A stretch of DNA of 64,000 bases from NCBI RefSeq assembly GCF_040548735.1, contig NZ_JBEPSD010000002.1:310001-374000 (forward strand), in the 5' to 3' direction. This document shows, in pieces, positions 1 to 64,000 of this stretch (the stretch's first letter is position 1; every line of letters starts with the position of its first letter). A program made the position numbers and the translations under genes. The notes beneath the pieces are model-generated. The model was not told where the DNA came from and did no database searches. It was given only the letters and a program-made list of their open reading frames with translations. The stretch comes from Rhodanobacter soli. GTDB taxonomy: Bacteria > Pseudomonadota > Gammaproteobacteria > Xanthomonadales > Rhodanobacteraceae.

Positions 1-2
1 AG

Positions 3-569
3 CCGGACGACCTGCAGCGGCGCCCGGCGGAGGCGACCAAGCAGGAATATCCCCGGGTCGTCTATCCGCTGATCGACCGCCATCACTATCGCGTGTATGC
101 GATGGAGCCGGCCGAACCCACCTACAGCGACATCCTCACGCCGTACATCCAGGCGGGCCACGATTTCAGCGTACGGGAGCCGGAGCAGGCCGAGGCGTTC
201 TCGCGCTACAGCGATGGCGCCTACATCGGCCTGCAGACGTACTGGACGTCGCCCGCACGGGTCAACGACGCGGTGACGGATGCCGTACTGCGCGCCAAGC
301 ACGAGCTGCAGCAGGCGATGGTCGGCGACGGCGAACGCATCGGCTGGGAACGCTGGAACCGGCAGTTCCTCGCCGTCATCCTGCAGGCCGCGAAAGAGAA
401 CCCGGGCAAGCGCATCGTGGTACTCGTGGGTGCCGAGCATGGCTACTGGCTGCGCGGGCACCTGGCCCAGGCGACCGGCGTGCAGTTGCTCGATACGGCA
501 GAGTTGCTGCGGGCACCGGCCGCGAAACCGATACAGCACGCCGGCCGGGCCGACGTGCCGATGACCTGA
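3..569 (+). CDS. C-terminal part of a TraB/DUF5694-like protein (5' end outside window)
   Basis: The reading frame is open from the first complete codon (base 3), so the true start lies upstream and only about 188 C-terminal residues are visible. A GTG at 93 is an internal candidate but homology-like sequence continues before it. The segment RIVVLVGAEHGYWLRGHL, preceded by a basic amphipathic helix (WERWNRQFLAVILQAAKENPGK), resembles the C-terminal half of TraB/DUF5694 proteins, in which a conserved G-x-x-H follows a beta strand. No membrane segment is visible in this part. The biochemical role of these proteins is poorly known, so I assign none. It ends 39 bases before the next, broken gene. 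Confidence 0.55.
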   Translation, partial: PDDLQRRPAEATKQEYPRVVYPLIDRHHYRVYAMEPAEPTYSDILTPYIQAGHDFSVREPEQAEAFSRYSDGAYIGLQTYWTSPARVNDAVTDAVLRAKHELQQAMVGDGERIGWERWNRQFLAVILQAAKENPGKRIVVLVGAEHGYWLRGHLAQATGVQLLDTAELLRAPAAKPIQHAGRADVPMT

Positions 570-608
570 TGGCGATGACCTGCTGAAAAACCACCATGGA
601 GCCCTTGC

Positions 609-1103
609 ATGAACCTTCGGATGACAAGCCTTGCGACATTGGGCATCGCCGCACTCGCCGTGCTGGCCGGCAGCAATGTGCAGGCGAAAGACACCTACAG
701 CGCACCACAACGTGAAGCGCTCGGCGCGGTGGACGCGCTGTTCGCTGCGATGGCGAAGCATGACGTGGACGCCTCGCGCCGGCTGATCCTTCCTGGTGCC
801 AGTTTCGTGGTGGTGCTGCCCGATGGCGCGGTGAAGATCGAGCCCGACACCGGCTACCTGGAGACGTTGGGCAAGCACAAGGAAGTATTCCGCGAGCGCA
901 TATGAGAGGCGCAGGTGATGGTGCAGGGCAACCTCGCCCAGATATGGGCGCCGTACGATTTCCACCTCGACGGCAAACTGTCCCATTGCGGCATCGACAG
1001 CTTCAGCCTGGTGCGCGGCCCCGGCGGCTGGCGTATCGCCGGGACCAGCTACACCGTGCAGAAGACGGGCTGCGCGCCGACCCCGCTGGGCAACGTGAAG
1101 TAG
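609..1103 (+). pseudogene. NTF2/SnoaL-like exported protein interrupted by an in-frame TGA
   Basis: An ATG at 609 opens a frame with a clear signal peptide (LATLGIAALAVLAGSNVQA). It runs into a TGA at 903-905 after 98 codons. The same frame then continues without interruption to a stop at 1101-1103. The continuation (VMVQGNLAQIWAPYDFHLDG, then HCGIDSFSLVR and GWRIAGTSYTVQ) is the typical C-terminal half of an NTF2-like/DUF4440 nuclear transport factor 2 family protein. Both halves together give the usual length of about 160 residues. The TGA sits where relatives often carry a Trp, so a TGG to TGA change is the simplest explanation. Restart at 915 would give only a 62-residue fragment without signal peptide. 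I therefore call a nonsense pseudogene; a sequencing error is the alternative. Confidence 0.75.
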
Positions 1104-1346
1104 CAGGTATCCCACGCCGGAGCTTCACTCGGCAGGCATGCCAGCGCGTAGCCTTTGACAAGGCCGGCTTGTCGCGTTGACGGTGGCCGTTTCTGCAGGC
1201 CGGGTGCCGCATCGCCGCGTGTTCCGGCATGAATCGACAAGGCTTTGCATGCGCCGAGTGACACCGATTGCCTGCGGGGGAACGCGATCTTTCCGGTCGA
1301 CGGAGGCGTGGGCTTCGTCCGTTGATTTTCGTGATGCACTTGGCGC

Positions 1347-1886
1347 TCAATCCAGCGGCGCGGTCATGATCAGCTGGTCGACCTCGTAGCCACGTTGGCG
1401 CGAGTGTTCCTTGAGGGTCTGGAACAGCGCGCGATCCATCGTGGGGCGGCGCGCGAGTATCCACAGGTGCTTGCGCCCGGGACTGCCGATCACGGCCCAC
1501 TGGTAGTCGGCGTCCACCTCGATCACCCAGTAGTCGGCCCATGCCATCGGCAGCCAGGTCAGCCAGGCGGGCACGAAGCGCACCTCCAGCGCCGCGGGCT
1601 GGTTGTCCTTCATCCGCGCCACTCCGTCGACGGACATCCGACCCTTGCTGGTGCGGCAGGCGTTGTGGATGTGGACGGTGTCGTCGGGATTCGGCGTGTA
1701 GGTGGCGACGACGGCATCCAGGCATTTGCGCTCGAAATACATCGGCAGGCGCGCGATCTCGTGCCACTGGCCGGCGTAGCGATGGATGTCGAGCGACGGC
1801 ACGGGCTGATTCGGCAAGGTGGCGGCCACCGTCGGCAGGGCAGCGGCCAGCAGCGCGGCCATCAACAGCCGGCGAAACATGCGCAT
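1347..1886 (-). CDS. blc: Lipocalin family protein (Blc-like)
   Basis: A 179-residue protein with an N-terminal signal peptide (LLMAALLAAALPTVAA) and no lipobox Cys, so probably periplasmic or secreted rather than a lipoprotein. The bacterial lipocalin signature is present: YAGQWHEIARLPMYFER contains the G-x-W of strand A, and YWVIEVDADYQWAVIGSPGR and LWILARRP match the later Blc motifs. Lipocalins of this family bind lysophospholipids or other hydrophobic ligands and are linked to envelope maintenance. The ATG at 1886 has GGAG seven bases upstream. It stands alone, divergent from the TonB receptor gene, and the 547-base interval between them holds both promoters. Confidence 0.88.
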   Translation of the reverse strand: MRMFRRLLMAALLAAALPTVAATLPNQPVPSLDIHRYAGQWHEIARLPMYFERKCLDAVVATYTPNPDDTVHIHNACRTSKGRMSVDGVARMKDNQPAALEVRFVPAWLTWLPMAWADYWVIEVDADYQWAVIGSPGRKHLWILARRPTMDRALFQTLKEHSRQRGYEVDQLIMTAPLD

Positions 1887-2199
1887 GGTCTGACTCCATC
1901 GGTTTCATGCATGGTACGTCGTCGTGTCCGTTGTCGACTACGGGAACGCCAAGCGTGACGGGGCTTGATTGCATGGGAAGCAAGTGGGTGACCAGCACCA
2001 CGAAGTGTTCCGGCAGGCCTGATCGCGGTAACGGTCCAACCTCGCCAAGCCGTGTCGGCTGGTGTGGTAGGTGGCAGGGTCACGGCGATGGACTTGAGCG
2101 GCCATCCATGAAAATTGAGTCCAGCGAAGGCGCAAAAACTTACTATTCCGGGATGCGAAAAACGCACCCCGGACGCAGATTCGCATGTTCCAACGGGCA

Positions 2200-2423
2200 T
2201 CCACGCGTCTCAACATTGATTGAGAATTTACATAAGTAATTGATTAATAATGGAATATAAGGTTTAAAAAATGTTATGCATACGTGCAGAGGTAGCGTAT
2301 ATTCGACGTGCGTTTGAAATTACGATTCGAACGCACCGAAGGGGTCAGGGGACGTGATCTCTTTCGGCGCTTACTGCAGTGACTCGCCAAGTCACGCATC
2401 CAATGCTTCATTTCACCGGGGAG
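2200..2423 (+). promoter_or_regulatory. AT-rich leader and promoter region of the TonB receptor gene
   Basis: The 1887-2433 interval has no gene. Its 3' part, roughly 2210-2340, is strikingly AT-rich for this genome, with runs such as TTGATTAATAATGG and GTTTAAAAAATG. A plausible -10 (TATATT, 2298-2303) lies in it, but several alternatives exist, so no start site is fixed. The ribosome binding site GGGGAG (2418-2423) lies ten bases before the ATG at 2434. The rest of the interval (1887-2200) shows nothing I can assign beyond the lipocalin promoter. Confidence 0.4.
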
Positions 2424-2433
2424 TTAAGAAATC

Positions 2434-5430
2434 ATGAGTGTTGTTGGGTATGGTCGTACCAAGTTGTGGCGCCACACGGCGCTGGCGGTAGCTTTGAGCC
2501 TGAGCCTTGGCGGAGTCGCCATGGCGCAGTCGAATGCTTCGGGTGTCATTTTCGGCAATGCCGGGGACGTTCCCGGAGCAACAGTCCATCTGCAGAACGT
2601 GAACACCGGGCAGAGCCGCGACATAACGGTGGAAGCCAATGGCCGCTACCGCGCGACGTCGCTGCCTGTGGGCACCTATACCGTCACCCTGAAGCGTGAT
2701 GGCCAGGTGGTGGGGAGCCGCGAGAACGTGCAGGTTCGCGTGGGTTCGGGTACCGATGTGTCGTTCGACGCAGCCGCCAGTGAAGGCGGCGCGAAGACAC
2801 TGGAAGGTATTACGGTGGTGGGATCGGCGTTGCCGGCCATCGACGTATCGTCGGTCGACTCGCGCACGGTGCTCACATCCGAGCAACTGGCAAAGCTTCC
2901 GTTGGCGCGTGACGTCACCGCTGCGGCGCTGCTGGCTCCGGGTACGGTCCAGGGTGATTCGCGTTATGGCAACGTCGCCTCCTTCGGTGGTGCGTCGGCG
3001 TCGGAGAACCAGTACTACATCAACGGTTACGCAGTGACCAACGCGTTGACCGGCCTCGGCTTCACCAGCCTGCCATACGATGCCATCGATCAGCAGCAGA
3101 TCTACACTGGCGGTTACGGTGCGGAATACGGACGCTCCACCGGTGGCGTGATCAACGTGGTCACGAAGAGCGGCGGCAATACCTGGAAGGCGGGTGTGGG
3201 CCTGCACGCCACGCCGGATGCGCTGCGCTCCACGCCGAAGAGCATTCATCGCAAGGATGGTCAGCTTTACCAGAACCGCAGCGACAACGAGAGCACGGCG
3301 ATGCAGTACACCGGCTATGTCAGCGGCCCGTTGGTCAAGGACAAGTTGTTCCTGTACGCGGCGGCCGACTTCACCCGCACCAGCGGCAAGTCGACTGGTT
3401 CCATCCTCACGCCGCAGTCGACCGACGAGGTGTCCAAGGCCAAGAAGTGGCTGGCCAAGATCGACTGGAACATCACCGACAACCATATCCTGCAGTTCAC
3501 CGGATTGTCGGACCAGACCGATACCGACCGCACGGTGTACAAGTACAGCTATGCGAACCAGTCGCGTGGCGACCTGATCGGTACGGACACGCTGAAGAAC
3601 GCCGCGTCCCTGGCTGGTTCCGCACCGGGTGGCGATGTTTATGTCGGCAAGTACACCGGCTATCTCACCGATAGCCTTACCGTCAACGCGTTGTATGGCA
3701 CCAGCAAGACCACGCATCGGCGCACGCTCGCCTATGCGACCAACCCGAATTGCCCGTGGATTACCGACTCCCGCACCGGCATCACCAACCCGATCGTCGG
3801 CTGCGGTCTGGTCGGTGGCACCGTACTTGGCCCAGGAGCCAACGACAAGACCCATGGCTGGCGCCTCGACGTGGAATACCAGTTGGGCTCACATGACCTG
3901 CGCGCTGGTCTGGATACCCAGACGCTGGAGTCGACCAGCGGCAACCAGTACGAAGGCGGCTACCGCTGGCGTTACCGTAACGTCCGCGCAGATGGTGTTT
4001 TCCCCGGGCGCCCGGACGCTACAGTGCCAGCCGGGACCCAGTATTACGTGGAGAACCGCACCTTCATCACCGGCGCGTCCGTCAAGGTGGAACAGGAAGC
4101 GCAATTCATCGAGGATCGCTGGCAGGTCAGCGATCGCTGGATGGCCTACCTTGGCCTGCGCAACGAGCAGTTCAAGAACATCAACGGTGCCGGCGACGTC
4201 TATGTCAAGCAGCGTCACCAGTTGGCTCCTCGCCTAGGTGCAACCTGGGACGTGTTTGGCGACTCCACCTTCAAAGTGTATGCGAATGCAGGTCGCTACC
4301 ACTTGGCGATTCCGTCCAATGTGGCCATCCGTGGCGCATCGGCGTCTCTGTATTCCAGCCAGTACTACACCTACAACGGTGTAGGCCCGAATGGCGAACC
4401 GCTCAACCTTGTGCCGTTTGGCAGCAAGATTTATCTCAACGGCGAAGATGGAACGGATCTCAACCCCCGTACCGTCGCGGCGCAGAACATCAAGGCGTAC
4501 TACCAGGACGAGTACATCCTGGGCTTCGACAAGGCGATCAACAACGACTGGAGCTTCGGCGCCAAGGCGACCATGCGCAAGTTGAAGAGCTCGATCGACG
4601 ACTTCTGCGATTCGCGTCCGTTCGAGAAATACGCTGCGCGCAACAACATCGACATCACCAACGCCAGCATTCCCGGCTGCTACCTGTTCAACCCGGGCGT
4701 TCCGAACACGTTCCTGGTGGACGTGGACGGGCAGGGTAACCTGGTGCCGTTCAAGCTGACCATGGAAGACTTCACCACGCCGGCCGGCGTGGCCTTCCCG
4801 CCGCTGAAGCGCAAGTACTACTCGCTGGATCTGTACCTGGAGCACCACTTCGACGAGCGCTGGTTTGCCCGCATGGAGTACACCTTCTCGCGCAGCTACG
4901 GCAACTCCGAAGGTCAGCTGAAGTCGGACATCGGCCAGCTCGATCCGTCGGTGACGCAGGACTGGGATGCGCCGGAAATCATGCAGTACTCCAACGGCCC
5001 GTTGCCGAACGATCGCACCCATCAGCTGAAGACCTATGGCTTCTTCCAGCTCAACAAGGAGTGGTTGCTCGGCGCCAACGTGGCGATTGCCTCGGGTCGT
5101 CCGATGAACTGCATTGGCTTCGATCCGGTGGATGCGATCCAGTACGGCGCTTCGTACTTCGAGTGCAACAACCAGCCGGCACCTCGTGGCTCGCGTGGTC
5201 GCCTGCCGTGGACCTTCAAGGCCGATCTCAACGCGCAGTACCGCCCGTTGTGGGCTGGCGCGGACCAGAACCTGGCGTTCTCGGTGACCGTGTTCAACCT
5301 GTTCAACAGCCAGAAGACGCTGTCGCAGGTCGATGGCGGCGAGGATCCTGCGAACGATTACCAGCGTCCGCTGGCGTTCCAGACCCCGCGCTACGTGCAG
5401 TTCGGTGTCACCTACGACTTCTCGCTGTAA
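2434..5430 (+). CDS. TonB-dependent outer-membrane receptor, Oar-like
   Basis: A 998-residue outer-membrane receptor. A signal peptide ends near residue 32 (GVAMA-QS). It is followed by a carboxypeptidase regulatory-like beta-sandwich ([36 protein letters not shown]), a plug domain from about residue 120 ([40 protein letters not shown]) and a long 22-strand-type barrel. The protein ends in the outer-membrane signature FGVTYDFSL with aromatic penultimate pattern. Receptors of this Oar/CarboxypepD_reg group are abundant in Xanthomonadales and are thought to import peptides or large nutrients using the TonB-ExbBD proton-motive system. The substrate cannot be read from the sequence. It is monocistronic, with its own promoter region and a strong terminator. 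Confidence 0.93.
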
Positions 5431-5467
5431 CTCGAGAAGCGTCGGGGCAGCCTGACGCAGTCGTTTC

Positions 5468-5504
5468 GAAAGCCGCCGGTTTTGTCCGGCGGCTTTCTTT
5501 TTTT
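5468..5504 (+). terminator. Rho-independent terminator of the TonB receptor gene
   Basis: A perfect 12-bp stem, GAAAGCCGCCGG (5468-5479) with CCGGCGGCTTTC (5486-5497), encloses a six-base loop and is followed by seven T (5498-5504). It lies 38 bases after the receptor stop codon and isolates it from the ABC operon downstream. Confidence 0.95.
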
Positions 5505-5640
5505 CGGAAGTCGGGTTCACGCGTGTTCGGGAAACGAGTTTCCGAGGAAGGTCACGGCAGGAGTACGGCATCGGGCTGGCTGCAACGGTGCGGATGGGCA
5601 TACCATCGGCGCTCCCCGCCGTCATCCCCCAGGAGTTCGC

Positions 5641-6563
<923 letters not shown>

Positions 6564-6567
<4 letters not shown>

Positions 6568-7325
6568 ACATTTACGCGATTCGCGCGATCTATCTGTTCG
6601 AGATGGCGCGCACCTGGCGCACCTTGCTGCAGAGCATCGTTTCACCGGTGATTTCCACCTCGCTGTACTTCGTGGTGTTCGGCGCGGCGATCGGTTCGCA
6701 CATGAAAGGGATCGACGGGGTCAGCTACGGTGCCTTCATCGTGCCGGGGCTGATCATGCTGTCGCTGTTGACGCAGAGCATCTCCAATGCCTCGTTCGGC
6801 ATCTATTTCCCGAAGTTCGTGGGTACGATCTACGAGATCCTGTCGGCGCCGGTGTCGCCGTTCGAGATCGTCGCCGGCTATGTGGGCGCGGCGGCGAGCA
6901 AGTCGATCATCCTGGGCCTGATCATCCTGGTCACCGCGCGGCTGTTCGTGCCGTTCCAGATCGAGCATCCACTGTGGATGCTGACGTTCCTGCTGCTCAC
7001 CGCGGCGACCTTCAGCCTGTTCGGTTTCATCATCGGCATCTGGGCGGACAACTTCGAGAAGCTGCAGCTGGTGCCGCTGCTGGTGGTGACGCCGCTGACC
7101 TTTCTCGGCGGCAGTTTCTATTCGATCCACATGCTGCCGCCGTTCTGGCAGAAGGTCACCCTGTTCAATCCGGTGGTGTACCTGATCAGCGGTTTCCGCT
7201 GGAGTTTCTACGGCGTCGCCGACGTCGGCGTGGGCGTCAGCGTGGGCATGACCCTGGTGTTTCTCGCGATCTGCCTTGCAGCGGTGTGGTGGATCTTCCG
7301 CAGCGGCTACCGGCTGAAAGCCTGA
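6564..7325 (+). CDS. yadH: ABC-2 type transporter permease, YadH-like
   Basis: A 253-residue inner-membrane protein with six predicted membrane helices, for example [22 protein letters not shown]-type core segments around residues 55-80, and the final helix [18 protein letters not shown]. The ABC-2 permease signature [20 protein letters not shown] with [12 protein letters not shown] is present. Its ATG at 6564 overlaps the stop codon of the ATPase gene by the ATGA arrangement, so the two form one export unit, probably working as a 2+2 complex. It ends eight bases before the convergent gene on the other strand. Confidence 0.92.
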
Positions 7326-7333
7326 GCGGGTTG

Positions 7334-7831
7334 TCAGGTCAGCGCGGTATGCGCGCGGAACGGCAGCGGCGTGGCGCCGGTGCGCGCGACCGCGGGTTCG
7401 GCCACGCCGAGCTTGTCCTTGCTGGCGTCGATCACCACCAGGATGCGACCGGCGGCGATCTCGTCCTTGAACTTGCGGCTGACCACGTCGGGCACCTCGA
7501 AGCCGACCATCTCGCCGATGCAGGTACCGAATGCGGCGCCCGCGATGGTCATCGCCGCAGCGCCGGCAAGCGTCACGCCCAGCGGCGGCACGGCAACCGC
7601 GATGAGTCCGAGCAGCAGACCGGTACCGCCGCCGCAGATGCCCCCACGCACGGCGGCGGGGTAGAAATCATTGCGTCCCTGCATCAGGTGGTCGGGGATC
7701 TTTTCCAGCTCGATGTCCTCGCGGGCGACCAGCGAGATGTCGTTGTCGTCGATGCCGGCCTCGCGTGCCGCGGTCATCGCGGCGCGTGCCGCGGCCAGAT
7801 CGGGTGTGCTGAATACGCATCGGGTTTTCAT
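7334..7831 (-). CDS. Putative stress-type membrane protein with glycine-zipper hairpin
   Basis: A 165-residue protein. The start was moved to the ATG at 7831, which has GGAGGGA just upstream; the longer frame is unsupported. The N-terminal 55 residues (VFSTPDLAAARAAMTAAREAGIDDNDI and ISLVAREDIELEKIP) resemble the general-stress YflT/17M-like fold. A central Gly/Ala-rich hydrophobic hairpin follows (GGTGLLLGLIAVAVPPLGVTLAGAAAM). The C-terminal domain contains GRILVVIDASKDK. Proteins of this layout are common in proteobacteria and annotated as hypothetical. A role in stress or envelope is only inferred. It converges on the ABC permease with an eight-base gap. Confidence 0.7.
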   Translation of the reverse strand: MKTRCVFSTPDLAAARAAMTAAREAGIDDNDISLVAREDIELEKIPDHLMQGRNDFYPAAVRGGICGGGTGLLLGLIAVAVPPLGVTLAGAAAMTIAGAAFGTCIGEMVGFEVPDVVSRKFKDEIAAGRILVVIDASKDKLGVAEPAVARTGATPLPFRAHTALT

Positions 7832-7981
7832 GAGGTCTCCCTCCGTGTTCCGGCGTGACGTCACTCGCGCGGACGGCGTTCTCGGGGGGCAGGCGTACCG
7901 CGCGGGCAAAGCGGACGAGCAGTATCTATCCTTGTCGCCATCATGTTGCGGACGCGTGACATAGTTGTTATCAAAAACGAC

Positions 7982-8671
7982 TCAATGGGATCGCACCGGC
8001 GTGCCGTTCGCCATCACGGCGCCGCGCCGGTAGCTGAGCAGGCGGCCACGGAACGGCGCGACGTCGGCCGCGTCGAAACGGCTGCGCAGTTCGGTGACGG
8101 CGAAGCCCTGGCCAACCAGCGCGCGGGTGAACGGCGCACTGTTGCCGCGGCCCGGATCGGTGATCAGCACCTCGGCATCGGGCAGCGCGTGGCGCGAGAC
8201 CATCGCCGCAAGCAAGTCCGCGTGGCCGCTTTCGTAAAGGATGTCGCTGCCGATGATCAGGTCGAAGCGCCCCAGCGTGACATCGGGCACTTCCCAACGC
8301 AGGTCGCGGTAGACGATGGTCGCCAACTGGTTCTGCGTGGCGTTGTGACACAGGAACGATTCGGCCAGCGGATGATGGTCGCTGGCAGTGATGTCGGCGC
8401 GGCGCTGCTGCAATACCAGGCTGGACAGGCCCAGCCCGCAACCGAGTTCCAGGATGCGCTTGCCGACGATGTCGTGGGTGGCCATCGCCTCGGCCAGTAC
8501 CCGACCGGCCGGCCATACCTGCCCGAACAGGCTCCACAGCGCCGACGAGATGCCGATGCGGTTGGCCAGCTGGTGCGGGTCGGCGAATTGCTGCAGGTCG
8601 CTCAGCGCCCGGATGCGGTAGTCGTGGCCACCGAGGCGGACCACAAGTTCGCGGGTGGAATATCCCGGCAT
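7982..8671 (-). CDS. SAM-dependent methyltransferase (METTL21/lysine-methyltransferase-like)
   Basis: A 229-residue Rossmann methyltransferase. SAM-binding motif I is ILELGCGLGLSSLVL (about residues 74-88), followed by the acidic end of strand 2 (ITASDHHPLAE) and motif DLIIGSDILYES, which corresponds to the (D/S)DxxY region of the METTL21/PF10294-type protein methyltransferases. The N-terminal SALWSLFGQVWPAGRVLAEA also matches that group (W-P-A-G). It may modify a protein lysine, though substrate is unknown. ATG at 8671 with GGGAG five bases upstream. Monocistronic, divergent from the DUF3014 gene. Confidence 0.85.
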   Translation of the reverse strand: MPGYSTRELVVRLGGHDYRIRALSDLQQFADPHQLANRIGISSALWSLFGQVWPAGRVLAEAMATHDIVGKRILELGCGLGLSSLVLQQRRADITASDHHPLAESFLCHNATQNQLATIVYRDLRWEVPDVTLGRFDLIIGSDILYESGHADLLAAMVSRHALPDAEVLITDPGRGNSAPFTRALVGQGFAVTELRSRFDAADVAPFRGRLLSYRRGAVMANGTPVRSH

Positions 8672-8894
8672 AAGGGCTCCCGTAGGGTATCGTCCCGGCT
8701 ATCGGCAGGCGGGATGAAACGTGGGTGGGAGCGCAGCGGCACTCGCCGCGAGGCGCTGGGGAGAAGCGGAAGCCTGGCCAGCTTACCTGCAATGTCGGTA
8801 GGGTGTTGCCAGAGGCCGGCTCGATCGGGCTGGATGAACGAATCGGGCGTGGACAAGTCCAACACAGGCATTCGATGGTAGAACGGGAGTGATC

Positions 8895-9740
8895 GTGAGC
8901 AGACGAGCATCGGCGGGCAGCTGGATCGGGGCGGTGGTGGTGGTGCTGGCCATCGTGGTGGCGGGTGTGTACCTGGCACGCAAGGCGATGCATCCAGGCC
9001 CACCGCTGACCACCGCACCCGTTGCGTCGGCATCGGCTCCCGCGAGCGCCGCCAGCGCGCCGATCCAGCATCCGATCGAACAGGCGCAAATCGCGCCGGC
9101 GACGGCTTCCACAAGCGCGTTGCCGGCACTGGACGACAGCGACGCCAGCACGATCGCCGCACTCGCCGCGGTAGCCGGCGGCAACGACCTGTCCCCGCTG
9201 CTGGTGCGCCAGCAGGTCATCGCGCGCATCGTGGCGACCATCGATGCGTTGCCGCGTCACGACGGGCTGGCCGTGTTCACGCTGCCGGCGCGCGTGCCGA
9301 AGGGTGCGTTCATCGTCGATGAAGCCAACGGTGGCACGGTGACCGGCGAGCGGAACGTTGCCCGCTACGCGCCGTACATGCAGATCGTCGACGCCGTCGA
9401 TCCGCAGGCGCTGGTGGCCTGGTACGTGCACGCCTATCCGCTGTTCCAGCAGGCATACCGCCAACTGGGCTACCCGAAGGGTTATTTCAACGACCGCCTG
9501 ATCGTGGTGATCGACGACCTGCTGGCCGCGCCGGAACCGGTCCAGCCACCGACCGTGGTGCGCTCGAAGGCGTTCTACGTCTACACCGATCCCGCGCTGG
9601 AATCGCGCTCCACCGGGCAGAAGCTGCTGTTGCGCGTGGGGCCCGCCAACGAGGCGAAGATCAAGGCCAAGCTGCGCGCGATCCGCACGCAGCTGACCGG
9701 GCAGGATCTGCATCCGGCGCCAGCGGGCACGGCCGGGTAG
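8895..9740 (+). CDS. DUF3014 domain-containing membrane-anchored protein
   Basis: A 281-residue protein beginning with a single membrane anchor (GSWIGAVVVVLAIVVAGVYLA), then a low-complexity Ala/Ser/Pro linker (residues about 35-75), then a compact domain: LSPLLVRQQVIARIVATIDALPR, LVAWYVHAYPLFQQAYRQLGYP, RLIVVIDDLLAAPEP. This matches the DUF3014 family of Xanthomonadales and other proteobacteria; function unknown. The domain probably lies in the periplasm. The start GTG at 8895 is chosen over GTG 8889 because GGGAG lies at proper spacing only for the former. Confidence 0.85.
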   Translation: MSRRASAGSWIGAVVVVLAIVVAGVYLARKAMHPGPPLTTAPVASASAPASAASAPIQHPIEQAQIAPATASTSALPALDDSDASTIAALAAVAGGNDLSPLLVRQQVIARIVATIDALPRHDGLAVFTLPARVPKGAFIVDEANGGTVTGERNVARYAPYMQIVDAVDPQALVAWYVHAYPLFQQAYRQLGYPKGYFNDRLIVVIDDLLAAPEPVQPPTVVRSKAFYVYTDPALESRSTGQKLLLRVGPANEAKIKAKLRAIRTQLTGQDLHPAPAGTAG

Positions 9741-9770
9741 ACTCGCGCGCCCAGCTTTCGATCTGCCACG

Positions 9771-10376
9771 ATGGCCATTCGACCCACGCCTTCCGACCAA
9801 CCTCAGCTCGACCTGCTCGGAACGGCCGATGCCCGGCCTGCCGAAGTGCACCGATTGTTCTTCGCGCTGCTGCCGGATGCCGCGACGCGTGCACGGCTGG
9901 CGCAAGCGGCGCAGGCGTTCAAGGCCAGTCATCCGGGGCTGCGCGCGCGCTGGGTGAGTCCTGCGCGCTATCACGCCACGCTGCATTTTCTCGGCGACCA
10001 CGCACTACTGCGGCAGGACGTGGTCGATGCAGCGATGGCTGCTGCGACCGAGCTGCGCATGGCGCCATTCGAATGGGTGCTGCATGAAGCGGCCAGCTTC
10101 CGCGGCCGGCAACCGCCCTGCATCCTGCGCAGCTCGAGCGTGCCCGAGCCGCTGCAGCAGCTATGGCAGGACCTGCGCCGTGCGCTCGTGCTGGCCGGGC
10201 AGGGCCGCCATGTCGCACGCAGCTTTACGCCGCATGTCACCGTCGCCTACAGCCATGCTGTGCTGCTGGATGTCACGCCGATCGAACCCGTGGCATGGCG
10301 GGTCGAACGCGTTGCGCTGGTCCACAGCGTGGTCGGTCAGCAGGATTATCAGGTGCTGGCGGAGTGGGCGTTGTAG
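9771..10376 (+). CDS. thpR: RNA 2',3'-cyclic phosphodiesterase
   Basis: A 201-residue member of the 2H phosphoesterase superfamily. Both catalytic H-x-T-x motifs are visible: HATL in RYHATLHFLGD (about residue 65) and HVTV in SFTPHVTVAYSH (about residue 155), at the spacing expected for ThpR/LigT. These enzymes hydrolyse 2',3'-cyclic phosphates at RNA ends to 2'-phosphates and can join tRNA half-molecules in vitro. The N-terminus carries about 25 extra residues before the domain, so a later start is possible but no better start codon was seen. Confidence 0.92.
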   Translation: MAIRPTPSDQPQLDLLGTADARPAEVHRLFFALLPDAATRARLAQAAQAFKASHPGLRARWVSPARYHATLHFLGDHALLRQDVVDAAMAAATELRMAPFEWVLHEAASFRGRQPPCILRSSSVPEPLQQLWQDLRRALVLAGQGRHVARSFTPHVTVAYSHAVLLDVTPIEPVAWRVERVALVHSVVGQQDYQVLAEWAL

Positions 10377-10610
10377 GACAGTTGAACCGTTCGCGGGTGT
10401 GTCTTAGTGATGGCGAAAGTATCGGTTGCCCGATAGCCGCGAAACCCTATGTTGTGTCTCACTTGCCGTGGGGTATGCTGGGCCGGCCGTCATCTGTTGA
10501 AGGGGCCGGCGATGGTGTTGCGTATGTGTCGTTCGCCACGCGGTAGGCGTGCGGAATAGTACAAATCCAGGACTGATGTCTGTGTTGTCATTGACTCGAT
10601 GGAGTGAATC

Positions 10611-11018
10611 ATGAAGAAGTTCGGCTTTGCGACGTTTTGCATGATTTTGGCGGTGGGTGGTGCCTCGTTGTCGTCACCTGTTTCAGCACAGGATGCCGTC
10701 GCGGGGAACCCTGCCGATTCGCCGCTCTATTTCACGAATGTCGACAAGAACGGCGACGGGGCCATCAGCCGCTCCGAGGTTCCGAAGGATCTGCCTGAAC
10801 TGCGGGCGCATTTCGATCAATATGATGCAAATCACGATCATCGGCTTTCGCAGGGAGAGTACGTGAGTTATCTGAGTACTCTCGGCTCCAAGGCTTGCCG
10901 TGACGACATACACACCCAGGTAAAGTGCCAGATATCACCCTATGCTGGAGATCCGCGGCGGGATTACGCTGGTGAATCGCCGGCAGTTAATCCTCCGAAG
11001 ACGTCCGGGGGACAATGA
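10611..11018 (+). CDS. Exported EF-hand calcium-binding protein
   Basis: A 135-residue secreted or periplasmic protein. The signal peptide ends at VSA-QDA (residue about 27). Two EF-hand loops are recognisable: DKNGDGAISRSE and DANHDHRLSQGE, each with Asp/Asn at loop positions 1, 3 and 5 and Glu at 12. Two Cys in the C-terminal part (ACRDD and VKCQI) could form a disulfide. The gene is visibly lower in GC than its neighbours. It probably binds calcium; partner unknown. It converges on the cupin gene with a seven-base gap and no clear terminator between. Confidence 0.85.
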   Translation: MKKFGFATFCMILAVGGASLSSPVSAQDAVAGNPADSPLYFTNVDKNGDGAISRSEVPKDLPELRAHFDQYDANHDHRLSQGEYVSYLSTLGSKACRDDIHTQVKCQISPYAGDPRRDYAGESPAVNPPKTSGGQ

Positions 11019-11025
11019 GGGCGTA

Positions 11026-11481
11026 TCAGCGGTAGGGCGTGCCGTCCTTGTGTGAATAGTGATCGACGCCAGGCTCGAGGTGCAGGTCGATGTCTGAGTA
11101 GTGGCAGGTGTCGTCGTCGCAGCGGGTACCGATGTCGAGATAGACGGCTGTTTCTTCGCTGCGGTTGATCATGTGGTGGCCATCGGGCACGTTTTTCGGA
11201 AAGGCCGCGCCATCGCCGGCGCGCAGCAATTGTTCGCCGGCTTCGGTAACCAGGGTCAATTCGCCGGCCAGCACGTAGACGAACTCCTCCTCGTGGCTGT
11301 GCCAGTGGCGCTGGCTCGACCACGCCCCCGGCGGCAGGTGCACCAGGTTGACGCCGAAATCGGTCAGGCCACCGGCACGGCCCAGCGCCTGCCGGATGCG
11401 CTCGCTGACGGGTTCTCCGTAAGGTGCCGGATAGTCCGAGCCCTGGCGTTCGGGGACCTTGGCGGTATCGACTTTCGGCAT
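11026..11481 (-). CDS. Cupin domain-containing protein
   Basis: A 151-residue single-domain cupin. Motif 1 is HWHSHEEEFVYVLAGE (G-x5-H-x-H-x3-4-E pattern, metal ligands H, H and E), and motif 2 is FPKNVPDGHHMINRS. The C-terminus is rich in Asp/His and contains CDDDTCHYSDIDL. Relatives are often described as transcriptional-regulator-like cupins or sugar isomerase-like proteins, with no fixed activity. The start is the ATG at 11481, which has GAGGA upstream; the longer frame to 11517 lacks support. Confidence 0.85.
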   Translation of the reverse strand: MPKVDTAKVPERQGSDYPAPYGEPVSERIRQALGRAGGLTDFGVNLVHLPPGAWSSQRHWHSHEEEFVYVLAGELTLVTEAGEQLLRAGDGAAFPKNVPDGHHMINRSEETAVYLDIGTRCDDDTCHYSDIDLHLEPGVDHYSHKDGTPYR

Positions 11482-11637
11482 GAGCTTGTTCCTCGTGACG
11501 ATGAAGAGACTTCCCATGATGAATCATTGCGCATCGGCCAGACCTTTGCTGCGCCGTCCTGGTCGATGATCGGTTTTTGAACCTCGACCGGGTTACAGTG
11601 GCGGCATCATCGCTGATGTCATGCGGAGGTCGGTGAG

Positions 11638-13029
11638 ATGAGGCGCTGGCTGTGGCTGGTCTATGTGGCGGTTCTTTGCACGTTGCCGATGCGAGCGGCG
11701 TTTGCCGTCGAGCCAGCGGTTGCCGGCGGCACGGCGACCCATGGCATGGTGGCGCAGATCACCCTGGATGGCCCGATCGGCCCCGCCGCGGCGGAGTACT
11801 TCGACGACGCCTCGAAGCGCGCGGTGGCCGATGGCGCGGTGGCGATCGTGCTGCGGCTGGACACGCCCGGCGGGCTGGCCGAGTCGATGCGGCAGATCAT
11901 CGCCAGCATGCTGTCCTGCGAGGTGCCGGTGCTGGTGTACGTCGCCCCGGGCGGTGCGCGGGCAGCGTCGGCAGGAACGTACATCCTGTATGCCGGGCAG
12001 ATCGCTGCGATGGCGCCGGCCACCCACTTGGGCGCGGCGACGCCGGTGCAACTGGGCGGCGACCGGCCGGTGCCGCTGCCCAAGGCCAGTGACCAGCCGG
12101 CGGCAGCGGGTTCTGCCGCCAAGGACGAGCCGGGTGCCGGGGACGATGCCGAGTCGCACAAGGTCATGAACGATGCGATCGCCTATATCCGCTCGCTGGC
12201 GCAGTTGCGAGGTCGCAACGCGCAATGGGCCGAGCAGGCGGTGCGCGGCGCGGCCACGCTGACCGCCAGCGAGGCCGCGCAGCAGCATGTGATCGACTTC
12301 GTGGCGGCAGACGTGGCCGACCTGCTGGACAAGGCGGACGGGCGCAAGGTGCAAGTACGCGATCGCGACGTCACGCTGCAGCTCAAGGGCGCGTCCGTGC
12401 ATGAGTATGCGCCGGGTGCGCGCACGCGCTTCCTGGCGATCATCACCAACCCCACCATCGCTTATCTGTTGCTGCTGGCCGGTATCTTCGGCTTGCTGCT
12501 GGAAGCCATGCATCCCGGCGCAATGTTGCCGGGCATTGCCGGCGGCATCTGCCTGCTGGTCGGCCTGTACGCGCTGCAATTGCTGCCGGTGAACTACGCC
12601 GGGCTGGCCTTGATGGCGCTGGGTGTTGGCTTGCTGGTGGCCGAGGCGGTCAATCCCAGCGTGGGTGCGTTCGGCGTCGGCGGACTGGTTTCGTTCGTGG
12701 TGGGCTCGGTGATGCTGATGAATACCGGGGTGCCCGGTTATGGCGTCAATCTCGGCGTCATCGCCGGCATCGCGGTGTGCGCGGCGGGCTTGCTGGCCTT
12801 GATCGTGTGGCTGGTGTTCCGTTCGCGCCGGGCCGGGCCGGTCACCGGCGATGCAGCGATGCAGATGGACATCGGTGAACTGCTGGAACCGGTGGAAGCC
12901 GGCGGCGAGGCCTGGATGATGGTGCGCGGCGAGCGCTGGCGCGCGCGTTGCGATACCGCCTTGCCGGCGGGTGCGCGGGTGCGCGTGGTGTCGCGGCAGG
13001 GGTTGCTGTTGCGGGTCGAGCCGGCATGA
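11638..13029 (+). CDS. NfeD-like membrane protein with ClpP-type serine protease domain
   Basis: A 463-residue long-form NfeD (NfeD1b-type). The order is signal peptide (to about residue 24), ClpP-like protease domain, four to five membrane helices (from about residue 265: [21 protein letters not shown]) and a C-terminal OB-fold ([19 protein letters not shown]). The protease domain has [14 protein letters not shown] and the nucleophile region [12 protein letters not shown], where the second Ser is the expected catalytic residue, and a Lys partner later. In archaea and bacteria this protease cleaves the C-terminus of the partner stomatin. The gene directly upstream of a slipin gene, 37 bases apart, fits that pairing exactly. 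Confidence 0.92.
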
Positions 13030-13066
13030 ACCGGCGCGGCAATTTCATGAAAGGCAGGAGATGATC

Positions 13067-13843
13067 ATGTTCGGATTCGTCGGTGTACTGGTAATTCTTG
13101 GCGCGCTGCTGCTGTTCTCCGCGGTGAAGATCCTGCCGGAGTACCAGCGCGGGGTGATCCTGACCCTGGGCCGCTACACCGGGACCAAGGGCCCCGGACT
13201 GGTGCTGCTGGTGCCGTTCGTGCAGCGGATGATCCGCGTCGACCTGCGCGTGACCGTGATGGACGTGCCGCCGCAGGACGTGATTTCGCGCGACAACGTC
13301 TCGGTGCGGGTCAACGCGGTGGTCTATTTCCGTGTGGTGGAACCCGACAAGTCCGTATTGCAGGTGGAGAACTTCCTGCAGGCGACCAGCCAGCTGGCGC
13401 AGACGCGGCTGCGCTCGGTGTTGGGCCAGCACGAGCTGGACGAGATCCTGTCGCAGCGCGATTCGATCAACCACACCTTGCAGACCATCCTCGACGAAGC
13501 CACCGACCCGTGGGGCATCAAGGTCGCCAACGTGGAGATCAAGGACGTCGACCTCAACGAAACCATGGTGCGCGCGATCGCCCGTCAGGCCGAGGCCGAG
13601 CGCGAGCGCCGCGCCAAGGTGATCCACGCCGAGGGCGAGATGCAGGCTGCCGAGAAATTGCGTGACGCCGCCGCGATGCTGTCGCAGCAGCCGCAGGCCT
13701 TGCAGCTGCGCTACCTGCAGACGCTGGCCGACATGTCCAACAACGGCAAGTCCTCGACCATCGTGTTTCCGCTGCCGCTGGACCTGATCCGGCCGCTGAT
13801 GGAGGCGTTCCCGGCAAAGTCCGATCCGGCCTCGAATCGCTGA
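13067..13843 (+). CDS. Slipin (SPFH/stomatin-like protein), partner of NfeD
   Basis: A 258-residue SPFH protein with an N-terminal membrane hairpin ([20 protein letters not shown]) and the stomatin signatures [43 protein letters not shown] and [18 protein letters not shown] charged coiled coil follows ([17 protein letters not shown]). The C-terminal hydrophobic motif [12 protein letters not shown] is the type of site cut by NfeD protease. The ATG at 13067 is preferred over ATG 13061, because AGGAG (13056-13060) abuts the latter. It forms an operon with the NfeD gene and probably organises membrane microdomains. Confidence 0.93.
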
Positions 13844-13908
13844 ACTGGCGCAGCCGTTCAAAGCGGGTGAATAATGCCGCTCACCTCCTGCCAAGACGAG
13901 CGATCACC

Positions 13909-14730
13909 ATGGATGCAGCACGTTCACCCGGAAGCCTGGTCTGCGTGGGCCTCGGCATGACCCTGGGCTCGCACCTCGGTCCGCTGGCGCGCAGCCATAT
14001 CGAACAGGCGGACGTGGTGTTCGCCGGGCTCTCCGACGGCATCGTCGAGCTGTGGCTGAACAAGATGCATCCGGACGTGCGCAGCCTGCAGCCGTACTAC
14101 CACGAGGGCAAGTCGCGCATGCAGACCTACCGCGAGATGGTCGAGGCCATCCTCACCGAGGTGCGTGCAGGCAAGCGCGTGTGCGGGGTGTTCTACGGCC
14201 ATCCCGGCGTGTTCGCCTGGGCGCCGCACAAGTCGATCGAGGTGGCCCGCAGCGAGGGTTACCCCGCGCACATGGAGCCGGGCATTTCCGCCGAGGATTG
14301 CCTCTACGCGGACCTCGGCATCGACCCGGGTCGCTACGGCTGCCAGCACTTCGAGGCCAGCCAGCTGCTGTTCTACCGGCGCCGGATCGACCCGACCGCT
14401 TATCTGGTGCTGTGGCAGGTGGGCCTGGTGGGCGATCAGTCGCTGGCCCGCTTCTCGACGGGCCCCGCGTACAAGCAGGTACTGGTCGACGTGCTGGCGC
14501 GCGACTACCCGCTCGATCACGAGATCACCATCTACCGCAGCGCCACCTTGCCGATCCAGCAGGCGCGGATCGAACGGGTGCGGCTGGGCGACCTGCCGCA
14601 GGCGAAGGTCGAGATGGAGGATACGGTGGTCGTGCCCCCTGCAGGTCCGCTGCAGCCGAATACGGAAATCCGTGCGCGTCTGGCCGAGCTGGACCGGGCG
14701 GAGGCCACAGCCCAAGTGGATATTCTGTGA
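13909..14730 (+). CDS. Borosin-type peptide alpha-N-methyltransferase (split system)
   Basis: A 273-residue protein of the tetrapyrrole-methylase (TP_methylase) fold. The SAM-site signatures are SLVCVGLGMTLGSHLGPLA, the loop VFYGHPGVFAWAPH and PGISAEDCLYADLGIDPG. The last two match the borosin methyltransferases (OphMA and split relatives), where YGHPG and SAEDCL are characteristic, rather than cobalamin or sirohaem methylases. The Tyr-x5-Arg-x3-Tyr catalytic signature of borosins (Y66/R72/Y76 in OphMA) appears as Y64, R70 and Y74 within YYHEGKSRMQTY. GCQHFEASQLLFYRRR and LVLWQVGLVGD are further family motifs. Unlike OphMA it has no C-terminal core fused to it, so it must act in trans on separate precursors, three of which follow. 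ATG 13909 is chosen over GTG 13867 because the domain starts right after it. These enzymes methylate peptide backbone amides in the cytoplasm. Confidence 0.9.
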   Translation: MDAARSPGSLVCVGLGMTLGSHLGPLARSHIEQADVVFAGLSDGIVELWLNKMHPDVRSLQPYYHEGKSRMQTYREMVEAILTEVRAGKRVCGVFYGHPGVFAWAPHKSIEVARSEGYPAHMEPGISAEDCLYADLGIDPGRYGCQHFEASQLLFYRRRIDPTAYLVLWQVGLVGDQSLARFSTGPAYKQVLVDVLARDYPLDHEITIYRSATLPIQQARIERVRLGDLPQAKVEMEDTVVVPPAGPLQPNTEIRARLAELDRAEATAQVDIL

Positions 14731-14875
14731 GCAGGTAGACAAGTTGGTGTTGGCGGCGTCTCTAGGATGGTTTGGCGCAGGCTTGCAGTTGCCGGTAATC
14801 GGACGGGCTTACCCCGTTCCTATGGCCGGGCAGCCTGCGTATTCCAACCAACCGTACACTCGAGGAGAGAACGCC

Positions 14876-15142
14876 ATGTCCAATATCATCGATTTCCTGG
14901 AAACCATCGGTCAGGATGCCAATCTGCGCTACGCTTCCAACGGGGAAATGCAGCACATGCTGGTCAATAGCCAGCTGGATCAGGATATCAAGCAAGCTGT
15001 GCTGGCCAGGGATCAGCAACGATTGACTGCGCTGGTGGGGGCGCAGAATGTATGCTGCTTGCTGGTTCCCGCGCAGGTACGGTGCTTGCTGGTTCCGGGG
15101 ATCAACGACGAAGATGAACACTACGAAGAGCGGCGTGCTTGA
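14876..15142 (+). CDS. Borosin precursor peptide 1 with a repeated core
   Basis: An 88-residue protein with an excellent ribosome site (GAGGAGAG, five bases before ATG 14876). Residues 1-57 form a helical leader beginning MSNIIDFLETIGQDANLRYA, the LigA-like borosin-binding-domain pattern found in split borosins. From residue 59 comes a hydrophobic, Cys-containing core: VCCLLVPAQ followed by VRCLLVPGI, a nine-residue unit repeated once. A short acidic tail (NDEDEHYEERRA) ends it. The core is the expected place for backbone N-methylation by the enzyme encoded 145 bases upstream. It lacks the Nif11-type leader and has no secretion signal. The product, number of methyl groups and cleavage site cannot be read from sequence. 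It shares leader and core position with the proteins at 15225 and 17751. Confidence 0.85.
   Translation: MSNIIDFLETIGQDANLRYASNGEMQHMLVNSQLDQDIKQAVLARDQQRLTALVGAQNVCCLLVPAQVRCLLVPGINDEDEHYEERRA
15050..15103 (+). repeat. 27-bp tandem repeat encoding the doubled core of precursor 1
   Basis: Two in-frame 27-bp units, 15050-15076 and 15077-15103, encode VCCLLVPAQ and VRCLLVPGI. The segment TGCTTGCTGGTTCC is identical in both (15056-15069 and 15083-15096). The identity at silent positions points to a recent duplication of the core. Confidence 0.9.
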
Positions 15143-15224
15143 GGCGAGACGGATTCGCTGACGCGCAGTGAAAGAGGGTCCGCATTGCCAGGGACGCTGA
15201 TTACGTCAGCAATCAGGGGGTTGT

Positions 15225-15506
15225 ATGTCCGATGTCATTGAGTTTCTCGAAAAGGTGGGGCGGGACGCGCAGTTGAATTGCGCAACAAAGGGCTCACCCG
15301 ATTTTGCGCTGATGTTGGCTGGCCTTGACCCGATGCTGCAGAGTGCGATTTGTGGCGGGGACCGAGCGAAGCTGGGGGCTCTGATGGGGGTTGCACCTGT
15401 CTGTGGTTTCTTGGCGCCAGGGGAAGAGCAGGAAGAGGATGATTCTGGAGAAACCCCCTCCCCCGATGATGGCGAGGAACGTTCGGTGTCAGATTTCGCG
15501 GACTAA
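15225..15506 (+). CDS. Borosin precursor-like peptide 2
   Basis: A 93-residue protein whose leader (MSDVIEFLEKVGRDAQLNCA) matches precursors 1 and 3, with conserved I-x-FLE-x-hydrophobic-G-[QR]-D-A-x-L. The core-like segment PVCGFLAPG places Cys at residue 60, the same position as in the other two. It is followed by an unusually acidic tail (EEQEEDDSGETPSPDDGEER). The ribosome site is a weaker AGGGGG before ATG 15225. A small inverted repeat, GCTGA-TTACG-TCAGC (15196-15210), lies just before it. Its stop is five bases from the start of the diguanylate cyclase gene, so the two are almost certainly co-translated. Function as a methyltransferase substrate is inferred from leader identity and linkage. 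Confidence 0.78.
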   Translation: MSDVIEFLEKVGRDAQLNCATKGSPDFALMLAGLDPMLQSAICGGDRAKLGALMGVAPVCGFLAPGEEQEEDDSGETPSPDDGEERSVSDFAD

Positions 15507-15511
15507 GTTCA

Positions 15512-17323
15512 GTGTTCACGTCCGGCACGCAGCGTCGGGGAATGATCCTGGGATGGATCCTGCTTGGGTTGTCATTCGCGGGTATGGCCATGGCGGCCAT
15601 ACCCGCGTCTATCAATGATCCCGTGTCATTGCTCAGGCAAGCGGACAGCATCAAGTTGTCGGATCAGGGGCAATTTCTCGAAATACTCGATGTCTTGGGT
15701 AATGACAGCGCGCGCTTGCCACCCGATCAGCTGGACTATCTTCGTTACCTGCAGGCTTGGGGGGCAGCGTACCGAGGCGACTACAAGTTATCGGATTCCC
15801 TTCTCAAGGGCCTTCTGAATCACTCCACGGACGTGACCCTTCATTTCAGGGCCGGGGTATTGCTCGTCAATACATTGGCGGAGCGATCGCGGTACGAAGA
15901 GGCGTTTCAACGGCAAAGTTTGTTGCTTGCTGAACTGCCAAAGATTACCGATCCCGACGCGCGCAGGCAGGCGCTTGTCATTGCGGCCTATTTGTACGAA
16001 GAGGCCGGGCAGTACGATCTGGCATTTACGTATGCCGATCAGCTGTTCAAAGAGACTCCGGAAATTGGTGAATACAGTTGTATTGCTAGCCACGCGGAAC
16101 TCGCGGCGTTGTACAAGAGCGATAGACTGGAAGATATCGATCGCAAGTTTCAGAAGGGCATCGACATCTGCACCAAGGTGGGTGACCTGGTTTATGCCAA
16201 TGGAATCAGGTTCTATGAAGCGAGCTTGGCTCTGCAGCGAGGTCAAACTGATATTGCTCTCCAGATATTGAAGAGCAACTACGCCGATGTCCAACATACC
16301 AAATATCAGATGCTGATCTCCCAGTTCGACGCATCATTGGCGGAGGCGTATAGAAAAACCAACCGTCTAACGTTGGCTCGGCAGTATGCACTTGCAGTAG
16401 TCGACCAGAGCAAAATCAACAGGTTTGCCGAGTCGCTGAGTATTGCCTATCAAGTCTTGTATCTGACCGAGAAGCAGCAAGGACACATGGAGGCTGCACT
16501 TGCCTATCACGAGCAGTACATGGATGCCAACAAGGGCTATTTGAACGCGGTGAATGCCAGGGCGTTGGCATATCAGACTGTGCAACAACAACTGCTGGCT
16601 AAGAAGCTGCAAGTTGATACCTTGAGCAAGCAGAATCAAATTCTGCAGCTCCAGCGGAACCTCGACAAGAAGGCTTCCGAGACGAGCCGTCTGTATATTC
16701 TGCTGTTGCTCACCGTGCTGGCTTTCATTGGCTTCTGGACCTACCGCATAAAGCGCTCGCAGCTGCGTTTCATGCGCCTGGCACGTCGTGACGGACTCAC
16801 GGACATATTCAATCGGCAGCACTTCGTCCATGCAGCCGAACAGCAGTTGCAGTACTGCCGAAAATCCGGGCGGGAAGCCTGTCTGGTGCTGATCGACCTG
16901 GATCACTTCAAGATTGTCAACGACACCCATGGGCATGCGGTGGGCGATCGCGTGCTGAAACGTGCTGTGGCAGCCTGCCAGGCGCATCTGCGCTCCACCG
17001 ACATTTTCGGCCGTCTGGGTGGTGAGGAGTTCGGCATTGTGTTGCCTGAGTGCACGCTTGAGCAGGTGCTGGGCCGGACTGAACGGATCCGTTTGGCGAT
17101 CGTGGCGGTGGCTCGTGACGACGATGCTCCCGACATTTGCGTCTCGGCCAGCTTTGGCGTGGCCAGCACCACCTGTTCCGGCTATGAACTACGCCAGTTG
17201 CTGATCCACGCCGACGACGCGCTGTATCAGGCCAAGCGCGAAGGCCGTAACCGGGTCAGCGTGAGCGACGGTCGCGCAAAACCACACCTGAGTGCCGTTG
17301 GCGCGGTGACCGACGGGGTGTAG
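15512..17323 (+). CDS. Membrane diguanylate cyclase with periplasmic TPR sensor (copy 1)
   Basis: A 603-residue protein: signal or first membrane segment (MILGWILLGLSFAGMAMAA), a helical TPR-repeat region of about 350 residues, a membrane helix near residues 395-412 (YILLLLTVLAFIGFWTY), then a GGDEF domain. The active site is GGEEF (about residue 502), preceded by DLDHFKIVNDTHGHAVGD. The product-inhibition I-site RxxD (RSTD) sits exactly five residues before GGEEF. It should make c-di-GMP in the cytoplasm in response to something sensed in the periplasm. The GTG at 15512 is kept because it gives an N-terminus matching the paralogue at 18103. The TPR half is visibly lower in GC than the GGDEF half. 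It is translationally linked to precursor 2. Confidence 0.9.
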   Translation: MFTSGTQRRGMILGWILLGLSFAGMAMAAIPASINDPVSLLRQADSIKLSDQGQFLEILDVLGNDSARLPPDQLDYLRYLQAWGAAYRGDYKLSDSLLKGLLNHSTDVTLHFRAGVLLVNTLAERSRYEEAFQRQSLLLAELPKITDPDARRQALVIAAYLYEEAGQYDLAFTYADQLFKETPEIGEYSCIASHAELAALYKSDRLEDIDRKFQKGIDICTKVGDLVYANGIRFYEASLALQRGQTDIALQILKSNYADVQHTKYQMLISQFDASLAEAYRKTNRLTLARQYALAVVDQSKINRFAESLSIAYQVLYLTEKQQGHMEAALAYHEQYMDANKGYLNAVNARALAYQTVQQQLLAKKLQVDTLSKQNQILQLQRNLDKKASETSRLYILLLLTVLAFIGFWTYRIKRSQLRFMRLARRDGLTDIFNRQHFVHAAEQQLQYCRKSGREACLVLIDLDHFKIVNDTHGHAVGDRVLKRAVAACQAHLRSTDIFGRLGGEEFGIVLPECTLEQVLGRTERIRLAIVAVARDDDAPDICVSASFGVASTTCSGYELRQLLIHADDALYQAKREGRNRVSVSDGRAKPHLSAVGAVTDGV

Positions 17324-17750
17324 TGACCTCCGTTTGTCTGCCTGCCTGGGGGCCATGGCTCCATGCAGGTCGATCACAAGGGGCGGTATGGCTTTCGGTG
17401 CCGAGTCGAGCTATCGCTGGAGCCATGCGAAAAGTCCGGTGACGGAAGTGTTATCCGTCCGAGGGCGGGATCGACGGGTCGAATGTGCCGATAAGCTCGG
17501 ACAACGGGTCTTGTACTGGAAAGGGTTACGACGGGACCGGTGGCAGCTCGGGGTTACCTATGACTGGCCAAGAAAAGCCGGTTCGTCATGCGCGCCGTCG
17601 AAGGGATGGTGTATTTTCGGCCCGTTGTGGTGGGGGTGCTGCTTGCAGCGGGCAGGGCATGGGGTAGTGGGGGACGAGACCTGCAGGACAGATTGATGTG
17701 GCCATCATTGGGTCGCCGGCCATCAATCGTTCTGATGAGGGGAGTGGCCG
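17324..17750 (+). other. Intergenic leader before borosin precursor 3
   Basis: A 427-base stretch without a supportable gene; the short frames in it have no ribosome site and no family features. Near its end is a direct repeat GGCCATCA[TA]T at 17700-17709 and 17718-17727, one and two helical turns from each other (18-base period) and just upstream of the ribosome site GAGGGGAG, which could be an operator. I saw no convincing riboswitch or terminator. The length suggests that precursor 3 has its own promoter. Confidence 0.35.
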
Positions 17751-18050
17751 ATGTTCGATGTGATCGATTTTCTGGAAAGGATGGGGCAGGACGCGCAATT
17801 GCGTCATGCATCGCAGGATGAAGTGGGGCTTGCGCTGGCCGGCGCAGAGATTGATCCGGAATTGCGGGTGGCGATCCTTGCCAGGAATGAACCGGGTCTG
17901 CAGGCGCTGCTGGGACAGGGTCCCTTCTGTTGCCTGATCAACCCAGCCAAGCCAGACGGGGAACAGGAAGAATGCGACGGCAGCTGCGAAGATGATGAAG
18001 AGGAGAAGGACAAGGAGAATGATAGTGATAAGGGAAAGGGTGAAGAGTAA
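17751..18050 (+). CDS. Borosin precursor-like peptide 3 with long acidic tail
   Basis: A 99-residue protein. The leader (MFDVIDFLERMGQDAQLRHA) is the closest match to precursors 1 and 2. The core-like segment PFCCLINPAK again has Cys at residue 60. Then comes a highly charged tail from residue 69 to the end, dominated by Asp, Glu and Lys and containing two more Cys (EECDGSCEDDEEEK). GAGGGGAG precedes the ATG at 17751 at good spacing. It is followed after 52 bases by the second TPR-GGDEF gene, repeating the arrangement seen for precursor 2. It has no signal peptide. Being a substrate for the methyltransferase 3 kb upstream is inferred. Confidence 0.78.
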   Translation: MFDVIDFLERMGQDAQLRHASQDEVGLALAGAEIDPELRVAILARNEPGLQALLGQGPFCCLINPAKPDGEQEECDGSCEDDEEEKDKENDSDKGKGEE

Positions 18051-18102
18051 AGGCCTGGCTTCACGACTTGCCACTCCTGGTCCTGTGATCACTGGATAAC
18101 TC

Positions 18103-19869
18103 ATGAACCAGGCAGGCAGATGCAGACGAGTGTTTTCTTCCTGCGGACTCCTGTTCTTGTCTGTTGGGTGCGCGACTGCTGCGACCGCGCTCGTATCCAA
18201 CGATCCTGCGCAATTGCTAAAACAGGCCGAAAGTGCGCAACCCTCCAATCGAGCCGAGTTCGATGAGCTCATGGGGCGACTCGATCAAATGGCGATGCGG
18301 CTTTCGCCGCAGCAGAAGCTGCATCAACGTTACCTTATGGCACGGCAGATCGCCTTTGCAGGCAACTATGAAGGAGCCATGCCATCGTTGAAGGCGATCG
18401 CCGATCAAGCTGTGGATCCTGTTCTGGCGTTTCGCGCCAGCGCCACGGTGATCGACCTACTGGTGACCCAATCCCGGTATGAGGAGGCTTTTGCCAGGCT
18501 CAATCCGTTGCTTGACCAGTTACCTACCATGAAGGAAGGCGACGTCCGAATGCAGGGGTTCGGTGTTGCGGCGCAGTTGTACAACGAGGCAGGTCAATAC
18601 GATTCGTCCGTTCGCTATGCCAATCAAATAATCAAGGAAAGTACCGACGCCCAAAGTGCATGCCGGGGTTGGTTCTACAAGTCGGATGCGCTGTTTGAAA
18701 GTGGCAGTGCACAGCTTCCTGCCGATCAACTTCACGAGGGCATGGAGGCATGTGGAAAGGCCGGCGATACACTGTTTGCGCTCAGTTTTCAGTATTTGCT
18801 GGCGAGCTTCGACCTGCGGCAAGGGCACACTGAGTCGGCTATCCGTGTGTTGCGAGCGAGCTACCCCAAGGTGTTGCAAGCAGGTTTTCCCCCCCAGGTT
18901 TCCCAGTTCGAGGCTTCCTTGGCCACGGCTTATTGGAAGAGCGGCGACCTTGCTTCGGCGGTGAAGTTTGCCAATGACGCCCTGGTGACGAATGCCAACC
19001 GGCAGTATTCGGAGTCGACGACCAATGCTTATCGGGTGCTTTACGAAGTCGACAAGGAACTGGGCGACAGCAAGGGCTCCCTGGCATACCTTGAAAAATA
19101 CGTAGCTGCCCATGATGACTATCAGAGCCGGCTCAGCGCGAAAGCGCTCGCCTATCAGATCGTCAAGCAGCAGATGCTGGCAAAGAAACTGCAGATCGAC
19201 GGGCTCGACAAGAAGAACAGGATTCTCACCCTTCAGGGAGAGCTGGACCGCAAGGCGGTGGAAACCAGCCGCTTGTACATCGCGTTGCTGCTGCTGGTGC
19301 TGGCATCCATTGCATTGTGGACATACCGCATCAAGCGTTCGCAATTGCGCTTCATGCGGCTGGCGCGGCGCGACGGTCTTACCGGCATCTTCAACCGGCA
19401 GCACTTCGTCAACGAGGCCGAGCGGCAGTTGCGCTATTGCCGCAAATCGTCGCGCGATGTTTGCCTGGTGCTGATCGACCTGGATCACTTCAAGGCGGTC
19501 AACGACACCCATGGGCATGCGGTGGGTGACCGTGTGCTTAGGCGCGCGGTCGATGCCTGCCTGGCGCACCTGCGCTCCACCGACGTGTTCGGCCGTCTCG
19601 GCGGAGAGGAGTTCGGCATGTTGTTGCCCGAGTGCACGCTGGACAACGTGCTGGCGCGGGTCGAGCAGATGCGCGCGGCGATCGCCGCCGTTTCGGGCGC
19701 CAGGGATGCGCCCGGCATACCGATCTCGGCCAGCTTTGGCGTGGCCGCCGCGGCCACCTCCGGTTATGAGCTGCGGCAACTGATGATCGATGCCGACTGC
19801 GCCCTGTACCAGGCCAAGCACGAGGGGCGCAACCGGGTCAGCCTTTTCGAGGCCGGTATGCGCGGCTGA
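18103..19869 (+). CDS. Membrane diguanylate cyclase with periplasmic TPR sensor (copy 2)
   Basis: A 588-residue paralogue of the protein at 15512 with the same order: N-terminal membrane/signal segment (CGLLFLSVGCATAATA), TPR-like helical region, membrane helix near residues 389-406 (YIALLLLVLASIALWTY), GGDEF domain with GGEEF near residue 499 and the RSTD I-site five residues before it. The GGDEF part is nearly identical to copy 1 at the protein level, while the sensor halves are clearly diverged, as expected if each senses a different ligand. The duplication includes the preceding precursor gene, so precursor plus cyclase behaves as one module. Probably active, given intact catalytic and inhibitory motifs. 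Confidence 0.9.
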   Translation: MNQAGRCRRVFSSCGLLFLSVGCATAATALVSNDPAQLLKQAESAQPSNRAEFDELMGRLDQMAMRLSPQQKLHQRYLMARQIAFAGNYEGAMPSLKAIADQAVDPVLAFRASATVIDLLVTQSRYEEAFARLNPLLDQLPTMKEGDVRMQGFGVAAQLYNEAGQYDSSVRYANQIIKESTDAQSACRGWFYKSDALFESGSAQLPADQLHEGMEACGKAGDTLFALSFQYLLASFDLRQGHTESAIRVLRASYPKVLQAGFPPQVSQFEASLATAYWKSGDLASAVKFANDALVTNANRQYSESTTNAYRVLYEVDKELGDSKGSLAYLEKYVAAHDDYQSRLSAKALAYQIVKQQMLAKKLQIDGLDKKNRILTLQGELDRKAVETSRLYIALLLLVLASIALWTYRIKRSQLRFMRLARRDGLTGIFNRQHFVNEAERQLRYCRKSSRDVCLVLIDLDHFKAVNDTHGHAVGDRVLRRAVDACLAHLRSTDVFGRLGGEEFGMLLPECTLDNVLARVEQMRAAIAAVSGARDAPGIPISASFGVAAAATSGYELRQLMIDADCALYQAKHEGRNRVSLFEAGMRG

Positions 19870-20053
19870 ATGTCGTGCGGACGCGTGAGAGTCTGCCGCC
19901 CTCACGCCGGCGCCAACATCTTCGTGCCAGGACGGTGGCCGCGTTTGCACGTTTGCCGCTGCAGCAGGCGATCGCGGGCGGGACCCGCTGCATGGACAGC
20001 CGGGTAGGCGCGCGCTACAAAGGTGGTCGATTTCACCGGTGGGGAGTGTTCCG

Positions 20054-21739
20054 ATGCGCATCAGGAGTTCTGTCTTGCTGGCTGCCCTGGGCCTGATCGT
20101 GTTTCCGCTGCAGGCGGCAACGGGACCGAGGGTCGAGCGGTCGCCGTCGATCAACGCTGCGGATTTCGCGCGCTTCGACAAGACGCTCAGTTCCGACGCG
20201 TTCGGCGGGCGAAAACCCGGCACGATCGGCGCGCAACGCACCACCGATTTCCTGGTGGCCGAGTTCAAGCGGATGGGTTTGCAGCCGGGCAACCACGGCT
20301 CGTGGTACCAGACCGTGCCGGCCGACTCCACCTTGCTGCTGAATACCGACGTCACCCTGGACGTCACCGCCCGCGGCAAGCCGCTGAAGCTGGCGTACCG
20401 CACCGACATGGTGGCGCAGACCCTGCAGGCGAAACCCGAGGTCGCGCTGAAGGACTCGCCGGTGGTGTTCCTCGGTTACGGCGCGAATGCGCCCACCTGG
20501 CACTGGAACGACTACCGGGATGTCGACGTGAAGGGCAAGACGGTGATCGTGCTGGTCAACGACCCCGGCTTCGCCAGCCGCGATCCGAAGCTGTTCAACG
20601 GCCGCGCGATGACCTGGTACGGCCGCTGGCCATACAAGTACGCGGAGGCCGCGCTGCAGGGCGCTGCCGCCTGCTTCATCGTGCACACCAGCGACGCCGC
20701 GGCCGGCTATCCGTGGAGCGTACTGCAGAACGGTTCGGTCGGGCCGCAGCTGAGCCTGCCGGGCAGTGTCGATCCATCGCCACGGTTGCCGGTGGCCGGC
20801 TGGCTGACGCGTGACGCGGCCACCCGGCTGTTCGCCGCCGCCGGCCTCGATTTCGCCGAGCTCGAACGGGCCGCGGCAAAGCCGGGCTTCGAGCCGGTGC
20901 CGTTGCACGCGACGGCCTCGATCGCCCTGCACAACAAGATCGGCCACATCGAATCGAAGAACGTGGTGGCGATGGTCGAGGGCAGCTACAAGCCCGATGA
21001 GGTGGTGGTCTATACCGCGCACTGGGACCACCTGGGCACCGACCCGACCCGCAAGGGCCACCAGGTCTATGCCGGCGCGATCGACAACGGCACCGGCCTG
21101 AGCATGCTGCTGGAAATCGCCGACGCGTTCGCGCACCAGGCGCGGCCGCCCGAGCGCAGCGTGCTGTTCTTCATGCCGACGCTGGAGGAATCAGGCCTGC
21201 TCGGTTCGCAGTACTACGCGGCGAAGCCGGTGTTTCCGCTGGACCGCACGGTGGCCGACATCGCCGTCGACGCCTTGCCGATCATCGGCCCTGCACGCGA
21301 CATGACGGTGATCGGCAAGGGCCAGTCCGAGCTGGAGGACATGCTCGCCGGCGTATTGCGCAAGCAGGGCCGGGTGATCTCGCCGGAGGCCACGCCGGAG
21401 AATGGCTTCTACTTCCGCTCCGATCATTTCAACTTCGCGCGGGCCGGCGTGCCGGCGATGCTGGCCAGTTCGGGCCTCGACCTGCTCGATGGCGGCAGGG
21501 CCGCCGGCCAGAAGGCGGCCGACGACTATACGGCGCACCGCTACCACACGACGAACGACGTGTTCGATCCGCACTGGAACTTGCAGGGCATCCTTGAGGA
21601 TACCCAGGCGCTGTATGAGCTGGGCCAGCACCTCAGCCATGCGGGAGTGTGGCCGCAGTGGTACGCCGACAACCCGTTCAAGGCCAAGCGAGAGACGATG
21701 ATGGCGCCGGCCAGACAGAAGGCTGGCATCTCAAAATGA
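20054..21739 (+). CDS. Exported M28 family zinc aminopeptidase with PA domain
   Basis: A 561-residue peptidase with a signal peptide (SVLLAALGLIVFPLQAA). A PA insert domain (residues about 130-250) is followed by the M28 domain. Metal ligands of the di-zinc site are recognisable: His in TAHWDHLG (about 322), bridging Asp in AIDNGTG (about 341), the Glu pair in LEESGLLGS (about 378), Asp in IAVDALP and His in RYHTTNDVFD (about 497). It should remove N-terminal residues from peptides in the periplasm or outside. ATG 20054 has GGGGAG seven bases upstream, so it is preferred to GTG 20039. It follows the borosin-like locus on the same strand, 184 bases away; a link is possible but unproven. Confidence 0.92.
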   Translation: MRIRSSVLLAALGLIVFPLQAATGPRVERSPSINAADFARFDKTLSSDAFGGRKPGTIGAQRTTDFLVAEFKRMGLQPGNHGSWYQTVPADSTLLLNTDVTLDVTARGKPLKLAYRTDMVAQTLQAKPEVALKDSPVVFLGYGANAPTWHWNDYRDVDVKGKTVIVLVNDPGFASRDPKLFNGRAMTWYGRWPYKYAEAALQGAAACFIVHTSDAAAGYPWSVLQNGSVGPQLSLPGSVDPSPRLPVAGWLTRDAATRLFAAAGLDFAELERAAAKPGFEPVPLHATASIALHNKIGHIESKNVVAMVEGSYKPDEVVVYTAHWDHLGTDPTRKGHQVYAGAIDNGTGLSMLLEIADAFAHQARPPERSVLFFMPTLEESGLLGSQYYAAKPVFPLDRTVADIAVDALPIIGPARDMTVIGKGQSELEDMLAGVLRKQGRVISPEATPENGFYFRSDHFNFARAGVPAMLASSGLDLLDGGRAAGQKAADDYTAHRYHTTNDVFDPHWNLQGILEDTQALYELGQHLSHAGVWPQWYADNPFKAKRETMMAPARQKAGISK

Positions 21740-21860
21740 CGACGACTGCGCCAATGGAGTGCGGCAGGTTGTCAGAGCCGAGGGTGTTCGTGGTGGTCGA
21801 GTGATTACGTCTTTCGCCGGAATGACCTCATCGGGAGATTTCGGCTTCCCGTGCGAAAAA

Positions 21861-22706
21861 TCAGGTTCCGCTGAGCGGGGTGGCCAGTTGCAGGTCCTGG
21901 TTGATCTGGTAAATGCTGTCGTCAGGAATCGCATCCGCAGCCTGTGAAAACAGCTTTTTGTCAGACAGCCACGGGATTAACTCGTGTGGGCCTGGAATGT
22001 AGCCTTGCCAGTTGCCATATCGCCTCTCGATACCCATGTTGTTGATGCTGAAGTTGACGGGTATCGATGCCAGCCAGTAGTTGTCCGCGACATGTTTGCC
22101 GGTCGTTGGGATATTGAACGTCCATCGCCTGGCCGCCTTCAGTGCTGCCTTGGCCAGATCGTTCCGGAGGGATTTCATTTTTCTGTCACTGGCATAGACC
22201 GTCAGGTTGACCTGCTGGGCTGCGGCGTCCTTGACAAGTCCGTCCCTGCCGACGCGCAGCAACAGATACACCGTGCCAGTGGCCCCTGCATCCAATGACT
22301 CTTGCGGGTAGACCGGCTGCGCTCTCGTTTTGTAGCTGATGGTTTCGCCGGGGGCCTGGTGCTCCTCGGCAAACTGTGCGGCGGATATGCTGACGGAGTC
22401 ATGCTGGTCGTCGATTCGCCGGGCGATGATGCGCAGGCTCATGCTTGCCTTCACTGCTGCAGCTTGCTTGTCCTCGAACTGAAACTTCCAGTCGGGTACG
22501 TTTTGCCGGATGACCTGGATGACGACCGGAGGGAGCTTGTCGGCGCGATCGATGGCATAGCTGCCGACACTGCCGTCCGGCTTGACCACAACAGTTCCGG
22601 TAATCAGCATGCTCGCTTCGGCCCGCTGGCGCACTGCAGAAAGATCGTTGGCCGCTGCCACGCATGCCATCAGGACACAGAACAATCCCACCAGCCACTG
22701 TTTCAT
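21861..22706 (-). CDS. Exported protein with TonB C-terminal-like domain
   Basis: A 281-residue protein with a cleavable signal peptide (LVGLFCVLMACVAAANDL) rather than a TonB anchor. Residues about 125-220 resemble the TonB C-terminal fold: AQPVYPQESLDAGATGTVYL, LRVGRDGLVKDAAAQQ, ALKAARRWTFNIP. The first 100 residues contain a second, weaker copy of a similar pattern (ITGTVVVKPDGSVGSYAID; VIRQNVPDWKFQF). No Pro-rich periplasmic spanner is present, so it is unlikely to energise a receptor in the usual way. Related soluble TonB-C proteins are common in Xanthomonadales with unknown role. Neighbouring peptidases and a 5' intergenic space suggest it is expressed alone. Confidence 0.7.
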   Translation of the reverse strand: MKQWLVGLFCVLMACVAAANDLSAVRQRAEASMLITGTVVVKPDGSVGSYAIDRADKLPPVVIQVIRQNVPDWKFQFEDKQAAAVKASMSLRIIARRIDDQHDSVSISAAQFAEEHQAPGETISYKTRAQPVYPQESLDAGATGTVYLLLRVGRDGLVKDAAAQQVNLTVYASDRKMKSLRNDLAKAALKAARRWTFNIPTTGKHVADNYWLASIPVNFSINNMGIERRYGNWQGYIPGPHELIPWLSDKKLFSQAADAIPDDSIYQINQDLQLATPLSGT

Positions 22707-23055
22707 CCGTGCACTCTCCCCGGGCGTGGGGCAACTCTACCTGCGTATCGACATGGATGGTAGCGAGAGTGCCCGTTATCTGTGCCCCGATCGGGGGCGG
22801 GGGACGATCGGCTGGGTGACAGGCGCTGCCCGCGGCACACGCCATGGTATAGATCGGTTTCCGCATATCGCTCGTGCTGGTTTCCGGTGCTGGTGCATGT
22901 CTAATACCTGGTGATACACGAGTGGCATCGGCCGGCACTTGCATCCTGGATGCCGAATAGATTGCCACGTCAATTTCGGCCACAACACGCCTCGGAGCGG
23001 TGCCGTTGCAGTCGAGTGGCGACACATCGAATCCCGTTGTGCAAATCAGCGGGGT
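22707..23055. other. Intergenic region without a recognisable gene
   Basis: A 349-base gap between the TonB-C-like gene and the M14 peptidase gene, both on the minus strand. It must contain the promoter of the TonB-C-like gene. I saw no small gene with a ribosome site, no strong terminator and no repeat. Confidence 0.5.
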
Positions 23056-25815
23056 TCAGGGTTTCGCCGGCGGCGTATCCAGCTTGTCGAAATTCACGAT
23101 GGCGTTGAGCACCAGCGGGTAGCCGCCGATGGTTTCGCCGCGCCAGATCGGGTTGCTGGCGAACAGCAGCACGTGGCCCTTGCCGTAGCGGGCGTCAACC
23201 ACGGCGGCGCGTTCGGCCATCTCGTCGCCGCCGTCGAGCAGGCCGGAGATCAGCAGGTTCTTCGCGTCGGTGTAGCGCAGGATCACCCGCGGACGCTGGT
23301 CGGCGGGAATGACCCACGGGTTGTTGCGCATCTGCTCGGCGTTCAGCGGCAGCGGCTGCCATGGCTTGACGTCGGGCAGGGGAGCGGCGGCGATCGAGGC
23401 GCGGCCTTCAGGCGTGTCCGGGTCGTGCGGGCCGCCGCGTCCGGTCGGGCGCTGGAAATCCTTCGCGGTCGGCAGGCCCTTGTCGCCGGTGACCAGGTTG
23501 GACACCTTGAACGACTGGCCGGCCGCGCTGTACAGCGCCAGTTCGTCGCGGCTGTAGCCGGCGGCGATCGGGCCGCTGCGATCGACGAACTTCGCCTGCA
23601 GCACGCTGCCGACCACTTTCAGCTTGTCGGTTTTCGTGATGAACACGCCCGGCGCCAGACCGACATCGATGGCGAACTTCGCCGTGTCCTCGGCGGTGAT
23701 CAGCAAGCCGCCCGCCTGCACGAACCGCTTGAGGTTGGCTACGCCGGTCTCGCCCAGTCCGGGGCGGATGTCGTCGGTGGCGTCGATATGGCCCAGGTTC
23801 GGCGTCAATGCGGTGGTCTTCCACGGCAGCGGATTGCCCCACATGGGCAGGCCGTCGATGATCTGCTGTGCGCTGGCATCGCCAACCGGGCCGAACAGGA
23901 TCACGTCGTACTTCGCGCGCAGGTCGCCGGCCTTCGCCACGTCCTGGGTGCTGATGTAGTCGTACGGCACCTGCAGCTTGTCCAGCGCCATGCGCCACCA
24001 GCCTTCGGTCTGGGTGCTCAGCCAGGTGTGCATCAGCGCGATGCGCGGCAGTTTCGTAGGCGGCATGTCGACCGCGGCCAGGCCCTGCGGCACGGCGATC
24101 GGCCCGTCGAGCAGGCTCATCGGCGCCTTGAGGATCGCGGTGTCGGTCACCCGCACCACCTGGACGTCGAACAGGTCGCCCATCGACCAGCCGGTGTCGT
24201 CGTAGGGGTGCTGCTGCGGGTCCTTCGGCGACCAGTACTGGCGATCGAGCAAGGTATCGACGATGCGCGAGTACGGCTGGTCCATGCGCACGACATAGCT
24301 GCCGGCGGGGAAGGTCTGCGTCTTGGCCTTCTTCTTGCCGTCATCCTGCTTGGGCAGTGTCACCGTGACCGGCGCGCCGGTGCGGCTGATCTCCGCGTGC
24401 TGCAGTTGCAGAACCCGCAACAGCTGGGCGCGCGAACCGGGGCGCTTGTCGTCGGCCGGAAACACGTAGGCGGCGGGACCCGCTTGCTGCGGCTTCTCGA
24501 TCGAGCGTTTGCTCTTCAGGTAGAAGTTCTTCAGGAACTGCTGGCCGTTGCCGGAGAAGTAGGCCAGCGCGGTGAGCAGGCCGGTCTGCTGGTAGTTGTT
24601 GTTGTTGCGCTGCGACCACAGCACGGTCGGCAGCGGCGGGTTCGGGCGGTACCAGGTGCGCTGGTATTCCTCGGGGTCGAGGATGCGCTGCACGGTGTCG
24701 GCGCCGGCGTTGCCGAAGGTTTCGTACAGGCGGCTGATGCCGTTGTGCATGGCGGCGATGAACATCAGGTAGCCCGGGCTCCAGGTGTCGAAGTCACCGT
24801 GGGTGAACACGCCGGGCATGCCGAGCCGGGTCAGCTGCTGCACGTTGTCCCAGCCCAGCTGTTGCCACTCGCCGGTGAGGATCGGATCGATCCACGCGTT
24901 GTACGGGCCGTCGCCCACGGTGTTGTCGTACAGGAACGGCACCGATTCGTGCAGGTCGTGCAGCACCTGCGCGTGCCAGCCGACGAAGGTGTCGGCCACG
25001 TGGCGGGTGAGGTTCAGCGACATGCCCATCGCGTCGCGGTTGTTGTCGTGCGCCACGTAATGGCCCCAGTACAGCAGCCGCGGATAATTCTGGCCTGGAT
25101 GCGCCAGGTGCCAGTTGTACAGGTCGGCCATGCGGTCGCGGCCGTCGACCTCGACCACTGGGGTGATCAGGGTGATCACGTGCGAGCGGATCTGCCGGAT
25201 GTACGGCGCCTCGTCCACCGCAAGGCGATAGGCCAGTTCCATCAGCGCGGTGGGCGAGCCGGTCTCGGTGGAGTGGATGGCGCCGGTGATGTAGTAGACC
25301 GGCGTGGACTGCGCGATCAGCTGGTCGGCAGTGGCGTCGTCCATGCCGATGCGGCGCGGGTCGGCCAGCTTGGCGAGGCGCGCCTTGTTCGCGTCGAGGT
25401 CGGCCAGCAGGCTTTCGTCGGCAATCGCCACCGCGATCATCTCGCGGCCTTCCTCGCTCTTGCCGATCGAGAACACCTTCACCCGCGGGCTGGCCGCGGC
25501 CAGCGCGCGGAAGTAGCGATGGACGTCGGCTACATGGGGCAGGTAGTTCGGTGCGCCGGCGATGTGGTCGAGCACCTTGTCCGGCGTGGGCACGCTGGCG
25601 GAGGCGGGCAGGTAGTCGGTCAGCGGCGAATTGAACGAGGGGTCGGTGGTGAATTTCAGGATCTGCGCCGTATACGCCTGGTCGACCGGCTGGGCCGTGT
25701 CGCGGGCAAACGACGACGCGGTGATCGCCGCATCGTCCGCAGCGATCGATGCCATGGCACTGACCGTGCCGAGCACCAGCAGGGTGGCAAGCGAGAGCCG
25801 AACGGATACACGCAT
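23056..25815 (-). CDS. Exported M14 family zinc carboxypeptidase-like protein
   Basis: A 919-residue protein. The ATG at 25815 is chosen because a signal peptide follows at once (LATLLVLGTVSAMASIA) and AGGGGAA lies upstream. The M14 domain occupies roughly residues 80-400, with the first zinc motif H-x-x-E in GAIHSTETGSP (H181, E184) and LHDLHESVPF later. A C-terminal glutamine-amidotransferase-like domain follows (VANLKRFVQAGGLLITAEDTAKFA), as known for large M14-like proteins of this group. It presumably trims peptides in the periplasm or medium. It heads a run of exported peptidase genes on the minus strand. Confidence 0.9.
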   Translation of the reverse strand: MRVSVRLSLATLLVLGTVSAMASIAADDAAITASSFARDTAQPVDQAYTAQILKFTTDPSFNSPLTDYLPASASVPTPDKVLDHIAGAPNYLPHVADVHRYFRALAAASPRVKVFSIGKSEEGREMIAVAIADESLLADLDANKARLAKLADPRRIGMDDATADQLIAQSTPVYYITGAIHSTETGSPTALMELAYRLAVDEAPYIRQIRSHVITLITPVVEVDGRDRMADLYNWHLAHPGQNYPRLLYWGHYVAHDNNRDAMGMSLNLTRHVADTFVGWHAQVLHDLHESVPFLYDNTVGDGPYNAWIDPILTGEWQQLGWDNVQQLTRLGMPGVFTHGDFDTWSPGYLMFIAAMHNGISRLYETFGNAGADTVQRILDPEEYQRTWYRPNPPLPTVLWSQRNNNNYQQTGLLTALAYFSGNGQQFLKNFYLKSKRSIEKPQQAGPAAYVFPADDKRPGSRAQLLRVLQLQHAEISRTGAPVTVTLPKQDDGKKKAKTQTFPAGSYVVRMDQPYSRIVDTLLDRQYWSPKDPQQHPYDDTGWSMGDLFDVQVVRVTDTAILKAPMSLLDGPIAVPQGLAAVDMPPTKLPRIALMHTWLSTQTEGWWRMALDKLQVPYDYISTQDVAKAGDLRAKYDVILFGPVGDASAQQIIDGLPMWGNPLPWKTTALTPNLGHIDATDDIRPGLGETGVANLKRFVQAGGLLITAEDTAKFAIDVGLAPGVFITKTDKLKVVGSVLQAKFVDRSGPIAAGYSRDELALYSAAGQSFKVSNLVTGDKGLPTAKDFQRPTGRGGPHDPDTPEGRASIAAAPLPDVKPWQPLPLNAEQMRNNPWVIPADQRPRVILRYTDAKNLLISGLLDGGDEMAERAAVVDARYGKGHVLLFASNPIWRGETIGGYPLVLNAIVNFDKLDTPPAKP

Positions 25816-25996
25816 GATGGATTCCCCTGGGACGGCAGACGACAGATCGCTGCACTCTGCCAGAACATGGGCGGAAACGCGTAGCCCATCAGTTGGGTGG
25901 GCGCGCCAGGAGCATGCAGCATGGATCTTCACCATGTCCTTGCCGCTTTGCAGACAGGATCATGGTCGATCAGTCGTCATTCGATGCGCGCTTGAG

Positions 25997-27964
25997 CTAT
26001 TGCGTCACGCCGGGTCCGATGTTCGCGCCGAGGAATTGCACCAATTGGGTATACAGCTCGGCGATGTGCGCCTCGTCGTAGAACCCGTGCATTTCATTTG
26101 CCTTGAACAGCCATTCGTGCGCAATGTGCCGGTTCGCCAACGCCTGGTGCAGACCGAGTCCCTGGATCGGCGGCACACGTTCGTCCTTGCCGCCGACGAC
26201 CAGCATCACGTGAGCCTTGAGAGCGTCCAGCTGGTTGATCGGCGAGTGCCGGGCCAGCACGGTCATGTCATCGCCCAGTTGCCGCTTGAGATATTCCTCA
26301 CCGTAGCTGGACTGCGGGATGTCGCCGCGGTGGTACATCAACGGCAGGTCGTAGACGCCCACGTAACCGATCGCGCACTTGTACAGGTCGGGCTCTTTCA
26401 CCGCTCCCTCGAGCGCCGCGTAGCCGCCGTAGCTGGCGCCGTAGATGCAGAGGCGCTGCGGATCGGCGATACCGTGCGCAACCGCCCAACGGGTGGCATC
26501 GGTGACATCGTCCTGCATCCTGCCGCCCCACTGGCGCCAGCCGGCATGCTCGTAGTCGTAACCGTAGCCACCGGAGCCGCGATAGTTCACCTGCAACACG
26601 ACATAGCCGCGGACTGCCAGGGGTTGCACGAGGGTGTCGTATTCCCAGCGGTCGCGTATGCCAAATGGCCCGCCGTGAACCAGCACCACCATCGGCAGGT
26701 GTTTCGCGTTCTCCTGGCCGGGCGGGAAGCTCAGGTAACCGTGCAACTTCATGCCATCGCGTGCGTCGAAATCGAATGGCTGCTTGAACGCCATGTGTTC
26801 CGGGTTGATCCACGACATGCGTGCGAGCAGAGGCGTGAGCTTGCGCGTTTTCGCGTCGTACAGCAGGAACGTTCCCGGGTTGACGTCGGCTTCCACCAGC
26901 ACCACGCTCTGGCTGCCGTCGCGCGTACCCGAGACAAAGCGCACGCTCTCGCCGGGGAATTGCTTCATCAGGGTCAGCAGGACCTGTGCGTCGGTCGACT
27001 GGCTGTCGAACAGCGCGGTGCCGGTACGGCCGTCCATGAAACCCACGCCGAGGATGCTGTCGTCTGCCAGGCCTTGTAGCAGGCTGTCCGGTTCGACGGT
27101 GGGGTCGCTCCACACGACTGTCTGGGACCGATTCGCCGGATCCCATCGGCAGATGCCGAAAGCACCAGGCGCGGGGCAGGTGAAGTAGACCGCCGTGTCG
27201 TCGCGGTCGAACCCGATCGGGATCGAACGGTTTTTGCTTTCCTCCGGCAGCAACTGCCAGCCGTCACCATCGAGCGGGTGCAGGTAGACCTTGGTATTGC
27301 CGTCGTTGTCCCAGCCCACGGCAAAACGGATCCTGCCCTGGTGGTCGGCAACGAATTGCGCGCCGCGCAACGGCGCGACGATGAGCCGGTTCTTGTTGCC
27401 GTTGCGCACATCCATGCGGTAGGCGGTCGGCAGGCTCAGCTCATTACCGTCTCCCGACCACGAGCTGATCGCCACCAGCACATGGTTGGGATCGTTTGGA
27501 ATCGTGGCGATGAACTGGGCAGTGCCGTACTCAGCCGTGGCATGCTGGATGTGCGAGCCGGTACTCATGCCGGCTCGGCGGAAGCCGTACAGCGTATCGG
27601 CGCCGTTGCCATCGGCACTGACCGCGAACAGTTCGCCGGTCGCCAGCGGTGCATCGTAACCGCCGATGCGGATGCCTACCGAGTACAGCACCCGCGTGGA
27701 CGACGCCCACCAGAAATCGGTGACATCGTTTTCCTCGCGCGGACGAACCAGCGTGCCCTTCATGTCGGACAGGTGGATCAGGGCCAGCACGGTCTGCCCC
27801 TTCACCACGGCGGTGGCGGCGAGATACTGCCCGTCCGGGGAAATCTTGACGTCCTCGTACTGGGCATGCCGCGCCAGCTCGGCGAACGAAACCGGCTGGG
27901 CGTACAACACAGCGGCAAGCGGCAGGAGCAAGGCCGCAACGATCCAGCGTCGCACGTCCATCAT
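25997..27964 (-). CDS. Exported S9 family prolyl-oligopeptidase-like peptidase
   Basis: A 655-residue protein: signal peptide (WIVAALLLPLAAVLYA-QP), a beta-propeller region (about residues 25-400, e.g. YEDVKISPDGQYLAATAVV) and an alpha/beta-hydrolase domain. The catalytic Ser is in GASYGGYAA (about 511), the Asp in VGGKDERVPP (about 592) and the His in NEMHGFYD (about 625). VVLVHGGPFG forms the oxyanion region. These enzymes cleave small peptides. The ATG at 27964 follows AGGGGAA at proper spacing; the longer frame is rejected. It lies 181 bases downstream (in the transcription sense, upstream) of the M14 gene, with its own likely promoter. Confidence 0.92.
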   Translation of the reverse strand: MMDVRRWIVAALLLPLAAVLYAQPVSFAELARHAQYEDVKISPDGQYLAATAVVKGQTVLALIHLSDMKGTLVRPREENDVTDFWWASSTRVLYSVGIRIGGYDAPLATGELFAVSADGNGADTLYGFRRAGMSTGSHIQHATAEYGTAQFIATIPNDPNHVLVAISSWSGDGNELSLPTAYRMDVRNGNKNRLIVAPLRGAQFVADHQGRIRFAVGWDNDGNTKVYLHPLDGDGWQLLPEESKNRSIPIGFDRDDTAVYFTCPAPGAFGICRWDPANRSQTVVWSDPTVEPDSLLQGLADDSILGVGFMDGRTGTALFDSQSTDAQVLLTLMKQFPGESVRFVSGTRDGSQSVVLVEADVNPGTFLLYDAKTRKLTPLLARMSWINPEHMAFKQPFDFDARDGMKLHGYLSFPPGQENAKHLPMVVLVHGGPFGIRDRWEYDTLVQPLAVRGYVVLQVNYRGSGGYGYDYEHAGWRQWGGRMQDDVTDATRWAVAHGIADPQRLCIYGASYGGYAALEGAVKEPDLYKCAIGYVGVYDLPLMYHRGDIPQSSYGEEYLKRQLGDDMTVLARHSPINQLDALKAHVMLVVGGKDERVPPIQGLGLHQALANRHIAHEWLFKANEMHGFYDEAHIAELYTQLVQFLGANIGPGVTQ

Positions 27965-28119
27965 CTGAATTCCCCTGTCGTGATTTCGCGGCTGCACCTT
28001 GCGTGCAGCCGCATCCCCGGTGCCATTTATAGCGATCAGCAGGGTCGGGGGCAATCAATCGGTCAGGGGGCACGGAGCACGGGCCGCCCCCTGATCGAGC
28101 GTGACGCAACGGCTTGCGA

Positions 28120-30423
28120 TTACCGTTTCAGTAACGCGGTCAGTTGGTCGAGCTGCGCACGATAGCCGTCAAGCACCTTCGCGGTGTCCACGGCGTAATG
28201 ATCGGCTTCACCCCATCGACGTGACTCCAGCGCCTCGCGCACGCCGGGCACGGTCTTCACCTCGTAGCCGGTGAGCATGCCGGGGGCGTAGATCATGTGC
28301 TTGAACCAGGCACGCCCAGGCAGGCCGGATGGGTCGGTGAGACGCTGCTCCATGCTGCCGATCAAGCGGTCCAGTTGCTGCCGCTGTGCCGCGGCCAGGT
28401 CGAAGCCGGCGGCGGCACGCTTGTCGTAGGCGGCCTGGTAGGCCTTGGCACTTTGCGCGAGCTGTTTCGCCGCCCGGTCGAGCGGGGCGAGGTCGATCGC
28501 CGGCATGTCGGAGTCGCGCGCGGGCGGAGCGACCGGCCGGATCGGGTCGGCGTCGAGTGCGAACGCGTGGCCGTCAAGCAACTTGTGCTGCTGTTCGGTG
28601 GCCTTGCGGGTGCTGTCCACCAGCTTGTGCAGTTCGCCGACGTAGCGGTCGAGCGTGCGGCTGAAGTCGCCGAAGCGCAGCGGCAGCACGTCGGCGTTGG
28701 CCGTGCGCAGCACGACGTGGCCGGCGACCTTGGCCAGCGCCACGCCGTATTCGAAGCTCGGGTCGCCGAAGCGGACGTAATGGTCGAACGAGTCGTAGCG
28801 CGAGTGGTAGATGCCGCCATTGTCGTCCTCGCCGCCGAAGCCGAGATCCAGCGAGGCGATGCCGAGGTGTTCCAGGAACGCGCTGTAATCCGAGCCCGAG
28901 CCCAGCGCCCCGATCGGCAGGTCGCCGCCGGCCGCCGCCAGCTTGGCGATGGTCTTGGCTTCCGGCTTGGCGTCCTTGTTGCTGCCGTCCACCAGCATGT
29001 GCGCGCGCAGGCGTTCGCGCACGCTGACGTGGGTTTCCGGATCGGTCACGCCGGCGGCCACCTGGTTGACCAGGTGCTGCAGCGAGTGGCTGCCACCGGC
29101 GCCGAGGAAGCCGCGGCCGTTGGTGTCGGAATTGACGTACAGCACGGCCTTCTGCTGCAGCTCGGCGGCGTGCGTCTCGGCCCATTCGGTGGAGCCGAGC
29201 AGCCCCGGTTCCTCCCCGTCCCAACTGGCGTAGACCAGGGTGCGCTGCGGCCGCCAGCCCTGCTTGAGCAGGCCGCCGATGGCCTTGGCCTCGGCCATCA
29301 GCGCGATGTTGCCGGCCAGCGGGTCCCAGGCACCGAACACCCAGCCGTCATGGTGGTTGCCGCGCACGATCCACTGGTCCGGTTCGGTCGAGCCCTTGAT
29401 CGTGGCGATCACGTCGTAGACCGGTTGCTGGCCCCAGTTCGATTGCACGGTCATGTGCACGTTCGCCGTGCTCGGGCCGACGTGGTAGGTCAACGGCAGT
29501 GCGCCGCGCCAGCCGGCCGGCGCCACCGGGCCGGTCAGTGCCTGCAGCAACGGTGTGGCGTCGGCATAGGAGATCGGCAGCACCGGGATCTTCAGCAGCG
29601 TCGTCGTGTCCTTCAGCGGCAGGCGCTTGGCGCCCGCGATGGAACCCGTGCCGGGGGTCAGCGGATCGCCGGGATAGACCTGCATGTCGGCCACAGAACC
29701 GCGCTGCACGCCTTGCGCCGGACGCCAACCGCCTTGCGGATAGACGTCGCCCTTGGCGTAGCCGTCGTCATGCGGATCGGAGTAGATCAGGCAGCCGACC
29801 GCGCCATGCTGCTGCGCGAGCTTCGGTTTCAGCCCGCGCCAGCCGCCGCCGTAGCGGGTGAGCACGATCTTGCCGCGCACGTCGATGCCGCGCCGCGCCA
29901 GCTCCTTGTAGTCGTCCGGCATGCCGTAGTTGGCGTAGACCAGCGGTGCGCTGATGTCGCCATCGGCGCCGTAGACGTTGTAGGGCGGCAGGGCGCCGGC
30001 GAGGCTGGAGGTGGCATCGCCGGCGATGGCCGGCTCCTTCAGCATGGCGGTATAGGGCTTCGGCCCCAGCAGTTCCAGCGCCACCTTCTTCGGCGTGGGG
30101 TAGAGCACGTCGAAGGTCTCGATGTGCGCATCCCAGCCCCATTCGCGGAACTTCGCCAGCATGAACTCGGCATTCGCCCTGTCGTGCGGCGAACCGACCT
30201 GGTTGGGCTGCGACGACATCTGCTTGAGCCAGCTGCGCAGCTCAGCGGGATCTAGCTGGGCGTCGAAGCGCCGTTCGAGGTCTTGTTCGGTGGTCGCTGC
30301 GGTGGCGCTGAAGCCAAACAGGGGGCCGTCATCGGCGTGGCCGGGTGCGTTGGCGGCGGCGACGGCGAAGGTCGCCAGCAGGCAGGGCAGGGTCAGCAGA
30401 GGCCGTATCGCGTATCGGATCAT
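28120..30423 (-). CDS. Exported M28 peptidase, glutamate carboxypeptidase II (PSMA)-like
   Basis: A 767-residue protein with signal peptide (LLTLPCLLATFAVAAANA), PA domain (ISAPLVYANYGMPDDYKELA), M28 domain and C-terminal transferrin-receptor-like dimerisation domain (from about residue 600). Zinc-site motifs are GNHHDGWVFGAWDPLAG (about residue 360), WDGEEPGLLGSTEW and GSGSDYSAFLEHLGIA. The order and length match glutamate carboxypeptidase II, which removes C-terminal Glu from peptides, though specificity is uncertain. The ATG at 30423 is spaced properly from AGGGGGA; ATG 30432 overlaps the upstream stop as ATGA but lacks spacing. It forms an operon with the gene upstream at 30429-31850. Confidence 0.92.
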   Translation of the reverse strand: MIRYAIRPLLTLPCLLATFAVAAANAPGHADDGPLFGFSATAATTEQDLERRFDAQLDPAELRSWLKQMSSQPNQVGSPHDRANAEFMLAKFREWGWDAHIETFDVLYPTPKKVALELLGPKPYTAMLKEPAIAGDATSSLAGALPPYNVYGADGDISAPLVYANYGMPDDYKELARRGIDVRGKIVLTRYGGGWRGLKPKLAQQHGAVGCLIYSDPHDDGYAKGDVYPQGGWRPAQGVQRGSVADMQVYPGDPLTPGTGSIAGAKRLPLKDTTTLLKIPVLPISYADATPLLQALTGPVAPAGWRGALPLTYHVGPSTANVHMTVQSNWGQQPVYDVIATIKGSTEPDQWIVRGNHHDGWVFGAWDPLAGNIALMAEAKAIGGLLKQGWRPQRTLVYASWDGEEPGLLGSTEWAETHAAELQQKAVLYVNSDTNGRGFLGAGGSHSLQHLVNQVAAGVTDPETHVSVRERLRAHMLVDGSNKDAKPEAKTIAKLAAAGGDLPIGALGSGSDYSAFLEHLGIASLDLGFGGEDDNGGIYHSRYDSFDHYVRFGDPSFEYGVALAKVAGHVVLRTANADVLPLRFGDFSRTLDRYVGELHKLVDSTRKATEQQHKLLDGHAFALDADPIRPVAPPARDSDMPAIDLAPLDRAAKQLAQSAKAYQAAYDKRAAAGFDLAAAQRQQLDRLIGSMEQRLTDPSGLPGRAWFKHMIYAPGMLTGYEVKTVPGVREALESRRWGEADHYAVDTAKVLDGYRAQLDQLTALLKR

Positions 30424-30428
30424 TTGGG

Positions 30429-31850
30429 TCATTCCCCCTGGATGGTGGTGGCGGATTCCGCCGGCGGCGCCGGCTGAGGCGGATCGGCAAGGTCGGATAG
30501 CCGGGCCGCATTCCTGCCCCGGATGGTGACGTCCCGGGCGAAGAGCAGGCGCGCATCCGCATCCGTGTAGGTCAGCCTGTACTTGCCGGGGCGCAGGTAG
30601 AGCACGCTGCGGGGTTCGACCAGGCCGTTGCTGATGCGGTCGCTGGTGACCGCGTTCAACGGGACCGGGTCGAGTACCAGGCGATCGGCGGGAATCGCGT
30701 CGCTGCCCTCGCCGGCATAACGCGCCTCGACCATGCACGGATAGGTATGGTTGCATCGTTCGCCACTAACGAGGTACGGCTTGCGGCTGCCGCCGAGATC
30801 GAGCCACGTGGGTCGGCCGCGGTTGAGCGCCTGTGGCGGGAAGAACACGCTGACGTCATAGCCCGGGCGCAGCGACCACGGCCGGCCCTTCCTGCCCACG
30901 AACACGATCGGTGCCTTGGGCTGCAATTGCTGCATCACCGCGGCGTAGTCGGGGTGGTCGTCGCTGGCCGACGGATGGGGATACAGCATGGTCTGCTCCA
31001 CTGTGAGCGGGTCGATGCCGCTGAGCTTGTGCAGGTGCTGGGCCATCGTGGAACCACCCAGATAGGCGCCCGATTCCTGGATGTGCGCGTAACCGGCGTC
31101 GACCACCAGCCGCGCCTTCGGATCGTTCTTGAATACCTGGCGATAGAGGTTGCGGGCCTGCTCGGCCTCGCGGGCATCGCCGCCGGCATCGGAGAGCGCT
31201 TCGTAGGCGACCACCTTGAAGCCCAGCTTCAGGGCGGTGCGCACCATCTCGGCGCAGATCGGTTCCTGGGTATAGAAGCCGCTGTCGGCGACCGGATAGC
31301 CACGCGCCTGCAGCCCAGTATCGGTCTGGTAAAGCGTCTCGGCGGCGAAATAGTCGAAACCCTCCGCGCGCAGCTTGCCCAGCAGCTGCACGGTCAGCGT
31401 GCGGGTGAGCGGTACGTTGTGCGCCTCGTTGAAGAACACCGCGCGGTAGTTCCTGGCCAGTTCGGGAATCGCCTCCAGCGCCGGCCTGGCACGGTAGTCG
31501 GAGTTGTCCAGCGGCGAGGGGCGGTCGTCCGGCTGCGCGGGCTGCTTGATCGAGAAGCTGGCTGCGGCGTCCGGATAGTCGCCGATGAAGCTCTGGTACC
31601 AGCTCAGGTACTGGCCAAAGATGATGTGGAAGGCGGGGTCCGGGTTGGTGGCGTAGGGATAGCGCATCACCTGGTACTGGGCCAGCAGGCTCCTGTGCTT
31701 GTTGGCTTCGCGCATGATCTGCTCGGACTTCTGCGAAGCGGCGACCTGTTCCGCCTGCCATTGGGCGGCCGACTGCGCATGGCCCGGCAGGCCGGGCAGG
31801 AACAGTCCAAGTGCAAGGCCGAGCACGGGGAAGAGGGGGCGGCTTGGCAT
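30429..31850 (-). CDS. Exported ChaN/erythromycin-esterase-like protein of unknown function
   Basis: A 473-residue protein with a signal peptide (PVLGLALGLFLPGLPGHA-QS). The central part (RAVFFNEAHNVPLTRTLTVQ, DYFAAETLY, GFKVVAYEA, ARLVVDAGYAHIQE) resembles the EreA/ChaN-like fold, in which a conserved Glu-x-His near the first strand and a late His form a metal or substrate site. Here those are NEAH and GYAH. The C-terminal domain (about 330-473) is beta-rich and Pro-rich. It is not clearly an antibiotic esterase. Its stop overlaps the start region of the PSMA-like peptidase gene, so both are expressed together. Confidence 0.6.
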   Translation of the reverse strand: MPSRPLFPVLGLALGLFLPGLPGHAQSAAQWQAEQVAASQKSEQIMREANKHRSLLAQYQVMRYPYATNPDPAFHIIFGQYLSWYQSFIGDYPDAAASFSIKQPAQPDDRPSPLDNSDYRARPALEAIPELARNYRAVFFNEAHNVPLTRTLTVQLLGKLRAEGFDYFAAETLYQTDTGLQARGYPVADSGFYTQEPICAEMVRTALKLGFKVVAYEALSDAGGDAREAEQARNLYRQVFKNDPKARLVVDAGYAHIQESGAYLGGSTMAQHLHKLSGIDPLTVEQTMLYPHPSASDDHPDYAAVMQQLQPKAPIVFVGRKGRPWSLRPGYDVSVFFPPQALNRGRPTWLDLGGSRKPYLVSGERCNHTYPCMVEARYAGEGSDAIPADRLVLDPVPLNAVTSDRISNGLVEPRSVLYLRPGKYRLTYTDADARLLFARDVTIRGRNAARLSDLADPPQPAPPAESATTIQGE

Positions 31851-32081
31851 CGGGTTCTCCTGATACGGTGTTCGGGAGGTCGTCTGCCTGTTTTTACGGG
31901 CACGCGCAGGCTGTCGCGTGGCAGCACGCCGGAACGTGCGCGGATGGGCCAGCCGGGGTGGCATGGCCGCGGCCGAGCATGCAGCATGAACCGCGGTGGT
32001 GCCCCGTGCCAAGCGGCACAGGGCCATCGCCGCGATTCGGGAGCACAATCCGGGAACCCTTGCTCACTGAGGAGTACGACC

Positions 32082-32855
32082 ATGCGTCCCACTGTCCTTG
32101 CTGTGTTACTTGCCGTCGCCTTTCCTGCCGTGGCCCTGGCCCAGGCCGCGAACCCGCACGAAGAGGCGGTTTCCGCCGCGGTGCAGAAAGCGATCAATGA
32201 TCCGGCCCGCCATGCCGATCGTTCCGATGATGCCCACCGCAAGATCGGCGCGGTGATGATGTTCGCCGAAGTGAAGCCAGGCCAGAAGGTGCTGGAGCTG
32301 GTGCCGGGAAGCGGCTACTGGACGCGCGTGTTCAGCGCCATCGTCGGTCCGCAGGGACACGTCTACACGGTCTGGCCGGGCGAGATGGCGAAGTACTCCA
32401 GCAAGAGCCTTGCGGAATGGCAGAAGCTGGCCGCCACGCCGCATTACGCCAATGTCACCCTGTTGCAGCAGCCGGCGGCGCTGTTGAGCGCGCCGGAGCC
32501 GGTCGACCTGGTATTCACCGCACAGAACTACCACGACTACCATGACCCGTTCATGGGGCCGGTGGACATGGCCGGCTTCGACAAGCGGGTCTACGACGCG
32601 CTCAAGCCGGGCGGCCTGTTCGTGGTGATCGACCATGCGGCTCCGGCCGGCTCCGGCCTTGCCGATACCGACACCCTGCACCGCATCGATCCGGCGGTGG
32701 TGAAGAAGGAAGTGGAAGCGGCCGGTTTCGTGTTCGACGGCGAGAGCGACGCGCTGCGCAACCCGGCCGACCCGCACGACATCAAGGTGTTCGACAAGTC
32801 GATACGCGGCCACACCGACCAGTTCATCTACCGCTTCCGCAAGCCGGCGAAATAA
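32082..32855 (+). CDS. Exported class I SAM-dependent methyltransferase-like protein
   Basis: A 257-residue protein with a methyltransferase fold (VLELVPGSGYWTRVFSAIVG as motif I; PVDLVFTAQNYHDYHD; ALKPGGLFVVIDHAAP) behind an obvious signal peptide (VLAVLLAVAFPAVALA-QA). Exported methyltransferase-like proteins of this family are widespread in proteobacteria, yet SAM is not expected in the periplasm, so catalytic activity is doubtful. Motif I has Val-Pro in place of the usual Gly-Cys/Ala. GAGGAG (32069-32074) lies seven bases before ATG 32082. It diverges from the ChaN-like gene; the 231-base gap holds both promoters. Confidence 0.85.
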   Translation: MRPTVLAVLLAVAFPAVALAQAANPHEEAVSAAVQKAINDPARHADRSDDAHRKIGAVMMFAEVKPGQKVLELVPGSGYWTRVFSAIVGPQGHVYTVWPGEMAKYSSKSLAEWQKLAATPHYANVTLLQQPAALLSAPEPVDLVFTAQNYHDYHDPFMGPVDMAGFDKRVYDALKPGGLFVVIDHAAPAGSGLADTDTLHRIDPAVVKKEVEAAGFVFDGESDALRNPADPHDIKVFDKSIRGHTDQFIYRFRKPAK

Positions 32856-32983
32856 CCGCCCGCATCCCGGCGGGCTGCGCGCATGCGTCGCGCGGCCCGC
32901 TTGAGCTGCGACGGCGGTTGGCGGCACCATCGGGTTATCCATGCAGCCAGATCCACATCTGGCTCACGATGCCGAGGAGTGCC

Positions 32984-33172
32984 GTGAATCCCGTTGACCC
33001 CGCTGCCTTGTCCGCGCCTGATCCGGACGACCCGCCGCCGGTACGACCGACCGAGCCGGACGCCGCCGACTGCTGCGGCGAAGGTTGCGTGCGTTGCGTG
33101 TATGACGTCTACGAGGAAGCACTCGAGCGTTACGAGGCCGCACTGGCCGCGTGGCGTACCCGTCATCCCTGA
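32984..33172 (+). CDS. Small oxidoreductase-like domain protein
   Basis: A 62-residue protein carrying the short oxidoreductase-like N-terminal domain (PF09791-type): PTEPDAADCCGEGCVRCVYDVYEE, with the C-C-x2-C-x2-C cluster and the following Y-x-x-Y helix. The Pro-rich first 25 residues are typical. The start GTG at 32984 has GAGGAG four bases before it. Function is unknown; the four Cys may bind metal. It precedes a broken dimethylargininase gene. Confidence 0.8.
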   Translation: MNPVDPAALSAPDPDDPPPVRPTEPDAADCCGEGCVRCVYDVYEEALERYEAALAAWRTRHP

Positions 33173-33195
33173 GTTGCGTCCGCCGAGGAGGAGTC

Positions 33196-33344
33196 ATGAG
33201 GATCGCCGTGACCCGTGAGGTCAGTTCCGCCCCCGGTGGCTGCTCGACGCCGGTTTCCAGATGACGGCCGTCGACGTTTCCGGGTTGCGGCAAGCCGAAG
33301 GCGCGATGACCTTCTGCAGCCTGGTGTTTCACGCGCAGGAGTGA
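33196..33344 (+). pseudogene. Internally deleted dimethylargininase (DDAH) remnant
   Basis: ATG 33196, with GAGGAG before it, begins MRIAVTREVSSA, the usual start of bacterial dimethylarginine dimethylaminohydrolase. After about twelve codons the match ends and the frame soon stops (TGA 33262-33264). In another frame, from about 33234 to the TGA at 33342-33344, the sequence reads LLDAGFQMTAVDVSGLRQAE then GAMTFCSLVFHAQE, which is the DDAH C-terminus including the catalytic Cys region (T-x-C-S-L). About 200 central codons are missing and the junction is out of frame. So only the two ends of the gene survive. The ribosome site is intact. Confidence 0.75.
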
Positions 33345-33353
33345 GCCCAGGCG

Positions 33354-33824
33354 ATGCGCATCCACTATCGGCTCGCCGGCCCGCAGGACGCGATCGTGAT
33401 CGGCGTGTTGGCGCGACGGGTGACGCGGCGCTGGATCTTGCCGGATCAACCGGCCAGTGCGGCGCCGCCGCTGTTGCTGGGCATGAGCGCACGGGTGATC
33501 CGCAAGAAGATCCTGGCCGGCCAGCGCTTCCACCTGGCGTGGTGCGACGACGGGCGCCTGGTCGGGGTGGCCGCCATGCGCGAGGATTCCCACCTGTTCC
33601 AGTTCTTCGTCACGACCCGCATGCACGGTCACGGTATCGCACACCGGCTGTGGCAGCGCGCCATGCTTGATGCCGTGCGCCGCGCCGGCACGCGCCGCTT
33701 CACCCTGAATGCCTCGGCGATGGCGGTACCGGTGTACCTGCACTTTGGTTTTGTGCCCAGCGGGCCGCTGAAGGTCAGCGGTACCGGCCTGGTCGTTCAG
33801 CCCATGCACCTCGATCTGCCATGA
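33354..33824 (+). CDS. GNAT family N-acetyltransferase
   Basis: A 156-residue GNAT protein. The acetyl-CoA-binding region is HLFQFFVTTRMHGHGIAHRLWQRA, where R-x-x-G-x-G/A is present as RMHGHGIA, and the C-terminal beta-bulge is RFTLNASAMAVPVYLHFGF. Substrate unknown. It starts ten bases after the end of the DDAH remnant. Confidence 0.85.
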   Translation: MRIHYRLAGPQDAIVIGVLARRVTRRWILPDQPASAAPPLLLGMSARVIRKKILAGQRFHLAWCDDGRLVGVAAMREDSHLFQFFVTTRMHGHGIAHRLWQRAMLDAVRRAGTRRFTLNASAMAVPVYLHFGFVPSGPLKVSGTGLVVQPMHLDLP

Positions 33825-33888
33825 TGAAAACGGCGAAGGGATGCCTGGCGGATTCCTGCACTGCAACGATCGACGGGAGGATGGACAC

Positions 33889-34602
33889 ATGGGCGGGAGC
33901 GATGAAACCACGGCCACGGGCAAGATGATCCGTTTTGCCCACCTGCGCTGGCTGGTACGGATCATCCGGCACCCTTCGGCGATCCTGCTGCTGGTGCAGT
34001 TGATCGGCCTGCTGCTGTATCCGTTCATCGAACACACGCGCCCGGCGCGGGCGCTGTTTGGCGCGTTCGGCGTGCTGGTGCTGGGCCTGGCGATCTCGAT
34101 GGTGCGGCGCACGCGCGGGCGTGCCTGGATCAGCGCCTGCATCGCGCTGCCGGCGGTGCTGTTCAACGTGCTCGACCTGACCATGGACATGCCGGAACTG
34201 CGGCCGTGGTGGGCAGCGCTGGAGGCGATGTTCTATTTCTACGCGGCCGGGTGCCTGATCAGCTACATGCTGGCGGACCGCCGCGCCACCACCGACGAAC
34301 TGTTTGCCGCTGGCGCCACGTTCACCCTGCTGGTGTGGGCGTTTACCTATGTATTCGTGTTGTGCCAGACCCTGCAGCCAGGCTGCTTCTCCGCTGCGGT
34401 CGACCCGCATGAGGCGCGCAGCTGGACCGAGCTGCTGTTCCTCAGCTTCGCGCTGCTGTCCAGTACCGGCATCGGCGACGTCATTCCGATCACCGTGCAT
34501 GCCCGTGCGGTGGCCAGCCTGGAGATGTTCGTGGGAGTGATGTACGTCGCGCTGGTGGTGTCGCGGCTGATCGGGTTGACCCTGCTGCGTCGCGGCGAAT
34601 AG
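33889..34602 (+). CDS. Two-pore-less potassium channel family membrane protein
   Basis: A 237-residue inner-membrane protein with six hydrophobic segments, e.g. AILLLVQLIGLLLYPFIEHT, ALFGAFGVLVLGLAISMV and the final MFVGVMYVALVVSRLIGLTL. The pore loop ELLFLSFALLSSTGIGDVIP has the K-channel filter shape, TGIGD instead of TVGYGD. This resembles Ion_trans_2 family members without regulatory C-terminal domain. Ion selectivity cannot be deduced because the Tyr is replaced by Ile. ATG 33889 has GGGAGG eight bases before it. Confidence 0.8.
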   Translation: MGGSDETTATGKMIRFAHLRWLVRIIRHPSAILLLVQLIGLLLYPFIEHTRPARALFGAFGVLVLGLAISMVRRTRGRAWISACIALPAVLFNVLDLTMDMPELRPWWAALEAMFYFYAAGCLISYMLADRRATTDELFAAGATFTLLVWAFTYVFVLCQTLQPGCFSAAVDPHEARSWTELLFLSFALLSSTGIGDVIPITVHARAVASLEMFVGVMYVALVVSRLIGLTLLRRGE

Positions 34603-34624
34603 CCGGGCGGGATCTGCGGGCCGC

Positions 34625-35662
34625 TCAGGTGCTTTTCGATACGGGAAAGCTGCGCCGGAGATCCTGCTGGCAACGCGCGATCAGGGGCGGCGCGAAGACA
34701 CCGGGCCAGCTTTGGCTGAGGTCCGGGTTGTCGGTGAGCCGTTCGTGTTCGATCAACAGCTGGGCCATCGCCAACCGATCGGCTACGGAAAGCGCTTTGC
34801 CCAATGCCGAGGCCGCCGGTGCTGCCGGCGCCTGGCATTCCGTCATCGCATCGATCACGCGCGGCGGCAGCTCCCAGTGTTGCGCAACCTGCAGCGAAAG
34901 CCGTGCGGCGAGCCTGGCGCAGTTGGCGAGAAAGCCTGGCGATGGCGGCACGGTGTCGCCGGCGGGCTTCAGTAGATCCAGCAGGCGTATCACGGCGCCG
35001 TCGCCGGTGTGGGAGACGATACCGGCCAGATAGGCCTCGAACGCGTCGCAGCCGTTGTTCCTGCCGAGCCAGGCGCAGGCATGGGCGCAACGCTCGGCGT
35101 GATGCCACAGGCGTTCGCCGGCAGCGTGGCCCGGCGCACCGGTATTGGATTGCAGGATGGGTTTCATCACGTGCTGGGTAAGGACCCGGCGCAAACCGTC
35201 CTGGCCCAGCACCACCACCGCCTGCTGCAGGCTGGTAATCGGCTGCGCCGCGCGGTAATGCACGCTGCCGGTGACCCGCATGATCTCGCCGACCATCAGG
35301 GGGTCGCGGCCGATCAGCCTGGCCAGCTCGCCGCCGCCGGCGTTGTCGTTCTTCAGGGCGCGCAGCAATTGCGGCAACACCGTCGGCAGGCGGGGCAGGC
35401 TGCGCATGTCGAAGCGAGTGCTGAGCAGTTCCAGCCGTTTGAGCGTGGCGAGCTCGAAAGCGCTGAGTCCATCGGCTTCGCTGTCGGGAACACCGAGTAC
35501 GAAGCGATGGAACCGACCCTCGATTTCCGCCAGCGGTAGTGCCGATGGAGCGGCGGGCGCCATCGGAGGGGCGCGCACGGACGTCAGGGCGGCTGGCTGC
35601 GCGCGATTCGCTGACACCGTTGGTTTCCGGCTGCGAAAAATGCGCCGCCACATGTTCCCCAT
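34625..35662 (-). CDS. HDOD domain-containing protein
   Basis: A 345-residue soluble protein. After a basic, disordered N-terminus (about 45 residues) lies an HDOD domain: LPRLPTVLPQLLRAL, ELARLIGRDPLMVGEIMRV, ITSLQQAVVVLGQDGLRRVL. The domain continues with YLAGIVSHTGDGAVIRLLDLL. HDOD proteins are HD-GYP relatives lacking catalytic residues and act in signalling, often with c-di-GMP and motility systems. No receiver or GGDEF domain is attached. It converges on the channel gene. Confidence 0.87.
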   Translation of the reverse strand: MGNMWRRIFRSRKPTVSANRAQPAALTSVRAPPMAPAAPSALPLAEIEGRFHRFVLGVPDSEADGLSAFELATLKRLELLSTRFDMRSLPRLPTVLPQLLRALKNDNAGGGELARLIGRDPLMVGEIMRVTGSVHYRAAQPITSLQQAVVVLGQDGLRRVLTQHVMKPILQSNTGAPGHAAGERLWHHAERCAHACAWLGRNNGCDAFEAYLAGIVSHTGDGAVIRLLDLLKPAGDTVPPSPGFLANCARLAARLSLQVAQHWELPPRVIDAMTECQAPAAPAASALGKALSVADRLAMAQLLIEHERLTDNPDLSQSWPGVFAPPLIARCQQDLRRSFPVSKST

Positions 35663-35850
35663 ATTCCGTGCCCCTCGTCCCGGCGCGCCGGCTCCCGGGC
35701 GACCCGTCTCGAAATATCGGCAGCGGGCGGGGAAAGTTTAGCGAAGGGGGAGGCAGCCGGTTCCGGTCTGCCGGTACGGCCGGCAGCATCGCCGGGCAAC
35801 CGGCCGTGATCCGGGGCTGCCTCCGTGTCGCGGTGCGTAAGGGCCTGGGC

Positions 35851-35952
35851 TTACTTGTTCTTTTTCTTTTCCTGCTTGGCGGCCTTCTTTTCCTTCATGG
35901 TCTTGGCCGGCTTCTTCTTCTCGCTCTTCTTCGAGTCCATACCCTTGCTCAT
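35851..35952 (-). CDS. Lysine-rich 33-residue protein
   Basis: A 33-residue protein, MSKGMDSKKSEKKKPAKTMK followed by EKKAAKQEKKKNK, with 17 Lys. The ATG at 35952 has GGAGA five bases upstream. Short Lys-rich proteins with this MSKGMDSKK start recur in Xanthomonadales, so it is probably a real gene although very short. Likely nucleic-acid-binding or unstructured; no function known. Confidence 0.7.
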   Translation of the reverse strand: MSKGMDSKKSEKKKPAKTMKEKKAAKQEKKKNK

Positions 35953-36043
35953 GCTGTTCTCCGCGGTGTGGTGGGTGACTGTGACGCACAGGCAAGTCTA
36001 AGCCGTTCCGCCGGCCAGGGGGTAAGGCGGCCGGCAGCCTGGG

Positions 36044-36766
36044 TCAGATGCGTTCGTGCGGGGCGAGATAGCGCCATTGCCCCGGCGGCAGCTTCGCCAG
36101 CGGGATGCGACCCACGCGCAGGCATTTCATCGCCAGCACCTTCAGGCCGACCGCGTTGCACATCGGCTCGATCTGGCTCGGCTGCAACACCTTGAACGCG
36201 AAACGCAGGCGCTGCTCGCTCTGCCAGCTGACCTTGATCGGCGGCATCGCGTAGTTGTTGAAGCGCAGGCCGTGGTTGAGCAGGGCCAATCCGTTCGGGA
36301 TCAATGCACCGCTGACCTCGACCACGAACTCCTGTTCGATCCGGTCGATGTCCTCGGTGAGCTTGCGGGTGACGCGCCAGTCCTGGGTGAAGATCAGCAG
36401 GCCGCTGGCCTGGGTCGGCAGCGCCAACGGCGTGGTGAGCCGCTGCATATGCCGCTTCAACGGGCGTACGCCGGAACCGTCGTCGGGCCAGCGTGTCTGC
36501 GGGGTGACCAGTGCGCTGGCCGGATTCGGGCCGTTGCCGGCGTCGTAGCCGGCCGGCTTGTGCAACACCAGGGTGGCCGCTTCGGCGGGCGCCAGTTTGG
36601 CCTGCGGATCGAGTTCGACGCGCTGCGCGTCGACCATGAACTGCGGTTCCTCCACCACGACGCCGTCGACCCGCACCCAGCCGCCCTCGATGTACTGCTC
36701 GGCCTCGCGCCGCGAGCACTGGGCCAGCGCGACGACACGTTTGGCGAGGCGGACGGGGTCGGTCAT
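36044..36766 (-). CDS. RluF/RsuA-type pseudouridine synthase homologue lacking the catalytic Asp
   Basis: A 240-residue protein with an S4 RNA-binding domain ([21 protein letters not shown]) and a pseudouridine-synthase-like domain starting at [14 protein letters not shown]. In active members the second motif reads GRLDxxSxGLL with the catalytic Asp. Here the aligned stretch is [16 protein letters not shown], so the Asp is Pro and the Arg is Ala. The later R-Q-I-R-R-M motif is SQIEPM. The fold and C-terminus ([20 protein letters not shown]) are otherwise preserved. It probably binds RNA without isomerising uridine, or is losing function. ATG 36766 chosen by domain start. Confidence 0.8.
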
Positions 36767-36870
36767 CGGGGTGCCGTGGGAAGGAGGTGGGTCATTGTAG
36801 GCGCAGGTACCGGTGGCAATCCGCGCGGCAGCCCCCACATCGTGGCCATCCATTTTGGCGAGAGCTCGAC

Positions 36871-37869
36871 ATGATCCCGTTTTCCGTCCTCGACCTGGCG
36901 CCGGTCACCGAAGGCAGCGACGCGAGCCAGGCGTTCCGCAACACGCTGGACCTGGCCCAACTGGCCGAGCGGCTCGGCTATCGGCGCTACTGGCTGGCCG
37001 AACATCACAACATGCCGGGCATCGCCAGCGCGGCGACCGCGGTGCTGATCGGTCATGTGGCCGGCGGCACCTCGACCATCCGCGTCGGCGCCGGCGGCAT
37101 CATGCTGCCGAACCACGCGCCGTTGCAGGTGGCCGAGGCGTTCGGCACGCTGGCCTCGTTGCATCCGGGGCGGATCGATCTGGGCCTGGGCCGCGCGCCC
37201 GGCACCGACCAGCCGACTGCGAAGGCGTTGCGTCGCTACTTCGACAGCGCCGACGCGTTCCCGCATGACGTACTGGAGCTGCTCGGCTACTTCGAGCCGG
37301 CCAAGCCCGGCCAGCCAGTGCGCGCCGTACCCGGCGCCGGCATCGAGGTGCCGGTGTGGCTGCTCGGCTCCAGCCTGTTCAGCGCGAAGCTGTCGGCGCA
37401 GCTCGGCCTGCCGTTTGCGTTCGCCTCGCACTTCGCGCCGGATGCGATGGACGAGGCGCTGGCGCTGTACCGGCGCGATTTCCGCCCGTCGGCGCGGCTG
37501 CAGCAGCCGTACGCGATGCTCGGCCTGAACGTGGTCGCGGCCGACAGCGATGCCGAGGCGCGGCGCCTGTTCACCACCCAGCAGCAGAGTTTCATCAATC
37601 TGCGCCGCGGCCGGCCCGGCCTGATCCCGCCGCCGATCGACGACATCGAGTCGTACTGGACGCCACCGGAGAAGCTGATGGTGGAGCGTGCGCTGGCCTG
37701 CGCCGTGGTCGGCGCTGCCGATACGGTGAAGGACGGTATCGAGGCGTTCATCGCCCGGCACCGGCCGGACGAGTTGCTGATCACCGCCAACGTGTTCGAG
37801 CACGCCGCGCGGCGGTCTTCGTTCGAGATCGCGGCAGCGGTGCGCGATCGGCTGTCGGCAGCGAACTGA
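36871..37869 (+). CDS. LLM class flavin-dependent oxidoreductase
   Basis: A 332-residue luciferase-like TIM-barrel flavoprotein. Motifs are [20 protein letters not shown] (the E-H-H signature), [20 protein letters not shown] and [13 protein letters not shown]. This subgroup (YhbW-like) is widespread; the physiological substrate is unknown. GCGAGAG precedes ATG 36871, and earlier in-frame codons are not supported. Likely FMN-dependent, cytoplasmic. Confidence 0.9.
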
Positions 37870-37953
37870 ACGCCACCGCCGCGAAAGCCCGGGCAAGGTC
37901 GCCGATCGGCCATAATGGGCGTCATCCCACGAAACCCTGAAGCTCTCCCACGC

Positions 37954-38811
37954 ATGAAAACCCCCAAGGGCCTGCAGGACCTGATCGACGAAGGCGTGAT
38001 CGATCAGGTGCTGCGACCGCTGAAGAGCGGCAAGGAAGCATCCGTCTACATCGTGCGTTCGGGTGAGGACGTCCGCTGCGCCAAGGTCTACAAGGACATG
38101 GCGCAGCGCAGCTTCCAGGCGCGCGTGCAGTACCAGGAAGGCCGCAAGGTGCGCGGCAGCCGGCAGGCGCGCGCGATGGGCAAGGCCACCAAGTTCGGCC
38201 GCAAGGAGGCCGAGGCCGCCTGGAAGAACGCCGAGGTCGACGCGTTGTACCAGCTCACCGCCGCCGGCGTGCGCGTGCCGAAACCCCACGGTTACTTCAA
38301 CGGCGTGCTGGTGATGGAGCTGGTCACCGATGCGGACGGCCATTCGGCGCCGCGACTGGGCGAGGTGGAACTGTCGGCGGACACGGCGCGCGACTACCAC
38401 CGCTTCCTGATGCAGCAGGTCGCGCGCATGCTGTGCGTGGGCCTGATCCACGGCGACCTGTCCGAATACAACGTGCTGGTGGGGCCGGACGGCCCGGTGA
38501 TCATCGACCTGCCGCAGGTGGTCAGCGCCGCCGGCAACAATGCGGCGCGTACCATGCTGCGCCGCGACGTGGGCAACATCACGATCGGCTTGTCGCGCTT
38601 CGCGCCGGAGCTGCTGGACACCCACTACGGCGAGGAGATGTGGGCGCTGTACGAACTGGGCGAACTGCACCCGGACAGCGAGCTCACCGGCCATTTCGAG
38701 TTCGACGAAAGCATCGCCGACGTCGACAGCGTGATGCAGTCGATCATCGACGCGCGGGAAGAAGCGATCATCCGCCAGCAGGGGCGCGAGGCGGCGGCGC
38801 AGGAAGATTGA
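37954..38811 (+). CDS. PA4780-type RIO1-like serine protein kinase
   Basis: A 285-residue RIO-fold kinase. The ATP site includes LKSGKEASVYIVRSGEDV and the Lys of CAKVYKD. The catalytic loop is LIHGDLSEYNVLV and the metal-binding loop is VIIDLPQVV. The PA4780-type family is common in gammaproteobacteria; targets are not known. The ATG at 37954 starts the MKTPKGL family N-terminus. Convergent with the FKBP gene across a REP-like palindrome. Confidence 0.92.
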   Translation: MKTPKGLQDLIDEGVIDQVLRPLKSGKEASVYIVRSGEDVRCAKVYKDMAQRSFQARVQYQEGRKVRGSRQARAMGKATKFGRKEAEAAWKNAEVDALYQLTAAGVRVPKPHGYFNGVLVMELVTDADGHSAPRLGEVELSADTARDYHRFLMQQVARMLCVGLIHGDLSEYNVLVGPDGPVIIDLPQVVSAAGNNAARTMLRRDVGNITIGLSRFAPELLDTHYGEEMWALYELGELHPDSELTGHFEFDESIADVDSVMQSIIDAREEAIIRQQGREAAAQED

Positions 38812-38827
38812 AGCCTGACGAGGAAGC

Positions 38828-38852
38828 GCAGGGCAGGCACTGCCCACCCTGC
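38828..38852. repeat. REP-like palindrome, diverged copy
   Basis: The 25-bp imperfect palindrome GCAGGGCAGGCACTGCCCACC-CTGC matches the 22-bp REP unit at 45709 and 55883 at 17 of 20 central positions. It lies between two convergent genes and could fold as a bidirectional terminator hairpin, though no T run follows. Confidence 0.7.
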
Positions 38853-38858
38853 AAGACC

Positions 38859-39293
38859 TCAGGGCGCGCTGACGTCGATCAGTTCCACGTCGAACACCAG
38901 CGAGGCGTTCGGCGGGATGTCGCCGCCGGCGCCGCGGGCGCCGTAGCCGAGGGCGGCGGGAATCAGCAGGGTGCGCTTGCCGCCCACGCGCATGCCGGCC
39001 ACGCCCTGGTCCCAGCCGTCGATCACGCTGCCGGCACCGAGCGTGAAGTTGAACGGCGCGCCGTGATCGCGCGAGCTGTCGAACTTGGCGCCGTGCTTGT
39101 CCTTCGCGTTTTCGTCGTAGAGCCAGCCGGTGTAGTGCACCAGCACATCCATGCCGGCCTTCGCTTCGGCACCGGTGCCGACCTTCTGGTCGATCACGGT
39201 GAGCTTGTCCACCTGTCCGCTGGCGTGCGCCGGTGGAGGCGTGCTGCAGGCGGCGAGGGCGAAGACGGCGAACAAGGGCAGCAACCAGCGCAT
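38859..39293 (-). CDS. FKBP-type peptidyl-prolyl cis-trans isomerase lipoprotein
   Basis: A 144-residue FKBP. The signal peptide ends in a lipobox (FALAAC), so it is probably lipid-anchored facing the periplasm. FKBP signatures are [55 protein letters not shown] and [20 protein letters not shown]. These match the active-site residues Tyr, Phe, Asp, Ile, Trp and Tyr. It should assist folding of periplasmic proteins. The ATG at 39293 has GGAG seven bases upstream. Confidence 0.93.
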
Positions 39294-39380
39294 GAGATGA
39301 CTCCGTGGGGTGATGTGGCCGAATCGGCGATTATCGGGCAAACGGGGTGCAGCGTCGCGACGTCATGCGCCGGCCAAGGT

Positions 39381-39986
39381 TCACGCGCGCGGGCCGGCCG
39401 CCTCGCGATGTTCGCTGCGTGCGGCCTGCCAGACCTCGCGCGCCGCATCGGCGTTCATCAGCATGATGCCTGCGCCCACGACCATGTCGGGCCACGCGGC
39501 ATGCGTGATCGCGGTGGCGGCGCCGGCGATGATGATGGCGATGTTGGCGAGTACGTCGTTGCGCGCCGACAGGAAGGCGGCGCGGGTCAGGCTGCCGCTG
39601 TGGTGACGGAACCGCACGAGCAGCATCGCGCAGCTGAAGTTGACGAGCATCGCGCCCAGGCCGGTGGCCGTCAGCGGCAGCGGCGCCGGCGGGGCAGGCA
39701 GTTGGAACTTGCTCCACAACGCCCATAGCGTGGCGAGTGCGGGCACCAGCAGAATGGCGGCCAGCCCCATGCCCACGCGCGCCCGGGCTTTCAGGCTCCA
39801 GCCGAGCGCGATCAGGATGAGCAGGTTCACCGAGGCGTCTTCCAGGAAATCGACGCTGTCGGCAAACAGCGAAACCGAGCCGATCGCCAGCGCCACCGCG
39901 AACTCGGCGCCGAAGTAACCCAGGTTGAGCAGGGCCACGATGCCGACAACGCGGCGCAGCGATCCATCCACGGCGTTCGCCGACAT
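39381..39986 (-). CDS. Cation diffusion facilitator transporter, short form
   Basis: A 201-residue membrane protein with six hydrophobic segments. The metal-site helices are SLFADSVDFLEDASVNLLIL (TM2) and AAFLSARNDVLANIAIIIAG (TM5), each with the conserved Asp. The C-terminal cytoplasmic domain of typical CDF exporters is absent, so this is the short membrane-only type. It probably exports Zn(II), Co(II) or Mn(II). Six bases separate it from YaeQ upstream, so they share an mRNA. Confidence 0.87.
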   Translation of the reverse strand: MSANAVDGSLRRVVGIVALLNLGYFGAEFAVALAIGSVSLFADSVDFLEDASVNLLILIALGWSLKARARVGMGLAAILLVPALATLWALWSKFQLPAPPAPLPLTATGLGAMLVNFSCAMLLVRFRHHSGSLTRAAFLSARNDVLANIAIIIAGAATAITHAAWPDMVVGAGIMLMNADAAREVWQAARSEHREAAGPRA

Positions 39987-39992
39987 GAGCGT

Positions 39993-40550
39993 TCAGCCCA
40001 CGGTTTCGGTGGGTGCCATGCGCCGCAGCGGATCGACGGCGACCGCGTCGGCGTCGTTCATCAGCTGCAGCTGGCCGTCCTGGATCAGCGCCTGCAGGCG
40101 CATGCCACGCTGCAACAGCGCGGCCAGTTCGGCCACGGTGCGGACAGGGATGTCGAGCACGGTGAGGTTCCTGTTGCGGCTGAGTGCCGAACCGACCTTG
40201 TTCCACCAGATCTCCGCGGCGTTGCCGCCGTAGCTGATCACCACCACCTGGCGCGAGCGGCCGCAAGCCTTGCGGATGCGCGTCTCGTCGGGCTGGCCGA
40301 CTTCGATCCACAGCTCGATCTCGTCGGTGTACGCCTTGCGCCACAGCGCCGGCTCGTCCTCGTCGCTGATGCCCTTGCCGAATTCCAGCCGCTCGTCGGC
40401 ATACAGCGCGAACGCGAGCAGTCGCACCATCAGCCGTTCCTCGGTCTCGGACGGATGTCGCGCCAGGGTCAGCGCGTGGGTGGCGTAGTAATGCCGGTCC
40501 ATGTCGCTGATCTGCAGTTCGACCTTGTAGATGGTGGAGTTGAGTGCCAT
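39993..40550 (-). CDS. yaeQ: YaeQ family protein
   Basis: A 185-residue protein matching YaeQ over its full length, beginning ALNSTIYKVELQISDMDRHYY and containing HPSETEERLMVRLLAFALYA, FGKGISDEDEPALWRK and WIEVGQPDETRIRKA. The fold is PD-(D/E)xK nuclease-like, though nuclease activity is not established. E. coli YaeQ was first linked to haemolysin transcription suppression; that role is not general. First gene of a two-gene unit with the CDF transporter. Confidence 0.92.
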   Translation of the reverse strand: MALNSTIYKVELQISDMDRHYYATHALTLARHPSETEERLMVRLLAFALYADERLEFGKGISDEDEPALWRKAYTDEIELWIEVGQPDETRIRKACGRSRQVVVISYGGNAAEIWWNKVGSALSRNRNLTVLDIPVRTVAELAALLQRGMRLQALIQDGQLQLMNDADAVAVDPLRRMAPTETVG

Positions 40551-40650
40551 GGGAATGCCTTGAGACAACAGCCGACCATTCTACGCGCACGTGGGCGCGG
40601 CGGCCCCGGCCGAAGGAGGGCGCCTCGCCGGACGCCGTACACTGCCTGTC

Positions 40651-41538
40651 ATGGACCCAGCCACTCCAGCGTTCAACCGCGATCCCCGTGCCAGCACCGT
40701 GCACCTGCCGCCGGGTGCCTGGGCCACCGTGCTCGACGGGTTGTGCGCGCAGTTCGGCGCGATCGATCGCGTGCAGTGGCTGGACCGCATCGCGCGCGGG
40801 CGCGTGCTGGACGGGCAAGGCATCGCGATCACGCCGCAGACGCCGTATCGCCCGGGCATGCGCATCCACTATTACCGCGAGGTGGCGGCCGAGCGGCCGA
40901 TTCCGTTCGTCGAAACCGTGCTGCATGCGGACGCGCACCTGGTGGTGGCGGACAAGCCGCACTTCCTGCCGGTGACCCCGGCCGGCGGCTTCGTCGAGCA
41001 GACCCTGCTGCGCCGGCTGATGCATCGGCTGGACAATCCCGATCTGGTGCCGTTGCACCGGATCGACCGCGCCACGGCCGGGCTGGTGCTGTTCTCGGCG
41101 AACCCGGCCAGTCGCGCGGCGTATCAAGCGCTGTTCCGCGAACGGCGGATCGACAAGCGCTACGACGCGTTGGCGCCGCCGCTGCCCTCGCTGGTGTTCC
41201 CTCTGTCGAGACGTTCGCGCATCGTGGCGGGCGAACCGTTCTTCCGCATGCGCGAAGTCGACGGCGAGCCGAACAGCGAGACGCGGATCGAGCCGATCGA
41301 GCGCGGCGAAGACGTGTGGCGTTACGCGCTGTTCCCGGTCAGCGGCCGCAAGCATCAGTTGCGCCTGCACATGGCCGCGCTGGGCGCGCCTATCGTGGGC
41401 GACACGCTGTATCCGGCGCTGGCCGAAAAATCCGTCGACGACTACCGACACCCCTTGAAGCTGCTGGCGCGCAGCCTGGCTTTCGTCGACCCGCTGTCCG
41501 GCGAACGCCGGCATTTCGAGAGCCGGCTGGCGCTGTGA
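40651..41538 (+). CDS. RluA-family pseudouridine synthase
   Basis: A 295-residue cytoplasmic enzyme with the RluA catalytic motif HRIDRATAGLVLFS (Asp nucleophile) and KPHFLPVTPAGGF. The late motif is GRKHQLRLHMAALGAPIVGD. It lacks an N-terminal S4 domain of standard form. It isomerises uridine to pseudouridine in tRNA or 23S rRNA, with target unresolved. ATG 40651 is chosen, as the longer frame has no support; no strong ribosome site is visible. Confidence 0.9.
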   Translation: MDPATPAFNRDPRASTVHLPPGAWATVLDGLCAQFGAIDRVQWLDRIARGRVLDGQGIAITPQTPYRPGMRIHYYREVAAERPIPFVETVLHADAHLVVADKPHFLPVTPAGGFVEQTLLRRLMHRLDNPDLVPLHRIDRATAGLVLFSANPASRAAYQALFRERRIDKRYDALAPPLPSLVFPLSRRSRIVAGEPFFRMREVDGEPNSETRIEPIERGEDVWRYALFPVSGRKHQLRLHMAALGAPIVGDTLYPALAEKSVDDYRHPLKLLARSLAFVDPLSGERRHFESRLAL

Positions 41539-41628
41539 CGTGACGGCGCCGTTCGGCCGAAGGGATAACCATCCACGGCCATTCCACGCTATCTTCCACC
41601 GCAGCATCCATCCGGGGGAGAGCCATTC

Positions 41629-43632
41629 GTGAGTGCAAAACCTTTGTCCAGCGCCACGCCGCGCACCGAGTTGACCGTACGCGGCCTGATCATCGGCATC
41701 GTGATCACCCTGGTGTTCACCGCGGCGAACGTGTTCTTCGGCCTCAAGGCCGGCCTGACCTTCGCCACTTCGATCCCCGCGGCGGTGATCTCGATGGCGA
41801 TCCTGCGCGGGTTCAAGGACTCCACGATGCAGGAGAACAACATCGTGCAGACGGTCGCCTCGTCGGCCGGCACGCTGTCGGCGATCATCTTCGTGTTGCC
41901 CGGCCTGGTGATGATCGGCTGGTGGACCGGCTTTCCGTTCTGGGTGACGTTCGGCATCTGCGCCACCGGCGGCATCCTCGGCGTGATGTACACGATACCG
42001 TTGCGCCGCGCGCTGGTGACCGATTCCGACCTGCCGTACCCGGAAGGCGTGGCCTGTGCCGAGGTGCTGAAGGTGGGCGGTGGCGATGACGCGGTCGCGG
42101 CGTCGGCCGAGAGCAGCAAGTCGGGTCTGTTCGCCGTCGCCGCCGGCACCATCGTCTCGGCGGTGTTCGCGGTGGTGGTCGCCACCAAGGTATTCGTCGG
42201 CAGCGTGGCGCAGTATTTCCACGTGGGCGACCGCGGCGGGGCCAGCGGCTATGACTTCAGCCTGTCGTTCGCACTGCTGGCGGTGGGCCATCTGGTCGGC
42301 CTGTGGGTCGGCCTGGCGATGCTGCTCGGCGCCTTGATCGCCTGGGGCTGGGCGGTGCCGCACTACACGATGCTGGCGGCAGCCACCGGCGCCGCCGCGG
42401 ACATGGCGCAGGCGGCATGGGGCACCAAGGTGCGCTTCATCGGCGCCGGCACGATCGGCGTGGCGGCGATCTGGACGCTGGCCAAACTGGTCAAGCCGGT
42501 GATCAGCGGACTTTCCTCGGCGATGGCGTCGTCGCGGGCGCGCAAGGCCGGCCAGGGCGACACGCTGCCGCGCACCGAGCACGACATGCCGATCGGCATC
42601 GTCGGCCTGATCAGCCTGCTCTGCCTGCTGCCGATCGGCTGGCTGCTGGGCGACTTCAGCATCGTCACCGGGTTGGGCTCGCACCTGTGGCTGCTGGTGA
42701 TCGGTGGCCTGGTCTTCGTGGTGATCATGGGTTTCCTGGTTTCGGCGGTGTGCGGCTACATGGCGGGCCTGATCGGTTCGTCCAACAGTCCGCTGTCGGG
42801 CGTGGGCATCCTGGTGGTGATCATCGCCGCGTTGCTGCTGCTGGTGGCAGGCGTGAAGTCGGAACTGGCCGGCGATGCCGGCAAGGGACTGGTGGCGTTC
42901 GCGTTGTTCGCCACCTCGGTGGTGTTCGCCGTGGCGACCATCGCCAACAACAACCTGCAGGACCTGAAAACCGGCCAGCTGGTCGACGCCACGCCGTGGA
43001 AGCAGCAGGTGGCGCTGGTGGTCGGCGTACTGGTGGGCGCGGCGGTGATCCCGCCGGTGCTGGACCTGCTGAACGAGGCGTACGGCTTCGCCGGCATGCC
43101 CGGGGTCGATCCGGCGCGTGCATTGGCCGCGCCGCAGGCGGGGCTGATCTCGGCGCTGGCGCAGGGCGTGATCCAGGGCAATATCGACTGGAGCCTGATC
43201 ATTCTGGGCGGTGCGATCGGCGTGGCGCTGATCGTGCTGGATGCCGTCCTTGGCCGCACCACCAAATCGGCCGCGCTGCCGCCGCTGGCGGTGGGTCTGG
43301 GCATCTACCTGCCCACGTCGACCACGCTGATGATCGTGGTCGGCGCCATCGTCGGCTGGTATTTCGACAAGCGCGCCGAGCGCGGCCCCAAACCCGAGTC
43401 GACCAAGCAGCTCGGCGTGCTGCTGGCCTCCGGCATGATCGTGGGCGAAAGCATCATCGGCGTGATCATCGCGGCGATCGTGGTGTTCTCCGGCAAGGGC
43501 GCGCCGTTGGCGCTCGTCGGCGATGGCTTCGGCACGGCGGCGATCTGGATCGGCGGCATCGCCTTCGTCGCGGTCAATGTGGCGCTGTATCGCTGGGTGG
43601 CCAGGCTGGGACGGACATCGGCCACGGCATAA
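41629..43632 (+). CDS. OPT family oligopeptide transporter
   Basis: A 667-residue inner-membrane protein with about 14-16 helices. It begins with TPRTELTVRGLIIGIVITLV, and has NVFFGLKAGLTFATSIPAAV and QTVASSAGTLSAIIFVLPGLVM, characteristic of bacterial OPT (PF03169) proteins. SSNSPLSGVGILVVI and NNLQDLKTGQLVDATPWKQQ follow. OPT carriers import oligopeptides or metal complexes by proton coupling. Together with the exported peptidases at 20-30 kb it fits peptide use. GTG at 41629 with GGGGGAGAG upstream. Confidence 0.92.
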   Translation: MSAKPLSSATPRTELTVRGLIIGIVITLVFTAANVFFGLKAGLTFATSIPAAVISMAILRGFKDSTMQENNIVQTVASSAGTLSAIIFVLPGLVMIGWWTGFPFWVTFGICATGGILGVMYTIPLRRALVTDSDLPYPEGVACAEVLKVGGGDDAVAASAESSKSGLFAVAAGTIVSAVFAVVVATKVFVGSVAQYFHVGDRGGASGYDFSLSFALLAVGHLVGLWVGLAMLLGALIAWGWAVPHYTMLAAATGAAADMAQAAWGTKVRFIGAGTIGVAAIWTLAKLVKPVISGLSSAMASSRARKAGQGDTLPRTEHDMPIGIVGLISLLCLLPIGWLLGDFSIVTGLGSHLWLLVIGGLVFVVIMGFLVSAVCGYMAGLIGSSNSPLSGVGILVVIIAALLLLVAGVKSELAGDAGKGLVAFALFATSVVFAVATIANNNLQDLKTGQLVDATPWKQQVALVVGVLVGAAVIPPVLDLLNEAYGFAGMPGVDPARALAAPQAGLISALAQGVIQGNIDWSLIILGGAIGVALIVLDAVLGRTTKSAALPPLAVGLGIYLPTSTTLMIVVGAIVGWYFDKRAERGPKPESTKQLGVLLASGMIVGESIIGVIIAAIVVFSGKGAPLALVGDGFGTAAIWIGGIAFVAVNVALYRWVARLGRTSATA

Positions 43633-43642
43633 CCAGGCGACG

Positions 43643-43689
43643 TTCCGGCGGCAGGTCGCGGAGGCTCCGCCGCTTTCCTGCCGCCGGAA
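43643..43689. terminator. Long nested inverted repeat after the OPT gene
   Basis: A perfect 13-bp inverted repeat, TTCCGGCGGCAGG (43643-43655) with CCTGCCGCCGGAA (43677-43689), encloses a second hairpin GCGGAG-G-CTCCGC (43658-43670). It begins 11 bases after the OPT stop. No T run follows, so it may act as a weak terminator or mRNA-stabilising structure. Confidence 0.55.
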
Positions 43690-43706
43690 AACCGCCCGCA
43701 TGCGGA

Positions 43707-43874
43707 ACCCGCTGCGACGGCTGCATCACGGTGCACGTGGGCGAGGCGCTGAAGCATGGCGCGACCCGCGAGGAGATCGCCGAGGCGCTCGGCGTGGCCG
43801 TGGCGATGAATGCCGGTGCGGCGCTGGTGTATTCCGCTCGCGCCATGGACGCGGTGAGCCAGCACAGCGGCTGA
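43707..43874 (+). pseudogene. 5'-truncated carboxymuconolactone decarboxylase/AhpD-like remnant
   Basis: A frame with no plausible start reads TRCDGCITVHVGEALKHGAT then REEIAEALGVAVAMNAGAAL and ends at TGA 43872-43874. This is the C-terminal half of a carboxymuconolactone decarboxylase family protein, including the CxxC redox motif (CDGC) and the following His. Full-length relatives have about 50 further residues before it. The upstream bases are the inverted repeat and the OPT gene end, so the 5' part has been lost. Expression as a small CxxC protein from an unknown start cannot be excluded. Confidence 0.65.
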
Positions 43875-43944
43875 GCCCGCGCGGCACGGATTCCGCCGGC
43901 CGCCACGTACAATGCCGCCACTGTTTCAAGGTGGAAGGGATGAC

Positions 43945-45015
43945 GTGACTGCTGGCGGATTTTTCGCGGCCGCGCCGGATGCGGCGCTGGCGGCCTTGTT
44001 CGTGCCCTTCGACGTGGGTGAGTTGCGCCTGCCGGCGGACGGCCGCGCACTGTTCCTGCGCGCCCGCGCCGGGATGCGTCTGCGCGAGATGGCGCAGCCC
44101 GGCTGGTTGTGCGAACAGGGTTTCCTTCCGTTCGCCGACGAACTGGGTCGCAACGGCCTGCGCGTGGGCGAACCGGCGGCCGATGAAAAATTTCCGCTGG
44201 TGTTATTGCTGCCGCCACGCCAGCGCGACGAGGCACGCGCCCTGTTCGCCCGCGCGTTGCGGCACCTGGCGCCAGGCGGCACGGTGCTGGCCGCGATGCC
44301 GAATGCCGAAGGCGCGAAGTCGGGCGAGGCGGACCTGACGAAACTGGCCGGCGCCGTGCAGCACCTGTCCAAGCACAAGTGCCGCGCGTTCTGGAGCACG
44401 CCGCAGCCGGCCGACGTCGACCAGGACCTGCTGGCCGAATGGCTGGGGCTGGATGCGCCGCGCACGATCGTCGACGGCTACGTCAGCCGCCCCGGCCTGT
44501 TCGCCTGGGACCGCATCGACCGCGCCTCGGCACTGCTGGCGGAACATCTGCCGGCGAACCTGCACGGTCGCGTGGCCGATCTCGGCGCCGGTTACGGTTA
44601 TCTGTCCACGCAGGTCATCGCGCGTTGCCCACGGGTCGACGCGCTCGACCTGTACGAAGCCGAAGCGCGCGCACTGGAGCCGGCGCGGACCAACCTGGCC
44701 CGGGCGAAGCGCGAATGCGGGCGCGAGCTGGCCACGACGCTCTACTGGCACGACGTCACCCGCGGCCTGGCGCAGCGCTACGACGCCATCGTCAGCAACC
44801 CGCCGTTCCACCAGGGGCGCGCCGACCTGCCGGAACTGGGCCGCGCGTTCATCGTCAGCGCGGCCGAGGCGCTGCTGCCGGATGGCCGGCTGCTCATCGT
44901 GGCGAACCGGCATCTGCCCTACGAGGCCGTGCTGGCCTCGCGTTTTCATGAGGTGCGCGCGCTGGTCGTGCGGGAAGGATTCAAGGTGATCGAGGCGGTT
45001 GGGGTGCGCGGATGA
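43945..45015 (+). CDS. Class I SAM-dependent rRNA methyltransferase (RsmC/RlmG-like)
   Basis: A 356-residue protein of the two-domain rRNA guanine-N2 methyltransferase type: a degenerate N-terminal methyltransferase-like half and a C-terminal catalytic half. Motif I is VADLGAGYGYLSTQVI (about residue 212) and motif IV is IVSNPPFHQGRAD, the N-P-P-F signature of N-methylating base enzymes. Whether it is RsmC (16S G1207) or RlmG (23S) cannot be settled here. GTG 43945 has AAGGGA upstream. It overlaps rsuA by ATGA, an rRNA-modification pair. Confidence 0.85.
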   Translation: MTAGGFFAAAPDAALAALFVPFDVGELRLPADGRALFLRARAGMRLREMAQPGWLCEQGFLPFADELGRNGLRVGEPAADEKFPLVLLLPPRQRDEARALFARALRHLAPGGTVLAAMPNAEGAKSGEADLTKLAGAVQHLSKHKCRAFWSTPQPADVDQDLLAEWLGLDAPRTIVDGYVSRPGLFAWDRIDRASALLAEHLPANLHGRVADLGAGYGYLSTQVIARCPRVDALDLYEAEARALEPARTNLARAKRECGRELATTLYWHDVTRGLAQRYDAIVSNPPFHQGRADLPELGRAFIVSAAEALLPDGRLLIVANRHLPYEAVLASRFHEVRALVVREGFKVIEAVGVRG

Positions 45016-45713
45016 AACTGATCAAGCTTATCGCGAACCTGGGTTACGGCAGCCGCAAGGACGTGACCCAGCTGTTCCGCTCCGGGCGCATCACCGATGC
45101 GGACGGCGAGGAGTTGTATGCCGACGACGTGGTGCCGTACGAGACCATCCGCGTCGACGACGAGCCGCTCGATCCGCCGCCCGGCCTGACCCTGATGATG
45201 AACAAGCCACTCGGCGTCACCTGCTCGCGCAAGGACCCGGGCCGCGTGGTGTACGACCTGTTGCCGCCGCGCTACAACGTGCGCTCGCCGGCCCTGTCCA
45301 GCGTGGGCCGGCTCGACCGCGACACCTCCGGCCTGCTGCTGTTCACCGACGACGGCGCGCTGCTGCACCGGATCATCTCGCCGAAGGCGCAGGTGACCAA
45401 GGTCTACGAGGCGACCCTGGCGCAGGATCTGCGCGGCGACGAAGGCGAGCTGTTCGCCAGCGGCAGTCTTCTGCTGGAGTCCGAAACCGAGCCGCTGGCG
45501 CCGGCCGCGCTTGAGGTGCTGGGCCCGCGACACGCCCGGCTCAGCGTCACCGAAGGCCGCTACCACCAGGTGCGCCGCATGTTCGCCGCCACGGGCAATC
45601 ATGTCGAGACGCTGCAGCGGGTTTCGATCGGTGCCCTCGCGCTGGGTGCATTGCCGCTGGGCGAATGGCGCGCACTCGACGCTGACGAGATCGCATCGAT
45701 TTTCGCGCCGTAG
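45012..45713 (+). CDS. rsuA: 16S rRNA pseudouridine(516) synthase
   Basis: A 233-residue RsuA-type enzyme with S4 domain (KLIKLIANLGYGSRKDVTQL) and catalytic motif VGRLDRDTSGLLLFTDDG (Asp nucleophile) plus EGRYHQVRRMFAATGNHV. It contrasts with the inactive-looking relative at 36044. It should modify U516 of 16S rRNA; closely related RluE cannot be fully excluded. The ATG overlaps the upstream stop. The stop codon TAG lies inside a REP-like repeat. Confidence 0.9.
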   Translation: MKLIKLIANLGYGSRKDVTQLFRSGRITDADGEELYADDVVPYETIRVDDEPLDPPPGLTLMMNKPLGVTCSRKDPGRVVYDLLPPRYNVRSPALSSVGRLDRDTSGLLLFTDDGALLHRIISPKAQVTKVYEATLAQDLRGDEGELFASGSLLLESETEPLAPAALEVLGPRHARLSVTEGRYHQVRRMFAATGNHVETLQRVSIGALALGALPLGEWRALDADEIASIFAP

Positions 45714-45780
45714 GGCGGGCACTGCCCGCCAGCTTTTCCACTTTGGCGTGACGCGAGCGGCGGACGCTGTCCGCCCTACG
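45709..45780. repeat. REP-like inverted pair after rsuA
   Basis: A 22-bp unit (45709-45730, core TAGGGCGGGCACTGCCCGCC) is identical to both arms at 55883-55951. An inverted, imperfect partner lies at 45759-45780 (GGCGGACGCTGTCCGCCCTA). The rsuA stop codon TAG (45711-45713) is part of the unit. Such paired REP units fold as hairpins and are typically scattered through a genome. Confidence 0.85.
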
Positions 45781-45801
45781 AAGCCTCGGTCACGAGCGCA
45801 A

Positions 45802-46134
45802 CTAGAGCACGTGCACCGCCGTGGGAATCGTGGCGCCGAACCATTTGTGCCGCTCGTCGCGGCAGCTCGGGCTGCCCATCGCGAACTTGCGGCAGATGGT
45901 GGGGCGGTCCTCGTAGATGGTGCAGCCGGAGGTGTTCGGGTTGACCGCGGCGCACCAGCCGTCCTCGCCCTTGGCCAGGGTTTCCATGCCGTATTCGTCG
46001 CGGGCGACCAGCCATGCGGGCACATGGTCTTCAGGCATCAGGACCACGGTGAGGCGGCAGCACACGGCTTCGCAGGTCGTGCATTGCACGCTGGGGTCGA
46101 CGCTTTCGGCGTAGGGGTCGGGGGAGATATTCAC
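45802..46134 (-). CDS. YkgJ family cysteine cluster protein
   Basis: A 110-residue protein with the YkgJ pattern: CTTCEAVCCRL near the N-terminus, then GWCAAVNPNTSGCTIYEDRP and ICRKFAMGSPSC. Eight Cys in this spacing suggest a Zn or Fe-S site. Function unknown, though relatives include ferredoxin-like small proteins. GTG start at 46134 with GGGGA immediately upstream. Convergent with rsuA across the REP pair. Confidence 0.85.
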   Translation of the reverse strand: MNISPDPYAESVDPSVQCTTCEAVCCRLTVVLMPEDHVPAWLVARDEYGMETLAKGEDGWCAAVNPNTSGCTIYEDRPTICRKFAMGSPSCRDERHKWFGATIPTAVHVL

Positions 46135-46192
46135 TCCCCAGCATGACAGCTTCGTCCCGCGCGAATGTGAACTCCGGGTCGGCTTGATGTAT

Positions 46193-46783
46193 TCAATCCG
46201 TGCCGTCGCGCCACAACGCCTGCCAGCCGGCGGGGCCCAGCCGTTGCAGGGTCTCGATGTTGCGCCGATAGATGCTGTCGGTGTCGCTCATCGTCTCCAT
46301 CGCGCGCTCGATGCTGGATTCGCGCAGCAGGTGCAGCGTGGGATACGGCGAACGGTTGCTGAAGTTCTCGACGTCGTCCGGCGCGCTGTCGGCGAACTGG
46401 TAGCGGGGATGGAAACTGGCCACCTGCCATTCGCCTTCCAGCCCCAGCGTCTGCACGGCGGCGTCGGCCACGTCGAGGAAGTCGTTGTAGTCGAGGAAGT
46501 CGCCGAGCACGAACGGATGAATCAGCAGGCCGGTCTCGCATTGGTCGGGCGTCAGCGCATTGAGCGACTGCAGTTCGCCGCAGAGGTCGTCGAGCAGCGC
46601 GTCGGTGTCGCGCGCATGGCTCACCCGCAGCCGCAACTTGCCCTGCACGTGCGGCGCGCGGGCGAACGGGCACAGGTTCAGCCCGATCACCGCGCGCTCC
46701 AGCCAGCGCGTGGTGGCGGCGAGGTAGGGCGCGTCCTCGGCTAGCGCGTCGGCGTTGAGGTGATCGGCAGACGTCGGGTTCAT
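46193..46783 (-). CDS. DUF1415 domain-containing protein
   Basis: A 196-residue soluble protein matching DUF1415: TTRWLERAVIGLNLCPFARA at residues about 25-45, then HPFVLGDFLDYNDFLDVADA, WQVASFHPRYQFAD and NRSPYPTLHLLRESSIERAM. Conserved Cys, Phe-His-Pro and Asn-Arg-Ser-Pro-Tyr motifs are intact. Role unknown; widespread in proteobacteria. ATG 46783 is taken because the conserved region follows directly. Confidence 0.88.
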   Translation of the reverse strand: MNPTSADHLNADALAEDAPYLAATTRWLERAVIGLNLCPFARAPHVQGKLRLRVSHARDTDALLDDLCGELQSLNALTPDQCETGLLIHPFVLGDFLDYNDFLDVADAAVQTLGLEGEWQVASFHPRYQFADSAPDDVENFSNRSPYPTLHLLRESSIERAMETMSDTDSIYRRNIETLQRLGPAGWQALWRDGTD

Positions 46784-47017
46784 GCGGTTTTCGCCGAGGG
46801 TGCGGCAGCCGACTATAGCGGCTGGCTGGCGCACTGGCTTGTGCATGCCGTGCCGATGCCTGGCGGGTTTGCGTCGGGGGGCGCGGGGACGTTCAGGTGC
46901 CGATACGGGAACCGCCTTCGCAAACCTGATTTAATGGCGACCCTCGACACGGGGAGTTCGCCGCCCCGACCAGGCCCCCCGGATCGGCGGCGGCCGTGCC
47001 TTGAACAGGATTCGCTC

Positions 47018-48310
47018 GTGGATGGTTTGACACCAACGACCGCAGATGCCTTGCACGGCGACAGCCGCGGGTACTCCGAAGTCGAGGGTGGCATGGTCGC
47101 GTGCGATGGGCCGGCGCGGGAACCGGCCCCTGCCGAAGCGGGCACGGGAGCCGGCTCGGGCAAGCATCCGGTCACCGACCCCGTGACAGCGCGTGGCACT
47201 CCTCGGGAACCGGGCCGCGTCTATCTGATGGCGCCGGCGTGCTGGAAATCCGGAGGCGCGTCGGCCCGCCGCCGGTCGGTCGCCCCGGCCGTTCCGATGC
47301 CGGCACCTGCGCACTGGATCCGTTCACGGGCCGTGCCCAGCCGACTGCCCCCCAGCGTGCTGCGGCCGGCAGCGGAACGTTGGCTGCTGGATGGATGGCA
47401 CGTGAGCGCAGTCGCCGGTTTGCGCCGGCTCGTCGACGCCCGGATCATGCCGTGGGCGCGGGCACGCATGCCGTCGTGGCCGGGATGGGCGAGGGCGCCT
47501 CGGCGCAGGCTTGCGGCAGGCGTCGCCATGGGCGCCATCGCAGGCGCTGCCCTGGTATTGCTGCGCATCGGCATGCCGCACCCCGGCGTGGGATCAACGC
47601 CAGCCAGGGCGGTGGTTGCCACATCGGCAAGGCCCGCATCTGTCATGCGTGCACTGTCCTTGCCGGCCGGGCCTGCGCCGGTGTCGGCTCCGGCAAGCGC
47701 ATCAACGGTTGCGCCGGCAGCCCACGCCGAGCCGGCCGAAACCGGTCGCAAGCTGTTGTCCGACGTCAGCACGATGGACCTGATGATGCCGATCGAGGAG
47801 TCCGACCTCGACATCACTTCGCGGCAGAGCCTGTGGTCGCAGATCGGCAAGGCCTCCGGCGTCGATCCGCTGCTGCTGTACAGCGTCGCCCTGGTGGAAT
47901 CGAAGGCGTTGTACCCGGATGGCAAGATTGCGCCCACGCCGTGGCTGTTCCGCGTCGACGACCACTTGGTGCGCGGCGAGCGGCATGACGTGCAGCTGGC
48001 GATGGCGGCGGCGAGCCAGTTCGGTTCGGCCGTGCAGGATGTCGGCATCATGCAGGTCTACTACCCGATGCACCGGGACGCGGTGCGCGATCCGCTGACG
48101 CTGCTGAATCCGCGCACCAACATCACCGTGGCGGCGAAAATCCTGCGCGACGGCATGCATCAGACCCGCGACCGGGTGCTCGGCGTGGGCTACTACCACA
48201 GCCACACGCCGACCCTGGCCAGGGATTACGGCACCGCCGTGCTGACCGTCTACCAGCGGCTGAAGGCGATCCATCGTCCGCCGCACCGTGGGCAGGCCGT
48301 GGCGCGCTAG
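47018..48310 (+). CDS. SLT-domain (lytic transglycosylase-like) membrane protein
   Basis: About 430 residues if the GTG at 47018 is used (AGGA seven bases before); the frame is open to 46760, and ATGs at 46934 and 47228 are alternatives. A long basic, low-complexity N-terminus leads to a membrane helix (LAAGVAMGAIAGAALVLLRIG), an Ala/Pro/Ser linker and a C-terminal SLT-like domain. That domain has ASGVDPLLLYSVALVESKAL with the catalytic Glu, AVQDVGIMQVYYPMH in place of the G-L-M-Q motif, and NPRTNITVAAKILRDGM. It probably cleaves or binds peptidoglycan in the periplasm. The N-terminal 200 residues are unlike known relatives. Confidence 0.7.
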   Translation: MDGLTPTTADALHGDSRGYSEVEGGMVACDGPAREPAPAEAGTGAGSGKHPVTDPVTARGTPREPGRVYLMAPACWKSGGASARRRSVAPAVPMPAPAHWIRSRAVPSRLPPSVLRPAAERWLLDGWHVSAVAGLRRLVDARIMPWARARMPSWPGWARAPRRRLAAGVAMGAIAGAALVLLRIGMPHPGVGSTPARAVVATSARPASVMRALSLPAGPAPVSAPASASTVAPAAHAEPAETGRKLLSDVSTMDLMMPIEESDLDITSRQSLWSQIGKASGVDPLLLYSVALVESKALYPDGKIAPTPWLFRVDDHLVRGERHDVQLAMAAASQFGSAVQDVGIMQVYYPMHRDAVRDPLTLLNPRTNITVAAKILRDGMHQTRDRVLGVGYYHSHTPTLARDYGTAVLTVYQRLKAIHRPPHRGQAVAR

Positions 48311-48404
48311 CGCCGTTCGGAGAAAGCGCGCCGCACTGCATGGCCCGGCCTTGCATCGCGCCGTTGGCGCCCGGATATAGGCTGCAGTCCTTCGAGGCAG
48401 CCTG

Positions 48405-49964
48405 ATGTTCGATCTTCGTTTCGACAATGCGTTCGTGCGCGAGCTGCCCGGCGATCCGGAGCAGGGCGCGCGGCTGCGCCAGGTCGACGGCGCGCTGTAC
48501 TCGCGGGTCGATCCCACGCCGGTGGCGGCGCCGCGGCTGCTGGCGCATTCGGCCGAGATGGCGGCGACGCTCGGTTTCAGCGCGACGGATGTCGCCACGC
48601 CCGAGTTTGCCCAGCTGTTCGGCGGCAACGCCCTGCTCGACGGCATGCAGCCGTATGCGGCGAACTACGGCGGGCACCAGTTCGGCAACTGGGCCGGGCA
48701 GCTCGGCGATGGCCGCGCGATTTCGCTGGGCGAAGTGATCAATGCCGCCGGCGAACGCTGGGAGCTGCAACTGAAGGGTGCCGGACTGACGCCGTATTCG
48801 CGCGGCGCGGACGGCCGCGCGGTGCTGCGTTCCTCAGTGCGCGAATTCCTGTGCAGCGAGGCGATGCACCACCTGGGCGTACCGACCACACGTGCCCTGT
48901 GCCTGGTCGGCACCGGCGAGGCCGTGGTGCGCGACATGTTCTACGACGGCCACGCCGCGCCGGAACCGGGCGCGATCGTGTGTCGCGTGGCGCCATCGTT
49001 CATCCGCTTCGGCAATTTCGAGCTGCCCACCTCGCGCGGCGACATCGCGCTGCTGCGCCGGCTGGTCGAGTTCACCATCCGCCGCGACTTCCCTGAACTC
49101 GACGGTGAGGGCGAGGCGCTCTATGCGGCGTGGTTCACCCAAGTGTGCGAGCGCACCGCCACGATGATGGCGCACTGGATGCGCGTGGGCTTCGTGCACG
49201 GGGTGATGAACACCGACAACATGTCGATCCTCGGCCTCACCATCGACTACGGCCCGTATGGCTGGGTCGACAACTACGATCCGGACTGGACGCCGAACAC
49301 CACCGACGCGCAGCGCCGTCGCTACCGCTACGGCCAGCAGCCGAACGTGGCGTGGTGGAACCTGAGCTGCCTGGCCGGTGCGCTGGCGCCGCTGTTCGAT
49401 GGCATCGGGCCGCTGGAGGCAGGACTGCAGCATTACGCCGCCGTGTATGCCACCGCCGACCGCGCCAACATCGCCGCCAAGCTGGGCCTGGCCGAATGCC
49501 GCGACGACGACGTGGCGCTGATGCAGTCGCTGCAATCGTTGATGCAGCAGGCCGAGATCGACATGACGCTGTGGTTCCGCGCACTGGCCGCGGTGGACGT
49601 GCAGGCGCCCACGCTGGCGCCGTTCGGCGAGGCGTTTTACGACGAGGCGAAGCGGCGCGAGGCCGAGCCGGCGCTCGGCGACTGGCTGGCCCGCTACGTG
49701 GCGCGGCTGGCCGATGATCCGTTGTCGCCGGCCCAGCGCCGCGAGCAGATGCGCCTGGCGAACCCGCGCTACGTGCTGCGCAACTACCTGGCGCAGCAGG
49801 CGATCGACCGCGCGGAGCAGGGTGACCCCAGCGGTATCGCCGAACTGCTTGAGGTGATGCGCCATCCCTACGACGACCAGCCCGGCCGCGAGGCGTTCGC
49901 GCAGAAGCGCCCGGACTGGGCGCGGCACAAGGCCGGTTGCTCGATGCTGTCGTGCAGTTCCTGA
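48405..49964 (+). CDS. selO: Protein adenylyltransferase SelO
   Basis: A 519-residue pseudokinase-fold AMP transferase. Family motifs are [60 protein letters not shown] and the C-terminus CSMLSCSS, where eukaryotic forms carry selenocysteine. SelO transfers AMP to Ser/Thr/Tyr of target proteins, linked to redox stress. Full length for the family. Ends 39 bases before the tRNA-Arg on the other strand. Confidence 0.96.
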
Positions 49965-50003
49965 ACACGAAGGCCGGCATGGCCGGCCCTCGCATGACGG
50001 AAC

Positions 50004-50080
<77 letters not shown>

Positions 50081-50206
50081 AGCGGCGGGATTTTCGCATG
50101 GATCACGCGGCGGTGCGATTGTGTTGCCCTTCCCTTGCTTGCAGTGGAGGCTGGCGAGGGGCGTTGGAGTGCCGGAAATCCAAGATCAAGAGCGACCCCA
50201 CCCCAG

Positions 50207-50231
50207 CCCTCCCCTGCAACGCAGGGGAGGG
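50207..50231. repeat. Short palindromic repeat upstream of the ALDH gene
   Basis: CCCTCCCCTGC (50207-50217) and GCAGGGGAGGG (50221-50231) form an 11-bp perfect inverted repeat with loop AAC. The wording resembles short interspersed palindromes common in Lysobacterales. No second copy was seen in this window. Confidence 0.7.
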
Positions 50232-50317
50232 AGTCACTTACCCACCCCTGCTAGAATGGGCAATTGCCACTTTCCCTTCACGGTGCCCCGCAGGCGCCGC
50301 AAGTCCAGGAGACATCC

Positions 50318-51853
50318 ATGTCCCATGCAATCCTCAGCGCGCTCGGCCTCGATGGCGAGCAGTCCGGCAGCTACCTCGGCCAAGGCGAGTGGTCGAAGAC
50401 CACCGACGCCGGCGCGCTGCAGCCGGTGAACCCGGCCACCGGCGAGGTGCTTGGCACCGTGCATGCGTCCAGCGCCGCCGATTACGAGGTGATCGTCCAG
50501 CGCGCGCAGGAAGCGTTCAAGGTGTGGCGCACCACCCCGGCGCCGCGTCGCGGCGAAGCCGTGCGGTTGTGCGGCGAGGCGCTGCGCAAGCACAAGGACG
50601 CGCTGGGTTCGCTGGTCGCGCTGGAGATGGGCAAGATCAAGCCCGAGGGCGACGGTGAAGTGCAGGAGATGATCGACATCGCCGACTTCGCGGTGGGCCA
50701 GAGCCGCATGCTGTACGGCTACACCATGCATTCGGAGCGCCCGGGCCACCGCATGTACGACCAGTACCATCCGCTGGGCCTGGTCGGCATCATCAGCGCG
50801 TTCAATTTCCCGGTCGCGGTGTGGGCGTGGAACGCCATGCTGGCCACCATTGCCGGCGACATCTGCATCTGGAAGCCGTCGCCGAAGACCCCGCTGTCGG
50901 CGATCGCCACGATCCGCATCTGCAACGATGCGCTGAAGGCCGGCGGCTTCCCCGACCTGTTCTTCCTGTTCAACGACGCCGGCAGCGACCTGGCGCAGGC
51001 GTTCGTCGACGACAAGCGCATCCCGCTGATCAGCTTCACCGGCTCGACCAAGGTCGGCCGCATGGTCGGCGAGCGGGTGGCCCAGCGCATGGGCCGCTCG
51101 TTGCTGGAACTGGGCGGCAACAACGCGATCATCGTGGACGAGACGGCCGACCTGAAGCTGGCGATCCCGGGCATCGTGTTCGGCGCGGTCGGCACCGCCG
51201 GCCAGCGCTGCACCACCACCCGCCGCGTGTTCGTGCACGAGTCGATTCATGACAGCGTGGTCGACACCCTGGTCAAGGCGTACAAGCAGGTCGAGGGCAA
51301 GATCGGCGATCCCACCCTGGCCACCACGCTGATGGGCCCGCTGAACAGCCAGGAAGCGGTGCAGGGTTATCTCGCCGCGATCGAGAAGGCCAAGGCGGCT
51401 GGCGGCACCGTCGCCACCGGCGGCAAGGCGCTGACCGATCGCAAGGGCAACTTCGTGCTGCCGACCATCGTCACCGGGCTGAAGAACGCCGACGAGGTGG
51501 TGCAGACCGAGACGTTCGCGCCGATCCTCTACGTGATGCCGTTCAAGACGCTGGACGAGGCGATTGCGCTGCAGAACGACGTGCCGCAGGGCCTGTCCTC
51601 GTCGATCTTCACCACCAACCTGAAGGCGGCCGAGCAGTTCCTGTCGGCGGCGGGTTCCGACTGCGGCATCGCCAACATCAACATCGGCACATCCGGTGCG
51701 GAGATCGGCGGCGCGTTCGGCGGCGAGAAGGAAACCGGCGGTGGCCGCGAGTCCGGTTCGGATGCCTGGAAGGTGTACATGCGCCGCCAGACCAATACCA
51801 TCAACTACTCGGACGCGTTGCCGCTGGCGCAAGGCATCAAGTTCGACTTCTGA
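50318..51853 (+). CDS. amaB: ALDH7-type L-aminoadipate-semialdehyde (piperideine-6-carboxylate) dehydrogenase
   Basis: A 511-residue NAD(P)-dependent aldehyde dehydrogenase. Cofactor motifs are [18 protein letters not shown] and [11 protein letters not shown]; the catalytic Glu is in LELGGNN and the nucleophile in [12 protein letters not shown]. Sequence style ([17 protein letters not shown], [20 protein letters not shown]) is that of the ALDH7/antiquitin group, used in lysine and pipecolate breakdown. Specific substrate is inferred. ATG 50318 follows AGGAGA at proper spacing. Confidence 0.9.
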
Positions 51854-51941
51854 TGAACCGGCTGCGGGCGGTTCGCCACCCGCAGCCGACGGCGATGCAT
51901 GACGGCGCTGATCCACCACCTCGACATGAGTGAGCGATCCG

Positions 51942-52244
51942 ATGAGCTATCAACCGTCCTACCGCCCGGGCACCGGCACCAGTTCGCTGGCCGTGGTGAG
52001 CCTGGTATTCGGCATCCTGGCCTGGTGCGTGCTGCCGTTCGTGGGCGCGATCGTGGCGATCATCTGCGGCCATCTGGCGCGCAGCGAGATTCGCCGCAGT
52101 CCGTCCGATGCCCGCATCGAGGGCGACGGCATGGCCGTGGCCGGTCTGGTGCTCGGTTACGTGCAACTGCTGCTGTGCGTGCTGGCGGTGTTCGTGCTCA
52201 TCGCTGCGCTGATCTTCGGCTTCGCCTTCTCGAACTGGCATTGA
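51942..52244 (+). CDS. DUF4190-type small membrane protein
   Basis: A 100-residue protein with a short Tyr/Pro/Ser-rich N-terminus (MSYQPSYRPGTGTSSLAVV) and two membrane helices (AWCVLPFVGAIVAIICG and GLVLGYVQLLLCVLAVFVLIA). The G-x-x-A-x-x-x-G-H-x-A-R-S-E-I motif between them is typical of DUF4190. Role unknown. The stop codon shares one base with the start of the SDR gene (TGATG). ATG 51942 is preferred over GTG 51930 by family comparison. Confidence 0.75.
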   Translation: MSYQPSYRPGTGTSSLAVVSLVFGILAWCVLPFVGAIVAIICGHLARSEIRRSPSDARIEGDGMAVAGLVLGYVQLLLCVLAVFVLIAALIFGFAFSNWH

Positions 52245-53008
52245 TGCCGCGCATGCCTTTCGATTTCCACGGGTATCGCGTCGTCGTCGCCGGCGGCAGC
52301 CGCGGCATCGGCCGCAGCATCGCGCTGGGTTTTGCCGAAGCCGGCGCGGCCGTGTCGATCTGCGCCCGCGGCGTGGCGGCGCTGGAGGAAACCCGCCAGG
52401 CGCTCGCCGCCCACGGCGTGCTGGCGCACGCGCAGAGCTGCGACCTGGCCGATGCCCGCGCCATCGAGGCCTATGTGGCGGAGGCAGCCAGCGCGCTCGG
52501 CGGCATCGACGTGCTGGTCAACAACGCCAGCGGCTACGGTTTCGACGACGGCGACGAGGCATGGATCGCCGGTTTCAACGTGGACCTGATGGCGGCGGTG
52601 CGCGCGTCGCGCGCGGCCCTGCCGCACCTCAAGGCCGCGCCGCACGGATGCATCCTGCACACCAGCTCGATCGCCGCCTTCCGCCCGCGCGCGAACGGTG
52701 CGGCGTATGCAGCGGTGAAGGCGGCGCTGAGCCAGTACACCACCTCGCAGGCACTGGCGCTGGCGGAACACCGCATCCGCGTCAATGCGATCGCGCCGGG
52801 CTCGATCGCGTTTGCCGACGGCCTGTGGGAGCGCCGCAAGCTGGAACAGCCGGAGCTCTACCGCGCCACCCTGGCGAAGATTCCGTTCGGCCGCTTCGGC
52901 AAGCCGGAAGAGATCGCCCACGCCGCGCTGTTCCTGGCCTCGCCGTGGGCGGGCTGGATCACCGGTCATACCCTGGTCGTCGACGGCGGACAGATGCTCC
53001 ATGGCTGA
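52244..53008 (+). CDS. SDR family oxidoreductase
   Basis: A 254-residue classical short-chain dehydrogenase: cofactor motif GGSRGIGRSIALGF, NNASG, and the active-site Ser-Tyr-Lys in TSSIAAFRPRANGAAYAAVK, followed by RVNAIAPGSIAFADG and the terminal ITGHTLVVDGGQ. Arg after the first Gly motif (SICARG) suggests NADP(H). The substrate is unknown. ATG 52244 is overlapped by the previous stop; ATG 52253 is possible. It overlaps the next gene by eight bases. Confidence 0.9.
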   Translation: MPRMPFDFHGYRVVVAGGSRGIGRSIALGFAEAGAAVSICARGVAALEETRQALAAHGVLAHAQSCDLADARAIEAYVAEAASALGGIDVLVNNASGYGFDDGDEAWIAGFNVDLMAAVRASRAALPHLKAAPHGCILHTSSIAAFRPRANGAAYAAVKAALSQYTTSQALALAEHRIRVNAIAPGSIAFADGLWERRKLEQPELYRATLAKIPFGRFGKPEEIAHAALFLASPWAGWITGHTLVVDGGQMLHG

Positions 53009-53780
53009 CGAGAACGCTTCCCTGCCATCCACCGCGCGCTTCGGCGATCGCGTGGATGACTACGTGCGCTACCGGCCGGACTATCCGGTGGCACTGCTGG
53101 ACTGGCTGCAGCGCGAGCAGGGCGTGGACAGCAGCTGGCGTGTGGCGGACATCGGTGCCGGCACCGGCATCTCCTCGAAGCTGTTCCTCGACGCCGGTTA
53201 CCGGGTGACCGCGGTGGAACCGAATGCGCCGATGCGCACCGCGGCCGAACACTGGCTGCGGGCGTATGCGGGCTTCGATGCGGTCGACGGCGGCGCCGAC
53301 GCCACCGGCTTGCCCGACGCCAGCGTGGACCTGGTCACCGTGGCGCAGGCATTCCACTGGTTCGACGAGGACGCGGCACGACGCGAGTTTGCGCGCATCC
53401 TGCGTCCGCGCGGCCTGGCGGCGATCTGGTGGAACTCGCGTCGACTCAACGGCACCCGTTTTCTGGAAGGCTACGAGGCGCTGCTGCTGGCTTACGGCAC
53501 CGACTACGCCAGCGTGGCCGAGCGCTATGCCGACGACGCGCGCATGCGCGCCTGGTTCGGCGCCGGCTTCCGCGGTGCGGCCCGTTTCGAACACGCGCAG
53601 CAACTGGATTTCGAAGCCCTGCGCGGACGCCTGATGTCGTCGTCGTATGCGCCGAAGGCAGGCCATCCCCGGCACGAACCGATGCTGCGCGCACTGCGCG
53701 AACTGTTCGACAGCTGTGCCGAAAACGGCACGGTAAGCTTCGATTACGATACCCGCATCTTCGCGGGCCAACTGGCCTGA
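53001..53780 (+). CDS. Class I SAM-dependent methyltransferase (UbiE-like)
   Basis: A 259-residue enzyme; motif I is VADIGAGTGISSKLFLDAG, motif II TAVEPNAPM, and VDLVTVAQAFHWFD is the family's characteristic H-W-F-D segment. It belongs to the Methyltransf_11 small-molecule or biotin BioC-like group, with unknown acceptor. The ATG at 53001 lies inside the end of the SDR gene. Three bases separate it from pyrD, so it sits in a co-transcribed row. Confidence 0.9.
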   Translation: MADENASLPSTARFGDRVDDYVRYRPDYPVALLDWLQREQGVDSSWRVADIGAGTGISSKLFLDAGYRVTAVEPNAPMRTAAEHWLRAYAGFDAVDGGADATGLPDASVDLVTVAQAFHWFDEDAARREFARILRPRGLAAIWWNSRRLNGTRFLEGYEALLLAYGTDYASVAERYADDARMRAWFGAGFRGAARFEHAQQLDFEALRGRLMSSSYAPKAGHPRHEPMLRALRELFDSCAENGTVSFDYDTRIFAGQLA

Positions 53781-53783
53781 TCC

Positions 53784-54821
53784 ATGTACGACATCCTGCG
53801 CCCGCTGCTGTTCAAGCTCGATGCCGAGACCGCGCATCGCGCCACCCTGTATGCGTTGGGCGTGGCCCAGCGCAGCAACTTCGCGCACTGGATCGCCAAG
53901 CCGCCGGCGGACCTGCCGACGAAGGTGTTTGGCATCACCTTCCCGAACCCGGTCGGACTCGCCGCCGGACTGGACAAGAATGCCGAACACCTGGACGCGC
54001 TCGATGCGCTGGGTTTCGGCTTCATCGAAGTGGGCACGGTGACGCCGAAGCCGCAATCGGGCAATGACCGGCCGCGCCTGTTCCGGCTGCCGCGGCACGA
54101 GGCGATCATCAACCGCATGGGCTTCAACAACGCCGGCGTCGATGCGCTGGTGCGCAACGTGCAGCAGTCCAGCTATCACGGCGTGCTCGGCATCAACATC
54201 GGCAAGAACAAGGACACGCCGAACGAGAAGGCAGTCAGCGACTACCTGCTCTGCCTCACTCGCGTGTACGAGCATGCCAGCTACGTCACGGTGAACATCT
54301 CCTCGCCGAACACCCAGGGCCTGCGCGACCTGCAGGAGGAAGCCACGCTGCGCCGCTTCATCTCGGTGCTGCGCGAGGCGCAGGAGCGGCTCGGCTCGCA
54401 GCACGGACGGCGCAAGCCGATGCTGCTCAAGATCGCGCCGGACCTGGGCGAGGCGGAACTGGACGCGATCGCCGAGGTGCTGCTGCACACCGGCATCGAC
54501 GGGGTGGTTTGCAGCAACACCACGATCGACCATGCGGCGGTGGCCGACGACCCGCACGGCAACGAAGTCGGCGGGTTGTCCGGCAAGCCGCTGTTCGACC
54601 GTTCCACCGCGGTGCTGGCGGGCATGCGTCGGCGCCTGCAGGGCCGCGTTCCGCTGATCGGCGTGGGCGGCATCCTCGACGGCAGCGACGCCGCCGAGAA
54701 GTTGGAGATGGGCGCTTCGCTGGTGCAGCTCTACTCGGGCCTGATCTATCGCGGGCCGCCGTTGGTCGCCGAGTGCGTGAATGAAATCCGCCGCCAGCGC
54801 GAGGCCGCCGATGCCGTCTGA
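53784..54821 (+). CDS. pyrD: Quinone-dependent dihydroorotate dehydrogenase
   Basis: A 345-residue class 2 dihydroorotate dehydrogenase, membrane-associated through its N-terminal helix ([20 protein letters not shown]). FMN and substrate motifs are [42 protein letters not shown] and [31 protein letters not shown] is the phosphate-binding end. It oxidises dihydroorotate to orotate in pyrimidine synthesis, passing electrons to quinone. Overlaps murB by 11 bases. Confidence 0.97.
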
Positions 54822-55887
54822 ACGTACTTGCCTGCCTGCCGAGCGCGTGGACATGGGCGGTTACACGCTCACCGAAAACGCCGCGCTGGCGACGCGCAAC
54901 ACGTTGCGTGTCGATGCGCGGGCGAAGCTGCTGGCCGAGATCCGCGACGCCAGCAAGCTGCCCGAGCTGCTCGACTTCCCGGCGCTGCGCGGCGACCGCC
55001 TGCTGGTGCTGGGCGAGGGCAGCAACCTGCTGTTCACCGGCGACTTCGACGGCACCGTGCTGGCGATGGCCACCCGCGGCGTGCAGGTGGAGAGCGACGG
55101 CGCCAGCGCGCGCATCGCGGTGGCCGCCGGCGAACGCTGGGATGACTTCGTGCGCTGGACCCTGGGCCAAGGCTACGCCGGCCTGGAAAACCTGATCCTG
55201 ATTCCCGGCACCGTCGGCGCCGCACCGATCCAGAACATCGGCGCTTACGGCTGCGAGGTCGCCGAGTTCGTCGAGAGTGTCGAGGCGTGGGATACGCGCG
55301 AACGTCGCGTGGTGACGCTGGACCATGCCACCTGCGCCTTTGGCTACCGCGATTCGCTGTTCAAGCACGAGCCGGGCCGCTACATCGTCACTGCCGTGCG
55401 CTTCGTGCTGCCGCGCAGCCGTCCGCTGCGCACCGACTACGCCGGCATTGCCGAGGAGCTGGCGCGGATGGGCGTGGACAAGCCCGCGCCGTTCCACGTC
55501 GCCGAGGCGGTGGTGCACCTGCGCACGCGCAAGCTGCCCGATCCCGCGGTGATCGGCAACGCCGGCAGCTTCTTCAAGAACCCGATCGTCGAGGCCGCGC
55601 TGGCCGATGCGCTGAAGCGCGAGCATCCCGGCCTCGCCGTCTGGCCGCAGCCCGACGGCCGCTGCAAGGTGTCCGCCGCGTGGATGATCGAAGCCGCCGG
55701 CCTCAAGGGTGTGCGCGAAGGCGACGCCGGCATGTCGAACCGCCATGCGCTGGTGCTGGTCAACCACGGTCAGGCCACCGGGCCGCAACTGTGGGCGCTG
55801 GCGCAACGGGTGATTGCCGATGTCGAGGCGAAATTCGGCGTGCGGCTGGAGCCGGAGCCGGTCATCGTCGGCACGCAAGGCGCGTAG
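54811..55887 (+). CDS. murB: UDP-N-acetylenolpyruvoylglucosamine reductase
   Basis: A 358-residue type I MurB, catalysing NADPH reduction of UDP-GlcNAc-enolpyruvate to UDP-MurNAc. Motifs are [12 protein letters not shown] and [20 protein letters not shown]. The catalytic Ser is in [10 protein letters not shown] and the catalytic Glu in LEPEPVIVG. The start lies inside pyrD. The stop codon TAG (55885-55887) belongs to a REP-like repeat. Confidence 0.97.
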
Positions 55888-55951
55888 GGCGGGCACTGCC
55901 CGCCGCTCTCGTTGCGTACGAGAAAAGCCGGCGGGCAGTGCCCGCCCTACG
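55883..55951. repeat. Perfect REP-like inverted pair after murB
   Basis: Two 22-bp arms, 55883-55904 and 55930-55951, are exact reverse complements around a 25-base spacer. Each arm is itself near-palindromic (GGGCGGGCACTGCCCGCC). The same 22 bases occur at 45709-45730. The pair lies between convergent murB and the MFS gene and can fold as a stable cruciform or terminator-like hairpin. Confidence 0.93.
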
Positions 55952-55957
55952 GCAGCG

Positions 55958-57202
55958 TCATGCGCGAATCGGGCGTTCCAGGTTCGGCAGGAACACCGTG
56001 ATCAACCCCATTAACGGCAGGTACGCGCACAGCCGGTAGACGTATTCGATGCCGTGCACGTCGGCCAGTCCGCCGAGCACGGCCGCGCCGATGCCGCCCA
56101 TGCCGAAGGCCAGGCCGAAGAACAGCCCCGAGATCATCCCCACGCGTCCGGGCAACAGGTCTTGCGCGTAGACCAGGATCGCCGAGAACGCCGAGGCCAG
56201 CACCAGGCCGATGATCACCGTCAGCACGCCGGTCCACATCAGGTTCGCGTGCGGCAGCAGCAGGGTGAATGGCGCCACGCCGAGGATCGACACCCAGATC
56301 ACCCACTTGCGCCCGATCCGGTCGCCGACCGGGCCGCCGATCAGCGAGCCGGCGGCCACCGCGAACAGGAACACGAACAGGTGCACCTGCGCGCTCTGCA
56401 CCGACACGCCGAATTTGTGGATCAGGTAGAAGGTGTAATAGCTGCTGAGGCTGGCCAGGTAGAAATACTTGGAGAAGATCAGCAGGCCGAGGATCGCCAG
56501 CGCGCCGATGATCTGCTTGCGCGACAGCGCCACCACCGCGAGGTGCCGCGCCGCCGACTTGCCGCGGGTGATGTGGTGATGGCTGTACCAGCGGCCCACT
56601 TGCAGCAACACCACGATCGCCAGCAACGCGGCAAGCGAAAACCACGCCACGCTGCCGCGCCCGTGCGGCACGATGATCCACGCGGCCAGCAGCGGCCCCA
56701 GCGACGAACCGGTGTTGCCGCCGACCTGGAACAGCGACTGCGCCAGGCCGTGCCGTCCGCCCGAGGCCATCCGCGCCACCCGCGAGGATTCCGGGTGGAA
56801 CACCGACGAGCCGGTGCCGACCAGTGCGGCGGCCAGCAGCAATACCGGGAAATTCGGAGCGACGGCGAGCAGCAGCAGGCCGCACAAGGTGAAACCCATG
56901 CCGACCGGCAGCGAATACGGCATCGGCCGACGGTCGGTGACCGTGCCGACCAGCGGCTGCAGCAGCGAGGCGGTGAGCTGGTAGGTCAGCGTGATCAGGC
57001 CGACCTGCGCAAAGCTGAGATGGAAGTCGTGCTTCAGGATCGGATAGATCGCCAGGATCAGCGACTGGATCATGTCGTTGAGCATGTGCGCGAAGCTGAT
57101 CCCGCCGAGCACCGCGAACTGGGTGCGCTCCGTGGCGGGTGTTCCGATCGACGACGGAATGGCGGCAGGGGAGAGCGGGGCGCTTTCGACGCGGGTCTGC
57201 AT
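55958..57202 (-). CDS. fsr: MFS transporter, fosmidomycin-resistance (Fsr)-like
   Basis: About 414 residues with 12 membrane helices. LGGISFAHMLNDMIQSLILA and IYPILKHDFHLSFAQVGLIT near the N-terminus are diagnostic of Fsr-type efflux pumps, along with VGTGSSVFHPESSRVARMAS and GGPVGDRIGRKWVIWVS. Fsr exports fosmidomycin in E. coli; other substrates are likely here. The ATG at 57202 is used; the frame extends to a TTG at 57256, which is less likely. Confidence 0.88.
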   Translation of the reverse strand: MQTRVESAPLSPAAIPSSIGTPATERTQFAVLGGISFAHMLNDMIQSLILAIYPILKHDFHLSFAQVGLITLTYQLTASLLQPLVGTVTDRRPMPYSLPVGMGFTLCGLLLLAVAPNFPVLLLAAALVGTGSSVFHPESSRVARMASGGRHGLAQSLFQVGGNTGSSLGPLLAAWIIVPHGRGSVAWFSLAALLAIVVLLQVGRWYSHHHITRGKSAARHLAVVALSRKQIIGALAILGLLIFSKYFYLASLSSYYTFYLIHKFGVSVQSAQVHLFVFLFAVAAGSLIGGPVGDRIGRKWVIWVSILGVAPFTLLLPHANLMWTGVLTVIIGLVLASAFSAILVYAQDLLPGRVGMISGLFFGLAFGMGGIGAAVLGGLADVHGIEYVYRLCAYLPLMGLITVFLPNLERPIRA

Positions 57203-57446
57203 GGGGCGTTCGATCGACAGGGCGGGCTCGGCGGCAGGACCGATGGGGAGCGCCAACCATAGGGCAAACGACCGTCGGCCTGCATGTGCCGATCGTTCGG
57301 CGGCAGTGCAAGTGTCATCCTGCGGTCAGGAAAATGCCGCAGGCTGAGCATTGCCTGACCTGCTGGCGCCATGCCCGCCCCGTCTTGTCCGTGGCGGGCT
57401 ACCATGCGGGAATGCTGTATCCACCCTTGCCGGACCCGGTGTACCG

Positions 57447-59612
57447 ATGAGCAGCCGCCTGATTCGCGAAACCTTGCCGACCGACGCTGCCGCGCCAGCC
57501 GCCAACGATGCCGCGCCGTCGACGCCGGGACCGGACCTCACCGACAGCCGGCTGTACATCCACCGCGAGCTGTCGCAGCTGCAGTTCAACATCCGCGTGC
57601 TGGACCAGGCGCTGGACGAGCGTACGCCGCTGCTGGAGCGGTTGAAGTTCCTGCTGATCTTCTCCGCGAACATGGACGAGTTCTTCGAGATCCGGGTGGC
57701 CGGGCTGAAGGGGCAGATCGCGCTGGACCACGAGATGATCGGCCCGGACGGCATCCCGCCCAGGCGTGCGTTGGCCGAGATCAGCGAGATCGCGCACCGG
57801 CAGATCGCACGGCAGTACGCGATCCTCAACGAGCGCATCCTGCCGGAACTGGTCACACACGGCATCCGCATCGTGCGGCGCACGCAGTGGACGCACAAGC
57901 AGAAGATGTGGGTGCGCCGTTACTTCCGCGAGGAGGTGGCGCCGCTGGTCACCCCGATCGGGCTCGACCCGACCCATCCGTTTCCGCTGCTGGTCAACAA
58001 GAGCCTCAACTTCATCGTGCGGCTGGATGGCGTGGACGCGTTCGGCCGCGACTCCGGCCTGGCGATCGTGCCGGCGCCGCGCGTGCTGCCGCGGCTGATC
58101 CGCATGCCGCTGGAAATCTGCGAAGGCGGCGACAACTACGTGCTGCTGTCCTCGATCATCCATGCCCATGCGGAGGAGCTGTTCCCCGGCATGCAGGTGC
58201 TTGGCTGCTACCAGTTCAGGCTGACCCGCAACGCCGACCTCACGCTCGATCCGGAGGACGTCGAGGACCTGGCACTGGCGTTGCGCGGCGAGCTGTATTC
58301 GCGCCGCTTCGGCGACGCGGTGCGGCTGGAAGTGGCCGACAACTGCCCGAAGGACCTGACCGATCACCTGCTCAGGCAGTTCGGTCTCACCGAATCGGAA
58401 CTGTATGAGGTGAACGGCCCGGTGAACCTGGCGCGGTTGTTCCGCATCGCCAACAACGTGAGCTATCCGCAACTGCAATACCTGCCGTTCACGCCAGTGC
58501 TGCCGAAAGCGCTGCAGCACGCCGAAGACCTGTTCGAGGTGATCGGCAAGCAGGACGTGCTGCTGCTGCACCCGTATGAGTCGTTCGCGCCGGTGGTCGA
58601 CCTGCTGCGCCAGGCGGCAAAGGACCCGCAGGTGCTGGCGATCAAGCAGACGCTGTACCGCACCAATGCGAACTCGGAAATCGTCGATGCGCTGGTCGAT
58701 GCCGCCCGCGCCGGCAAGGAAGTGACCGCGGTGGTCGAGCTGCGCGCGCGCTTCGACGAGGAATCCAACCTCACGCTTGCCTCGCGCCTGCAGCAGGCCG
58801 GCGCGATGGTGATCTACGGTGTGGTAGGCATCAAGACGCACGCCAAGCTGATGCTGATCCAGCGCCGCGAGGGCAGCGAGCTGGTGCGTTATGCCCACCT
58901 CGGCACCGGCAACTACCACACCGGCAACGCCCGCCTGTACACCGACTACAGCCTGCTCACCTCCGACGAGGCGCTGTGCGAGGACGTGCACAAATTGTTC
59001 AGCCAGCTCACCGGCATGGGCAAGGTGCTGCACATGAAGAAATTGCTGCACGCACCGTTCACGCTGAAGAAGACCTTGCTGGAACTGATCGCACAGGAAG
59101 CCTCGCACGCCGCCGCCGGCAAGCCGGCGCAGATCATCTTCAAGGTCAACGCGCTGACCGAGCCGAAGATCATCCGCGCGCTGTACAAGGCCAGCATCGC
59201 CGGCGTGCAGGTGGACCTGATCGTGCGCGGCATCTGCTGCCTGCGCCCCGGCGTGGCCGGCGTTTCCGAAAACATCCGCGTGCGTTCGGTCATCGGCCGC
59301 TTCCTCGAACACAGCCGTGCCTACTGGTTCGCCAACGATGGCGAGCCGCAGCTGTACCTGTCCAGCGCCGACCTGATGGAACGCAACCTGGATCGCCGCG
59401 TTGAAACCGCCTTCCCGATCGAAGGCAAGAAACTGCAGCACCGCGTGCGCCATGCGCTGGAGCTCTACCTCACCGACAACACCAGCGCCTCGCTGCTGCA
59501 ACCTGACGGTGAATACCTGCATTCATCCATCGCCGACGGTGAGCCCGTCCGCAACGTGCAGGTCGAGCTGATGGAGAAGCTGTGCGGGGCAGGGGCCGGC
59601 AGCACGCACTGA
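57447..59612 (+). CDS. ppk1: Polyphosphate kinase 1
   Basis: A 721-residue PPK1. N domain: RELSQLQFNIRVLDQALDER and LLIFSANMDEFFEIRVAGLK. The head and catalytic domains include FAPVVDLLRQAAKDPQVLAI, KQTLYRT and HLGTGNYHTGNARLYTDYSL, whose His in NYH is the phosphorylated residue. It reversibly transfers ATP gamma-phosphate into polyphosphate at the inner membrane. Length and motifs are complete. ATG 57447 is chosen at the conserved start. Confidence 0.96.
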   Translation: MSSRLIRETLPTDAAAPAANDAAPSTPGPDLTDSRLYIHRELSQLQFNIRVLDQALDERTPLLERLKFLLIFSANMDEFFEIRVAGLKGQIALDHEMIGPDGIPPRRALAEISEIAHRQIARQYAILNERILPELVTHGIRIVRRTQWTHKQKMWVRRYFREEVAPLVTPIGLDPTHPFPLLVNKSLNFIVRLDGVDAFGRDSGLAIVPAPRVLPRLIRMPLEICEGGDNYVLLSSIIHAHAEELFPGMQVLGCYQFRLTRNADLTLDPEDVEDLALALRGELYSRRFGDAVRLEVADNCPKDLTDHLLRQFGLTESELYEVNGPVNLARLFRIANNVSYPQLQYLPFTPVLPKALQHAEDLFEVIGKQDVLLLHPYESFAPVVDLLRQAAKDPQVLAIKQTLYRTNANSEIVDALVDAARAGKEVTAVVELRARFDEESNLTLASRLQQAGAMVIYGVVGIKTHAKLMLIQRREGSELVRYAHLGTGNYHTGNARLYTDYSLLTSDEALCEDVHKLFSQLTGMGKVLHMKKLLHAPFTLKKTLLELIAQEASHAAAGKPAQIIFKVNALTEPKIIRALYKASIAGVQVDLIVRGICCLRPGVAGVSENIRVRSVIGRFLEHSRAYWFANDGEPQLYLSSADLMERNLDRRVETAFPIEGKKLQHRVRHALELYLTDNTSASLLQPDGEYLHSSIADGEPVRNVQVELMEKLCGAGAGSTH

Positions 59613-59638
59613 GATGATCGAGGCTTCCTGCGCACACG

Positions 59639-59662
59639 AAAAAGCCGGCGCAAGGCCGGCTT
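59639..59662 (-). terminator. Terminator of the tRNA-Ala gene
   Basis: On the minus strand AAGCCGG and CCGGCTT (59642-59648 and 59656-59662 on plus) form a 7-bp stem followed by a T run (59639-59643 as A on plus). It lies about 20 bases after the tRNA and converges with the end of ppk1. Confidence 0.8.
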
Positions 59663-59682
59663 CCCGTCAATCGTAAAATCCG

Positions 59683-59758
59683 TGGTGGAGCGGATGGGGA
59701 TCGAACCCACGACCTCCACGATGCGAACGTGGCGCTCTCCCAGCTGAGCTACCGCCCC
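59683..59758 (-). tRNA. tRNA-Ala (anticodon CGC)
   Basis: A 76-base cloverleaf on the minus strand: acceptor GGGGCGG pairs with CCGCTCC and contains the G3:U70 alanine identity pair, the D-arm has AGCTCAGCTGGGAGAGC, the anticodon loop is TTCGCAT (anticodon CGC), the T-arm contains GGGTTCGATCCCC, and CCA is encoded. It reads GCG codons. Confidence 0.96.
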
Positions 59759-59818
59759 ACGGAAGCCGCAAATGGTAGCAGCGTGCTTGGGGGTTCGCCA
59801 AGACCTGATGTGCCAGGC

Positions 59819-60934
59819 TCAGCCGGGCAGCAGTGTGCTGAGGCGGTCGTGCAGCACGTCGCGGCGCCAGCCTTCGAGGAAGTCGGGCCATTCGGCGGTG
59901 ACCACGTATTCCTCCAGCACCTTGCGCGGGCACAGCAGGCCGGGCGGCAGGTCGAGCTCGCCGGCGAGGGTGTCGATCAGCTGTTTCATGTCGCCGAGGG
60001 CTTTCTTCGCCTCGCCCTGCGGGTGGTTGGGGATGCGCGAGGTGGCGGCGATTTCCTCGGCGCTGACCGCGGGGGCCAGCAGTTCGAACAGCTCGCTGCG
60101 CTGGGCGGCGCGCAGCGCACGCTGGCCACGGCTGCGCTGTTCGAGATCGCCAAGGCTGGCCGGCGGCTGTTGCGCCAGGCTCAGCGCCAGGGCGTCGTCG
60201 AGCAGCCAGGGGCGTGGCACGTCGAGGCGGCGCGCGCTGCGGTCGCGCCACAGCAACAGGCGGCGCAGCAGGGCCTGTTGCGCGGCCGGCCAGTCGGCGG
60301 CGCCACGCAGGGCACGTTGCGGCTGCGGGTCGCCGTCGCGGTGGCTGGCGCGCTGCTTCAGGCGCGCGCAATCCTCGGCGTGCCAGGCACGGCGATCGCG
60401 CTGCTGCAGGCGTTCGGCCAACTGCTCGTGGATGGTTTTCAGGTACACGACATCCAGTGCGGCGTAGCTGCGCTGCGAGTCGGTGAGCGGGCGTTGCAGC
60501 CAGTCCGAACGGGTCTCGCCCTTGTCCAGGTCCACCCCGGTCAGCTCGGCGACCAGCGCGCGGTAGCTCAGGCCCAGGCCCATGCCGGCGAAGGCGGCGG
60601 CGATCTGGGTGTCGAACAGGATGTGCGGGCCGTCCGGCAGCAGCGGCGCGAGGGTTTCCAGGTCCTCGCCGGCGCTGTGCATGATGGTGACCGCCGGGCC
60701 GGCGCCGAGCAGCGGCTGCAGCGCCGCGCCGATGTCGAACGCGAGCGGATCAATCAGGGCGTAGCGCCCATTCCAGCCCAGTTGCAGCAGCGCCAGTTGC
60801 GGGTAGAACGTGTTGCGGCGCATGAACTCGGTATCCAGGCCGATGGCGGCGTCGGCGGGTATCGCGGCCAGCCACGCTTGCAGCGCATCGGGGCGGTCGA
60901 TCCAGTCGGCGGCAGCGGTTTCGGGCAGTGACAT
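59819..60934 (-). CDS. rnd: Ribonuclease D
   Basis: A 371-residue 3'-5' exoribonuclease. DEDDy residues: Asp and Glu in IGLDTEFMRR, Asp in HSAGEDLETL and LFDTQ, and Tyr/Asp in QRSYAALDVVYL. Two HRDC-like helical regions follow (residues about 210-370). It trims tRNA 3' ends, in keeping with the tRNA-Ala next to it. Divergent from the PvdO-like gene. Confidence 0.94.
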   Translation of the reverse strand: MSLPETAAADWIDRPDALQAWLAAIPADAAIGLDTEFMRRNTFYPQLALLQLGWNGRYALIDPLAFDIGAALQPLLGAGPAVTIMHSAGEDLETLAPLLPDGPHILFDTQIAAAFAGMGLGLSYRALVAELTGVDLDKGETRSDWLQRPLTDSQRSYAALDVVYLKTIHEQLAERLQQRDRRAWHAEDCARLKQRASHRDGDPQPQRALRGAADWPAAQQALLRRLLLWRDRSARRLDVPRPWLLDDALALSLAQQPPASLGDLEQRSRGQRALRAAQRSELFELLAPAVSAEEIAATSRIPNHPQGEAKKALGDMKQLIDTLAGELDLPPGLLCPRKVLEEYVVTAEWPDFLEGWRRDVLHDRLSTLLPG

Positions 60935-61033
60935 CGGTACTCCTTGGAAGGCGCGGGCGCGGATTGCCCTGTCGGCGGTTTGTGCCTATGGTGAGCAGCG
61001 CACGATAACAGGCCGCACCAAGGACGCCCATCT

Positions 61034-62971
61034 ATGCCGAACAACGCAACCCTGCGCCGTCAGCGCACTCTCGGTGGAGCGCTCGGGGTGATCGTGCTGG
61101 GGTTCGCGCTGACGTATCACTTCTTTCCGCGGTTGTTCCATGTCGACCCGACCCAGGCACCGCGCCGTTCGATGTCGCTGGGCGCCGCCACGTCGGGCAG
61201 CGGCTTGCAGCCGGAGCGGATGTCGGCGATCGGCGAGCTCAACGCCGGACCACCGCTGACGCTGGCACCGACGGCGGTGATCGTCGCGCGCAACAGCAAG
61301 AATGCGAATCTGCCCGAGCAGCTGAGTGCGGACCCGCCCGAGGTGAAGGCCTTGCTGGATCGCGCGACCAAGGCGCTGCATGCCGGCCAACTGGTCGGTG
61401 ACGGGAACAGCGCCGCCGCGTTGTTCCAGCAGGCGCTGAAGGACAAGCCGGACAGCCGTCGCGCGGTGCAGGGCCTGTTCGACGTGCGCGCGCGGCTGGT
61501 GGCGGAGATCGATCAGGACATCGCGGTGGGCGACGTCGATGCGGCGCAGGACCTGCTCGGCGCGCTGCGCGCGCTGCCGAATGCCGAAGCGGAAGTGACG
61601 CAGCTGGAAGCGAGCCTGAAGGTCCTGGAGAAGGTGCGGCCGATGCTGGCGAAGGCCGCCGGCCTGCTGCAGCAGGGCAGGGCCGACCGGCCCGCGGGCG
61701 GCAGTGCGCTGGACCTGTACCGCGAGGTGCAGACGCTGGACCCGCAGAATGCGGTGGCCGAGCAGGGCATCTTCCAGGTGCAGCGGGCGGTGCTCGACCG
61801 CGCGCTGGCGGCGGTGGCGCAGAACGATTTTTCCGGCGCGGACCGGGAGCTGGCCGAGGCGCAGACGATCCGCCCCGGTTCGCAGCAGATGATCGATGTG
61901 CACAAGCGCGTCGACGACATGCGCGAACAGCGTGCGAACGGTGTGCTCGCACAGGCGCACTCGGCACTGGATGCCGGCAACGTCGGGCTGGCAGCGAAGC
62001 TGGCGGCGCAGGTGCGGGCGATCGACCCGAGTCTGGCGGCGCTGGCGGCGTTCGACGAACAGCTGACCAATGCGCGGCTGTACGCCAGCTACAAGCCCGG
62101 CCAGGTATTCACCGATCGCTACGTCGACCTGCCGGGCAAGGCCCCGGCGATGGTGGTGATTCCCACCGGCAGTTTCCAGATGGGTGCACCGGCCGACGGG
62201 GAAGACCACGCCGATGCCGAGACGCCGCAACATACGGTCACCATCAGCAAGGGTTTTGCGATGGCGCGTACCGCGGTGACCGTGGGCGAGTTTCGCGAAT
62301 TCGTGCGCGCCAGCGGCTACGTGCCCGACTCGATCAAGCTGGGCGGCGCCAGCGTGTACGACGAGCGCAGCGGCGCGCTGCGCGACGATTCGGACGCGAC
62401 CTGGCAGGACGACTACGCCGGCCGCAAGGCTGACGACAAGCTGCCGGTGGTGAACGTTTCCTGGAACGATGCCAAGGCGTATGCCGACTGGCTCGGCCAG
62501 CGCACCGGCAAGACCTACCGGCTGCCCAGCGAGGCCGAATTTGAGTATGCGCTGCGCGGTGGGACCAGCACCCGGTACTGGTGGGGCGACGGCATGCCGA
62601 CCCGTTCGGTGGAGAACCTGACCGGTTCCGGCGACCGCTCGCACAGCGGCCGGCGCTGGAGCCATGCCTTCCGCAACTATCGCGACGGCTACTGGGGGCC
62701 GGCGCCGGTGATGAGCTTCGCCGCCAACCCGTTCGGCCTGTACGACATCAACGGCAACGTGTCCGAGTGGGCGCAGGATTGCTGGCACGACAACTACGTC
62801 CGCGCGCCAAACGACGGAAGCGCCTGGATCAACCCTGGCTGCCGTTCCCACGTGGTGCGCGGCGGCTCGTGGGGCAGTTCGCCGGACCAGGTGGACTCGG
62901 CCTACCGCCAGGGCGCCGACGGCAGCCTGCGCAGCGGCCGCGTGGGCTTCCGCGTGGTGCGCGAATTGTAG
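61034..62971 (+). CDS. FGE/PvdO-fold (SUMF1-like) membrane-anchored protein
   Basis: A 645-residue protein: one N-terminal membrane helix (TLGGALGVIVLGFALTYHFF), a helical TPR-like region (about residues 100-340; RATKALHAGQLVGDGNSAAA, VLAQAHSALDAGNVGLAAKL) and a C-terminal formylglycine-generating-enzyme-like domain starting at VVIPTGSFQMG. That domain has GLYDINGNVSEWAQDCWHD and VVRGGSWGSSPDQVDSAYR. The paired active-site Cys of copper-dependent FGE are not present in the RGGSW segment, so it is more like the PvdO or EgtB-like non-FGE members. Probably periplasmic; substrate unknown. ATG 61034. Confidence 0.85.
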   Translation: MPNNATLRRQRTLGGALGVIVLGFALTYHFFPRLFHVDPTQAPRRSMSLGAATSGSGLQPERMSAIGELNAGPPLTLAPTAVIVARNSKNANLPEQLSADPPEVKALLDRATKALHAGQLVGDGNSAAALFQQALKDKPDSRRAVQGLFDVRARLVAEIDQDIAVGDVDAAQDLLGALRALPNAEAEVTQLEASLKVLEKVRPMLAKAAGLLQQGRADRPAGGSALDLYREVQTLDPQNAVAEQGIFQVQRAVLDRALAAVAQNDFSGADRELAEAQTIRPGSQQMIDVHKRVDDMREQRANGVLAQAHSALDAGNVGLAAKLAAQVRAIDPSLAALAAFDEQLTNARLYASYKPGQVFTDRYVDLPGKAPAMVVIPTGSFQMGAPADGEDHADAETPQHTVTISKGFAMARTAVTVGEFREFVRASGYVPDSIKLGGASVYDERSGALRDDSDATWQDDYAGRKADDKLPVVNVSWNDAKAYADWLGQRTGKTYRLPSEAEFEYALRGGTSTRYWWGDGMPTRSVENLTGSGDRSHSGRRWSHAFRNYRDGYWGPAPVMSFAANPFGLYDINGNVSEWAQDCWHDNYVRAPNDGSAWINPGCRSHVVRGGSWGSSPDQVDSAYRQGADGSLRSGRVGFRVVREL

Positions 62972-62981
62972 AGGGACATGA

Positions 62982-63006
62982 AAAACCCCGCGCAAGGCGG
63001 GGTTTT
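62982..63006 (+). terminator. Bidirectional rho-independent terminator
   Basis: AAAACCCCGC (62982-62991) and GCGGGGTTTT (62997-63006) form a perfect 10-bp stem with a five-base loop, 11 bases after the PvdO-like stop. T and A runs allow it to work in both directions. Confidence 0.92.
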
Positions 63007-63046
63007 CATTGCGTTGGTACGGTGAGAGGACTCGATGGGTTAGCAA

Positions 63047-63307
63047 TTATGCGGCCTGCGCGGCATCGTTTAGTGAAGTACCAACATAAGTACCATCATT
63101 CGCTGCCAGCTTGCTGGCGATCCATGCGTGTACCTCGGCGGCTGACCATGCCACGGTGCTACGGGTGGGTGTCAGTGCGCGGGGCTGCGGGAACATACCC
63201 TTGCTCGCCCACCGGTACAGCGTGGTCTTGCCGACTCCGACAAGCGCCAGCACGGCAGGCAGGCGGAGCAAGCCGGGTGCGGCGGTGCTGTGTGTTGCAA
63301 CGTTCAT
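63047..63307 (-). CDS. AlpA-like helix-turn-helix regulator (phage/element)
   Basis: An 86-residue DNA-binding protein of the AlpA/MerR-like excisionase class: LRLPAVLALVGVGKTTLYRW followed by ASKGMFPQPRALTPT and VAWSAAEVHAWIASKLAAND. The W-S-x-x-E-V-x-x-W-I end is typical. AlpA proteins control excision or genes of integrated phages and elements. The base composition and position next to a virion-type gene mark the edge of a mobile element. Function in this element inferred. Confidence 0.85.
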   Translation of the reverse strand: MNVATHSTAAPGLLRLPAVLALVGVGKTTLYRWASKGMFPQPRALTPTRSTVAWSAAEVHAWIASKLAANDGTYVGTSLNDAAQAA

Positions 63308-63569
63308 GCTGTCATTCCTTCACGCACGGCAAGGCAGCCGATGGACTGGCTGCGGTGCCTGTGGTGTGTAGTGGTGCCGGTGGTGCCCGCGTTGGGGCCG
63401 ATGGGTATCGAAGGGCGGCGCTTCGTGTATTGCTTCACGTCACGCCGCCCAGGCGCGTGATCCTCGACGCGGGGGCACGGGGGGAAGCGCGTTCGACCGA
63501 ACTGTTAGATGGGGTGACGGAAATTTGTGCTGAAAATTTCCGCTACTCCCGCTGGCTGCTCGGTGCCCA

Positions 63570-64000
63570 TTACTTCCCGATGGTGAACTGCTGGCGATCC
63601 AGCGTGACCCGCGATGGCGCATGCTGGCCCGAGTCGGGAATCTTCGGGATGTAGTTTTTGTACGACGTGTACATGGCACTCCCCGCGCTCGCTCCCTGCG
63701 ATGCCGCTCCCGCTAGACCAGTCACAAGCTGCCCGTTGATTTCAGCGGTACGGCTGCGCGCCTGCTGCTGCGTTTCAAGCTGCCCGTTCTCCCGGTTCTT
63801 CTCGATGCGGGAAACGTCACGACCGGACTGCATCATGATGTCGTTCAAGATCGCATCTGTGGAATTGCCGGATGCGCCGGATTCCGCAGAGGCCGCGCGG
63901 GCTGCTGCTCGCTGCTCACGGGCCGCTTTGATCCGATCATCGGTCTGTGCCATCGCCGCTTGGTCGGTCTGCTGCTGGGCAACCTTCATTTGATCTTCCA
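63570..64000 (-). CDS. Phage virion-like protein, 5' end beyond window
   Basis: At least 143 C-terminal residues; the frame stays open past the ATG at 63989 to the window edge, so the gene begins outside. A helical, Gln/Ala-rich segment (KVAQQQTDQAAMAQTDDRIK; EQRAAARAASAESGASGNST) is followed by DAILNDIMMQSGRDVSRIEK and a small-residue helix (GLAGAASQGASAGSAMYTSY). This resembles internal virion proteins of podoviruses (T7 gp14 type) in composition and order, but similarity is weak. It marks prophage or element DNA. Confidence 0.55.
   Translation of the reverse strand, partial: EDQMKVAQQQTDQAAMAQTDDRIKAAREQRAAARAASAESGASGNSTDAILNDIMMQSGRDVSRIEKNRENGQLETQQQARSRTAEINGQLVTGLAGAASQGASAGSAMYTSYKNYIPKIPDSGQHAPSRVTLDRQQFTIGK

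What the first reader, a model, noticed from the sequence alone, without database searches (positions are those of the whole stretch)
13909..18050. A split-borosin RiPP locus with one methyltransferase and three precursor-like peptides
Seen: the protein at 13909-14730 has the TP_methylase fold with YGHPG, SAEDCL and the Tyr-x5-Arg-x3-Tyr signature (Y64/R70/Y74) of borosin alpha-N-methyltransferases. It lacks a fused core. Three small genes (14876, 15225, 17751) encode related leaders and short Cys-containing hydrophobic cores. Known: split borosins use exactly this arrangement, with separate LigA-like leader precursors methylated on backbone amides. Inferred: this locus makes N-methylated peptides. 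I recognise no described product with a VCCLLVPAQ-type core.
Basis: partly seen in the sequence, partly recalled or inferred. Interest (0 to 1): 0.95.

Follow-up and report, generated by a model that had tools for sequence, protein, structure and literature searches.

The report
Borosin peptides paired with membrane sensors
A soil bacterium carries genes that probably put methyl groups on the backbone of three small peptides, and in its relatives such genes nearly always sit beside a membrane sensor, which suggests that the peptides are messages and the sensors their receivers.

Summary
The enzyme at 13909-14730 is a close relative of SonM, the split-borosin backbone N-methyltransferase (E 1.2e-78). 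The three small genes encode SonA-type precursors (family profile to SonA E 7e-7; predicted five-helix leader). Split borosins are known, so this part is a new member of a known kind.

A TPR sensor stands beside the enzyme in 76 of 77 testable named loci. Among 233 family genomes, 162 have enzyme and sensor, 69 have neither, 2 have the sensor alone. Of 54 further loci 46 have a TPR sensor, 9 of them with a histidine-kinase output; one is the locus nearest to SonM-SonA.

Best reading: the N-methylated peptides are ligands of cognate TPR sensors controlling c-di-GMP or phosphorelay signalling. Methylation, processing, export and binding are inferred. Central borosin papers could not be read, so the link may already be in print.

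The parts
13909..14730 (+). SonM-type backbone alpha-N-methyltransferase, 273 aa (ATG start; the open frame also allows GTG at 13867)
   Evidence: PDB phmmer to SonM E 1.2e-78; catalytic residues kept; Pfam TP_methylase
14876..15142 (+). Precursor 1, 88 aa: leader plus two tandem core-like repeats (CCLLVPAQV / RCLLVPGIN)
   Evidence: Leader HMM 1e-25; dN/dS 0.05-0.22 over residues 1-62
15225..15506 (+). Precursor 2, 93 aa: leader, core region around PVCGFLAPGE, acidic tail
   Evidence: Leader HMM 1e-21; dN/dS 0.40 in the one comparison
15512..17323 (+). Sensor 1, 603 aa: N-terminal hydrophobic helix, TPR domain, membrane helix, GGDEF domain (GGEEF); starts 5 bp after precursor 2
   Evidence: Pfam GGDEF 3e-41, TPR only below cut-off; hydropathy; AlphaFold model, mean pLDDT 86, helical repeats 37-322, long helix 326-424
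17751..18050 (+). Precursor 3, 99 aa: leader, core region around PFCCLINPAKP, acidic tail
   Evidence: Leader HMM 1e-29; five-helix model, Foldseek first hits are SonA chains, weak E; dN/dS 0.14-0.36
18103..19869 (+). Sensor 2, 588 aa: same architecture as sensor 1 (52% identity in the genome search), 52 bp after precursor 3
   Evidence: Pfam GGDEF 5.5e-41, TPR_14 3.5e-6 above its cut-off; hydropathy

Best explanation
This is a split-borosin gene set tied by gene order to sensory outputs. One SonM-type enzyme binds the helical leader of each of three precursors and methylates backbone amides in the short Cys/hydrophobic/Pro core (homology strong; reaction inferred). Unknown peptidases free the core from leader and acidic tail (inferred). 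The N-methylated, protease-resistant peptide reaches the periplasm of its own or a neighbouring cell (inferred) and binds the TPR domain of the sensor encoded next to its gene; the signal passes down the long helix through the membrane and changes c-di-GMP synthesis (inferred). Relatives use a hybrid histidine kinase in place of the cyclase on a TPR sensor (shown by domain search). I hold the enzyme-precursor part at about 0.95 and the ligand-receptor part at about 0.5.
For: Enzyme and precursors. Sensor beside the enzyme in 76 of 77 testable named loci, usually 3-50 bp after a precursor. Co-occurrence in 233 family genomes: both 162, strong enzyme alone 0, sensor alone 2, neither 69; two same-genus genomes lack enzyme, sensor and precursor. 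In the own genome the three full-length sensor homologues are the three that follow precursors; the next of 24 matches is 31% and partial. The output domain is exchanged while the TPR part stays in 9 of 46 sensor-bearing further loci. All 84 family cyclases keep GGEEF. Core class needs 6 changes on the TPR tree against 11 on the GGDEF tree and 9 on the enzyme tree. No other gene family was as constant around the enzyme.
Against: Nothing here shows binding, methylation or a mature product. No transporter or protease is conserved in the family's gene set (low bounds). Precursor-sensor pairing could come from genetic linkage: with the leader also controlled, the partial correlation of core with TPR (0.23) hardly exceeds that with GGDEF (0.20). 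One complete locus (L112) has enzyme and precursors but no sensor, and 8 of 54 further loci lack one. Foldseek listed only GGDEF structures among its first 50 hits, so the TPR part has no matched peptide receptor.
Confidence: 0.52

Rival explanations
1. The genes make a secreted N-methylated peptide with another job (antimicrobial, or metal ligand through its cysteines), and the cyclase only ties its production or effect to biofilm state; the peptide is not the sensor's ligand.
For: RiPPs are commonly weapons or metallophores (general knowledge); many cores hold Cys.
Against: No export or immunity gene is constant around the enzyme; the cores of precursor 3 orthologues are nearly unchanged across species, unlike diversifying toxins; the TPR sensor domain, not only the output, is what stays constant.
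Confidence: 0.22
2. The precursor, methylated or not, acts inside the cell as a protein: its leader or core binds the sensor's cytoplasmic part (linker or GGDEF) and no peptide is exported.
For: Precursor and sensor genes are 3-50 bp apart in most loci, as for subunits made together; leaders covary with sensors more than with the enzyme (partial r 0.58 against 0.20).
Against: The part kept when the output is exchanged is the TPR domain, which hydropathy places across the membrane from the output.
Confidence: 0.15
3. The neighbourhood is shared ancestry only: enzyme, precursor and sensor travel together without a common function.
For: Most loci compared are from one family and one further genus, so they are not independent.
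Against: Joint absence in two same-genus genomes, output exchange, repeated precursor-sensor modules under one enzyme and persistence across orders.
Confidence: 0.06
4. The enzyme is a cobalamin or sirohaem pathway methylase and the small genes are unrelated.
For: Same Pfam superfamily, TP_methylase.
Against: Best NCBIfam score 38 bits against a cut-off of 525; SonM E 1.2e-78 with its catalytic residues; precursors found beside it in 76 of 80 named loci.
Confidence: 0.01

Closest known systems
SonM-SonA, type IV split borosin of Shewanella oneidensis (PMC8429565, passages read)
   Same: Separate SonM-type enzyme (51% identity) and SonA-type precursor with helical borosin binding domain and C-terminal core. 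The fetched locus nearest to SonM-SonA, L180, also has the order enzyme - precursor - TPR-GGDEF.
   Different: Three precursors and two sensors under one enzyme; Cys/hydrophobic/Pro cores with acidic tails instead of a SonA-like core. The genes beside sonM-sonA in S. oneidensis itself were not seen here.
Split borosins of types V-X (named in PMC11395268 introduction and PMC11285071 passages)
   Same: Separate enzyme and precursor in bacteria.
   Different: The type definitions were not read, so the type of this locus is left open.
RRNPP peptide-receptor pairs of Gram-positive bacteria (recalled, no call)
   Same: A small peptide gene next to the gene of a TPR receptor, repeated as a cassette.
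   Different: Here the receptor is a membrane protein with cyclase or kinase output, the peptide is probably backbone-methylated and the host is Gram-negative.
TPR-containing membrane diguanylate cyclases
   Same: Architecture and GGEEF motif.
   Different: This subfamily follows a borosin precursor in 82 of 84 cases in the set analysed; that set was drawn from enzyme loci, so the figure does not describe such cyclases in general.

Membership tests
Split borosin | Borosin-type alpha-N-methyltransferase | tested here: met
   PDB search: SonM first at E 1.2e-78, the other listed hits borosin enzymes by name
Split borosin | Catalytic Tyr/Arg/Tyr/Tyr residues of SonM | tested here: met
   Y64, R70, Y74, Y96 by alignment
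Split borosin | Enzyme and precursor encoded separately | tested here: met
   Separate ORFs with 145 bp between enzyme and precursor 1
Split borosin | Precursor leader is a borosin binding domain (five-helix bundle) | tested here: met
   Profile to SonA E 7e-7; five predicted helices; Foldseek first hits SonA, weak E 1.3. Precursor 3 alone gave no PDB hit
Split borosin | Backbone alpha-N-methylation of the core | not testable with these tools
   Needs mass spectrometry
Split borosin | Assignment to one of types IV-X | not tested
   The defining papers are not held
Cobalamin/sirohaem methylase | Score above a curated cut-off of a tetrapyrrole equivalog | tested here: not met
   7 families listed, the best 38 bits against 525
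Diguanylate cyclase | GGDEF domain with GG[DE]EF signature | tested here: met
   Pfam above cut-off; GGEEF in 84 of 84 sensors analysed
RRNPP-type receptor pair | Peptide gene next to a TPR receptor gene | tested here: met
   (family definition recalled)
RRNPP-type receptor pair | Cytosolic receptor | tested here: not met
   Sensors have a membrane helix and an N-terminal hydrophobic helix: works like, is not a member

The most novel reading that the evidence does not exclude
Bacterial split borosins are in large part not weapons but peptide signals: N-methylated ligands encoded in one cassette with cognate TPR receptors of exchangeable output (diguanylate cyclase or hybrid histidine kinase), a Gram-negative, membrane-bound counterpart of Gram-positive peptide-TPR receptor pairs, with backbone methylation giving stability and membrane passage in place of a transporter.
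Probability: 0.4. Interest if true: 0.9.

Novelty: new variant of a known kind. Interest (0 to 1): 0.67.

Why it matters
PMC8429565 (2021, passages) says that no split-borosin pathway was then tied to a final product; a 2023 paper (Crone and others, title seen in a reference list) reports one, but I found no stated role for these peptides in what I could read. A constant sensor partner, an exchange of output between cyclase and kinase, and joint absence give a concrete function to test. If true, Gram-negative bacteria have a class of ribosomal, backbone-methylated peptide signals that feed c-di-GMP.

Tried and rejected
Tetrapyrrole methylase: rejected. Precursor 3 alone found nothing in the PDB; the family profile did. 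Nif11 leader: only E 0.13, below cut-off, not pursued. A pepsin-like (shewasin-type) maturation protease in Rhodanobacter: no PF00026 match in the own genome nor in 6 same-genus genomes, against 1 of 6 genomes given from the G404 genus; the built-in controls never rang, so G638 is the only positive control. A further such gene was found by reading L203. A conserved transporter or tailoring gene in the family: none as constant as the three genes (61 loci; the ORF calling there loses genes to antisense ORFs, so counts are low bounds: even the sensor is counted in only 52). c-di-GMP riboswitch: the only Rfam match in the window at gathering score is a tRNA. Sigma-70-type promoters: 0 in 13700-20100 where 2.2 are expected by chance. 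Coevolution of core and TPR: positive (partial r 0.33, 2 per 1000 by permutation) but so is core with GGDEF (0.21, 4 per 1000), and the gap nearly closes when the leader is controlled. My core classes are a loose regular expression; two cores (L062, L065) in the PQ-type clade look misclassed.

Selections. One search kept the best 80 of 162 loci. The 54 further loci are: all 13 same-order places, 9 places with E below 1e-19 (one, L169, is of the window's own family), 12 of the new places (one at a contig edge left out), and 20 chosen places of the G404 genus, which with L172 and L184 makes 22 of the 31 strong places there.

Full report
What was checked. The finding names one enzyme and three small genes at 13909-18050. 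All are present as described. The window lies in a 3.89 Mb genome. Its genus group holds genomes with contigs of the same lengths as named Rhodanobacter records (G021:C1 and NZ_LMSK01000001.1, both 1,423,504 bases), so the host is most likely a Rhodanobacter (inference).

The enzyme. Pfam sees only the TP_methylase superfamily. The PDB search puts it first with SonM (E 1.2e-78); the 25 sequences listed are, by their names, SonM and fungal borosin enzymes. In an alignment of 136 relatives Y64, R70 and Y74 are kept in 135 and Y96 in 134. One row, L171, lacks all four (or is misaligned) and also has neither precursor nor sensor detected.

The precursors. A leader HMM seeded with the three window peptides found 116 precursor ORFs in 78 of 82 sources (80 named loci, L004 of the own genome, and the window). 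The profile of 33 of them matches SonA chains collinearly (E 7e-7 to 3e-6). The model of precursor 3 has five helices in residues 4-53 and an unstructured rest (mean pLDDT 74); Foldseek ranks SonA chains first, with probability 0.90 but no E-value under 1. dN/dS over residues 1-62 is 0.05-0.40 in 13 comparisons. The motif C, 2-3 hydrophobic residues, one or no residue, P, then A or G occurs in 27 of 112 distinct cores, against a mean of 0.3 after shuffling. By eye the same pattern recurs outside the family, for example KMWCFMVPAEED (L195), KQWCLMVPEKDD (L203) and IICFLVPAEDD (L142). A second locus in the own genome, 58 kb away with a 75% identical enzyme, has another core class (PLAPPQSTLGPAHEDE).

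Precursors 2 and 3 are each followed, after 5 and 52 bp, by a gene for a protein with an N-terminal hydrophobic helix, helical repeats (TPR), one membrane helix and a GGDEF domain with GGEEF. For sensor 1 the TPR Pfam match is below its cut-off; for sensor 2 TPR_14 is above it. In an alignment of 33 such sensors two cysteines of the TPR region (C190, C220) are invariant, which would fit a disulfide outside the cytoplasm (inference). A membrane helix was found in 84 of 84 sensors of the family set and an N-terminal hydrophobic stretch in 54 of 84 with a strict threshold, part of the shortfall coming from start-codon calls. In the further loci the numbers are 51 of 51 and 47 of 51 with a milder threshold.

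How constant is the link. Of 80 named loci, 70 carry a complete TPR-GGDEF gene, 6 more a copy cut by the contig end (L046, L054, L056, L061, L105, L107), 3 contigs stop at or just after the enzyme (L048, L053, L102), and L112 has none: 76 of 77 testable. 76 of 80 have a detected precursor. 82 of 84 sensors have a precursor directly upstream. In the own genome sensor 1 gives 24 matches; the first three (100, 52, 46% identity over nearly the full length) all follow a precursor, the fourth is 31% and partial; the precursor profile finds four places there. Among 233 family genomes the enzyme is found at E 0.001 or better in 164; two of these, G440 and G523, are weak (E near 1e-4) and look like tetrapyrrole methylases. 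The sensor profile at E 1e-20 also finds 164. Overlap 162; strong enzyme alone 0; sensor alone 2 (G462, G505); neither 69. G505 keeps a precursor and a 24-residue piece resembling the enzyme; in G462 a precursor resembling SonA (42% over 52 residues) lies near a contig start with no enzyme in the 3 kb read. These genomes are related, so a p-value would mislead; more telling is that G022 and G577, of the window's genus, lack enzyme, sensor and precursor.

Beyond the named set. I fetched 54 enzyme loci from other searches (how they were chosen is under Tried and rejected). By HMM and BLAST labels 45 have a TPR sensor within 1.5 kb: 37 GGDEF, 7 histidine kinase, 1 both. Pfam adds L194 (hybrid histidine kinase with a TPR match below its cut-off), making 46 of 54, 9 with a kinase output. 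Four kinase forms were checked with Pfam (L170, L172, L194, L196): HisKA, HATPase, receiver and TPR matches. The 8 without a sensor are L141, L171, L173-L177 and L189, six of them with enzymes under 40% identity. A precursor was found by HMM in 34 of 54 (the one in L177 is doubtful); in 12 of the 14 GGDEF loci without an HMM match I saw by eye a 60-77 residue ORF with a similar start; L183 had only a weak match on the other strand and L198 none. L180, whose enzyme is 77% identical to SonM and whose precursor is 61% identical to SonA, has the order enzyme, 68 bp, precursor, 11 bp, TPR-GGDEF. So the sensor link is not confined to this family. In an even draw of the class the enzyme is uncommon: besides the window's own genome 9 of 369 at E below 1e-19, one of them of the same family.

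Pairing of core and sensor. Core classes need 6 changes on the TPR tree, 11 on the GGDEF tree and 9 on the enzyme tree; shuffled labels on the TPR tree need 36 on average. The eight sensors that follow FCCLI[NHS]PAKP precursors form one supported clade across species, whether the module stands first or later behind the enzyme. Partial rank correlations: core with TPR 0.33, core with GGDEF 0.21, falling to 0.23 and 0.20 when the leader is controlled too; leader with TPR 0.58, leader with enzyme 0.20. Genetic linkage alone could give this, so I count it as consistent, not as proof.

Literature. Split borosins and their spread in bacteria are known (PMC8429565, passages; PMC11395268, outline and introduction; PMC11285071, passages). 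Searches of the held open-licence library gave 0 papers for borosin with diguanylate cyclase, with c-di-GMP and with tetratricopeptide; borosin with quorum sensing gave 5, of which I saw passages of one (PMC10885120) with no such link; in a search with host names none of the 20 papers listed (of 380) held the word borosin. Three papers asked for by id, which I recall as Imani 2022, Crone 2023 and Lee 2024, are not held, and Cho 2022 was not looked up. I recall from the abstract of Lee 2024 that shewasin A, a pepsin-like protease, matures a borosin precursor. That fits the pepsin-like gene directly before the enzyme in L195 and L203, where the order is protease, enzyme, acetyltransferase, precursor, TPR-GGDEF. 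Shewasin D was found mainly in the cytoplasm (PMC4814920, passages). Absence of the sensor link from print is therefore not shown.

Verdict. The split-borosin reading stands and by itself is a new member of a known kind. The conserved TPR sensor with exchangeable output makes the finding better than first described: a probable function for many bacterial split borosins that can be tested directly.

Noticed in passing
L004 8594-10742 and enzyme (own genome C2:263626-266645): A second split-borosin locus of the same genome, 58 kb from the first, with a 75% identical enzyme, a precursor of another core class and its own TPR-GGDEF.
   Followed up: partly
L195 4516-9429, L203 4773-9431: Five-gene order pepsin-like protease, enzyme, GNAT acetyltransferase, precursor, TPR-GGDEF; protease and acetyltransferase confirmed by Pfam in L203, PF00026 also in L195. 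Acetyltransferase-like ORFs stand in the same place in L183, L205 and L207 by eye and in L042 by Pfam.
   Followed up: partly
L089 10483-13102: A Luteibacter locus with seven precursor genes in a row before a single TPR-GGDEF.
   Followed up: no
L214 (G505): Precursor with only a 24-residue, 50% identical piece of the enzyme near it: the enzyme may have decayed there while precursor and sensor remain.
   Followed up: partly
window 20039-21739 (+) and 23056-25935 (-): An M28 peptidase and an M14 carboxypeptidase lie just beyond the sensors. Apparent counterparts recur in about 9-10 of 61 loci (matched by eye), so this may be mere synteny, but they are candidates for maturation.
   Followed up: partly
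window 11638-13843 (+): NfeD protease-like and SPFH (Band 7) membrane proteins directly upstream of the enzyme; the NfeD cluster was counted in only 4 of 61 loci.
   Followed up: partly
L054: A contig labelled Candidatus Eremiobacteraeota carries a 79% identical enzyme; probably a binning error or a recent transfer.
   Followed up: no
window 59686-59758 (-): A tRNA, the only Rfam match in the window at gathering score.
   Followed up: no
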